Positions 1 through 39,746 of a DNA stretch of 39,746 nucleotides are shown here, one piece after another; the stretch's first letter is position 1, and each line of letters opens with the position of its first letter. The position numbers and the translations under genes were made by a program. The stretch is from Opitutales bacterium. GTDB taxonomy: Bacteria; Verrucomicrobiota; Verrucomicrobiia; Opitutales; Oceanipulchritudinaceae. A model generated the notes under the pieces. That model was not told where the DNA came from and searched no databases. It saw only the letters and a program-made list of their open reading frames with translations. The DNA is taken from NCBI GenBank assembly GCA_007134215.1, contig SLLG01000370.1, forward strand, positions 1 to 39,746, given 5' to 3'.

Positions 1-23
1 CAGAGTGGCAACTCCGGAAGGCT

Positions 24-80
24 TTTTCGAGCCCTTCCTCCGACGAGCTACATTTGCCCATTCTCGGAAGGGCTCGAAAA
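24..80. repeat. 15-bp inverted repeat
   Basis: The arm TTTTCGAGCCCTTCC at 24-38 is matched exactly by its reverse complement at 66-80, and pairing continues beyond it with one bulge. The arms are 27 bases apart. This could fold as a long stem-loop in RNA, or be a mobile-element remnant; no transposase gene is near. Confidence 0.6.
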
Positions 81-129
81 GCTGGAAACTCATGGACGGG
101 GATCCTACAAGCGCACGGAGAGGTGCGCA

Positions 130-219
130 ACGCCTTCGGCGTAGGCTGGAATGAACGGCCATATTCCAGGGTAGGCCTCGCGGCCAACCCTTCGCTTTGG
201 TGCGGAATCCCTTCGGGAT
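130..219. repeat. Cluster of four consecutive stem-loops
   Basis: Four small hairpins follow one another: ACGCC/GGCGT at 130-142, CTGGAAT/ATTCCAG at 146-169, a GGGT..GGCC/GGCC..ACCC fold at 169-190, and ATCCC/GGGAT at 207-219. Short TTC or TCGC loops close three of them. This layout resembles the REP/BIME-like mosaic elements seen in many bacterial genomes. No protein is encoded. Confidence 0.55.
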
Positions 220-441
220 AACATGTGGGTAAAGCCCAGAGCGGAGTTACGCCCTTTTACCCCACCTCTCCATCACTCCCGCAAGGCTTCCACTCTCCGG
301 TTTCAGGCCGCCGGTTTCCGCCCTCTTGTGGCTTCTGTGCCTCTTGTGGCTATTGGCCCTCACCGGAAAACAGCCACAAAACGCACAAGATCCACAAAAC
401 GCTTCACGGAACGGCAGTTGGCGAGCCTCTGCTTCCTTCCC

Positions 442-487
442 TTTTTCAGCTTTTCCGTATTTCCGTGTTTCAGCTTTCCACTTTCCC
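442..487. repeat. Simple-sequence tract (TTTCAGC/TTTCCG units)
   Basis: An imperfect array of TTTCAGC-like and TTTCCG-like units. The same units in inverted orientation occur inside the DUF218 gene at 1375-1412, so the tract is an interspersed simple sequence rather than a one-off. Confidence 0.5.
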
Positions 488-633
488 CCCACGCTGCCGC
501 CCTTGGTCGGTTTGGCGGAGAACGGCCAAAGACCTGCGGGCGCGGGATTGCTCTGGGGTATCCGGCGGACACGGAAGGGAGGAAGCGATGGCAGGAGATT
601 CAGTCTGTTCAAGAAAAAATGAACAAGAGGTGT

Positions 634-667
634 GGCGTAGCGAAGCTTCCCCGAAGATTCGAAGGGG
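634..667. repeat. Partial copy of the interspersed palindromic repeat
   Basis: The core GCGTAGCGAAGC followed by CCCCGAAGATTCGAAGGGG matches the right half of the repeat family seen at 2990, 3086, 4221, 5364, 5436, 8101 and 10058. The GACGGAG/CTCCGTC left hairpin is missing. Confidence 0.6.
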
Positions 668-698
668 GGCGGCGGTTTGGCGGGGCTCAACGCTCGGC

Positions 699-732
699 CC
701 GGAACCCCCCGAACCCAGAACCCGGAACGCCT
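699..732. repeat. Simple-sequence tract (GGAACCC units)
   Basis: Heptamer-like units of the GAACCCG/GGAACGC kind, ending at the DUF218 stop codon. It is the inverted counterpart of the GTTCCGC tract at 1431-1466, and a shorter GGTTCGG tract lies at about 2950-2968. Confidence 0.5.
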
Positions 733-1577
733 CAGCTCCGCACCCGGTAATACAGGATTGCCAACCATTCGCGGAGGTACATGGAACTGGCGTGGAGGTG
801 GCGTTCGCCCGGGATGAGGTGGCGGAAGGCGGGACTGCGGACAACGGGCGAGTAGGTGGCGCGGAAGTGGACGTTGTCGAAGGCGCTGCGGAATTCGCGC
901 GCGGTGCGGCGCATGTGCCAGTCGGAGGTGACAACGCCGACGGGGACGTCGGCCGAGACGCCCTCGAATTCGCGGAAGTATTTCACGTGCCCGCGGGTGT
1001 TGCGGGAGCGGGATTCAAGGAGAATCTGTTCTTCCGGAACGCCGTAGGCGGTGGCGAAGCGCTTCATGAGGCGGCCCTGGTGGTCTTCGCCGAGTTCCGG
1101 GCGGCCGCTCGATCCCTGCATGACAAGGAAAGCGTGCGGGTGCTGTTCCCACCAGCGCACCGCTTCGGCAATGCGCGCGGCCGTGCCCTCGCGGAGGACG
1201 TCGGCCCGGTGGTCGCCGCTCGGCACGTAGCCCATGGCCGCGACAAGGATGAAGTCGGGTGAGAATTCGGCGGGAACGGGCCAGTGGGTCGTGAGCGAGC
1301 GGCGGAGGCTGTCGCTGCCGAGGGGCGTGGACAGGGTGTAGACGAAGAACCAGAGGGGGAGGAAGAGCGCGAGGAAAAGCTGAAAGGCGGAAATACTGAA
1401 ACGCTGAAAGGAGATTGCTGACCTTCGATCTCCGAGTTCCGCGTTCCGCGTTCCGGGTTCCGCGTTGGCTGGCCGGCGGAGAGATTGCCATGCGGTCCAG
1501 ACCCAGAGGAGGAGGCTGGCGGCGAGGAGCCAGGCGAGCGGTGAATAGAGAAGGTGGCGCACGGGTTCATTCCTCAC
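732..1577 (-). CDS. DUF218 (YdcF/SanA-like) membrane protein
   Basis: 281 residues. The C-terminal two thirds match the DUF218 family (YdcF, SanA and ElyC relatives, envelope proteins of unclear biochemical role): a strand-start VAAMGY motif, a long helix ending HPHAFLVMQGSSG, then LLESRSRNTRGHVKYF and VTSDWHMRRTA. Two hydrophobic segments (about residues 13-30 and 66-85) anchor it. The linker between them (about 38-66) is encoded by a simple-sequence tract (1375-1466) and is likely an insertion. The gene stands alone on the minus strand. The family assignment is firm; the function is not known. Confidence 0.8.
   Translation of the reverse strand: MRNEPVRHLLYSPLAWLLAASLLLWVWTAWQSLRRPANAEPGTRNAELGDRRSAISFQRFSISAFQLFLALFLPLWFFVYTLSTPLGSDSLRRSLTTHWPVPAEFSPDFILVAAMGYVPSGDHRADVLREGTAARIAEAVRWWEQHPHAFLVMQGSSGRPELGEDHQGRLMKRFATAYGVPEEQILLESRSRNTRGHVKYFREFEGVSADVPVGVVTSDWHMRRTAREFRSAFDNVHFRATYSPVVRSPAFRHLIPGERHLHASSMYLREWLAILYYRVRS
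1375..1466. repeat. Composite simple-sequence tract inside a gene
   Basis: GCTGAAA/GGAAATA units (1375-1412) are followed by GTTCCGC heptamers (1431-1466). Both types recur in inverted orientation outside the gene at 442-487 and 699-732. Here the tract keeps the DUF218 reading frame open and codes for a polar linker. Confidence 0.55.
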
Positions 1578-1636
1578 GCAGAATCGACTGTTCCCTATCA
1601 GTGTTCATCAATTTATCCGTGGTTGAGCGGAACACT

Positions 1637-1927
1637 TCAGCCTTCATCCAAAAAACGGGCCGTGTGGACATTCAGAATATCGAAACAGCCGAACACTTCA
1701 AAGTCACGCTGGTTTGTGGAGACGACTATCCGAGCCGTCCGCAGGGAATAAAGGGCGGCGGTCGCGGCGTCATTCACCCGCTTCCGTCCCAACCGATGCC
1801 CGCGCATCCAGTCGCGCTGGAGCCGGCACGACGCTTCATCCGGAAAGACGATGTCAGCGGTCGAAGGGACCGCAGCGATGTCGAGTTTGATTCCAAGATC
1901 GTCGATTTGCGGTATTGATCCATGGCT
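1637..1927 (-). pseudogene. PIN-domain toxin remnant (C-terminal part)
   Basis: In a frame overlapping the antitoxin gene, the minus strand encodes about 90 residues ending in a typical PIN-domain C-terminus: NDAATAALYSL, then RIVVSTNQRDFEVFG. PIN toxins are Mg-dependent ribonucleases of VapBC-type modules. The start codon and the N-terminal half with the first acidic (DxN-like) residue are missing; the frame opens after a stop at 1930-1928. A deletion that fused the antitoxin start to the toxin tail is the simplest reading. It is almost certainly inactive. Confidence 0.55.
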
Positions 1928-2025
1928 TCACGGATCAGCTCCGCCGCCTTGCGGTCCGTCCGCCGCGCATAGGCCTGAAAATCACGGTAAACCGGCTCCG
2001 ATACATTGACAGATATGGTTTTCAT
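1774..2025 (-). CDS. Ribbon-helix-helix antitoxin, C-terminus replaced
   Basis: 83 residues. The first 40 look like a ribbon-helix-helix antitoxin: a strand MKTISVNVSEPVYRDF, then the helix pair around AYARRTDRKAAELIREAMDQ. From about residue 41 the translation becomes low-complexity, exactly where the other frame starts to encode a PIN-toxin tail. The native C-terminal toxin-binding part is therefore probably lost through a deletion or frameshift. DNA binding could survive. The locus is isolated between the DUF218 and SDR genes. Confidence 0.5.
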   Translation of the reverse strand: MKTISVNVSEPVYRDFQAYARRTDRKAAELIREAMDQYRKSTILESNSTSLRSLRPLTSSFRMKRRAGSSATGCAGIGWDGSG

Positions 2026-2222
2026 ACATCGAGAGAACTATATGGTTTCCGCATCGTCAACGCGCTTCCCCACCCTGCCCGCCGCTCCGGCAAGGAAACC
2101 GGGGCTTGTGTCCGGCTCATGTTCGTTGGGAATGGTCGACGTGTGGCTTCCAGGCTGCACCTGCGGATGCTTGCCGCCGACGAAGGGGCCTCCGAAGTCA
2201 GATCACGGAGCCGTCTGATCCC

Positions 2223-2951
2223 CTACCCGGCGAGGTAGCCGCCGTCGACGGGGAGGCAGGTGCCGGTGACGCGGGCGGCGGCGGGCGAGAGGAGGAAGGC
2301 AACGGCGGCGGCGACATCGTCGGCGGAGGGCATGCCGAGGGGATGGCGGGCGGCTTGGGCGGCTTTCGTCCCCTCGGGCAGGGCGGCGAAAATGCGGTCG
2401 GTCATGGGGGTGTCGACGAGCCCGGGAACGACGGCGTTGACGCGGATGCCGCGCGGCGCGAGTTCGAGGGCGAGGGGCCGGACGGTGGCCATGAGCCCGG
2501 CCTTGGCGGCGGTGTAGGCGGTGTTGCCGGGCTCGCCGGCAAGGGCCGCGACGGACCCGATCCAGACGACAGACGCCCCTTTCCCGAGTTTTTTCGCCTT
2601 GAGGCAGGCGGCGAGGAGGAGGAGCGGGGCGTGCAGGTGTACGGCGGTGAGGGCGTCGAGGGAGTCGGCGGTGAGCGCGGTGACGGGTGCCGGGGTGTTG
2701 CCGCCGGCGGAGACGACGAGCCCGTCGAGGGGCGGAACAGCGGCGACAAGCCGGGCGCGGTCGGCGGCGAGCGTGATGTCGGCGGCGGTGCGCGCGGCGG
2801 GCGGCAGATCCGGAAAGGCAGCGGCGAGTTTGGCGGCGTCGCGCCCGACGGCGTGGACGGCGCTCCCCCCCCCCGCCAACCGGCGGGCACAGGCAAGGCC
2901 GATGCCGGAGGAGGCGCCGATGACGAGGTGGGTTGAGGTAGTGGCGTTCAC
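2223..2951 (-). CDS. SDR-family NAD(P)-dependent oxidoreductase
   Basis: 242 residues, the usual length of a classical short-chain dehydrogenase. The cofactor loop GASSGIG is at 12-18, the SAGG motif near 81-84, and the catalytic Ser133, Tyr146 and Lys150 (WIGS...YTAAK) are present. The C-terminal VNAVVPGLVDTPM and PVDGGYLAG segments are FabG-like. The substrate cannot be read from sequence. It follows the EpsI gene on the same strand, but 223 bp containing two copies of the palindromic repeat separate them, so co-transcription is uncertain. Confidence 0.9.
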   Translation of the reverse strand: MNATTSTHLVIGASSGIGLACARRLAGGGSAVHAVGRDAAKLAAAFPDLPPAARTAADITLAADRARLVAAVPPLDGLVVSAGGNTPAPVTALTADSLDALTAVHLHAPLLLLAACLKAKKLGKGASVVWIGSVAALAGEPGNTAYTAAKAGLMATVRPLALELAPRGIRVNAVVPGLVDTPMTDRIFAALPEGTKAAQAARHPLGMPSADDVAAAVAFLLSPAAARVTGTCLPVDGGYLAG

Positions 2952-2989
2952 GGTTCGGGGTTCGGGTTTACTGGAAATTCAAGGCTGGG

Positions 2990-3049
2990 AATCGACGGAG
3001 GCGCGGCTCCGTCGCTACGTAGCGAATTTTCCACGAAGATTCGAGGGGG
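2990..3049. repeat. Interspersed palindromic repeat, copy b
   Basis: Three-part unit: hairpin GACGGAG/CTCCGTC, the perfect palindrome CGCTACGTAGCG, then a CGAAGATTCGA segment followed by a G run. The closest copy is 57 bp further on; both lie between the SDR and EpsI genes. Confidence 0.85.
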
Positions 3050-3085
3050 CAACCCGCTTCGGGCGGGGCGCGCCTTTGGATCTCG

Positions 3086-3166
3086 GGCCGACCGGACTTG
3101 CCGCGGAATCGACGGAGACGGGGCTCCGTCGCTACGTAGCGAATTTTCCCCGAAGATTCGACGGGG
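3086..3166. repeat. Interspersed palindromic repeat, copy c (extended)
   Basis: Full copy with the 5' extension GGGCCGACCGG..GCCGCGG, which is also present at 5436 and 10058. The GACGGAG/CTCCGTC hairpin, the CGCTACGTAGCG palindrome and CCCCGAAGATTCGACGGGG are all intact. It ends 8 bases beyond the stop of the EpsI gene. Confidence 0.85.
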
Positions 3167-3174
3167 CCACAATG

Positions 3175-3870
3175 TCAGGAATCGACGGTCGTGGTGAGGC
3201 CGCTCATTTCGAGGGAGCGGAGGACGGCATGGAAGAAGGGTTCGTCCCAGAGAAAGTCGAGGGGTTCGCTGGAGGAAACGCGGATGAAATACTGTTCCCG
3301 TTTGGTATTGAAGCCGCTCTCGAACGGTTGCGTGGCCATGCGTTTGATGCGGCCGGGAACCGACTCGCTGTAGAAGCGGAAGACTTCGCCGTCGAGGAGG
3401 TGCCAGTAGTAGGTATTGAGGATGTAGCCATTGCGTTCGAACTCGCCCCACTGGGCGGGCTGCACCTCCATATCCGGCGCGGAGACGTGGACGACGGGGT
3501 CGAGGGCGTTGCACTCCCAGCCCGCGAGGACCCAACAGAGGCTCGGGTTGTGCTGGTTGACGATGCGCGGGGGCATGGCACCGGGCTTCCAGTAGGCGAC
3601 ATAGACGGTGAAGCTGCGGCGCCCGCGGGTATACTCGCGGTGGACGAAGTCGTCGAACTGGAGGAGGCGCTCGGAGCGGTCGATGACCGACTCGGTCGGG
3701 CCGAGGGGAACGTCGCGCTGTTCCCAGCCGAAATCGGCGGCGCGCGGCAGGGCCTCCTTGAGGGGTTTGTCGAGCGAGCCCTCGGGGTACGGGCGGAACT
3801 GGCCGAAAGCGACCAAGCCAAGGCTCACGACGATCGTCGCACTGATGAGAATGAAAAGAATACGGGCCAT
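3175..3870 (-). CDS. EpsI-family exosortase-associated protein (DUF3485)
   Basis: 231 residues with one N-terminal membrane segment (about 4-22) and a periplasmic domain. The family signature is clear: YVAYWKPG near 90-97, then H107 and C112 in HNPSLCWVLAGW. EpsI-type proteins accompany exosortases, which process PEP-CTERM-like proteins, and exopolysaccharide loci; the conserved His/Cys pair suggests a hydrolase- or transpeptidase-like role, not established. No exosortase gene is in the window. It lies 58 bp downstream of a small membrane protein and two glycosyltransferases, consistent with a polysaccharide or surface-glycan locus. Confidence 0.85.
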   Translation of the reverse strand: MARILFILISATIVVSLGLVAFGQFRPYPEGSLDKPLKEALPRAADFGWEQRDVPLGPTESVIDRSERLLQFDDFVHREYTRGRRSFTVYVAYWKPGAMPPRIVNQHNPSLCWVLAGWECNALDPVVHVSAPDMEVQPAQWGEFERNGYILNTYYWHLLDGEVFRFYSESVPGRIKRMATQPFESGFNTKREQYFIRVSSSEPLDFLWDEPFFHAVLRSLEMSGLTTTVDS

Positions 3871-3928
3871 GTCAGCAAGAGGGAATGGAATTCGCGCCGG
3901 ATTGCAACGGAAAGCGGCGGAACGGCGC

Positions 3929-4147
3929 CTACCGGAGAAACACCCACGCGCAATACGCCGAAATCCCGATCAATGCCAACCCGACCACGCGCAGGATCCA
4001 GCGGAAGCGGCGGATGTCCCGCTTGCTGAAGCGGTAGCCGGTCCAGTCCTGGGCCGCGTCGGGGCTCATGAAAAAGATGCGCAATCCGATAATCGCAGGG
4101 ACGATCATAAGAAAGGCTTTAAGAATGTGAATCGCAATCGTAACCAT
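3929..4147 (-). CDS. 72-residue two-TM membrane protein, paralogue 1
   Basis: Two hydrophobic helices (about 4-27 and 51-70) flank a short polar loop with DAAQDWTGYRFSKRD. I recognise no named family. It aligns end to end without gaps to the 72-residue protein at 6740-6958: 24 of 72 positions are identical, including LM.VP, G.R..F, D..Q.W.G.R and GL.LI....Y. The two paralogues bracket two glycosyltransferase genes, and this copy lies between glycosyltransferase A and EpsI on the same strand. Conservation of such a short protein argues that it is real; its function is unknown. Confidence 0.7.
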   Translation of the reverse strand: MVTIAIHILKAFLMIVPAIIGLRIFFMSPDAAQDWTGYRFSKRDIRRFRWILRVVGLALIGISAYCAWVFLR

Positions 4148-4220
4148 GGACACCAGCGGACAAAAGCAAGGGGCATGGCGGGTGCGCGAGCCGATGGCAA
4201 GGACGGAAAACACCGCGGGG

Positions 4221-4277
4221 ATCGACGGAGGCGCGGCTCCGTCGCTACGTAGCGGATTTTTCCCGAAGATTCGATAG
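4221..4277. repeat. Interspersed palindromic repeat, copy d
   Basis: Carries GACGGAG/CTCCGTC, CGCTACGTAGCG and CCCGAAGATTCGA. It overlaps the 3' end of glycosyltransferase A, whose last codons and TAG stop lie inside the repeat. Confidence 0.85.
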
Positions 4278-5360
4278 CGCGCCGACGAATTGTCGGGCGA
4301 CGCCGTCCCACCCGAAGACCGAGCGCACCCAGTGCGCGCCGCGCCTGCCCATGGCCGCGCGATCCGCGACGGAGAGAGCGCAGGCTTCACGGAGGACGGC
4401 GGCGAGCGGGTCCGGGCCGGGCGGGATCCACCAGCCGCAGCCGCGCCGGAGCATGTCGTCCCATGGAGCCGCCGTGGTTGTGATGACGGGCACACCGGCG
4501 GCGAGCGCCTCGCCCACGACGAGACCGAAATTCTCGGAGTAGGACGGCAGGACGAAGAGATCGGCGGAAGCATAGAGCGCCCACTTGTCCGCGTCCGCCA
4601 CCGGTCCGTGGAAGCGGATGCGTGCGGCGTTGGACTGCTCGGCGGCGAGGGCGCGGCACACCGCCTCGTGCCCGCCGTCGTCGTTCCCCGCGACGACGAG
4701 TTCCCAGGTCCGGGGGGCGGCGCGCCCGAAAGCGGCAATGAGGTCCGGCAGTCCCTTCTTCTCGTGGATGCGGGAGAGAAAAAGGATGCGCCTCGGCGCG
4801 CCGGGCGGCCGGTCCGGGCGGCGAGGGATTTCCGGAGGAAACTCGATGCCGTTGGGCACGACGAAGACCGGTCCGGTGTAGCCCGCCGCGCGCACATGCC
4901 GGGCTTCGAGGTCCGCCGTGGCATGCACCGCCGCCGCCCCGAGAAACCCGCGCCGGGCGTAAAGCCACCACGCCGCGCGCTTTTTCCACCGGCGGTGTTG
5001 AAGCGCCCACGGATCGAGCATGCTGCGTGGCGAGGCGATCACCGGAATCCCCCGCCGCCGTCCGAGCCGGGCGACAAAATGATTGAGCGGATCCCACACA
5101 CCCGCGTGGTAGAGGACCCGCCCCGCCCCGCCACCGGACGCCCATCGTGACAGCACCGCGCGTAATTCCGTGCGGTCGCGGCATAACCGGCTCCCCTCCC
5201 CCGCGAACAGCTCGCTCCCCACCGTCATGCGCGGTGCCTCGACGGCAAAGACCCGCACCGGCACACCCGCGCGCGCGGCGGCGGCGGCCAGCGCGGGCAC
5301 GCTGCGCGCGATCCCGCCCAGTTCGGTTTCCACGGTCGTGAGAACAAATGCGATTTCCAT
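4245..5360 (-). CDS. Glycosyltransferase family 4 (A)
   Basis: 371 residues, GT-B fold. The N-terminal domain begins MEIAFVLTTVETELGGIARS; the C-terminal nucleotide-sugar domain has ILFLSRIHEKKG and the GT4 signature SENFGLVVGEALAAGVPVI. I chose the ATG at 5360 because the frame further upstream is a shadow of glycosyltransferase B. The last nine residues (SNLREKSAT) and the stop codon are encoded by a palindromic repeat, so the original end has probably been replaced. It likely transfers a sugar during cell-surface glycan assembly; donor and acceptor are unknown. Confidence 0.88.
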   Translation of the reverse strand: MEIAFVLTTVETELGGIARSVPALAAAAARAGVPVRVFAVEAPRMTVGSELFAGEGSRLCRDRTELRAVLSRWASGGGAGRVLYHAGVWDPLNHFVARLGRRRGIPVIASPRSMLDPWALQHRRWKKRAAWWLYARRGFLGAAAVHATADLEARHVRAAGYTGPVFVVPNGIEFPPEIPRRPDRPPGAPRRILFLSRIHEKKGLPDLIAAFGRAAPRTWELVVAGNDDGGHEAVCRALAAEQSNAARIRFHGPVADADKWALYASADLFVLPSYSENFGLVVGEALAAGVPVITTTAAPWDDMLRRGCGWWIPPGPDPLAAVLREACALSVADRAAMGRRGAHWVRSVFGWDGVARQFVGALSNLREKSAT

Positions 5361-5363
5361 GGT

Positions 5364-5397
5364 GAGTAGCGGAATTCCCCCGAAGATTCGACGGGGA
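5364..5397. repeat. Interspersed palindromic repeat, copy e1 (right half)
   Basis: GTAGCGGAATTCCCCCGAAG and then ATTCGACGGGG, directly upstream of the glycosyltransferase A start codon. It matches only the right half of the unit. Confidence 0.7.
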
Positions 5398-5435
5398 GGG
5401 TGTGCGGCGATTTGGAGGGGCGTGCACCGGGATGG

Positions 5436-5492
5436 ACGGGCCGGCCGGCTTGGCCGCGGGGTCGACGGAGGCGGGGCTTCGTCGCTACGGGG
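5436..5492. repeat. Interspersed palindromic repeat, copy e2 (left half)
   Basis: The extension GGGCCGGCCGGCTTGGCCGCG, then TCGACGGAGGCGGGGC and CGTCGCTACGGGG. It overlaps the 3' end of glycosyltransferase B, whose TAG stop is read from the CTA of the repeat. Copies e1 and e2 together look like one unit split by about 40 bp or two partial units. Confidence 0.7.
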
Positions 5493-6702
5493 CAACGATG
5501 AATTCGGCGAGTTTTGGGTATTCGCGCGCACGGTCGAAGCGGGCTTCGGCGAGCGTGCGTGCCGCCGCGCTGTGCTCGCCGAGGCGGTCGTTGTCGTCGT
5601 AGTAAGCGCGCATGGCGGCGACCAGAGAGGGCGCGTCGCGGAAGGCGTAGGGTGTGCCCGCACGGAATTCCTCGAGGAGGTCGCCGAGTTCGTTGCCGAG
5701 GCAACTGAGCATGGGCAATCCCGCCGCCGCGTAGTCCGCCGCCTTGTAGGGCACGCCCACGCCCGAGGCGGGATCCATGGGTACCACCCCCGCGTGCGCG
5801 CCGCCGAGGAGCGCATCGAGGGCGGAACGGTCGAGCAGACCGTGGAAGCGCGCATGACCCGCATCCATGAGACCGAGCGCCTGTCCGAGATTCCGAAGCC
5901 CCGCCTCCAGAGTGCCGCCGCCCGCGAGGTCGAGGGTGACGTCCATGCCCCCGCTCCGCGCATCCGCCACAGCGAGAAGAAGTGTCTCCAGATCATAGGT
6001 ACGCTCCATTGCCCCGATGTAGACAAGACGCAGCGGTTCCTTCGACCCACGCGTGCGCACCAGCGGCGGCGGACCGATCTCCATGCAGTGATAACAAAGG
6101 TGCAGCGGGACCGTCGCCCCGTAACGCCGCGCAAGATCAAGGTAGGCCCGCGATGCGGCGGAAATGCGGTCGGCCTCACGGCAGGCGCGGCGGGCCGCAC
6201 GGTAGAGCGGCGCGAGGAGGACAGCGCCCGCCAATCGCCGCAGCCCCGGCGGCCCCGGAAGCACCCGCTCAAAAGTCTCGGGCCAAGCGTCCATCACATC
6301 GACGACCACGCGGCAACCGAAGGTTCGGCGCAGGCGCCGGGCCACCCCGGCCGTGTCCAGCGGCGGCAGGCTCACGAAAACGCACTCCGGCGGAGCGGTC
6401 CGCCCCGCCGCCACCTCCGCGCGGGCGGTCCGCCAGAGCGCCCGCGCGTAGTCGCGGTGGCTCAGGAAACGCGCCATGCCTACATTGCGCGCATACGGCC
6501 GTACCGGAAGCAGTCGCAGCGCGAACGGCAGATCCCCTCCCGACGGCACCGCCCGGCGCGCCTTGCGCCGGTGGGAGAAACCGGCGCTCCACCACGTCAC
6601 CTCGTGCCCGGCCCCGGCCATGACGCGGCACAGCGTGTGGTAGCGCAGGGGCGGCCCTTCGCCGGGTATATCGTCAAACGGATTGCAGATCCAGACCCGC
6701 AC
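5485..6702 (-). CDS. Glycosyltransferase family 4 (B)
   Basis: 405 residues from a GTG at 6702 preceded by AAGGAA six bases away. That start leaves a 37-bp gap to the small membrane protein upstream; the longer ATG frame would overlap that gene. The Rossmann-like N-terminal domain starts VRVWICNPFDDIPGEGP. The C-terminal domain has LVYIGAMERTYDLETLL and the GT4-like segment VGVPYKAADYAAAGLPML. It probably acts with glycosyltransferase A on the same glycan. The end lies in a palindromic repeat that supplies the stop codon. Confidence 0.85.
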   Translation of the reverse strand: MRVWICNPFDDIPGEGPPLRYHTLCRVMAGAGHEVTWWSAGFSHRRKARRAVPSGGDLPFALRLLPVRPYARNVGMARFLSHRDYARALWRTARAEVAAGRTAPPECVFVSLPPLDTAGVARRLRRTFGCRVVVDVMDAWPETFERVLPGPPGLRRLAGAVLLAPLYRAARRACREADRISAASRAYLDLARRYGATVPLHLCYHCMEIGPPPLVRTRGSKEPLRLVYIGAMERTYDLETLLLAVADARSGGMDVTLDLAGGGTLEAGLRNLGQALGLMDAGHARFHGLLDRSALDALLGGAHAGVVPMDPASGVGVPYKAADYAAAGLPMLSCLGNELGDLLEEFRAGTPYAFRDAPSLVAAMRAYYDDNDRLGEHSAAARTLAEARFDRAREYPKLAEFIVAP

Positions 6703-6739
6703 GGGTGTTTCCTTCCAGCGGCCGGCCGGCCGCGACACC

Positions 6740-6958
6740 TTAAAAGACGTAATGAACGCCGAAGTAAACCCCGGCCGCGATGAGGACGAGGCCGAGAACC
6801 TGAGCAAGGCGGCGGATACGGGCACACACCGGCAGGGTCAAACGGAAGCCCGACCACTCCTGAATGTGGTCGGCGTCCACGAACAACAGCCGCACGCCGA
6901 GGAACACGGGCACGACCATCAGCAATGCGAACAAAATATAGACAAGGACGATCTGCAT
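6740..6958 (-). CDS. 72-residue two-TM membrane protein, paralogue 2
   Basis: Same length and layout as the protein at 3929-4147: helix 1 (about 3-27), a short loop DHIQEWSGFRLTLPV, helix 2 (about 51-71). The shared pattern is LM.VP, G.R..F, D..Q.W.G.R and GL.LI....Y. It is the first gene of the run leading into glycosyltransferases B and A, small protein 1 and EpsI. The invariant W and R in the loop between helices suggest a specific contact, perhaps with a glycosyltransferase or lipid-linked sugar, but no function can be claimed. Confidence 0.7.
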   Translation of the reverse strand: MQIVLVYILFALLMVVPVFLGVRLLFVDADHIQEWSGFRLTLPVCARIRRLAQVLGLVLIAAGVYFGVHYVF

Positions 6959-7152
6959 GAGGGGAAACGAGTCAGGAAGAAAGCAGGATGGTAGGGGAAT
7001 TCCTCGAAAATCAACCCGAAACTGCCCTGCGCACTGCGCACGGGATGGGTGCGGCTACGCTGCCGCCTTTGGTCGGGATCGCGCGGAATACGGCGAAAAA
7101 CCAAGCGGGGACATTGAAAGTGATTTGGGCCGCAGACAGGCGCGCCGCGCGT

Positions 7153-7722
7153 TCAGGCGTCGGTGCCGCTTTCGGAAGCTGCCTTCGCGCGGCGCAGGGG
7201 ACGTCCCAGAAATCCAAGGACAAAGGGCAGAAGCCGCTTCGCTTTGCCCTGCCATGTATTGAGGGCGCGCAGGCGGGCGGCGAGAACCTTGCGCTCCTCC
7301 GGCGGGTATTCGTCGAGGAGCGGGGCAAGGGACTCCAGTTGCTCCGCGCCGCGGCGCAGGTGCGGCGTCACCGTTTCCTGGAGCAGGCCGGTGAGGAGGC
7401 GGCGGATGGACATCTCCGGAACGTAACGGGTGCGCCGGTCGCCCGGCTCGTAGGTCGGCTGCACCGCCCCCACGCGCTGGAGGAGCTTCAGCCCCGAACT
7501 CGCCGAACCCTTCGAGATCGAAAGACGCTCCACGATGTCGTCGAGCGAGAGCGGCCGCGGCGAGGCGAACAGCACTCCGAAGATCGCCCCGACCGATTTC
7601 GGCAGCGAAAACGCCTGCGCCAAGTGGATGTAGAAATCAACCACCTCGCGCTCCCACGCGCTGCCCGCGCCCGCGGCAGCGGACTCCGGCAGCGGCACCT
7701 GACTTTCAGCGGCTCCGTTCAT
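7153..7722 (-). CDS. GbsR/MarR-type transcriptional regulator
   Basis: 189 residues. A winged helix-turn-helix occupies about residues 30-105: the start AWEREVVDFYIHLAQAF and PKSVGAIFGVLFASPRPLS, then the recognition helix SISKGSASSGLKLLQRVGAV and a wing EPGDRRTRYVPE. This arrangement is typical of GbsR-like regulators, which in other bacteria control osmoprotectant genes. The C-terminal helices probably form the dimer. It is 194 bp upstream of the small membrane protein/glycosyltransferase run in the same direction and could control it, but the ligand is unknown. Confidence 0.85.
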   Translation of the reverse strand: MNGAAESQVPLPESAAAGAGSAWEREVVDFYIHLAQAFSLPKSVGAIFGVLFASPRPLSLDDIVERLSISKGSASSGLKLLQRVGAVQPTYEPGDRRTRYVPEMSIRRLLTGLLQETVTPHLRRGAEQLESLAPLLDEYPPEERKVLAARLRALNTWQGKAKRLLPFVLGFLGRPLRRAKAASESGTDA

Positions 7723-7959
7723 GTTCCGGGAAGGATAAGAGAGTTCAGAATTTTCTGAACTTTCTCCCGCGTCAACGCAATTCGCGGAGGAAACGCCGCG
7801 TAGCGGCGGAGCGCACGCTTCCGCCGATCCCGGCTTTGCGTTTCCGTGTTGAAAGGACGCGCAATCCTCCGCCGCGTAATCCGTTTGTCAGTCGTCCGGC
7901 CCTCGTCGCCCCACACAAAAAAAAACCGCAAGTTGCTTAAAATACGGGCTTTATAAAAG

Positions 7960-8035
<76 letters not shown>

Positions 8036-8100
8036 GAACGGAAAAAACGAAGAAGGAGACACTTTGCACGGGAGGGGTCAACAGCTTTTGTTGAAAAAGA

Positions 8101-8148
8101 AACCGTCGCTACGAAGCGAATCTTCCGCGGAGATTCGACGGGGGGCGA
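8101..8148. repeat. Interspersed palindromic repeat, copy f
   Basis: CGTCGCTACGAAGCG, then AATCTTCCGCGGAGATTCGA and a G run. It lies between tRNA-Phe and the stop of the isomerase-like gene. The palindrome has become CGCT-ACGA-AGCG, so the stem is kept while the loop differs. Confidence 0.75.
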
Positions 8149-8157
8149 TGGCGGGGT

Positions 8158-8982
8158 TCACCAACCGCACTTACGGAGGGCGGCGATGTCGGCGCGGGCC
8201 TGTTTGAAGAGGGTTTCGGGCGACTCGCCGGGGCGGCCGAGGCCGTGGACAAATTCGAGGGCGGCGGTGCCGAGGAACCCGCGGGCACTCAACTCCGCGA
8301 GGGCCTCGCGCAGGGTCGACTCCATTTCGGCGAGCGGCGACCATTCCCGCCGCACGTTGCGCGCCTGGATGTGAAGGTGTTCGATGCGGTCGCCGAGGGC
8401 GTCAAACCATTCGCCGAGGCGACCCGGCGGTTGCCCGAAGGGATGCACGATGGCCCCGAATCGTTCGCCTGGCCAGGCAGCGAAGGCCCGCGCGGCGGCG
8501 GCCGGCTCTTCAATGACAGTCCCTGGATGACATTCGCACAGAAGCCGGACATGATCCGGCAGGCGCTCCGCCCAGCGCAGCGCGGCCTCGGTCTGCGCAC
8601 CGGGGTCGGCGTCGGCGTCTTTGGCGGAGCCGAGGTTGAACTTCACCCCGCAGACGGAGGGGCCGAGACCGGCGATGGCCTCGGCGACGGCGTCCATGCG
8701 CTCCGGGGCCGACACACCGGGAATGGCATAGGTATTGAATACACGCACCGGCAGGCCGGTCTGTGTGAGGGACGCCAATTCACCGTCGGGGTTGAGGAAG
8801 AGGTGATCCTCCCAGAGTTCCCATCCGGTAAAACCGGCCTGCGCGGCGGCGGCGGAGAAGTCGTCGAGTCGCAGGCTGGGACGGCGTTTGTCGCCGCTCT
8901 TCCAGCGGTTGGGCTCGAGCGCGACGCTGGCGAGGTAGATGTCGCGGAGAAACGGGGCGGAGGTCTCAGGTGGAGAGGTCAT
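8158..8982 (-). CDS. Sugar phosphate isomerase/epimerase-like TIM-barrel protein
   Basis: 274 residues from the ATG at 8982. It resembles the xylose-isomerase-like/AP-endonuclease-2 TIM-barrel superfamily, with acidic and histidine metal-ligand candidates in GWELWEDHLF, LLCECHPGTVIEEP, AIVHPFGQP, EHLHIQARN and AALEFVHG. The start overlaps the end of the upstream dehydrogenase gene by 17 bp, so the two are very likely translationally coupled and act in one pathway, possibly breakdown of a sugar acid or polyol. The substrate is unknown. Confidence 0.85.
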   Translation of the reverse strand: MTSPPETSAPFLRDIYLASVALEPNRWKSGDKRRPSLRLDDFSAAAAQAGFTGWELWEDHLFLNPDGELASLTQTGLPVRVFNTYAIPGVSAPERMDAVAEAIAGLGPSVCGVKFNLGSAKDADADPGAQTEAALRWAERLPDHVRLLCECHPGTVIEEPAAAARAFAAWPGERFGAIVHPFGQPPGRLGEWFDALGDRIEHLHIQARNVRREWSPLAEMESTLREALAELSARGFLGTAALEFVHGLGRPGESPETLFKQARADIAALRKCGW

Positions 8983-9997
8983 AGCGTTTGATATCGAAGG
9001 CATGCTCCACGGGATCGCCCGCGCGGAAGCGGTCGATATTGTCGAGGCAGATGCGGTGGAAGTCGAGCAGTTCGCCCGCCGCGCCGCGCAGGGCAGCGTT
9101 CCATCCGTTGGCGGCGACGACGTGGGCGGTGAGGATGAGGTTCGGCAGTTGGCGTGCGGGATCGTCCGGCTCAAACCAGTCCTTACCCTTGGTGTCGAGA
9201 ACATCGAGACCGGCGCGGAGCCGGCCGTTCCGCACCTCGGCGAGAAGCGCCTCTTGGTCGACGATGCCGCCGCGCGCGACATTAACGATGATGCCGCCTT
9301 CCGGGAGCATGGCGAGGCGGCGGGCGTCGACGCTGCGGCGCGTCTCGTCGTTGAGACCAGCGGCGATGATGATCGCGTCGCAATCCGTGAAGAGATCGTC
9401 GAGGGAGGCGGCCCGCCTCACCCCCTCCGGCCAGTCGGTGAGGTGGGGATCGTAGCCGACGAGGTCCGGGCCGAGCGGGCGCACGAACTCGACAAAGGCC
9501 CGCCCAATGACACCGAGGCCGAAAACGCCGAGGCGGAGTCCGTCGACCGAACCCGACCAATCGGGCCGCGGCACGCGCCACTCGCCCGCGCGCTTTGCGA
9601 TGACGTGCGCGGGGAGCTGCTTGAGGCTGCCGAGAAGGAGCGCGAGGGCGCCCTCGGCAACGCGGCGCGCGGGCGCCGGACCCCAGTTGGAAACCGTCAT
9701 CCCGCGCTCCACGAGCGCCCGCGGCACGTAGCTGCGGATGGCGCCGTTGACGTGGCAGATGTAGCGCAGGCGGCCCGGATCGTCGGCGAGGGACGCGGGC
9801 AGCGCGGGGGCGTCCCACGCCGTTACGAGGACATCGGCGCCACGCACCGTTTCCGCAAGGCGCCGGTCATCCCAGTCGCGCGTGTTTTCGAACAGCCGGT
9901 AATTGCCCCGCTGCTTCAGTTCGTCCTGAAACACGGGAGTCCATACGCGTGCGTGGGGAGCCGATTTGTGCAGACTCAACAATTCAAGGGGAATCAT
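8966..9997 (-). CDS. D-isomer-specific 2-hydroxyacid dehydrogenase
   Basis: 343 residues. The NAD-binding domain has GLGVIGRAFVEFVRPLG, and the catalytic Arg lies in VNVARGGIVDQEALL. The His segment reads ILTAHVVAANGW. The region that is usually DVFxxEP is DVLDTKGKDWFEPDDP here, so the normal Glu position is altered. The family oxidises or reduces 2-hydroxy/2-keto acids. It is the first gene of a two-gene unit with the overlapping isomerase-like gene. A divergent EamA transporter starts 164 bp away and could share the substrate; that link is inference. Confidence 0.88.
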   Translation of the reverse strand: MIPLELLSLHKSAPHARVWTPVFQDELKQRGNYRLFENTRDWDDRRLAETVRGADVLVTAWDAPALPASLADDPGRLRYICHVNGAIRSYVPRALVERGMTVSNWGPAPARRVAEGALALLLGSLKQLPAHVIAKRAGEWRVPRPDWSGSVDGLRLGVFGLGVIGRAFVEFVRPLGPDLVGYDPHLTDWPEGVRRAASLDDLFTDCDAIIIAAGLNDETRRSVDARRLAMLPEGGIIVNVARGGIVDQEALLAEVRNGRLRAGLDVLDTKGKDWFEPDDPARQLPNLILTAHVVAANGWNAALRGAAGELLDFHRICLDNIDRFRAGDPVEHAFDIKRYDLST

Positions 9998-10057
9998 AAT
10001 CTGCCCGAATCCAGCATATCGGATGCCTTAAGGCAAGGCCGGGCGTGGCCGGGATTT

Positions 10058-10119
10058 GCCGGGCCGACCTGCTCCGCCGCGGGATCGACGAAGGCGGGGC
10101 TCCGTCGCCACGTGGTGAC
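10058..10119. repeat. Interspersed palindromic repeat, copy g
   Basis: The extension GGGCCGACCTGCTCCGCCGCG, then ATCGACGAAGGCGGGGC and CCGTCGCCACGTGGTGACG. Compared with CGCTACGTAGCG, the centre is CACGTG: both sides changed together, which keeps the palindrome. It lies between the divergent dehydrogenase and EamA genes and is the last copy seen in the window. Confidence 0.75.
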
Positions 10120-10161
10120 GCTTGCGGACGGCGGGTGCACAGCGCAGGGTGCTACTGGTCC

Positions 10162-11112
10162 ATGGTATTTCTCATCCTCATCTTCGGCGTGTTCTCGTGC
10201 GCCACGTCGGTCATTTTCATCCGGTGGAGTGAAACGGATCCGGTCATGCTGACCGCCTACCGCCTGATCCTCGGCGGTCTCTTCCTCCTGCCCTTCTACC
10301 TGCGCGCGAAAGAGCAACACCGCTTCCGCATGGACGCCGCGTTCGTCCGCAAGATCGTGCCCCCCGCCCTCTTTCTCGCGCTGCACTTTGTCAGCTGGAT
10401 CATGGGCGCGCGCATGACACCGGCCGCGAACGCCACGCTCATCGTCAACATGGTGCCGGTGGCGATGCCGTTCACGCTCTGGTTTCTCCTGCGCGAGCGG
10501 CTCACGCGCCCGGAGATTGCGGGAACGGTTTTCGCGCTCACCGGCGTCGTTCTCCTCGGCGTCGGCGATTTCCGCCTCAGCGCGGAGTATGCCCTCGGCG
10601 ACGCCGTCTGCTTTCTCTCGATGCTCGGCTACGCCCTCTACCTCACGGCGGCCCGCCGCAACCGCGATATCCCGTCCGTCTACCTCTACGTCGTGCCGGT
10701 CTACCTCCTCGCCTCGGTTTTCGCCCTCGGCGGGGCGGCTCTGGCCTTTCCCTTCGGCGGCGTCGGGAACGTCATCGGGCCGGACATCCACCGCGAGCTG
10801 TTCTGCATCCTCGCGCTCGGGGCGATACCGACTGTTCTCGGGCACAGCATCATCAACTGGTCCCTGCGCCACATGCGCGGGCAGACGGTCGCCATCGTCA
10901 ACCTGCATCAGTTCGTCTTCGCGGGCATCCTCGCGTTCTTTGTCTTCACCGAGGTGCCCGCGCCCTATTTCTGGGTCGCCTGCCTGCTCGTCATCTCGGG
11001 AGCCGTCGTTGTCATCCGCCAAAAGGCGCCGGTAGAAGCGGCGCCGTCCCCGTCACGCGAAAAGAAAACCGCCCCGCGGCCACAGAGGCCGGGGGGCGGT
11101 GAAAAAACTTGA
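10162..11112 (+). CDS. EamA-family (DMT) transporter
   Basis: 316 residues with about ten transmembrane helices in two EamA repeats: repeat 1 from MVFLILIFGVFSCATSVIFI, repeat 2 after GDAVCFLSMLGYALYLTAAR. It contains the typical SWIMGARMTPAANATLI and ALGAIPTVLGHSIINWSLRHM segments. I chose the ATG at 10162 because the frame before it runs through a palindromic repeat and is polar. DMT proteins export or import small metabolites; the substrate is not readable. The C-terminal tail is coded by the same DNA that forms a minus-strand terminator. Confidence 0.9.
   Translation: MVFLILIFGVFSCATSVIFIRWSETDPVMLTAYRLILGGLFLLPFYLRAKEQHRFRMDAAFVRKIVPPALFLALHFVSWIMGARMTPAANATLIVNMVPVAMPFTLWFLLRERLTRPEIAGTVFALTGVVLLGVGDFRLSAEYALGDAVCFLSMLGYALYLTAARRNRDIPSVYLYVVPVYLLASVFALGGAALAFPFGGVGNVIGPDIHRELFCILALGAIPTVLGHSIINWSLRHMRGQTVAIVNLHQFVFAGILAFFVFTEVPAPYFWVACLLVISGAVVVIRQKAPVEAAPSPSREKKTAPRPQRPGGGEKT
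11059..11100 (-). terminator. Rho-independent terminator of the Cys-rich gene
   Basis: On the minus strand a 14-bp stem (ACCGCCCCCCGGCC with GGCCGCGGGGCGGT, one mismatch) closes a 5-base loop and is followed by TTTTCTTTT. It lies 58 bp past the stop of the cysteine-rich gene and inside the last codons of the convergent EamA gene. Confidence 0.8.
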
Positions 11113-11157
11113 ATTGCAGGCGCTCCGGACGGAACCGGAACGCAACGGACGGCGGAA

Positions 11158-11895
11158 TCAGCTACCGGCTTGGGCGAGTTCAGCGGCGACTTCGCAGCAG
11201 GTGGTCGCCTTGGCTTTCACCTGCGTGCCCTCAGCCTTTTTCTTGCAGCAGTCGTCGCCCGCGCAGCACTCCTTGTCGCATTTGCACTCGCCGCACTCGT
11301 CTCCGCTGGAAACAGCGGCCAGAACGGCTTGCGCACCGGAGCCGGAGGCAGCTAATTCGTCTCCCGCGCAGCAGGAGGCGGCGACTTCACCGCGGGCCTC
11401 TCCGGCTTTCGCCGCAGTCGCGCCGCGGTCGACGCCCTTAATGGACGCCTGTTCAACCGTGGCCGAACAGGCCGTCGCGCAGTCTTCCGCCTTCGCGGAG
11501 GCCGCCTGCGCCTTGTCACCGCAAGAGGAACCACACGAGGCCGACTTGGCCGAAGCGAGCACCGCCGAGGCGGAACAGGCCGACGCTTCCGCCTTCTTGG
11601 CGGACGCTTTTTCGGCGACGGCATCACCCGCGCAGCAACCGCTCGCCTTGACGGAACGGGCTTTCTCAGCGGGGGCGGAAGCGAGAACCGCCGAGGCCGG
11701 GCAGGACTGGGCGGCGGCGTTGACATTTTGAGCCGAGGCTGAACAGGCGGAGACCGCGACGGTCTTTTCCGCGTTTGCCTTGGCCGGGAAAAGGGCGGCG
11801 GCATCGAGCGCGCAGCAGCCGCCGCCGGTTCCGGCGGTAGTGACAACAGCGTAGGCGAGCGCGGCGCCGCCGAAGAGAAGTGCGATTGATTTCAT
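11158..11895 (-). CDS. Secreted Ala/Cys-rich repetitive protein (22 Cys)
   Basis: 245 residues; I recognise no family. An N-terminal hydrophobic segment (about 4-21, LLFGGAALAYAVV) suggests export. The rest is low-complexity Ala/Ser/Lys/Glu with 22 cysteines: CC pairs at 27-28, 87-88, 175-176, 210-211, 216-217 and 233-234, and single Cys in SACSASA (51, 107). CCAGD occurs three times (87, 175, 210) and AVLASA twice. Residues 201-217 (CGECKCDKECCAGDDCC) are metallothionein-like. Metal binding or a disulfide-linked surface role is plausible but unproven. It has its own terminator and is divergent from the purine-salvage gene. Confidence 0.75.
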   Translation of the reverse strand: MKSIALLFGGAALAYAVVTTAGTGGGCCALDAAALFPAKANAEKTVAVSACSASAQNVNAAAQSCPASAVLASAPAEKARSVKASGCCAGDAVAEKASAKKAEASACSASAVLASAKSASCGSSCGDKAQAASAKAEDCATACSATVEQASIKGVDRGATAAKAGEARGEVAASCCAGDELAASGSGAQAVLAAVSSGDECGECKCDKECCAGDDCCKKKAEGTQVKAKATTCCEVAAELAQAGS

Positions 11896-12129
11896 ATGCG
11901 GTAGGTGGTGTTTGTGATGATTGACGTTAGTGAAAGGCAGGAAAAGTTGAGAACCAACTGCCCTGAAGGATCAGAAGGCCAGGCCGACGACTTATTCCAT
12001 GATGTGATCATCTTTATTAGATTCCGGCGTGTCAACCACGGATTCTCTTGCCAGCCCCGGCGATTCCCTCTGCAAAGAAGCCATTGTGGCCAAAGACGCC
12101 TTGAGCAAATCCAACCCCCGGAAAATCCA

Positions 12130-12163
12130 CGCTTCCGCCGCCGAACCGCCGCCTGCGGAAGCG
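12130..12163. promoter_or_regulatory. Hairpin ahead of the HPRT start
   Basis: CGCTTCCGC (12130-12138) pairs with GCGGAAGCG (12155-12163). It lies just before the preferred start of the phosphoribosyltransferase gene, where it would sit in the leader RNA and could influence translation. It could equally be a decayed intergenic repeat. Confidence 0.35.
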
Positions 12164-12181
12164 GGCGGCAGCCATCCGTCC

Positions 12182-12742
12182 ATGCCCATGGCCGGGGATC
12201 TCGCGCGCGTCCTTGTCTCCGAAGACGAGATCCAGCGGCGTGTGCGCGCCCTCGGGGCGCAGATCAGCCGGGACTATGCCGGGGGCGGCAGCCTGACGAT
12301 TATCGCGGTGATCAACGGGGCTCTCCTATTTGTTTCCGACCTGCTGCGCGAAATCACGGTGCCGGTGCAGGTGGACTGCATGCGCGTCTCCAGCTACCGC
12401 AACGACACGACACCCGTGCAGGAGCCCGAGATCATCGACATGCTGCGCCTCGACCTGCGCGGCCGCCACGTGCTGATCATCGACGACATCCTCGACACCG
12501 GGCACACCTTCGAGCGCGTGACCGCGGAGATCCGCAAACTGGGTCCGGCCTCGCTGCGCTTCGGCGTCCTCCTCGAAAAGCTGGGCCGTCGCGAGGTCTC
12601 CGCCCGGCCCGACTATGTCGGCTTTTCCATACCGGACGAATTCGTCGTCGGCTACGGTCTTGATTTCGCGGAGGACTACCGCAACCTGCCGTGCATCGGC
12701 GTGCTCCGCGCCGATTGCCAGAACCCGCCCGAGTGGGCGTAA
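12182..12742 (+). CDS. hpt: Hypoxanthine phosphoribosyltransferase
   Basis: 186 residues from the ATG at 12182. The PRPP-binding loop [13 protein letters not shown] (about 97-109) is diagnostic of purine phosphoribosyltransferases; [18 protein letters not shown] and [26 protein letters not shown] match HPRT. It makes IMP (and GMP) from hypoxanthine (and guanine) and PRPP in the cytoplasm. A GTG at 12029 in frame would add 51 polar residues with no family support and would run through a hairpin, so the shorter start fits the family length of about 180. The start codon is the uncertain part. Confidence 0.92.
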
Positions 12743-12760
12743 GGCGCGACGCCGGGGCCC

Positions 12761-13528
12761 TCATACCCCGAAAAGCCCTTCCTTGAACAAATCCGTGCGC
12801 AGCGCCGGGCGCAAGGCGTCGCGCTGCTGGAGGTAGGTGAGCCGCTCCTTGTCGCTCACCCAAGCGTTTCCGTCGTGAAACGAAGCTCCTTCGATACCCT
12901 GCGTCTTGTAGGCGCTCTTCGCGCCGTAGCCGGTGCCGAGGTAGCCGTGCCGCAGGCCCTCGCCGCGCCCCCACTCCAGCGCCCTTCCCATGAGCCACTT
13001 ACCGAGAGAGAGCTTCGTGTGCCGCGCCGAGTCGTAGAAAGAATACCAAAAATGAAAGCCCTCCTCCCAACGGCAAACGAGCGCGTAGGCCACGGGTCGA
13101 CCGCCAAGAGAGGCGCACAGCACGGTGTTGAGAAAATCCTTTTCAAGGACGTAGTCGAGCCGCGCGTCGTTCAGGTAAGCCTGCTCGAAGCGCTGTTCGA
13201 TCCACGCGATAGCGTCGGCGCGGAACCGCCGCCCCGCCCGCTTGAGAAAGGCGTCCTTCGGCTCCGCGCGGAACTCCACGGTCTCCCTTTCCACCGCCCG
13301 CTGCTGGTAGCGCCGTTTCTTGTCGAAGCGCATCCGCTCCAGATCGACGCGCAGACTGCGCGCGCGGTAGAAAATATCCGCCTTTATCCGCGTGTCCCCG
13401 CTGTAGGGCAGAAAACCGGCATCGTAGCACGGATCCACGGACTCCCCGTCTTCCGGCTCCGCGTACTCGCAGTAGCCGAAGCTGTAGGTCGTGTAATCGT
13501 TGAAGAACTCGGACCGGAAAACTCGCAT
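12761..13528 (-). CDS. Arginyl-tRNA-protein transferase-like acyltransferase
   Basis: 255 residues from an ATG at 13528 (ATGs at 13537 and 13561 are alternatives). The C-terminal half resembles the ATE C-terminal/GNAT fold: HFWYSFYDSARHTKLSLGKWLMGRALEWG, then YLGTGYGAKSAYKTQ. ATE-type enzymes move an amino acid from aminoacyl-tRNA to protein N-termini. The N-terminal part (FRSEFFNDYTTYSFGYCEY) does not show the usual ATE cysteine cluster. Its real acceptor is uncertain; peptide or amine acylation is a safe general description. It follows the beta-helix gene on the same strand and ends 18 bp from the convergent HPRT gene. Confidence 0.65.
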   Translation of the reverse strand: MRVFRSEFFNDYTTYSFGYCEYAEPEDGESVDPCYDAGFLPYSGDTRIKADIFYRARSLRVDLERMRFDKKRRYQQRAVERETVEFRAEPKDAFLKRAGRRFRADAIAWIEQRFEQAYLNDARLDYVLEKDFLNTVLCASLGGRPVAYALVCRWEEGFHFWYSFYDSARHTKLSLGKWLMGRALEWGRGEGLRHGYLGTGYGAKSAYKTQGIEGASFHDGNAWVSDKERLTYLQQRDALRPALRTDLFKEGLFGV

Positions 13529-13626
13529 TCCCCCCATGCAATACGCACCGCCGCCGCGCATGCAATCCGCCAGAACCGGGAATCACGCGCCCAACGGAGC
13601 GCGGAGAGAACCACAAGGAATGTCTG

Positions 13627-13675
13627 TGCCATGTTTGGGGCATGGCATGGTTCGCCGGACGCGGGCGGCGCCCGC
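13627..13675. other. Two adjacent stem-loops after the beta-helix gene
   Basis: TGCCATG/CATGGCA (13627-13647) and GCGGGC/GCCCGC (13661-13675) lie 10-58 bases downstream of the beta-helix stop on the minus strand. There is no T run, so they are at best a 3'-end stabiliser or weak terminator. Confidence 0.35.
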
Positions 13676-13684
13676 GCGCCCCCC

Positions 13685-15298
13685 TCACGCCATCTCGAAG
13701 GGACCGGGCGTGGCATCCGCCTCCCGCGCCCGCCCGAGGAAATCGGCCCCGACCGCTTCGACACAGGGCACCCGCCGGGCAAGCGGACCCTCCGCATGGG
13801 GGCGGAAATCACCGTTGTCCGGATCGATGAAGAGCGGCCCGCGGTGCATCTCTTTCGAATAGATGCTGTGCTCGTCCAGTCCGGTTATCGCCTGCCATTC
13901 GAGGAGGCGGTGGCCTCCGGCCATGGGATGGAGCGAGCGGCTGTTCCAGTGGAGGTTGTAATCGCTTGTGTTGCTCTCGGTGAGGGAAGAATGGAAGTCG
14001 ATGAAGAGGCTGCCACCGAGGCAGTCGACGAGCACATTGTTGCGCACGTCGTTCTCCTTCACCGGGTAGTCTCCGTCCGGGGCCATCCAGTCCTCCTGCC
14101 GGAATCCGTGCTTGCGCGCAAACGCCTCGGGATCGGCGGGATTGTATGGATGGATGTCGCGCTGGCGCACATGCCAACGGAGGTGTACCCCGTATCCGGC
14201 GGCGCGGTAGACGAGGTTGTGGTAGACGCGCGTGCGGCTTGAGAGCTGCACAAGGATTCCGCTGCCCGAATAGTTGGATTGCAGGGTATCGACAATAATG
14301 TTGTTGCACACGACATTGTCGTAGGAGATCTCGACCATGATCGAGCTGTGTCCGTTGCGGGCGAAATAATTCGATTCGATGCGGTTGCGGTAGTTGTCGA
14401 TGTCGAGCCACAATCCGGGGCCGTGCCGGTTGTCGACAAAGCGGTTGCGCCGGAAGACGCAGTCGCGCGAATACGCCACCTTGCCCCCGCCGCTTTCCCA
14501 CACGTTCCACTCCGCCACAGGATGGTCGCAGAAATTGCGGAGGTCGTTGTCGTGGACGAAGTTTTCCTCGAAAACGGAGCGCACCCCGAGAAAGGCGAAG
14601 CCCATCTGGCCGTTGTGGTGGATTTCATTGCGCCGGACCGTGAGGTGGCGCCCGCGGAATTTCACCCCCACGCCGCCCGCCGTGTCGGAAAAGCCGCAGT
14701 CCTCCACCGTCACATGGTCGCCGCGGACTTCCGCCGCCCCGACCTGCACGGACGCCGCACAACGCGTCACGGTGATGCCGGTGAGGATGACGTGGTCCGC
14801 TTCGAGGCGGAGCATGTTCCCGCGCCTCGCCACCTGCACATCGCTCTGGTATGGATCCAACCCGTCCTCCAGCTGCATCCACAAATCCGCGCCGTCGTAA
14901 GCGAATGAGTTCGCGGTGAGTTCGTCAGGCGAATCCACGAGGCGCAACCGGCGGCCGTCCACCCAGATCTGTACCGGCAGCGTGATAACACCGAAATGCT
15001 TCTCGAGGCGTTGCTCCGCCTCCATGCGGAAGGCCGTGCGGTAGCGGTTCGCACCCGCGAGCGTCCAGTCCGTCATCCGGTCCGACCCCGAGAACACGGC
15101 CTCGCCGTCCCCGGCGGCTTCGATCCGCAGCGGATTGCCGGCCTCGCCGCCGCGTCTGATGACGAGGGGCTCGTGATAAACGCCCGCCGGGATGCGGACT
15201 CGCGTTCCGGGGCCCGCCGCGGCGAGGACTTCGGAGAAATCCGGAGCCCCGTTCTTTTCCGGCGCATTGCGCACCGATTCTTCAACAACCGTATTCAT
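13685..15298 (-). CDS. Right-handed parallel beta-helix protein
   Basis: 537 residues. The start (SEVLAAAGPGTRVRIPAGVY, then a PLVIRRGG strand) and the repeated N-x-I/V turns from about 160 to 400 (VTVEDCGFSDT, LTVRRNEIHHNG, CVFRRNRFVDNRHG, NRIESNYFARNGH, NNIIVDT) are typical of pectate-lyase/NosD-like beta-helices. There is no signal peptide, so it appears cytoplasmic or exported another way. It is the last gene of the sugar ABC-transport operon (68 bp after the second permease), which suggests a carbohydrate-active lyase, hydrolase or epimerase acting on the imported glycan. No catalytic residues can be assigned. Confidence 0.8.
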   Translation of the reverse strand: MNTVVEESVRNAPEKNGAPDFSEVLAAAGPGTRVRIPAGVYHEPLVIRRGGEAGNPLRIEAAGDGEAVFSGSDRMTDWTLAGANRYRTAFRMEAEQRLEKHFGVITLPVQIWVDGRRLRLVDSPDELTANSFAYDGADLWMQLEDGLDPYQSDVQVARRGNMLRLEADHVILTGITVTRCAASVQVGAAEVRGDHVTVEDCGFSDTAGGVGVKFRGRHLTVRRNEIHHNGQMGFAFLGVRSVFEENFVHDNDLRNFCDHPVAEWNVWESGGGKVAYSRDCVFRRNRFVDNRHGPGLWLDIDNYRNRIESNYFARNGHSSIMVEISYDNVVCNNIIVDTLQSNYSGSGILVQLSSRTRVYHNLVYRAAGYGVHLRWHVRQRDIHPYNPADPEAFARKHGFRQEDWMAPDGDYPVKENDVRNNVLVDCLGGSLFIDFHSSLTESNTSDYNLHWNSRSLHPMAGGHRLLEWQAITGLDEHSIYSKEMHRGPLFIDPDNGDFRPHAEGPLARRVPCVEAVGADFLGRAREADATPGPFEMA

Positions 15299-15366
15299 CT
15301 TCTGTTATAAAAGTCTCCTGAGGACAAGCTCCCGCATCCCGACGCGGGACGAAAGGCGTCCTCCGG

Positions 15367-16206
15367 TCATCCCTTCACGGCGCCGGCGGCGAGGCCCTTG
15401 ACGAAGAGCCGCATCGTGAAAAGGAAAAGGACGATAAGGGGCACGGAGGCGATGGCATAGCCCGCCATCATCTCACCCCACTGCTTCACGTATTCGCCCT
15501 CAAGGTACAGGAGCCCTACCGGCACCGTGAATTTCTCGTCGTCGCGCATGATGACGAGCGGGAGAATGACGTTGTTCCACACGCCGAGGAACTTCATGAT
15601 GGCAACGGTGGAAAGAATGCCGCCCGACATGGGAAGGACGATGTGCCGAATCTGCGAAAGGTGGCCCGCGCCGTCGATCTGGGCGGACTCGAACAACTCC
15701 TTGGGAATGTCCTCGATGAATTGCTTGAGGATAAAAATCCCCACGACCTGGCCGCCCGCCGCGCCCACGATGATGAGCGCCCACAGGCTGTTGATCAGGT
15801 TGAGGTTCTCGAGGAGGGCGAAAAGGGTCACGAGCGTCGCCGCCGTGCTCGGCAGGAACATCGAGGCAATGACCGAGTAATACACCACGTTGCGCCCGGG
15901 AAAGCGGTAGCGCGCAAGGACGTAGCTCGTGAGAACCGTCATGATCAGCGAAAAGATGACCGCTGCGACACTGGTGACGATGGAGTTCGCGATGTAAGTG
16001 CTGACAATGTTCCACGCCACGGCCCAGTTTTGCCACTGCCATGTGTGGATGGCGTCGAAAAACCACGGATTGAGCTGGTACTGCTCGTTGGTCTTGAAAC
16101 TCACGACCACCATCACGAAGAGCGGATAGAACGCCGTGCCGAGGATGAACCAGAGGTATCCGTGCTTCAGAAACTCAGCTGTCTTGGATCTGCGTTTGGT
16201 CGACAT
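15367..16206 (-). CDS. Sugar ABC transporter permease (MalG-like)
   Basis: 279 residues with six transmembrane helices: the first at GYLWFILGTAFYPLFVMVVVSF, then a helix pair around SIVTSVAAVIFSLIMTVLTSYV. The EAA-type loop for ATPase docking is ELFESAQIDGAGHLSQIRHIVLPM. This is the CUT1-family inner-membrane permease of the MalG/UgpE kind. It starts two bases after the stop of the larger permease gene, so the two are translationally coupled partners of one importer. Confidence 0.93.
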   Translation of the reverse strand: MSTKRRSKTAEFLKHGYLWFILGTAFYPLFVMVVVSFKTNEQYQLNPWFFDAIHTWQWQNWAVAWNIVSTYIANSIVTSVAAVIFSLIMTVLTSYVLARYRFPGRNVVYYSVIASMFLPSTAATLVTLFALLENLNLINSLWALIIVGAAGGQVVGIFILKQFIEDIPKELFESAQIDGAGHLSQIRHIVLPMSGGILSTVAIMKFLGVWNNVILPLVIMRDDEKFTVPVGLLYLEGEYVKQWGEMMAGYAIASVPLIVLFLFTMRLFVKGLAAGAVKG

Positions 16207-16208
16207 GC

Positions 16209-17690
16209 TTACTTCTCCACGCGGACGTACTTGTTATAGATGATCGTCAGACCAAGGACGATGAAAAACAGGACCATCCCGAGGGCGCAGGCATAGCCGA
16301 AGTGTCCGTCCTCGAACGCCCGTTTATACATGTAGAGTCCCGGTACCATGCCCTTGTTGCCGGGCCCGCCGTCGGGACCGAGAAGGAGCAGGAAAAACTC
16401 ATACGTTGTGAGCGTCCCGATCGTCATAAAAATCAGGTTGATGCGCACCTGCGTCATCATCAGCGGCAGCTCGATGCGGAAGAGCATTCCAATGGGGCCG
16501 ACACCGTCGAGTTCCGCCGCCTCGTAGACGTCCTGCGAAATCTGCTGGAGACCGGAGAGATAGATCAGCACCCCGATCGTCCCGACCCACGGGAAACCCC
16601 AGAAAATAATGGCGGGAATCACCAGATCGGTGTTGCCCAGCCAAGCGGGCGAACCTTCGACAAACTGACCCGTCGGGTGCGTCCAGATCATGCCGAAGAC
16701 GACAAGGAAGGACGCGGCGGTGAGGAGTATCCACGCCACCCACCGGGCGGACTCGCGCGCCGTAAAGTATTCGAGGCGTCGGTAGAGAACCTCCACGACA
16801 AGGATACCGACAAGCGGCAGGACCGTGATGTAGACCGGCTTGCTGAAGAAAAGCGCGCACAGGCTGCTGATCCAGATAAACCAGAGCACCCAGAACCCGC
16901 CCGCGATGACAGCAAGCTTATAGAGGAGGAATATAGAGATGCCGAATACAGTGAGAAATCCTGCAGCCGTTCCGGCGACCCCCGTGAGAAAGGCCACCGT
17001 CCAGAGCGCAGGGACCGAAAGCATCCAGAGGTTGGCGGTCGTGCGGCCCTCCTGCGGCGCGCCCCGCGAGGCAAGCGAAGCGAGGATCGCGCCGAAGACG
17101 AGAAACCCCCAGATGTTGCCGAAGACAGGATTCACAAATCCGTCGAAGAGCGGATTGAGGGTGGCGGCAATGCGCGGCATGACACCGGGCGCGTCGAAGG
17201 TACCGTCCATCCAGGTGAGGACGGTCATCATGCCCGTGGCATTGAGGAAGCGGTTGAGAATGCCGAAATCGGGGTCGTAGAAACTCTTCCAGATGAGGAG
17301 CCAGACGAGACCGGGCACAACCATGGGGACGACGAAGAGGACCTGGTAGATGTAGCGGTGCGTCTGGTTGACAATCCGGTGCAGGGCGACGGCCGCGAAG
17401 ATCGCCGGCCACATCTTGAGCAAATTCGTGACAAGGAGAATGAGAATGAGCTGGAAGGACTGCCAGAAAAGCGGATCGGAGGCGGCGTCGATGAAGTTGC
17501 CGAGGCCGATGTATTCCATCAGCGTGGGCGGTTCCCAGCGGAAGAACGACATGATAATCACGTCGATCTTCGGGTAATAATCGAAGACAACCATGCCCAC
17601 CACGGTGGGGAACATGAGCAGGTACAGAATCGACCAAAACCGCAGGTTCTGCGAAAAAGTTCTCAAGCCGGCTGTGATGCGTGCGACCAT
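16209..17690 (-). CDS. Oversized sugar ABC transporter permease (MalF-like)
   Basis: 493 residues against about 300 for most CUT1 permeases. Residues 1-155 and 345-493 form a normal MalF/UgpA-like permease: LFWQSFQLILILLVTNL, LFVVPMVVPGLVWLLIW, and the EAA loop DVYEAAELDGVGPIGMLFRI (about 388-407). Between them, residues about 155-345 add roughly five hydrophobic stretches (around 191-206, 224-241, 243-270, 272-303 and 318-336). This insertion differs from the soluble loop of E. coli MalF and is not a known domain to me. It pairs with the downstream MalG-like permease. No ATPase gene is in the operon, so a shared MsmX/UgpC-type ATPase elsewhere is expected. Confidence 0.9.
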   Translation of the reverse strand: MVARITAGLRTFSQNLRFWSILYLLMFPTVVGMVVFDYYPKIDVIIMSFFRWEPPTLMEYIGLGNFIDAASDPLFWQSFQLILILLVTNLLKMWPAIFAAVALHRIVNQTHRYIYQVLFVVPMVVPGLVWLLIWKSFYDPDFGILNRFLNATGMMTVLTWMDGTFDAPGVMPRIAATLNPLFDGFVNPVFGNIWGFLVFGAILASLASRGAPQEGRTTANLWMLSVPALWTVAFLTGVAGTAAGFLTVFGISIFLLYKLAVIAGGFWVLWFIWISSLCALFFSKPVYITVLPLVGILVVEVLYRRLEYFTARESARWVAWILLTAASFLVVFGMIWTHPTGQFVEGSPAWLGNTDLVIPAIIFWGFPWVGTIGVLIYLSGLQQISQDVYEAAELDGVGPIGMLFRIELPLMMTQVRINLIFMTIGTLTTYEFFLLLLGPDGGPGNKGMVPGLYMYKRAFEDGHFGYACALGMVLFFIVLGLTIIYNKYVRVEK

Positions 17691-17712
17691 TGTGTTCAGT
17701 GCGTCCGGTGAT

Positions 17713-19533
17713 TCAGAACTCGGGGTGAGGCTCGTCGGGGAAAAACCGGCGCCACATCATCCGGTTGTTGTTGCCGTTGGAAAGCGTGAGCGAGCGTTGA
17801 AGGATTTGGTAATAGCGCTCCTCCGCATCCGCATCGATTCCCGAAAGAAAGCGGATCGCCTCGGTGCTGAGGCTCATTTGCGTGTTGCGGTCGACCTGCC
17901 GGTCACGCGCAAACTGTTCGGCCCACAGCCGGTTCACACCCATGCGTTCGTCAGCCATCGCCTCCTCCACGGACTGCACAAACTCATCGTAAGTGATGTC
18001 GCCACCGATAAAGAGGTAAAGCTGTCCGCGGTAGACCGTCGCCACGTTTCCGCCGACAAAATTGAGGCGCAGTGAGGAAATAATACCGCGCGTCTCCGGC
18101 ATGAAGGGGCGCATCTCTTCGGTCGGTTCGACGCCAATCGTGGCAGGAAGCCACCCCGATTGTTCGGCGAACGTCTGGTTCCCGTGATGACTCGTGAGGT
18201 AATGCAGAAAATCGATGGCCTCGTCCTTCATGTCGGAGAGCTTGAAGAGGGCCATGGGGACGCCAAGCGTCTGCGCCGCCTCGCTCGGCGGCTGGTTGGC
18301 AAACTCATGGAAGCGCTCGCCCGCTCCCGGCACCGGCAGCACGGCCACGCCGACCTCGAAAGGATTCGCTTGTTCCGAGGCCAGCTTGAAAATACCGGAC
18401 GCATCCCATGCACCGGTCAGAAGCATGGCCGCGTTCTGCATGATGAAGCGCCGGTTGGCCTGCTCGCGGTCGAGCCCCAGAAAACCGCGCGGAAAGTGCG
18501 AGGCCACTTCGCGCAGCGTCTCGAAGTAGGCTTCGATCGGCTCATCGCGGAAACTCCACATGCCGGTTGCCCATCCGCCGAAGGTCTCCAGCGCTCCGAT
18601 ACCGGAGTCGTGGTCCTTGTCGACGGCCTCCAGAAGACTGTGGTGAAAGGTGGGCGCGTAACGGTCGGCAAAGAGATCGCGCGTGTAGCTGCTTCCCGAG
18701 ATCGGCACGAGGAAGGGCCGGTTCTCCCGGCGCGCGACTTCCCACAGCGCGTCGGAGATGAGCAGGAGCCGACCGAGGGTGTCGATCGATTCCTCGCCGC
18801 GCAGCCACTCGCGCAGCTCCGGGGTATCCGGCAACCAGCCGTCTTCCGTCGTTCCGCCCTCCGGAATAAGGCGCGTCTCCACCCATGCCGGGCGCTCCTC
18901 CGCGTCGAGTACCTCCAGCACGACATCCTTCGCGCGCCGGATGTAGCCGCGGTTGTAGTAGAACCGGATGGATCCCCAGTTGGAGACCGGGATAGCGTAG
19001 TAATTCTTCAACTGCTCGTTGTAGCCGCTGACCAAGCCGTCGGCAAAGGTTTCGCGCCACGGTCCGTCGATCAGTGTCCGCCGGATCTCTTCGGGAAGGT
19101 GGTCCGGAACCGATTCTTCTGTGTTGTAAGGATTCGGGTTCTCGACGATCGCCGCGAGCGGCTCGTAGAACTGGTCCACCTGCGAGGCGAGACTCGCCTT
19201 GCCCATCGTGCTGAGGTCCGGCGCCGTACCGCTGATGAGGTGCGTATTGAGAAACTGGCTATAGAACTTTTCCGAAATCGCGATCTGTTGCACCCGGTAG
19301 CCGGCCTCCTGCACGTGGGGCAGCGCGTTGTATCCACGGATCACGACTTCCAGCGCCTCGCGGAAGCCCGGCTCCAACTGCCAGTGGAGGAACCGCACCA
19401 CCCTCTCCTCGCGCCCGGTGAAGCGGTCGAGCGTTCCCGTCTGCGCCATGACGATCCAAATACTCACAAGGAAACTGCCGAAAAGAATGACAGCTCCGAA
19501 GGTGTTGGGATTGAGCCATTCGGGTTTCTTCAT
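17713..19533 (-). CDS. Membrane-anchored sugar-binding protein of the ABC importer
   Basis: 606 residues, long for family 1 extracellular solute-binding proteins (about 400-450). One uncleaved-looking membrane anchor (about 13-31) has no lipobox. The two-lobed fold is indicated by VVRFLHWQLEPGFREALEVVIRGYN near the start, NYYAIPVSNWGSIRFYYNR, MLLTGAWDASGIFKLAS and EAIDFLHYLTSHHGNQTFA. It would bind a sugar or oligosaccharide outside the membrane and pass it to the permeases. It is 22 bp upstream of the large permease and 27 bp downstream of the TPR lipoprotein, hence one operon. The ligand is unknown. Confidence 0.88.
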   Translation of the reverse strand: MKKPEWLNPNTFGAVILFGSFLVSIWIVMAQTGTLDRFTGREERVVRFLHWQLEPGFREALEVVIRGYNALPHVQEAGYRVQQIAISEKFYSQFLNTHLISGTAPDLSTMGKASLASQVDQFYEPLAAIVENPNPYNTEESVPDHLPEEIRRTLIDGPWRETFADGLVSGYNEQLKNYYAIPVSNWGSIRFYYNRGYIRRAKDVVLEVLDAEERPAWVETRLIPEGGTTEDGWLPDTPELREWLRGEESIDTLGRLLLISDALWEVARRENRPFLVPISGSSYTRDLFADRYAPTFHHSLLEAVDKDHDSGIGALETFGGWATGMWSFRDEPIEAYFETLREVASHFPRGFLGLDREQANRRFIMQNAAMLLTGAWDASGIFKLASEQANPFEVGVAVLPVPGAGERFHEFANQPPSEAAQTLGVPMALFKLSDMKDEAIDFLHYLTSHHGNQTFAEQSGWLPATIGVEPTEEMRPFMPETRGIISSLRLNFVGGNVATVYRGQLYLFIGGDITYDEFVQSVEEAMADERMGVNRLWAEQFARDRQVDRNTQMSLSTEAIRFLSGIDADAEERYYQILQRSLTLSNGNNNRMMWRRFFPDEPHPEF

Positions 19534-19560
19534 CGCGCAAAGGAGGGGTTTGCCGGTTGG

Positions 19561-20493
19561 TCAGTCATTCCGCAAAAGTGTGAAGGGTAACGATTCCAGT
19601 TCGGGGAGTTCGTCGGGATAGCGCTCCCGAAGCTCGTTGTACGCGAGCAGCGCCTCATGCACCCGCGGGCTCCGCGGCGCCTCCTGCACAATGCGGGCGT
19701 AGTAAGAAGCGGCGAGGACCGGATCGTTGAGGTTCTCCCGGGCCATACGCGCCATACGCCAGAAGGTGTGCCACGCGCGCGCCCGCTCCACGAGTCCCAG
19801 CTCGACCGACCGCTCGAGGGCCGCGAACGATTTTTCGGCGTCGTCGAGAAAAAACCAATACTTGTCGCCGAGGAAATACCAGAGCACATTGGCGATCGGA
19901 GAGTCCGGGCGACGCTCAAGGTAACTCTCCAGTTCTTCCAGCCCGGCGCGCACCCGCTCCGGATCGTCGACGTAGTGGAGAGCGTTTGCCGCGATCCTGC
20001 CCGCCGCTTCGTCGGCGTGTATCGTGCCTTCCCATTTATCGCGGACGCGTTCGTAATACGTGCGCGCCAGCTCCGGATCGACCGTGTCGCCCGGAAAGTT
20101 GCGCAACTCGATTATACGACCGAGATTCAAAAGCACGCGCGGCAAATACGATGAATTCTCCGGCAATAACTCGGCCAGCTCCTCGAACAAACCCCTTGCC
20201 TCAAGGATGGAAGCACGGTTCGGCGGAAGACGATGCCAGCCGGCCGTGGCAAGGCCGAAGGTCGACTCGATCCATGTGTCGCCCCCGCGCTCCGCGCGGG
20301 CCCGCGCCTGCCCATATAAATCGTAAGCCCGGTTGTAGTTGAAAACGGATGCCTCCGTGTGCGCATCGCTCAGGAACACGAGCGCCCGCTCTTCGTCCAA
20401 TGCAGGAGCGCGTCCGCCGCAACCGGTCAGCAACCACGCGGCCACCGCAAGGAGGAAGATCGGAATTAATGGGGTTGGATGTCCGGGAGGCAT
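19561..20493 (-). CDS. TPR-repeat lipoprotein
   Basis: 310 residues. The signal peptide ends in the lipobox LLTGC with Cys25 as the predicted lipid anchor. The mature part is helical with tetratricopeptide-like pairs: ALVFLSDAHTEASVFNYNRAYDLYGQARA, ILEARGLFEELAELLP, LARTYYERVRDKWEG, SFAALERSVELG and LAASYYARIVQEAPRSP. TPR lipoproteins act as scaffolds. As first gene of the sugar-import operon it might bring the membrane-anchored binding protein to an outer-membrane or cell-wall partner; that is inference from position. Confidence 0.85.
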   Translation of the reverse strand: MPPGHPTPLIPIFLLAVAAWLLTGCGGRAPALDEERALVFLSDAHTEASVFNYNRAYDLYGQARARAERGGDTWIESTFGLATAGWHRLPPNRASILEARGLFEELAELLPENSSYLPRVLLNLGRIIELRNFPGDTVDPELARTYYERVRDKWEGTIHADEAAGRIAANALHYVDDPERVRAGLEELESYLERRPDSPIANVLWYFLGDKYWFFLDDAEKSFAALERSVELGLVERARAWHTFWRMARMARENLNDPVLAASYYARIVQEAPRSPRVHEALLAYNELRERYPDELPELESLPFTLLRND

Positions 20494-20625
20494 ACGGAAA
20501 ATGGCGGGGCGCGCCCGCGACTCATAGGATACTTGTCTACCCTACGCCGCGTAACTGTCGCCCCCCTTTCAGATTTACTGTAAAGGCCGCGGCGCGGAAG
20601 CACGCCGGGCGATCCGGTCCGCCCG

Positions 20626-21912
<1,287 letters not shown>

Positions 21913-22129
21913 GGAGCGGAAGCCAAACGCCCCCGCCCCCAAATGGCAAAGCCAATCACCCACCCCGCCGCCCGCACGCAAGCCCCGGACCCGCTCCAAA
22001 ATCACAATTCATAGTTAATTTCTCCACAGTTTTAAATCAGAAATGAAATACTTAACGCAATAGAACAACCCGTAGATATAATTATTGCCAAACACATCTC
22101 TTGGATAATTTATTTGACGGCAGGGGCGC

Positions 22130-22606
22130 TCACGCGGCGGCGAGGAACGCGAGGAGGAGGCCGAGGGCGACGCCCGCGCGCACGAGGACCGCGGCGAGGG
22201 CGCCGACGGTAGCGCCCGCTCCGGCGCGGGCGGCGCGGGGAAGGGAGCGCTGTTCGATCCATTCGAAGAGGACCGCGCCCGCCACCGGGCCGACGAGCAG
22301 TCCGACCGGGCCGAGAAGGACCAGTCCGCCGACGAGCCCGAAGACCGCGCCGATGATACCTTGCCGCGTACCGCCGAACCAGCGGGTGGCCGCGCCGCAG
22401 AGGACGAGGTCGACGACGGTGGCGGCGGCCACGGCGAGCGCCGCAAAGGCGAGAAAAGACCACGAAACCGATGCGGAGCCCAACAGCAGTTTGTGGAGAA
22501 AAAGGGCCGCCAATCCGAGAACCGGTCCGGGAACAATCGGCACAACCGCGCCCGCGATCCCAAGAACAAGAAAGAAAAGGACCGCAAAATAGAGAAGGAT
22601 TTCCAT
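22130..22606 (-). CDS. DUF456 membrane protein
   Basis: 158 residues, almost wholly hydrophobic with about four to five helices. The start MEILLYFAVLFFLVLGIAGAV with VPIVPGPVLGLAALF and the later segment GGTRQGIIGAVFGLVGGLV, with LLGPVGLLVGPVAGAVLFE, match DUF456, a family of small inner-membrane proteins of unknown function. I start at the ATG at 22606; a frame further upstream has no family support. It is divergent from dapB. Confidence 0.85.
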   Translation of the reverse strand: MEILLYFAVLFFLVLGIAGAVVPIVPGPVLGLAALFLHKLLLGSASVSWSFLAFAALAVAAATVVDLVLCGAATRWFGGTRQGIIGAVFGLVGGLVLLGPVGLLVGPVAGAVLFEWIEQRSLPRAARAGAGATVGALAAVLVRAGVALGLLLAFLAAA

Positions 22607-22810
22607 AGCATTGAGGGAACGCGTTTTCCGTGCCAGCGCTTCGGCTTTTGTCGTAAACCATTGGAAGGCAGCATCTTTCCTTTCCATCGGATTCATCCCC
22701 GCGCTTTCAGCGGCCAAATCCGCCGGAATCCGGCAAATCCCGCCGCACGCCGGACAGCCTCGGAAAATCGCCGTTGCCATCCGGCGCCGGATCGGTGGGG
22801 ATGGCTGCGC

Positions 22811-23551
22811 ATGAAGGTATTGCTCAACGGCGCCAAAGGGCGCATGGGACAGACATTGATCCGGCTCGCGCCGGAGCACGGCGTCGAATTCTCGCCGTGT
22901 CTCGACGCGGGGGACGCGCTGCCGTCCTCCCTCAACGGGCTCGACGGGGTCGTCGACTTCAGCCACCACACGGCGACGCCGCCCCTCGCGGACCTTTGCG
23001 CGGAGAACCGTGTGCCGCTCCTCATTGGAACGACGGGCCACAACGCCGAAGAGCGCGCCCGCATCGAAGAAGCCGCGAAGCGATGCGCCGTCCTCTGGTC
23101 GGGCAACTACTCGGTGGGCGTCAACCTGCTCTTCTGGCTGACACGGCGCGCGGCGGAGATCCTCGACGCGTCCTACGAGGCCGAGGTGCTGGAGATGCAC
23201 CACCGCCACAAGAAGGACGCCCCCAGCGGGACGGCGGAAAACCTCGTCGAAGCCATCCGCGAGGCGCGGTCGCTCTCGGCGGGCGTGGTCCGGCACGGCC
23301 GCGAAGGCATCACGGGCGAACGGACCCGCGACGAGATCGGCGTGCACGCCGTGCGCGGCGGCGAAATTGTCGGGGAGCACACCGTTTTCTTCATCAGTCC
23401 GCAGGACCGCGTCGAACTCACGCACCGCGCTTCCGACCGCGCCATCTTCGCGGCGGGCGCGCTGCGCGCCATCCGCTGGGTGGCGGACAAGACGCCGGGG
23501 ATCTACCGCATGGAAGACGTCCTCGGTTTGCGCGGAAAGCAGTCGCCATAG
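22811..23551 (+). CDS. dapB: 4-hydroxy-tetrahydrodipicolinate reductase
   Basis: 246 residues. The NAD(P) loop GAKGRMG is at the N-terminus; LLIGTTGHNAEERARIEEAA and the active-site segment MHHRHKKDAPSGTA are diagnostic of DapB. It reduces 4-hydroxy-tetrahydrodipicolinate in the lysine and diaminopimelate pathway. I chose the ATG at 22811 because the frame upstream of it has no similarity. It is followed 39 bp later by ruvA, and the two are probably co-transcribed. Confidence 0.96.
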   Translation: MKVLLNGAKGRMGQTLIRLAPEHGVEFSPCLDAGDALPSSLNGLDGVVDFSHHTATPPLADLCAENRVPLLIGTTGHNAEERARIEEAAKRCAVLWSGNYSVGVNLLFWLTRRAAEILDASYEAEVLEMHHRHKKDAPSGTAENLVEAIREARSLSAGVVRHGREGITGERTRDEIGVHAVRGGEIVGEHTVFFISPQDRVELTHRASDRAIFAAGALRAIRWVADKTPGIYRMEDVLGLRGKQSP

Positions 23552-23590
23552 GCGCACTTAGTTGTCCGGAATCACGAAGCGAAAACAACC

Positions 23591-24205
23591 ATGATCGTCC
23601 ACCTCAGCGGAACCCTCCTCGAAGCCACACCCCTTGAAGCCGTCGTCGACGTCGGCGGCGTGGGCTATGCCGTGTCCATCCCCGTGACAACGGCGGAGAA
23701 ACTGCCCTCCCCCGGCAAGAACGTGAGCCTGCACACCCTCTCCGTCTACCGCGAGGACGCGCAGACGCTTTACGGATTCCACCGCCGTGAAGAGCGCGAC
23801 TTCTTCCGCCTTCTCACGGAGAAAGTGAGCGGCATCGGCCCGAAACTGGCCCTCGCCATCATGAGCGGTCTTTCCCTCGCAAGCCTGCGCCAGGCCATTG
23901 CCTCCGGCGACGCCGCAACCCTCGCCAAATGCCCGGGCATCGGTCGAAAAACGGCGGAGCGGCTCTGCCTCGAACTCAAAGACAAGGTCGGCCTTCCCAC
24001 CGCCGCTTCGCCCGGAGCCTCCGTTACCGGTACCGGGGAGAGCGCGCCCGCGGCGGGCGGCGACACACGCATCAGCGACGCTGTCGCGGCCCTTGTCGCC
24101 CTTGGCTTCAAACTGGAAGCGGCCGACCGCGCCGTGCGCCGCGCCCTCGACAAAGCGGAAGACGGAGCGACGACCGAGGAATTGGTGCGCGCCGCCCTCC
24201 GTTGA
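23591..24205 (+). CDS. ruvA: Holliday junction branch-migration protein RuvA
   Basis: 204 residues, normal length. Domain I (OB fold) covers about 1-63 (MIVHLSGTLLEATPLEAVVD). Domain II carries two helix-hairpin-helix motifs, VSGIGPKLALAIMSGL and CPGIGRKTAERLCLEL. After a Pro/Ala/Gly linker (about 140-160), domain III (VAALVALGFKLEAADRAVRRAL) contacts RuvB. It binds four-way junctions as a tetramer. ruvB and ruvC are not in the window. Confidence 0.97.
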   Translation: MIVHLSGTLLEATPLEAVVDVGGVGYAVSIPVTTAEKLPSPGKNVSLHTLSVYREDAQTLYGFHRREERDFFRLLTEKVSGIGPKLALAIMSGLSLASLRQAIASGDAATLAKCPGIGRKTAERLCLELKDKVGLPTAASPGASVTGTGESAPAAGGDTRISDAVAALVALGFKLEAADRAVRRALDKAEDGATTEELVRAALR

Positions 24206-24410
24206 GCCGCGGCGCGGGGAGAACCACTCCCGCCGGAGTGCACAAAAATCTCCCGCCTTGGGCTCTTGCCAAATCATCTCTAAGGGATTGCCGGGGCGTA
24301 AGAAATCCGTCATTTATCCTACACAACTTGCAATCACGCCGTTTTTTCGTCTTGCTTCACACTTTCACACCACCCTTATCTAAGAGTTCATTAATGATAT
24401 GAAACGTCGC

Positions 24411-24486
24411 GGGCGATTAGCTCAGTTGGTAGAGCAGGAGACTTTTAATCTCTTGGTCCAGGGTTCGAGTCCCTGATCGCCCACCA
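24411..24486 (+). tRNA. tRNA-Lys (TTT)
   Basis: Acceptor GGGCGAT/ATCGCCC, D-arm AGCTCAGTTGGTAGAGC, anticodon loop CTTTTAA (TTT, Lys), T-arm GGTTCGAGTCC and an encoded CCA end at 24484-24486. Confidence 0.97.
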
Positions 24487-24620
24487 TTTTCCCGCTGTAA
24501 CACTCCACAAATGAAGGTCACCCGTCACCCACCCCAATGAAGCCGCTCTTACCGTTCATACAGGGCGCAGGCCGCCGAAACCGTCGCACATTCGCTGAAA
24601 ATCCAGAAACTCCGTCGCTT

Positions 24621-25283
24621 ATGAAAAAAGTTGTCATCATCGAAGACCAGACCGCCGTGCGGGAGATGATCGCCCAGATCGTCCACGCCGAACCGGGTTA
24701 CGAAGTCGCGGCCGAATGCGGCGACGGGCAGAGCGCCCTCGAAACCTGCCTGCGCCTCAAGCCCGACTTCATCATCCTCGATGTCATGCTTCCCGGGCTC
24801 AACGGCGCGGAAGTGCTCCGCCGCTTTTCCAAGCAATTGCCGAACGCGCGCGTGCTCGTTTTCTCCGGCTACCAGGACTCCGCGCTCCTGCGCGAACTCC
24901 TAGAAGCCGGTGCCCACGGCTTTATCGGCAAGTCCGCTCCGCTGACCGAACTGCAGAAGGGCATCCAGGTCGTCGCCGGCGGCGGCAGCTACTTCAGCCC
25001 GGAGGTCGCGCAAATACTCCGCGAGGCCATGACCAACCCGGCCGGGGTGGCCAATCCCGCCGTGCACCGGCTCACCGCCCGCGAGCGCGAAATCCTCCAA
25101 CTCATCGCCGAGAGCTACAGCACCAAGGAGATCGCGAACAAGTTGCGCATCAGCGTAAAGACGGCGGAGAACCACCGCACCAACCTGATGAAGAAGCTCG
25201 ACCTGCACGACATCGCGAGCCTCACCCGGTTCGCCATCGAATACGGCATCATCGAGCCGCCCACGCGCCCGTCGCTTTCCTAA
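24621..25283 (+). CDS. NarL/LuxR-type response regulator
   Basis: 220 residues from the ATG at 24621. The receiver domain (1-120) has acidic pair E8/D9, phospho-acceptor D54 in [10 protein letters not shown], a Ser in VLVFSG and Lys in GFIGKSAPL. The LuxR-type helix-turn-helix (about 150-212) reads [20 protein letters not shown], then [20 protein letters not shown]. It would bind DNA when phosphorylated by a histidine kinase that is not encoded nearby, so it is an orphan regulator here. An earlier in-frame ATG at 24537 adds 28 unconserved residues. Confidence 0.92.
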
Positions 25284-25418
25284 GGGGGCTGCGCGCACGG
25301 GAGGGTGCCGGTCCAGCGAGGGCCGTCCACTTATCCGAGGGTCCGTCGGCGCAAACATACGCGCGCCGGATTTTCGTTCTTTGTTCGGTTCGTGCTTGCA
25401 CTTCCGCACGCTATGGGA

Positions 25419-25472
25419 AAGCCTCCGAATCTGTCCGCCGGAGCGCCTGCAGTCCGGCGGCACCGGAGGCTT
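25419..25472. other. Two-tier stem-loop upstream of the Pal-like gene
   Basis: AAGCCTCCG (25419-25427) pairs with CGGAGGCTT (25464-25472), and inside it CCGCCGGA (25435-25442) pairs with TCCGGCGG (25453-25460). It lies 136 bp past the response-regulator stop and 57 bp before the Pal-like start. No T run follows; it may end the upstream transcript or shape the pal leader. Confidence 0.5.
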
Positions 25473-25529
25473 GCCTCCCGTCAAATTCTCGCGGGAACAG
25501 ATCTTTTCATAAGCAATCGATACAACTCT

Positions 25530-26105
25530 ATGTTCAAAGCTTCCAGTTGGTACCGGCTCCTCTTCGCGACCGCGGCGGTCCTCACCCTCGCCGCCTGCAC
25601 CCAGCGTCAGGCACCCGATCCTTCCATGACAGCGGTCGCGGGCCAGCGCACGGCGGGTGATTCGCTCGACTGGATCAGCCCCGAGGATGTCGCCCGCGCC
25701 GAGGCGCTAGGGCTGACGATGCGCGACGCCGCCTTCGACGCCAACGGCGACGGCGAACGCATCGAGGGCCTGCTCCCGTCTGTCTATTTCGCCTTCGACC
25801 AGTCCAACATCCGCGCGGAGGATCGCCCGGCCCTGCAGGAAGCCTACGACTACTTGCAGAATAACCGCGAGGCGCGCCTCATCATCGAAGGGCACTGCGA
25901 CTGGCGCGGCACCACGGAATACAACATGGCCCTCGGCGACCGCCGGGCACGCAGCGCGAAAGATTACCTTGTTCAGCTCGGCATCGCGGAAGAGCGGATC
26001 GAAACCGTCTCCTACGGCGACCTCCAGGCCGAGACCGAGGCCGACGAAGCGCAAATGGCCCGCGACCGGCGCGCCGACCTCATTGTCGTCCGCTCCCGGC
26101 GCTGA
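25530..26105 (+). CDS. pal: OmpA/Pal-like lipoprotein
   Basis: 191 residues. The lipobox LAAC gives Cys23 as the lipid site. The C-terminal OmpA-like peptidoglycan-binding domain starts at SVYFAFDQSNIRAEDRPAL and has GHCDWRGTTEYNMALGDRRA and the RIETVSYGDLQAE end typical of Pal. Pal-type lipoproteins tether the outer membrane to peptidoglycan. The usual CDERG reads CDWRG here. Between lipobox and domain is a linker of about 60 residues. The tol genes are not adjacent. Confidence 0.9.
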   Translation: MFKASSWYRLLFATAAVLTLAACTQRQAPDPSMTAVAGQRTAGDSLDWISPEDVARAEALGLTMRDAAFDANGDGERIEGLLPSVYFAFDQSNIRAEDRPALQEAYDYLQNNREARLIIEGHCDWRGTTEYNMALGDRRARSAKDYLVQLGIAEERIETVSYGDLQAETEADEAQMARDRRADLIVVRSRR

Positions 26106-26186
26106 CACCCCGCCGAGGGACGGCGGAACCGGAGCCCGCGCAACGGGGAACCAATTGCATCGGGCGCGGGGGCCCGCTCGCCGAAG

Positions 26187-26975
26187 TCAGCGGTCGAACA
26201 GTTCTTCGCAGAAGTCCCGGAAAACCGCCCATGAGCGGCGGGCGGCGGACGCATCGTAGCGGGCGCCCGGCGAGTCTGCGGCGGGATCGGTGAAGCTGTG
26301 CACGGCACCTCCGAATTTCACCATCTCCCAGTCGGCCCGCACTTTGCGCATCTCGTCCTGGAAGTCCTGTACCTCCCCTTCGGGCACATACGGGTCGGAA
26401 TCCCCGTGCAGCACGAGCACGGCGGGTTTGACGGAGCCTTCCCGCGTGGCCGGCCGGGGCGACTCCAGATTCCCGTGAAACGAAACCACCCCGGTGAGGT
26501 CGATGCCGGCGCGCGCCATCTCCAGGACGGTGGTTCCGCCGAAGCAAAAGCCGATGGCGATCACTCTCGACGGGTCCACCCCGTCCCGCGCCCGGAGGAT
26601 CTCAAGGTTTTTTCCGGCGCGCGCGCGCAGCTCCGACCGGTCGCCGCCGCGCAGCCTGCCCGCCTCATGCGCCGCCTCCTGGGCGTTCGCGGGTCGCGTG
26701 TCCGTCCCGTAGACATCCGCGACATAAGCGGCGTAGCCCCACCCGGCGATCTTCCGCGCCATCTCCTCGAAGTAGCCGCGCGGACCCATCCAGTCATGGA
26801 CGATGAGAATCGCGGGGCGCGCCTCGCCGTCATCCGCGGGCATTGCGAGGTATCCGCGGAAATCCGCCCCCTTCCACGCAAACGGAACCGGGACTGATGT
26901 CACGGAGGCGCCGTGGGCCGAAGCCGTAAGGAGAGATAGACCAAGGATCAGAAAGGATGATTGTACCGAACGCAT
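26187..26975 (-). CDS. Exported dienelactone hydrolase-family protein
   Basis: 262 residues from the ATG at 26975. An N-terminal signal peptide (SSFLILGLSLLTASAHG) predicts export. The alpha/beta-hydrolase core has the Cys nucleophile in GFCFGGTTVLEM, Asp in LHGDSDPYVPEGEV and His in GGAVHSFTDP, which is the dienelactone-hydrolase triad. It also has the HDWMGPRGYFEEMARKIAGW segment common in this family. The substrate is probably an ester or lactone in the periplasm. It converges with the Pal-like gene. Confidence 0.9.
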   Translation of the reverse strand: MRSVQSSFLILGLSLLTASAHGASVTSVPVPFAWKGADFRGYLAMPADDGEARPAILIVHDWMGPRGYFEEMARKIAGWGYAAYVADVYGTDTRPANAQEAAHEAGRLRGGDRSELRARAGKNLEILRARDGVDPSRVIAIGFCFGGTTVLEMARAGIDLTGVVSFHGNLESPRPATREGSVKPAVLVLHGDSDPYVPEGEVQDFQDEMRKVRADWEMVKFGGAVHSFTDPAADSPGARYDASAARRSWAVFRDFCEELFDR

Positions 26976-27201
26976 GGAAGAAGCGTGGAGTACCGCCGGC
27001 GTGTGAGCAAATCCAAATCGCCCGTGGTTTTTTCTTGCAAGGCAGGCCGCCGTTCCTGACGTTCTTCCGTTTCCCGCGTACCGAAAACGGGGAAATCGCA
27101 TTACCGTAAACTCAATAACAACCAACAAACGTCAAACCCTCAACCCGGCCGCGGCGACGCACACCGGCGGAACCGCGCCCCGGCACAGACACACACATAC
27201 C

Positions 27202-28857
27202 ATGTCCTCCGTAATGGAAGAACTCCTGGCCGAAAGCAATCTCCAGACCCTGGAAGAAGGCCAGATCATCAAAGGCACTGTCACGGAAATCCGTGAAAAC
27301 GAAGTCATCCTCGACCTTGGCGCAAAAGCCGAGGGCATTGTCCCGACAAGCGAGTTTCTCGACGTCGGCGAGCTGAACATCGGCGAAGAAATCGAGGTCT
27401 ACCTCGAGAAGATCGAAGACCGCGACGGCAACCCCGTCATCTCCTACGACAAAGCCCAGCAGAAGAAAAACTGGGAGAACATCCTCTCCAAGTGCGAGGA
27501 AGGCTCCATCATCAGCGGCCGTGTCCGCGGCAAGGTCAAAGGCGGGCTCATCGTCAATATCGGCGTCGACGCCTTCCTCCCCGCCTCGCAGATCGACATC
27601 CAGCCGCCGAAAAACCTCGATCAATACGTGGGCCAGACCTACGACTTCAAGGTCCTCAAGATCAACCAAGAGCGGCGCAACATCGTCATCTCCCGCCGCG
27701 AACTCATCGAGGAACAGCGTCTCGAGAAACGCCGCAAGCTCCTTTCCGAAATCAAACCGGGCGACGTCCGCCGCGGCGCGGTGAAGAACATCACCGACTA
27801 CGGCGCCTTCGTCGACCTCGACGGTCTCGACGGTCTCCTCCACATCACCGACATGTCGTGGGGGCGCATCAGCCACCCCTCCGAGATGCTCAAGGTGGGC
27901 GAGGAAATCAGCATCATGATCATCGACGTCGACCGCGACCGCGAGCGCGTCTCCCTCGGTCTCAAGCAGACCACCGAGAATCCGTGGGACGGCATTGAAA
28001 ACCGCTATCCGGTCAACGCCAAGGTGCGCGGCAAGGTCGTCAACCTCGTTCCCTACGGTGCCTTCGTCGAACTGGAGGAAGGTGTCGAAGGCCTCGTGCA
28101 CATCACCGAGCTTTCGTGGACCAAGCGCATCGGCAAGCCGGGCGAAGTCCTCAAGGTGGGCGACGAGGTCGAGGCCGTTGTCCTCGGCATCCAGAAGGAC
28201 GACCAGAAGATCAGCCTCTCCCTGCGCCAGCTCGAAACCAACCCGTGGGACATGGCCCGCCACAACTACCCGGTGGGTGCCCGTGTGCGCGGCAAGGTGC
28301 GCAACCTCACGAGCTACGGTGCCTTCGTCGAACTCGAAGAGGGCATCGACGGCATGGTGCACGTCTCCGACATGTCGTGGACGCGCAAGATCAACCACCC
28401 GTCCGAAGCGGTCAAGAAGGGCGACGAGGTCGACGCCATCGTCCTCGACGTCGATCCCAGCCAGCAGCGCATCAGCCTCGGCATGAAGCAGCTCTCGAAC
28501 GATCCGTGGGATGAAATCGACACGCACTTCAAGATCGGCGACCTCGTCAAGGGCACCGTCAACAAGATCACCAACTACGGCGCTTTTGTGGAGCTGAAGG
28601 AAGGCATCGACGGACTCGTGCACATCAGCCAGATCGACGAAGAACGCGTCGAACGCGTCAAGGACCACCTCAAGGTGGACGACGAGATCACCGCGCGCGT
28701 CATCAAGATCGACCGCGACGAGCGCCGCATCGGCCTGAGCATCAAGGCTGCCAACTACAGCGAATCCGAACTCGCGGCCGAATCCGCCGCCTTCGACTCA
28801 CTCGGCGGCGACGAACTCACCAGCCTCGGCGACATCCTCGACGAAGCCACCCGCTAA
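27202..28857 (+). CDS. rpsA: Ribosomal protein S1
   Basis: 551 residues with six S1 (OB-fold) repeats at roughly 19-84, 100-165, 186-253, 271-340, 358-427 and 445-515; the repeated YGAFV.L..G.DGL.HI motif is clearest in repeats 3 to 6. S1 unwinds and recruits mRNA on the 30S subunit. There is no Shine-Dalgarno sequence ahead of the ATG, only a CACACACATACC leader, which fits the autogenous control known for S1 genes that lack one. A strong terminator follows. Confidence 0.97.
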   Translation: MSSVMEELLAESNLQTLEEGQIIKGTVTEIRENEVILDLGAKAEGIVPTSEFLDVGELNIGEEIEVYLEKIEDRDGNPVISYDKAQQKKNWENILSKCEEGSIISGRVRGKVKGGLIVNIGVDAFLPASQIDIQPPKNLDQYVGQTYDFKVLKINQERRNIVISRRELIEEQRLEKRRKLLSEIKPGDVRRGAVKNITDYGAFVDLDGLDGLLHITDMSWGRISHPSEMLKVGEEISIMIIDVDRDRERVSLGLKQTTENPWDGIENRYPVNAKVRGKVVNLVPYGAFVELEEGVEGLVHITELSWTKRIGKPGEVLKVGDEVEAVVLGIQKDDQKISLSLRQLETNPWDMARHNYPVGARVRGKVRNLTSYGAFVELEEGIDGMVHVSDMSWTRKINHPSEAVKKGDEVDAIVLDVDPSQQRISLGMKQLSNDPWDEIDTHFKIGDLVKGTVNKITNYGAFVELKEGIDGLVHISQIDEERVERVKDHLKVDDEITARVIKIDRDERRIGLSIKAANYSESELAAESAAFDSLGGDELTSLGDILDEATR

Positions 28858-28885
28858 AGCCGGGCGGTCCAATCCGTTTCTTTCA

Positions 28886-28917
28886 AGCCCTCCGGCCCCC
28901 CGCCGGAGGGCTTTTTT
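28886..28917 (+). terminator. Rho-independent terminator of rpsA
   Basis: AGCCCTCCGGC (28886-28896) pairs with GCCGGAGGGCT (28902-28912) around a C-rich loop, followed by a run of T. It lies 28 bp past the rpsA stop. Confidence 0.93.
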
Positions 28918-28932
28918 CTTCCCGGCAACGTT

Positions 28933-29250
28933 GTGGGCACCGCCTGCCATGGATTGCCGTTCGACTGGCGCAGGGACAGAGCGCCGGCTGCGCGTCGCGA
29001 CAGTGTCTCCGGCATCGCCTGCGCGCTCGTCGCGTGGACAGGTCTGCGCTGGTGCACCGAGAACCGCCGCGCCGTCGGCGTCGCCTTGCTTACGATACTA
29101 GCCGTAAAACTCCTGCTCCTCGACGGCGGCGCCGCACAGACCCGGACCCTGCCCGCCGATATTGTAACGCTCGCCGCCGCCCACTGGACCGGCGCAGCAG
29201 CAGGCGCTGCCGTGTTCATTCTCGGCCACGCCCAAGGAGGAACGCCGTCA
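28933..29250 (+). pseudogene. Rhombosortase/rhomboid-like C-terminal fragment
   Basis: About 105 residues with two or three hydrophobic helices: SVSGIACALVAWTGLRW, then ALLTILAVKLLLLD and LAAAHWTGAAAGAAVFIL. The S-x-S-G then helix, and AxAHWxGAxxG near the end, resemble the catalytic Ser and His regions of intramembrane rhomboid proteases and especially rhombosortase-type proteins. The N-terminal helices are absent, because the rpsA terminator lies directly upstream, and the frame runs on without a natural end into the antisense of the next gene. It is therefore probably a truncated relic. The assignment rests on pattern only. Confidence 0.4.
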
Positions 29251-30055
29251 CCTCGCCCCACCACGGGGCGGCGGGGTTGTAGTCCATCGTATTGTGTCCG
29301 GCGCCTGCGTGTTTCCACAGGCGCTTGGGACCGTCATAACCTTCGTACAGGCGCACGCCCAGCTCCGTCGGCACCACCTCGTCGTGCTCGGCCACGACAA
29401 AGGCGACCGGGCCGCTGTAGTCGCGCAGCGCCTCATCGCTGGGATACCGCTCGCGCAGGAGCAGCCCGACGGGGAGAAAGCGGTAGTGGGACCGCCCGAC
29501 GTCGACGAGGCTGGTGAACGGTGTGACGAGGAGCAACCCGGCCACATCGTCCGGCCGTTGCCCGGCGACATACGCCGCCACCCCCGTGCCGAGGGATTCG
29601 CCGACGAGGAACACCGGACGCTCACCCGAAGCAAAGAGCGGGGCGAGCGCATCCATCGCCGCCGCTTTGATGACGTCCTCGGAAGGCCGTCCGCCGCGCG
29701 CACCGTAGCCCGGATACTCGAAGATCCGCACGTCCGGCGGACCGCTGTCGTCCAGTGCCGCCGTCAAACCGTCCGCAAAATAGCCGCGGTGCAGGGCAAA
29801 CCCCGCGTTGCCGTGAAAGACGACAAACACCGGGGCCTCCGAGGGGGACTCCGCCGCCGTGCGCCAGCCCGCCACCGCGCCGTCGGGACCCTCCCACGGC
29901 ATCATGCCCGCGTCCGCCGCCGCCGCCCGCAGGCGATCCTCCGGCGCGTTCATGGGGTAATACACCATGCCCCGCTGGCACCCTGCCAGCACAAGCACGA
30001 CCAAGACGTAGCCCACTAAGAGGGCTACCGCGATTCGAAGAACGGAACTGCCCAT
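29216..30055 (-). CDS. Lipoprotein alpha/beta hydrolase
   Basis: 279 residues from the ATG at 30055. The lipobox LAGC (Cys26) or an N-terminal membrane helix anchors it. The fold is that of the alpha/beta hydrolases with a BEM46/FrsA-like architecture: FVVFHGNAGFALH, IFEYPGYGARGG, nucleophile elbow VGESLGTG, VTPFTSLVDVGRSHY, Asp in VVAEHDEVVP and His in AGAGHNTMDY. It is probably an esterase or peptidase facing the periplasm. It is divergent from the COG0523 GTPase gene. Confidence 0.88.
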   Translation of the reverse strand: MGSSVLRIAVALLVGYVLVVLVLAGCQRGMVYYPMNAPEDRLRAAAADAGMMPWEGPDGAVAGWRTAAESPSEAPVFVVFHGNAGFALHRGYFADGLTAALDDSGPPDVRIFEYPGYGARGGRPSEDVIKAAAMDALAPLFASGERPVFLVGESLGTGVAAYVAGQRPDDVAGLLLVTPFTSLVDVGRSHYRFLPVGLLLRERYPSDEALRDYSGPVAFVVAEHDEVVPTELGVRLYEGYDGPKRLWKHAGAGHNTMDYNPAAPWWGEVTAFLLGRGRE

Positions 30056-30162
30056 ACTTCCGTTTATGCCACCGCCGCCTGTCCGTTGGCAAGACCGACC
30101 GTGCGGCCGAAGGAGCGGAAGAGAATCGCCATGGGCGGAAAGCCCTGCATGACTCCCGACCC

Positions 30163-31116
30163 ATGCCGCCAACCGTGACCTGTCATGTCATCTCCGGCCC
30201 GCTCGGCGCGGGCAAGACCTCCGCGATCCTGAGCCTGCTGCAATCGATGGCGGACGCGGGAGACAGCGCGGTGATCGTGAACGACTTCGGCCGGACCGGA
30301 CTCGACGGTGAAATATTAAAGAGCAGCGGCCGGGACATTGTGATCCGCAATATTCCCGGAGGTTGCCTGTGTTGCTCCTCCATGCCGGACCTCCACCGTG
30401 CGTTTGAAGAGGTGCTGAAGCGACCGGGCCTGCGGCGGATTCTCGTGGAACCGAGCGGCCTCGCTATCATGCCGGACCTCGCGGCGTCCCTCCGCCGGAC
30501 CTACGCCGCGCTCGGGCTGCGCCGCGGGCGCGTCTTTGCCCTCCTCAACCCGAAGCGCACGAAAGAAGCGCACTACAAATGCCTTCCGTTTTTCACCGCG
30601 CTGATCGATCACGCGGATGTTCTGGTGGCCAACCGTATCGACCAGTGCACGACGCGGGACTTGGCGCAATTCAGGGAGTGGACGGCGCGGCTCCGGCCAC
30701 AGAAACTTGCCGTCATCGAAACCACCTTCGGTAAGATTCCCCCGGAATTGCTCGCGGATTGCGGCACGGCGGAGGAGCCATCGAACCGTCCGGCGGACAC
30801 CCGGCTATATCCGGTACACGAGCACACCGAGCACTCCGGCGGCTTCAGCACGGACGCACTGCCGCCGCTCTGCGAAACGCGTTTCGCGGAATGTCTCCGG
30901 AAATGGGCGGCGGACGGGTTGGACGGCGCGCGCATCCTCCGGTTCAAAGCGGTTCTGCCCACGGCGTCGGGGTGGCGCTTGTTCGAGATCGCGGAAGAGA
31001 CGGTGCAGGTCCGGCCCGTTCCGGAGGCGAACGGCGCGAAAATCGACTGGATCAGCAGCACGGCGGTTCCCGACTCTGCCGTGCGCGAGGCGCTCCGCAC
31101 GCATCAAGCGCCTTAG
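30163..31116 (+). CDS. CobW/COG0523-family GTPase
   Basis: 317 residues. The Walker A loop GPLGAGKTS is at about 12-20, the family CxCC metal motif at C68-C70-C71 (GGCLCC), LVEPSGLA as Walker B/switch region, and VANRID as the guanine-specificity motif; the C-terminal domain (about 225-317) is CobW_C-like. The COG0523 G3E GTPases deliver or insert metals (Zn, Co, Ni). Its convergent position next to the corrinoid activator suggests a role in cobalt or cobamide supply, or zinc supply for MtaB. It is on the other strand, so co-regulation is only inferred. Confidence 0.9.
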   Translation: MPPTVTCHVISGPLGAGKTSAILSLLQSMADAGDSAVIVNDFGRTGLDGEILKSSGRDIVIRNIPGGCLCCSSMPDLHRAFEEVLKRPGLRRILVEPSGLAIMPDLAASLRRTYAALGLRRGRVFALLNPKRTKEAHYKCLPFFTALIDHADVLVANRIDQCTTRDLAQFREWTARLRPQKLAVIETTFGKIPPELLADCGTAEEPSNRPADTRLYPVHEHTEHSGGFSTDALPPLCETRFAECLRKWAADGLDGARILRFKAVLPTASGWRLFEIAEETVQVRPVPEANGAKIDWISSTAVPDSAVREALRTHQAP

Positions 31117-31131
31117 TTCGACTTCCTTGAA

Positions 31132-31200
31132 ATTCCGGTCGGGTATCTCCTCGACCTGCCCCGGATGTCCTTCGGCGTAGGACCGGGGAACCGCCGGAAT
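31132..31200. other. Nested stem-loop between convergent genes
   Basis: Outer stem ATTCCGG (31132-31138) with CCGGAAT (31194-31200); inner stem CCCCGG..TCCT (31159-31171) with AGGA CCGGGG (31179-31188). It fills the space between the COG0523 GTPase and corrinoid-activator stops and may end both transcripts, although no clear T run follows. Confidence 0.4.
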
Positions 31201-31214
31201 CGATTCATTCCGAA

Positions 31215-32756
31215 TCAGGAGATCCTGTCGAGCGGCATGCAATCGATAAAGTGATCCTCAAAGCTCCCGACCTGGTTGAGTTCGATGACCCGGACTTCCC
31301 CGCAGAGCGTGTCGGCGGCCGACCCGGCTTCGCTTTGCAGGACAAGCGAAGCGCCCCCGAGCGAGGCGTTCCCGATGACATGGAGTCTCTCGAACGGCAC
31401 ATCCGGCAGCATCCCCACGGCCATGGCATGCGCGCCGTTGAGGTGGTATCCGAATCCCCCCGCGATGTAGACGGTCTGCAGTTCGCCGGGGTTGGTCTGC
31501 GCCATTTCGAGCAGCGTCATGACGCCCCCGGAAATCGCGGCTTTGGCCTGGATCAGTTCGGCGACATCAGCTTCCGAGACAAAGAGCGGACCGCAGACCT
31601 TGACGCATCGCTGCATCTCACCGTCCACCTCGGCGCATTCCACGGCGGGATGGTTCGTATCGAAACGGCCCATTCGGTTGAGAATGCCGGCTTGAAGGGC
31701 CTCCGCGATAAAGTCAATATAGGCGGCGCCCGAAATCCCGCTGATCCGCCCGCCCGCTTCTCCGGCGAGCCCGACCTCCCACGCCCCGCCGCGGAGCGCC
31801 ATTGAAGAGATGATGCCTTTACCCGCGATGGCGCCGCAGTTGAGCCGTCCGCCCTCGAAGGCCGGGCCCGCGGCGGTGGCGGTGGCGAGGAAGCCGTCAC
31901 GGGTTTTCAGGAGGATTTCGCCGTTGGTCCCGAAGTCCACGAGGAGGGCAGGGCCCTCCTCTTCCAGAATGCCCGAGGCCAGCGCCCCCAGTGTGATATC
32001 CGCGCCGACAAACGCCCCCGGGCTTGCTCCGAAGACAATCGGAAAATCTGTCGAGAACCCCAGTTCGCGCGAACGAAAGGTCCGCGGGCCGAGGAACTCC
32101 GGTCGAAAGGGGTAGGCGGAGAAGCCCTGGAGACTCGCCCCGGCGAAACCATGGAGCATGACCGTGTTACCCGCAGCGACAGCCTCCGTGATCCGCGCGG
32201 GATCGACGGACGCGACCGCACACAGGGTGTGGATCAAAGGCTCAAGGGTGTCCGCAATGAGAGCGGATTGCAGCGCCGGACTCGTGCCACCGAGCCCAAC
32301 GGCGTGGTCAATACGCGAGAGCACATTATCACCGAACCGGCGCTGTTCGTTGGCGGCGGAAGTGTGGGCGAGGCATGTGCCGTCGGCGAGGTTCCACAGC
32401 GCCCCGGCCACGGTTGTCGTCCCAATATCGAGTGCGAGCCCGATTCCCGGGCGCGGGCGCGGCGCGTAGCGGCGGGCTCCGATTTCGAAGGTACTGACCC
32501 CGTTCAGGCGGTTGTCGCGGAAAGAAGCATCGGGAATAGCAACGGTCCGCACGGCGCCCGTTTCAGTCTGGCACGCCCGCAGCATACGCCCGTCCGCCTC
32601 AACAAGGCATCCGCGGCACAACCCGCGTTCGCCGCACCGCGTGTTGAGGGGCAGGTGCCCGCGCTCGAGCCATGACGACAACGGAAGATGCGCCGCATCC
32701 GGCGGCACGTCGCGCCGGTGCCTGCGCCCGTCCGGAGTGGTGATTTCCATAGCCAT
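31215..32756 (-). CDS. Corrinoid reductive activator (RamA/RACo-like, DUF4445)
   Basis: 513 residues from the ATG at 32756. The N-terminal plant-type [2Fe-2S] ferredoxin domain has C41, C47, C50 and C62 (TRCGERGLCRGCL...RACQT). An ASKHA-type ATPase domain follows (LALDIGTTTVAGALWNL, VAAGNTVMLHGFAG, LLVDFGTNGEILLK, YIAGGFGYHLNGAHAM). This is the layout of RACo/RamA proteins, which reduce inactive Co(II) corrinoid back to Co(I) using ATP. It is the last gene of the mtaC-mtaB-DUF1638 run, eight bases after the DUF1638 stop, so coupling is very likely. Confidence 0.93.
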   Translation of the reverse strand: MAMEITTPDGRRHRRDVPPDAAHLPLSSWLERGHLPLNTRCGERGLCRGCLVEADGRMLRACQTETGAVRTVAIPDASFRDNRLNGVSTFEIGARRYAPRPRPGIGLALDIGTTTVAGALWNLADGTCLAHTSAANEQRRFGDNVLSRIDHAVGLGGTSPALQSALIADTLEPLIHTLCAVASVDPARITEAVAAGNTVMLHGFAGASLQGFSAYPFRPEFLGPRTFRSRELGFSTDFPIVFGASPGAFVGADITLGALASGILEEEGPALLVDFGTNGEILLKTRDGFLATATAAGPAFEGGRLNCGAIAGKGIISSMALRGGAWEVGLAGEAGGRISGISGAAYIDFIAEALQAGILNRMGRFDTNHPAVECAEVDGEMQRCVKVCGPLFVSEADVAELIQAKAAISGGVMTLLEMAQTNPGELQTVYIAGGFGYHLNGAHAMAVGMLPDVPFERLHVIGNASLGGASLVLQSEAGSAADTLCGEVRVIELNQVGSFEDHFIDCMPLDRIS

Positions 32757-32764
32757 GACCCGTC

Positions 32765-33484
32765 TCAAGGCACGGCGATAAGGTTGCCCGCACTGTCCGC
32801 TTCGATCCGCTGCCCCGGCGGAACGACGAGAAATCGCGGCGATGCCCAGCGGCCCCGCACAAGGTCTTCGAGAAAGGTCGGGTCGCCCTCCAGCTCACGG
32901 TATTTCCAGCCGAGGTGTGCCGCACAATCCCGGCAATAGCGCTTGGCCTCGGGACGGTCGATGATCGAGATGTAGGCGGCACAGTTGTGGTGGGCAAACG
33001 CTTCGCGGTCGGCGTCGATGAGTTCCTCCATCATCTCCTCGTCGTCCTCGAAACGTCCGGCATAGAGTTCGCGCAAATGCTGCTCCCGGTCGGGCCCGGG
33101 CACGCGCTTGCCCCGCACCCAACCGGGCGAGTAAAAGTAGGTGCCGGGATTTTCTTTCAGGACGGCGTCATGCCGGGAGCGCCCGCCAAGCAGCACCGAA
33201 ATACAGTCGTGCGCCTGGGGCAGCACGAGACGACAACGCCCGGAGTGAACGCCGAGCAGACCGTTGCCGCAGCGCCCGTAGGCCAATGCGATGTGCGTGA
33301 CCGCCGGATCGGCGGCGAGTTCGCCGAGGGCCGCCTGGACGGAGCCGCGGAGGCGTCCGGGATCGTCGTGCAGGCCCATCTCAAGGTAACGGATGCGCGT
33401 CCACGGCGGTTCGCCGAAGGCCAGATGCTCCAACTCGTCTTGGAAAACATCGCAGGCAAGAACGGCGAAGGACACGGCTTTCAT
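32765..33484 (-). CDS. DUF1638 protein of corrinoid methyltransferase loci
   Basis: 239 residues. It matches DUF1638 by IALAYGRCGNGLLGVHSG, then LPQAHDCISVLLGG and PGTYFYSPGWVRG. The family is often found beside corrinoid-dependent methyltransferase genes in methanogens and other anaerobes; its activity is not established. It has several Cys and His residues (YGRCG, HDC, HHNCAAY, YCRDCAAHLGW) that could hold a metal or cofactor. It lies between mtaB and the corrinoid activator gene. Confidence 0.85.
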   Translation of the reverse strand: MKAVSFAVLACDVFQDELEHLAFGEPPWTRIRYLEMGLHDDPGRLRGSVQAALGELAADPAVTHIALAYGRCGNGLLGVHSGRCRLVLPQAHDCISVLLGGRSRHDAVLKENPGTYFYSPGWVRGKRVPGPDREQHLRELYAGRFEDDEEMMEELIDADREAFAHHNCAAYISIIDRPEAKRYCRDCAAHLGWKYRELEGDPTFLEDLVRGRWASPRFLVVPPGQRIEADSAGNLIAVP

Positions 33485-33536
33485 GATTCCTCAATGACTG
33501 CCTTGAAAGATGATTTCAAGGCCCGTGTGCAATGGT

Positions 33537-34931
33537 TCAGGCGGATACCGGGGTCGGTAGACCGTAATCCGCCGGCGTGAACTTCTCCAGATCGACTTCC
33601 TCCATCATCTCCCCGATGAAGGCGTCCTCAGTGTCCGGCATGTCGTCCAGCTCATCGTCCATCCGGTCGAGCCACCCGGCTTCGCGCGAATCGATACGCA
33701 GGCAACCGGACTCGCTCGTTTCGCGCAGGATCTTGACGGCGGCGCGCGCGGCGGCGATTCCCGCAGCGTAGTACGAGGGCGACTCCACGATGGCATGGGC
33801 GATGGCAACGCTGCTCTCCGGCGTGAGGATCATGGCCTGCGGATCGAGCCCGGCGTCCGACTTGACGAGCCAGTCCCGCATCTTCAGGGCCGAAGCCTCT
33901 CCTTCCGCGGAAGCGGTGTTCATCAAGCGGCAATCGTAAACAAGCTGCTCCATGTAGCAGGTCGGCGCCATGCCCCCGAGCAGCTTGATGTTCTGCACAG
34001 ATTCGTTGGACCAGAGGTCGGCGGTCGCGGCGGCGAGATTGCCCATGGGGCTCAGGTGCGCGCACGCCGCCGTTTTGCCCTCCATGCTCATGGGGCAACC
34101 GGTGATTGCCTTCAATACCGGGTTCTCGTAACCGCAATCCTTGCCCGGGCCGACCGCGCCGCACTCATAGGCTACGAGCGAACGCACCGCCGTGACGGCG
34201 CGGACAACGGCGGCAAAGACACGCGGAATCATCTTCCGCTCGGCGAGGACCATGGCGGTATTGCCGAACCCGCACGCCGTGTCCCCGGCAGCATGCACCC
34301 CGTGCTTCGCGGCAATCGCGACGATGTGGTCCCAAATAAACTGCATGTCGCGAACCCCCATGACGCACAGCGAAAACAGCACGGCCCGCAGGTCGCCGTT
34401 GACCAGAGCGTCGTCGTGCAGTTCCTTGCCGCCCACGCTCTCGATACTGAGAAACTCCGCGCCCGCCGCCGCCGACTGGTCGAACAGCTCGAGCATCGCA
34501 TCCCAGTAGCGCCCGCTGCGCATGAGCGGGGGGCGAACAAACTCGCGGTTGTCATTCGGGGTGCAGCGCAGCGTCGCCTTCAAGCCGTATTTGTCATGCG
34601 CCCGTTCGATTCCCTCGAGAAGGATGTTCACGACCTCCATACCCAGGGCGGGGTGCTCCGTCATGGGAGGGAGCGTCTCAAACTCGAGCATAACCCCGGG
34701 GGCCTCCAACTCCGCGGCGCGCTCCAGCGCCTCGGTGACGATCTGTTTGTAGTGGCGGGCGATCTCCGGCATGGCCTCTTTGCGGATGTTGATGTCCGGC
34801 AGAGTGAAGTTTAGCTCCGGGTAGATCAGACCGCCCCCGATGCGCATACCGTGGCGCGTTTCAATCGGACGGGGTGCAACACCGTAGATGAGTTTCGCCG
34901 GATCCGCGATGGCGAGTGTTTTGTATTTCAT
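33537..34931 (-). CDS. mtaB: Methanol:corrinoid methyltransferase (MtaB-like)
   Basis: 464 residues, MtaB length. Long stretches match MtaB: LSIESVGGKELHDDAL, HAAGDTACGFGNTAMVLAE, RSLVAYECGAVGPGKDCGYE, KAITGCPMSMEGKTAACAH and WSNESVQ. The zinc ligands known from MtaB (Glu164, Cys220 and a third Cys) are here E164, C220 and C266. The enzyme activates the methanol oxygen on zinc and passes the methyl group to Co(I) of MtaC. Methanol is the best guess; other methoxy donors cannot be excluded. It is 24 bp downstream of mtaC in the same operon. Confidence 0.93.
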   Translation of the reverse strand: MKYKTLAIADPAKLIYGVAPRPIETRHGMRIGGGLIYPELNFTLPDINIRKEAMPEIARHYKQIVTEALERAAELEAPGVMLEFETLPPMTEHPALGMEVVNILLEGIERAHDKYGLKATLRCTPNDNREFVRPPLMRSGRYWDAMLELFDQSAAAGAEFLSIESVGGKELHDDALVNGDLRAVLFSLCVMGVRDMQFIWDHIVAIAAKHGVHAAGDTACGFGNTAMVLAERKMIPRVFAAVVRAVTAVRSLVAYECGAVGPGKDCGYENPVLKAITGCPMSMEGKTAACAHLSPMGNLAAATADLWSNESVQNIKLLGGMAPTCYMEQLVYDCRLMNTASAEGEASALKMRDWLVKSDAGLDPQAMILTPESSVAIAHAIVESPSYYAAGIAAARAAVKILRETSESGCLRIDSREAGWLDRMDDELDDMPDTEDAFIGEMMEEVDLEKFTPADYGLPTPVSA

Positions 34932-34955
34932 GGTGAGCCCGGGATTACGGATGGA

Positions 34956-35588
34956 TCAGACCCCGAGGGCGGCTTTGGCGGCATCGACCGCGCTGGCCGC
35001 GTCCCGCGAATAGCCGTCGGCGCCGATCTCATCGGCGTAGCTTTGGGTGATGGGAGCGCCGCCGACGAGCAACTTCACCGAGGTGTGCCCGGCGTCGCGG
35101 ATGGCCGCCACGGTATCGCGCATCGCCGGCATGGTCGTGGTCAGGAGAGCGGAGAGACCGACAATGTGCGGCTCGTGTTCTTCGATCGCCTCGATGAAGC
35201 GGGCAGCGGGCACATTCACGCCGAGGTCGACGACATCGAAACCGGCGCCCTTCCACATCGTCGCGACAAGGTTCTTGCCGATGTCGTGAAGGTCGCCCTC
35301 CACCGTACCGATGAGCGCGGTATGCTCGGGTCGGATGCCAGCTTCGAGCAGCTTCGGCTCCAGCACACTCATCGCCTCCTTCATGGCCCGGGCGGAAACC
35401 AGCATCTCCGGCACAAATATCTCGTTCTTCTTGAAACGCTCGCCCACCACGCCCATCGCCGGGATCAATGCCTGCGAAAGCAGGGCGGCGGGCTCGATCC
35501 CGCTTTCGAGAAGCTCGGGAACGAGTGTTTTCACGTCTTTGCGGCGTCCGTTGATGACAGCTGTCTTGAGGTCTTCGATGGTACTCAT
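34956..35588 (-). CDS. mtaC: Corrinoid methyl-carrier protein (MtaC-like)
   Basis: 210 residues from the ATG at 35588. The helical cap covers about 1-88. The cobalamin-binding Rossmann domain has the DxHxxG signature D99-H101-G104 (EGDLHDIGKN) with His101 as the lower cobalt ligand, then VDLGVNVPAARFIEAIEEHE, GLSALLTTTMPAM and LLVGGAPI. It carries the methyl group between MtaB and a second methyltransferase. First gene of the operon mtaC-mtaB-DUF1638-activator; a 170-bp leader separates it from the PocR-AraC regulator. Confidence 0.94.
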   Translation of the reverse strand: MSTIEDLKTAVINGRRKDVKTLVPELLESGIEPAALLSQALIPAMGVVGERFKKNEIFVPEMLVSARAMKEAMSVLEPKLLEAGIRPEHTALIGTVEGDLHDIGKNLVATMWKGAGFDVVDLGVNVPAARFIEAIEEHEPHIVGLSALLTTTMPAMRDTVAAIRDAGHTSVKLLVGGAPITQSYADEIGADGYSRDAASAVDAAKAALGV

Positions 35589-35758
35589 TGCTCTGGGTGT
35601 TGAGGTGAAACAAAATCCGTCCGGAAAAGCCCGGACCACGGATCATGCCCCACTCTATCACCCCACCGCCGAAGCTGTATTGTATCCTCGTCCCGTTCTT
35701 CGGTAATCTAAACTTTTTCCGCAAGTACAGGGGAATTTGCGCCCCGCACGGCACGGCG
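35589..35758 (-). promoter_or_regulatory. Control region of the mtaCB operon
   Basis: This is the only gap ahead of mtaC and follows the gene of a probable activator, so it should hold the promoter and the regulator's site. Just upstream of the mtaC start is the inverted repeat GTCCGG (35619-35624) / CCGGAC (35631-35636), able to form a hairpin in the leader. A TACAAT -10-like hexamer (minus strand, 35684-35679) has no good -35 partner. I see no cobalamin-riboswitch core. Confidence 0.45.
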
Positions 35759-36889
35759 TCACCGGGACCGGCGGCGGAACTCCCCCGGAGAGAGCGATGT
35801 GTGCGAGCGGAAATTTTTACTAAAGTGGCTCTGGTCGAAGAAACCGCACTCCGCCGCCACCTCGGAAAGGCTCTTCCCGGTGTGCAGAAGCAGTTCCTTC
35901 GCGCGGTTGACACGCATCTGCGTAAGCAGAAGGGAGAAGGAACGCCCCATGCGCTCCGTCACTATCTTGCTGAAATGGCTCGGGGAAAGCCCCGCCACGC
36001 GGGCCACATCGTCGCGGCGCAAGTGCTGGTGCAGGTTGGCTTGCATGTATTTGACGGCCTTCATCAGGAGCAGTGAGTGGGGGTAGTGCTGGTGGGTCCG
36101 AATGCTGTCGATCAGGGTCTCCAACATGCGGCGCACCCAGTCGGCGAGGTCTTCCTCGTCGTCGATGACCGAGAGTTCGGCCAACGACCGGTAGTTCCGC
36201 CCGAGGACAGCGGCCGGGTCCGCACCCGCCTCCACCGCCGCACGGCTCATCATCACCACCAGTTCGAGGACCGAACTCTTCAGCAATTCCATGCGGTCCC
36301 CGGCAAGACCGTAGATTCCGGCAAGGATCCGGTTCAGGATGGAACGGGCGCTTCCGGTCTCGCCCTGCTTGATGGCGCTGAGCAGTTCGGGCTCCTCGGA
36401 GAGGTAGAGGGTCCGGATATCGTCGCTGGCCACATCCTTCTTCGCCGCCTCAATGGCGAGAAAGCGGTCGCGCTCGCGCAGGGCGCGCTGACGCGCGAGT
36501 TCGATTTCCGCACGGTGGATCAGGTTCGCATCGAGGGCGAGGCGCAGGAGCGCATCCGCGGCATTCTGCACCCGCTCGTGAAACTCCGGGGGCCGCCCCT
36601 CCAGTTCCACCCCCTGCACAACTAGACTTCCCGTGAGGCGGTTGTTCTCCGTCACCGGCACAGCCCACATGGCGAAGCCGCTGTCGCAACAGAGCTGGAT
36701 CACCGTTTCCCCCCAATACCGCGTCTGCTCCGCGCATTCGCGGCGCCGGTCATCGGACATCCCGCGGCAGTCGCAGGCCAGCGCCGCGGACTTCCCGTCC
36801 ACGGGTGCGCCGCAGGCGTCCGTCAAACGCACGGTGAACCCGTAGTCGGCCGCATAGCGGTTCCGCAAGGCTTCAAAATCGAAGGCCAT
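35759..36889 (-). CDS. PocR-AraC transcriptional regulator
   Basis: 376 residues. The N-terminal PocR-type sensory domain (about 1-125) has a Cys cluster at C39, C41, C52, C67 and C68 (ACDCRGMSDDRRREC, QLCCDSGFAMWAVPV) and TGSLVVQGVEL. A helical middle follows, and the C-terminal AraC domain (about 275-375) has two helix-turn-helices, RRDDVARVAGLSPSHFSKIV and SLSEVAAECGFFDQSHFSKN. PocR domains are thought to sense small hydrocarbon-like molecules such as diols. Upstream of mtaC on the same strand, it is the likely methanol- or methyl-substrate-responsive activator of the cluster. Confidence 0.9.
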   Translation of the reverse strand: MAFDFEALRNRYAADYGFTVRLTDACGAPVDGKSAALACDCRGMSDDRRRECAEQTRYWGETVIQLCCDSGFAMWAVPVTENNRLTGSLVVQGVELEGRPPEFHERVQNAADALLRLALDANLIHRAEIELARQRALRERDRFLAIEAAKKDVASDDIRTLYLSEEPELLSAIKQGETGSARSILNRILAGIYGLAGDRMELLKSSVLELVVMMSRAAVEAGADPAAVLGRNYRSLAELSVIDDEEDLADWVRRMLETLIDSIRTHQHYPHSLLLMKAVKYMQANLHQHLRRDDVARVAGLSPSHFSKIVTERMGRSFSLLLTQMRVNRAKELLLHTGKSLSEVAAECGFFDQSHFSKNFRSHTSLSPGEFRRRSR

Positions 36890-37070
36890 CTTCAAGAAAG
36901 CTGGATTCTCCCGGCGAACCCGTCAATGCGCGGCGGCCGCCGCAGGAGGTGCGAGACCTTGTGTGCGCACCACGCCGCCGCCGGAGCCGTTCCCCGCTAC
37001 GCGAACGAACCCGGCACCGCCGGAGAAGCGCAGCCGCGCCGCGCCTGGGGGAGAACCGCTTTTCCCTGGC

Positions 37071-38129
37071 CTACAGAACCGCCTGCCACGCGCCGTCGGC
37101 GTCGACGGAGCGGCGCACGGCGTCGGTGAAGCGCATGTAGCGCAGGGCGGCGTCGGGCGGGGTGAGCGTGACGGGCGCGCCATCGCGAATGCTGGCGATA
37201 AAGTCGGCCTCGACACGCCAGCCGCGGCGGGTCGTGGGATCGACGGCGAATTCGGTGAAGGCGGTCTCTCCCGCGCGGGCGAAGCGGATGCATTGTTCCG
37301 CAATGTCGACACAAAGACGGCCGTCCGCGCCGATCAGCTCGATCCGGTCGTGGCCCGGACCCGCTTCGACGGCGGAGAAAACGTAGTGCAGGCGGCCCCC
37401 GTCGGCGAGCGCTCCGTCGACGGTGAGGGAGTCCGGCACGTCGACGGCGACGGGCAGTGACGATGCGCCGTCCTCCGCCGCGGGGCGCTCGCGCACATAC
37501 AGCCGCCCCCAGCCCCGCACGCGCCCGATGGACAGACGGGGGAACCAACGCTGAACGACTTCATGGTAGATGCCCATCGTGAGCATGTTGTTGCCGCTGA
37601 GGGCGGTTCGCTGCCGCCACGAAACGGGCGCGCCGGGATCGAGAAAGAGGGACGTGGTGTGCAGCACACGGATTTCGCGCACCCTGCCAAGCAGGCCTTC
37701 GGCGAGGATCCGCGCCACCGTCGCGTCGAGGTCGAGAGTAAAGGGCGACGGCACGACCTGCACGACCTTGTCCGGCCGCGCCCGTGCGGCGTCGCACACC
37801 TGGTCCGCCTCCTCGGCGTTCATGGCCACACGCGCCTCGGTGAGCACGTGCTTGCCCGCCTCCAGTGCGCGCAGGGTGGCGGGCGCGTGGAGGTTGGGCC
37901 ATGTGCCGATGCACACGGCGTCGACTTCAGGATCCTCCGCGACGGCTTCCCATGAGTCCGCCACACGCGGGATGCCATATTCCTTTGCCACGGACTCCGC
38001 CGAGCTGCGGCGGCGGTTGGCCACGCAGACGATGCGGGCGCCGTCGATCTCCTGAAAGCCCGGTATGTGGCGCAGCCGCGTGTTTCCTCCCGCGCCGATG
38101 AGGCCGATGCGTAAGGTTTTCTCCCCCAT
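37071..38129 (-). CDS. Gfo/Idh/MocA-family oxidoreductase
   Basis: 352 residues. The N-terminal Rossmann domain has IGLIGAGGNTRLRHIPGF and then AVCIGTWPNLHAPATLRALE, with the usual GKHVLTEARVAMNAEEA (EKP-like motif altered to EAR, so the catalytic Lys may be missing). The C-terminal domain holds the substrate-binding beta sheet. The family oxidises or reduces sugars and cyclitols with NAD(P). It begins eight bases after the DUF1573 gene. The EAR in place of EKP is the notable oddity. Confidence 0.88.
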   Translation of the reverse strand: MGEKTLRIGLIGAGGNTRLRHIPGFQEIDGARIVCVANRRRSSAESVAKEYGIPRVADSWEAVAEDPEVDAVCIGTWPNLHAPATLRALEAGKHVLTEARVAMNAEEADQVCDAARARPDKVVQVVPSPFTLDLDATVARILAEGLLGRVREIRVLHTTSLFLDPGAPVSWRQRTALSGNNMLTMGIYHEVVQRWFPRLSIGRVRGWGRLYVRERPAAEDGASSLPVAVDVPDSLTVDGALADGGRLHYVFSAVEAGPGHDRIELIGADGRLCVDIAEQCIRFARAGETAFTEFAVDPTTRRGWRVEADFIASIRDGAPVTLTPPDAALRYMRFTDAVRRSVDADGAWQAVL

Positions 38130-38137
38130 GGAATTCC

Positions 38138-38791
38138 TCAGCGAACGCCGACAAAGACCGGGAAGACGCGCGGATTGTCCTCCGGGAAGTTGCTCACGAG
38201 GTCAAAGCGGCCCATCTGCCGCTCGCCGTCGGTCGGCGGCGTGATCTCGAGGGTGTATTCACCGGCTTCGTTTTCCACGAGTTTGTGGGCAAAGGCATTG
38301 TTGTGGGGGCGCACCTGCATGATCGCGATGCCGTGCTCCGTGGCGACCTTGATCCGCACAGTCCGGGGCTCCATGGGCTCACCGCGCCGCCAGTAGACGA
38401 TGCGCGGCGACAGCTCCACCATCTGCGGGATGTTCACAAGAAGCTGAAGCTGCGTCGCCGCCGCCTGCTCATCGGTGAAGACCGAGACGCGGAGTTGCTG
38501 CTCGCCCGTGCGCGAACCGTAGGTGAACACCACGTCGATCTCGCCCGACTCGCCGGGTTCGTAAACGCGCTTCTCCAGCTCGGGCACGGTGCATCCGCAG
38601 GTCGCCCGCATGTTGATGATCTCCACCGGCGCGGTCCCCGTGTTGGTGAAGTGGAAAGTCGCCGTCACGCGCTCCTCCCCCGGCTTCGCCGTATGCTCGA
38701 AGCGTTTGCTCTCCCACGACAAGGAGGAAGCCGCCGCCGAAGCAACGACGCAACAAAGGAACCAAACGACAGAAACGAACCGGACTCTCAT
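38138..38791 (-). CDS. Exported DUF1573 protein
   Basis: 217 residues with a signal peptide (MRVRFVSVVWFLCCVVASAA). The mature part matches DUF1573, an immunoglobulin-like fold: ATFHFTNTGTAPVEIINMRA, TCGCTVPE (the conserved CxC segment) and YEPGESGEIDVVFTYGSRTG. The function is unknown; such domains occur in secreted or surface proteins. It is followed eight bases later by the Gfo/Idh/MocA gene, so the two are in one operon. The next gene, YceI-type, is divergent. Confidence 0.88.
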   Translation of the reverse strand: MRVRFVSVVWFLCCVVASAAASSLSWESKRFEHTAKPGEERVTATFHFTNTGTAPVEIINMRATCGCTVPELEKRVYEPGESGEIDVVFTYGSRTGEQQLRVSVFTDEQAAATQLQLLVNIPQMVELSPRIVYWRRGEPMEPRTVRIKVATEHGIAIMQVRPHNNAFAHKLVENEAGEYTLEITPPTDGERQMGRFDLVSNFPEDNPRVFPVFVGVR

Positions 38792-38951
38792 GCGGCCAGT
38801 GTCCACCGCGCGGATGTTTCTGTCAATGCCTACACCGCGGACGCGGCGGGCGACGGACAACGGCGGGCAGTCGGCGAAACCGGAAGCACGGGTAACAGCC
38901 TTGTTACCGAAAAGCCCGTGCATCCACGCATTGTCGCATTAGATTCACGGT

Positions 38952-39746
38952 ATGCATCCAACACACCGCGCCGTCTCCACCGGGCCGGGCTGTTCCGCCG
39001 GTTCTCTCTCCGTCCGGCTCCATCTGATCCCGGCTCTCGCTGCACTCGTGCTCTTCGCCGCCGCCAGCCCAGGACTACGCGCCGGGAATGCCCCCGCCCC
39101 GCCGGCCGCGCCCCCCACGGAGGCGACAGAACCAACAGGCACCGTTGTCATTCATGTGCCACGGGCCGGTTTCCTGCGCTTTCTCGGCCACAGCCACAGA
39201 ATCGAAGCGCGGGACGTCTCCGTGGCCGTCGACTGGCCCGGCGGCGAGGCCGCCCCGGTTTCCGTGTCGGTCGAGGTGCCGGTGGACGCGTTGGAGGTGA
39301 CCGACGGCGAACCCTCGGAAGAAAACCGCGCCAAAGTGCGCGAGGAGATGCTCGGTCCGAAGGTGCTCGACGCGGAAAACCACCCCGTTGTACGCTTCGT
39401 CTCCTCCGCTATTACAAAACTCGGCAGCGGAGGCTGGCGGGCCGCTGGCACGCTCACGGTCCGGGGTGTTGAACGCGCCGTCACGCTGGACGTCGAGCCA
39501 CGCCCCGGCGAAGACGGAATCTTCTCCGCAAGCGGGCGCATTGAACTCCGTCCCGCCGACTACGGTATTGCACCCGTGACAGCGCTCGGGGGCACCGTGC
39601 GCACCGCCGACACCATCGAAATCAAATTCACCGCCCGCCTCTCCGTCACGGCTGCCTACGTGCCGCCGGTGGAAATCTTTCGTCGCCTGCGCAGCGAGTT
39701 GGCCGGGGTGTCGCTCGATTACGACGCGTTCGCACGGGGAGCGCTA
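38952..39746 (+). CDS. YceI-family protein (cut by the window edge)
   Basis: 265 residues are visible and the frame runs open to the window's end. A signal-like start (LHLIPALAALVLFAAASPGL) precedes a Pro/Ala linker. The YceI domain runs from about residue 63: TVVIHVPRAGFLRFLGHSHR with IEARDVSV, then LTVRGVERAVTLDVEP and FSASGRIELRPADYGIAP. YceI proteins are secreted lipid- or isoprenoid-binding beta-barrels. The piece after the domain (from about 235) is extra. The true end lies beyond the edge. Confidence 0.85.
   Translation, partial: MHPTHRAVSTGPGCSAGSLSVRLHLIPALAALVLFAAASPGLRAGNAPAPPAAPPTEATEPTGTVVIHVPRAGFLRFLGHSHRIEARDVSVAVDWPGGEAAPVSVSVEVPVDALEVTDGEPSEENRAKVREEMLGPKVLDAENHPVVRFVSSAITKLGSGGWRAAGTLTVRGVERAVTLDVEPRPGEDGIFSASGRIELRPADYGIAPVTALGGTVRTADTIEIKFTARLSVTAAYVPPVEIFRRLRSELAGVSLDYDAFARGAL

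Follow-up and report, generated by a model that had tools for sequence, protein, structure and literature searches.

The locus and its product

The window, meaning the whole 39,746-nucleotide stretch of Opitutales DNA analysed here, carries a gene for a protein of 245 aa with 22 cysteine residues, predicted to be exported. The features of the locus, in window coordinates, are as follows.

11060..11100 (-): intrinsic terminator, hairpin at 11068-11100 followed by a T-run, within the 3' end of a convergent EamA ORF
11158..11895 (-): CDS of the predicted exported Cys-pair repeat protein, ATG start, uninterrupted in three species and under purifying selection
11245..11295 (-): C-terminal Cys-dense cluster CGECKCDKECCAGDDCC, residues 201-217, with 7 Cys in 17 residues, including CxC and two CC
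11368..11535 (-): zone with 18-residue Cys spacing (C121, C139, [157], C175), each unit opening with CxxxC or CC
11422..11427 (-): Arg157-Gly158, site of a lost CC pair, CC in both sister species and an aligned CC in G006
11833..11895 (-): signal-peptide-like N-terminus, residues 1-21, MKSIALLFGGAALAYAVVTTA
12007..12035 (-): promoter-like site TTGACA-17-GATGAT, a consensus match only, kept in three species of the genus
12182..12742 (+): hpt-like phosphoribosyltransferase, divergent neighbour, start placed from homologue coverage

The N-terminus, MKSIALLFGGAALAYAVVTTA, has no lipobox and reaches a hydropathy maximum of 2.27 at residue 4. It is followed by low-complexity sequence rich in Ala, Ser, Lys and Glu, with few aromatic residues, and Cys makes up about 10% of the mature protein. 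Six CC pairs are found at residues 27-28, 87-88, 175-176, 210-211, 216-217 and 233-234, and three CCAGD motifs begin at residues 87, 175 and 210; the DNA pattern encoding CCAG[D/E] occurs 3 times in the window, as compared with 0.04 expected from shuffles. On recount, the number of cysteines, CC pairs and CCAGD motifs and the CGECKCDKECCAGDDCC cluster all agreed with the first-pass annotation of this ORF, and the signal-like start that it described is supported by the hydropathy maximum and by the canonical signal peptide of a homologue in genome G008. Judging from this N-terminus, the protein is probably exported from the cytoplasm, with a cleavage site presumably following the signal-like segment.

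Conservation within the genus

The comparison set consisted of the window genome (G000) and two genomes of the same genus (G001 and G002, both MAGs). Syntenic orthologues are present in both sister species with 82% and 72% identity to the window protein, and all 22 of its cysteines are invariant across the three species. The dN/dS of the gene is 0.15-0.23 (dN 0.10-0.18), its start and stop codons are conserved, and in a six-frame comparison only the sense frame was free of stops and it had the lowest dN/dS. The single difference in CC content at residues 157-158, where Arg-Gly replaces a pair in the window species, suggests that individual CC pairs are dispensable.

The surroundings are conserved as well. 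The terminator hairpin (-29.6 kcal/mol, z of -5.7 against shuffles) is present in both relatives, where bases have changed with the pairing largely kept, in agreement with the earlier proposal that the gene has its own strong terminator. The gene order, comprising a 2-hydroxyacid dehydrogenase, the EamA transporter, the hpt-like phosphoribosyltransferase and an acetyltransferase, is also kept in both. The promoter-like site upstream of the Cys-pair gene could instead drive hpt on the opposite strand. Elsewhere in the window, an ORF at 6988-7758 (+), coding for 256 aa, likewise has conserved counterparts in both relatives (58% identity within the aligned region) and no Pfam match.

The Ala-rich low-complexity sequence and a long antisense frame (11099-11731, plus strand) might suggest that the ORF yields a functionless product and owes its existence to a GC-rich repeat or to the antisense strand. 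This explanation is already contradicted by conservation and can scarcely be credited: selection acts on the sense frame, which has zero stops in the three species while each antisense frame has them; the start, stop, terminator and promoter are conserved, the cysteines are invariant, and homologues occur in other genera. The ORF at 11099-11731 is itself interrupted by stops in the relatives and has a higher dN/dS than the sense frame, which removes the antisense alternative. The first-pass annotation had regarded loss of the cysteines or a broken frame in relatives as evidence against a functional protein; comparison of the orthologues found instead retention of 22 of 22 cysteines and no stops. 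On the evidence of these sequence comparisons, the ORF at 11158-11895 is a real gene under purifying selection.

Homologues in other genera and the 18-residue period

In another genus of the same family (G006), synteny, not sequence search, revealed a homologue of 264 residues. It contains 28 Cys and 11 CC pairs, and most of the pairs recur at intervals of exactly 18 residues in units such as CCxxxAVLASxPAVKAD. The gene is divergent from hpt, an arrangement common to the window, G001, G002 and G006. Alignment scores of the G006 and window proteins lie 8-10 standard deviations over those of shuffled sequences, for the mature part alone as for the whole, and by this measure the two proteins are related. 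A profile of the window, G001, G002 and G006 sequences matched a 148-residue protein in a third genus (G008) with an E-value of 4.6e-4, in which a canonical signal peptide is followed by CC pairs at 18-residue spacing. Its shuffle z is 4.7-5.2 against the window and G006 proteins as compared with only 1.8-2.2 against those of the sister species, and it is therefore a probable, not a certain, homologue.

Cysteine pairs at a lag of 18 residues number 12 in G006 against 2.7 expected, a value reached in 0 of 4000 randomisations. The same period was found in G002 (p 0.003) and G008 (p 0.0055) and is borderline in G001 (p 0.04); in the window copy it is not significant (p 0.09), being weak after the loss of one CC. 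The period in G006, G008 and G002 indicates that the cysteine spacing is a conserved feature. The idea that 18 residues, or five helical turns, place the cysteines on one helical face was rejected, since the Cys resultant is only 0.11-0.33. The family can thus be described by a signal peptide, Cys pairs about 18 residues apart and a Cys-dense C-terminal tail; G006 and G008 show all of these, as does the genus of the window, where the period is weaker.

The gene is carried by 5 of the 17 genomes of the family to which the window belongs, a count that could miss distant members. With the same proviso, no convincing member was found outside this family among some 350-370 genomes of the order; searches of the order with the genus profile or the G006 protein returned, beyond the known members, only weak and mostly frame-broken matches. 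A scan of genome contigs matched the two sister MAGs only, and viral contigs and plasmids gave no match. In 387 genomes of the phylum, the pattern of three CC at 18-residue intervals corresponded mostly to Gln/Leu repeats in other frames, and runs in the Cys frame were recognised, among the matches listed, only in G006 and G608. As far as these searches reach, the CC-repeat family appears so far confined to one Opitutales family.

Family assignment and predicted structure

Profile searches of the window protein against Pfam, NCBIfam and PDB revealed no relative, in accordance with the earlier statement that it belongs to no recognised family. Pfam gave no family for the whole protein at E<=1, nor for the C-terminal cluster and three homologues at E<=10; metallothionein profiles were not matched in either search, and neither Csp/DUF326 nor OmcA/OmcB profiles were matched in the Pfam searches. 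The protein therefore falls outside the metallothionein, Csp and OmcA/OmcB families as these profiles define them. AlphaFold2 models of two homologues, built on alignments of only 3 and 5 sequences, have mean pLDDT values of 34 and 37 and contain nothing folded beyond the signal helix and no helical bundle, and Foldseek found no structural match to the first of them. The mature protein may accordingly be largely disordered, as far as such models indicate. No paper describing an Opitutales CC-repeat family was found in the literature searched, and by the profile searches these proteins belong to no known family.

Exported cysteine and disulfide enzymes in the host family

In bacteria without DsbB or VKOR, exported proteins are usually poor in cysteine. 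Profiles of DsbB (PF02600) and VKOR (PF07884) matched nothing in 17 of 17 genomes of the family (G000-G016), whereas control genomes were matched. The 49 predicted exported proteins of the window genome, drawn from a sample of about 0.85 Mb, contain 0.28% Cys when pooled, and 25 of them have none, as compared with 1.09% in its proteins without membrane spans; the corresponding values for G006 are 0.12% and 0.91%. The exported-Cys figures are estimates, as export was predicted by a simple purpose-written rule. Avoidance of exported Cys, sampled in G000 and G006, may characterise the family (G000-G016) as a whole. Published work connects the exclusion of Cys from exported proteins with a lack of oxidative folding, mainly in obligate anaerobes (PMC12453122). 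With about 10% Cys, the window protein has some 35 times the exported average, and against such a Cys-avoiding exported proteome it must use its thiols somehow.

Likeness to known systems

Bacterial metallothioneins (SmtA/BmtA, MymT) share with the window protein a high and clustered Cys content, little aromatic content and no predicted rigid fold, but the known ones are small, such as the 4.9-kDa MymT (PMC7558416), while the window protein has 245 aa, units of about 18 residues and a predicted export signal. Csp1-type proteins resemble it in being exported, Cys-rich and Ala-rich and in having CxxxC motifs; Csp1 differs in its Tat signal and rigid four-helix bundle (PMC7558416), neither of which is seen here. 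Chlamydial OmcA and OmcB are likewise exported Cys-rich proteins of the PVC superphylum, but no sequence match links them to the window protein, and Chlamydia possesses DsbA/DsbB (PMC6752827), while DsbB and VKOR are undetected in the family of the window.

Other Verrucomicrobiota have small exported proteins rich in Cys and Lys (L141 in G608, L142, L144, L145, and L143 with a rhodanese domain), in which CC-rich repeats likewise come after a signal peptide or lipobox; the G608 protein has a lipobox and 18-residue units CGANCxKPCCAKKAxxKK. Unlike the window family, to which no homology can be demonstrated, they are Lys-rich, not Ala/Ser-rich, and much shorter, and they seem to realise the same principle independently. 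In G608, locus L137 (158-475, plus strand) encodes a predicted lipoprotein of small size that carries the 18-residue repeat CGANCxKPCCAKKA three times and which L142, L144, L145 and L164 of other families of the phylum resemble. L143 (G551, 1102-1794, minus strand) is an exported protein in which CC-rich repeats (CPSDCTKPCCAKKAAVKSACPDGCTKPCCAKKAA) are fused to the rhodanese domain, hinting at a link to sulfur transfer. In the window genome itself, L250 (contig C255, 17093-17365, plus strand), near a sigma-70-like ORF, encodes a short exported His/Met/Cys protein (HHMGGAETHCAMTAHG...CPGCGGG) that may bind metal.

Possible functions

For the function of the protein, the first-pass annotation had put forward a metal scavenger, a redox buffer and a disulfide-linked surface polymer, with no preference among them. 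The window protein is best read, plausibly but tentatively, as an exported, largely unfolded thiol sponge for soft metals or metalloids; in favour of this are the conserved cysteines, the CC and CxC clusters, the absence of a predicted fold and the undetected disulfide enzymes. The Sec pathway would carry the protein out of the cytoplasm as a largely unfolded Ala/Ser/Lys/Glu chain bearing Cys pairs about 18 residues apart and the dense C-terminal cluster. With DsbB and VKOR undetected, many of its thiols would stay reduced or oxidise only slowly, and clustered or vicinal thiols could take up Cu(I), Zn/Cd or As(III) outside the cytoplasm in the manner of a metallothionein. The trait typical of that class, a Cys-rich chain with clustered CxC and CC, is present (7 Cys in 17 residues, 22 in 245 overall), and in metallothioneins folding comes after metal binding (PMC7558416). 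The absence of a fold in the AlphaFold2 models is what would be expected of a chain that folds on metal, the shallow alignments making it weak evidence for disorder. The thiols are presumably reduced and may hold soft metals or other thiol-seeking chemicals, the metals named being candidates. Against the sponge stand the absence of metal genes among the neighbours, the conserved ones being hpt, the EamA transporter and the 2-hydroxyacid dehydrogenase, and of any metallothionein or Csp profile match; moreover, other thiol oxidases, DsbA-like proteins or uncatalysed oxidation at high pH could still convert the thiols.

The main rival is a disulfide-linked surface polymer; even without an enzyme, oxygen and a high pH could be enough to oxidise the thiols. 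Evenly spaced CC repeats suit cross-linking, as do the predicted export, the scarcity of aromatic residues and the lack of a predicted fold, and disulfide cross-linking is known for chlamydial OmcA and OmcB (PMC6752827). This polymer is nonetheless rather unlikely, as the Pfam searches matched no family, those of the chlamydial Cys-rich outer-membrane proteins included, the window protein has no lipobox, and neither DsbB nor VKOR was detected in the 17 family genomes, in contrast to the DsbA/DsbB pair of Chlamydia (PMC6752827). Together with the avoidance of exported Cys, the failure to detect DsbB and VKOR makes a catalysed disulfide polymer less likely than a function that uses thiols or metals. 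The high thiol load would also suit a thiol redox buffer or sulfane-sulfur carrier outside the cytoplasm, quenching oxidants, polysulfide or other electrophiles. In another family of the phylum, the exported protein L143, with no demonstrable homology to the window protein, joins CC-rich repeats to a rhodanese domain; it is an analogue, redox or sulfur genes do not adjoin the Cys-pair gene, and a buffer or carrier role is unlikely. An exported Csp-like copper store, with Cu(I) held in a helical bundle lined by Cys, is the least probable of these functions and very improbable in itself. Export, the Ala-rich composition and two CxxxC motifs 18 residues apart (C121/C125 and C139/C143) would fit, but the signal is not of the Tat type, Pfam searches of the window protein (E<=1) and of the relatives (E<=10) gave no hit, the models contain no confident helical bundle, and the cysteines do not cluster on a helical wheel, while Csps fold ahead of copper binding (PMC7558416).

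Developing the thiol sponge further, it is conceivable, if doubtful, that these proteins form a new family of extracytoplasmic metallothionein-like proteins built of 18-residue repeats that all begin with two vicinal Cys. In hosts apparently devoid of the usual disulfide-forming enzymes, whose exported proteins otherwise avoid Cys, one protein would then concentrate most of the extracytoplasmic thiol capacity and capture arsenite or soft metals. In a lineage in which DsbB and VKOR are undetected, a conserved exported protein with 22-28 Cys is exceptional and calls for a function that depends on thiols. The family thus raises the question of whether a reduced, metal-holding thiol pool exists outside the cytoplasm of Verrucomicrobiota, and whether such a pool was built independently in several lineages of the phylum from short Cys-pair repeats.
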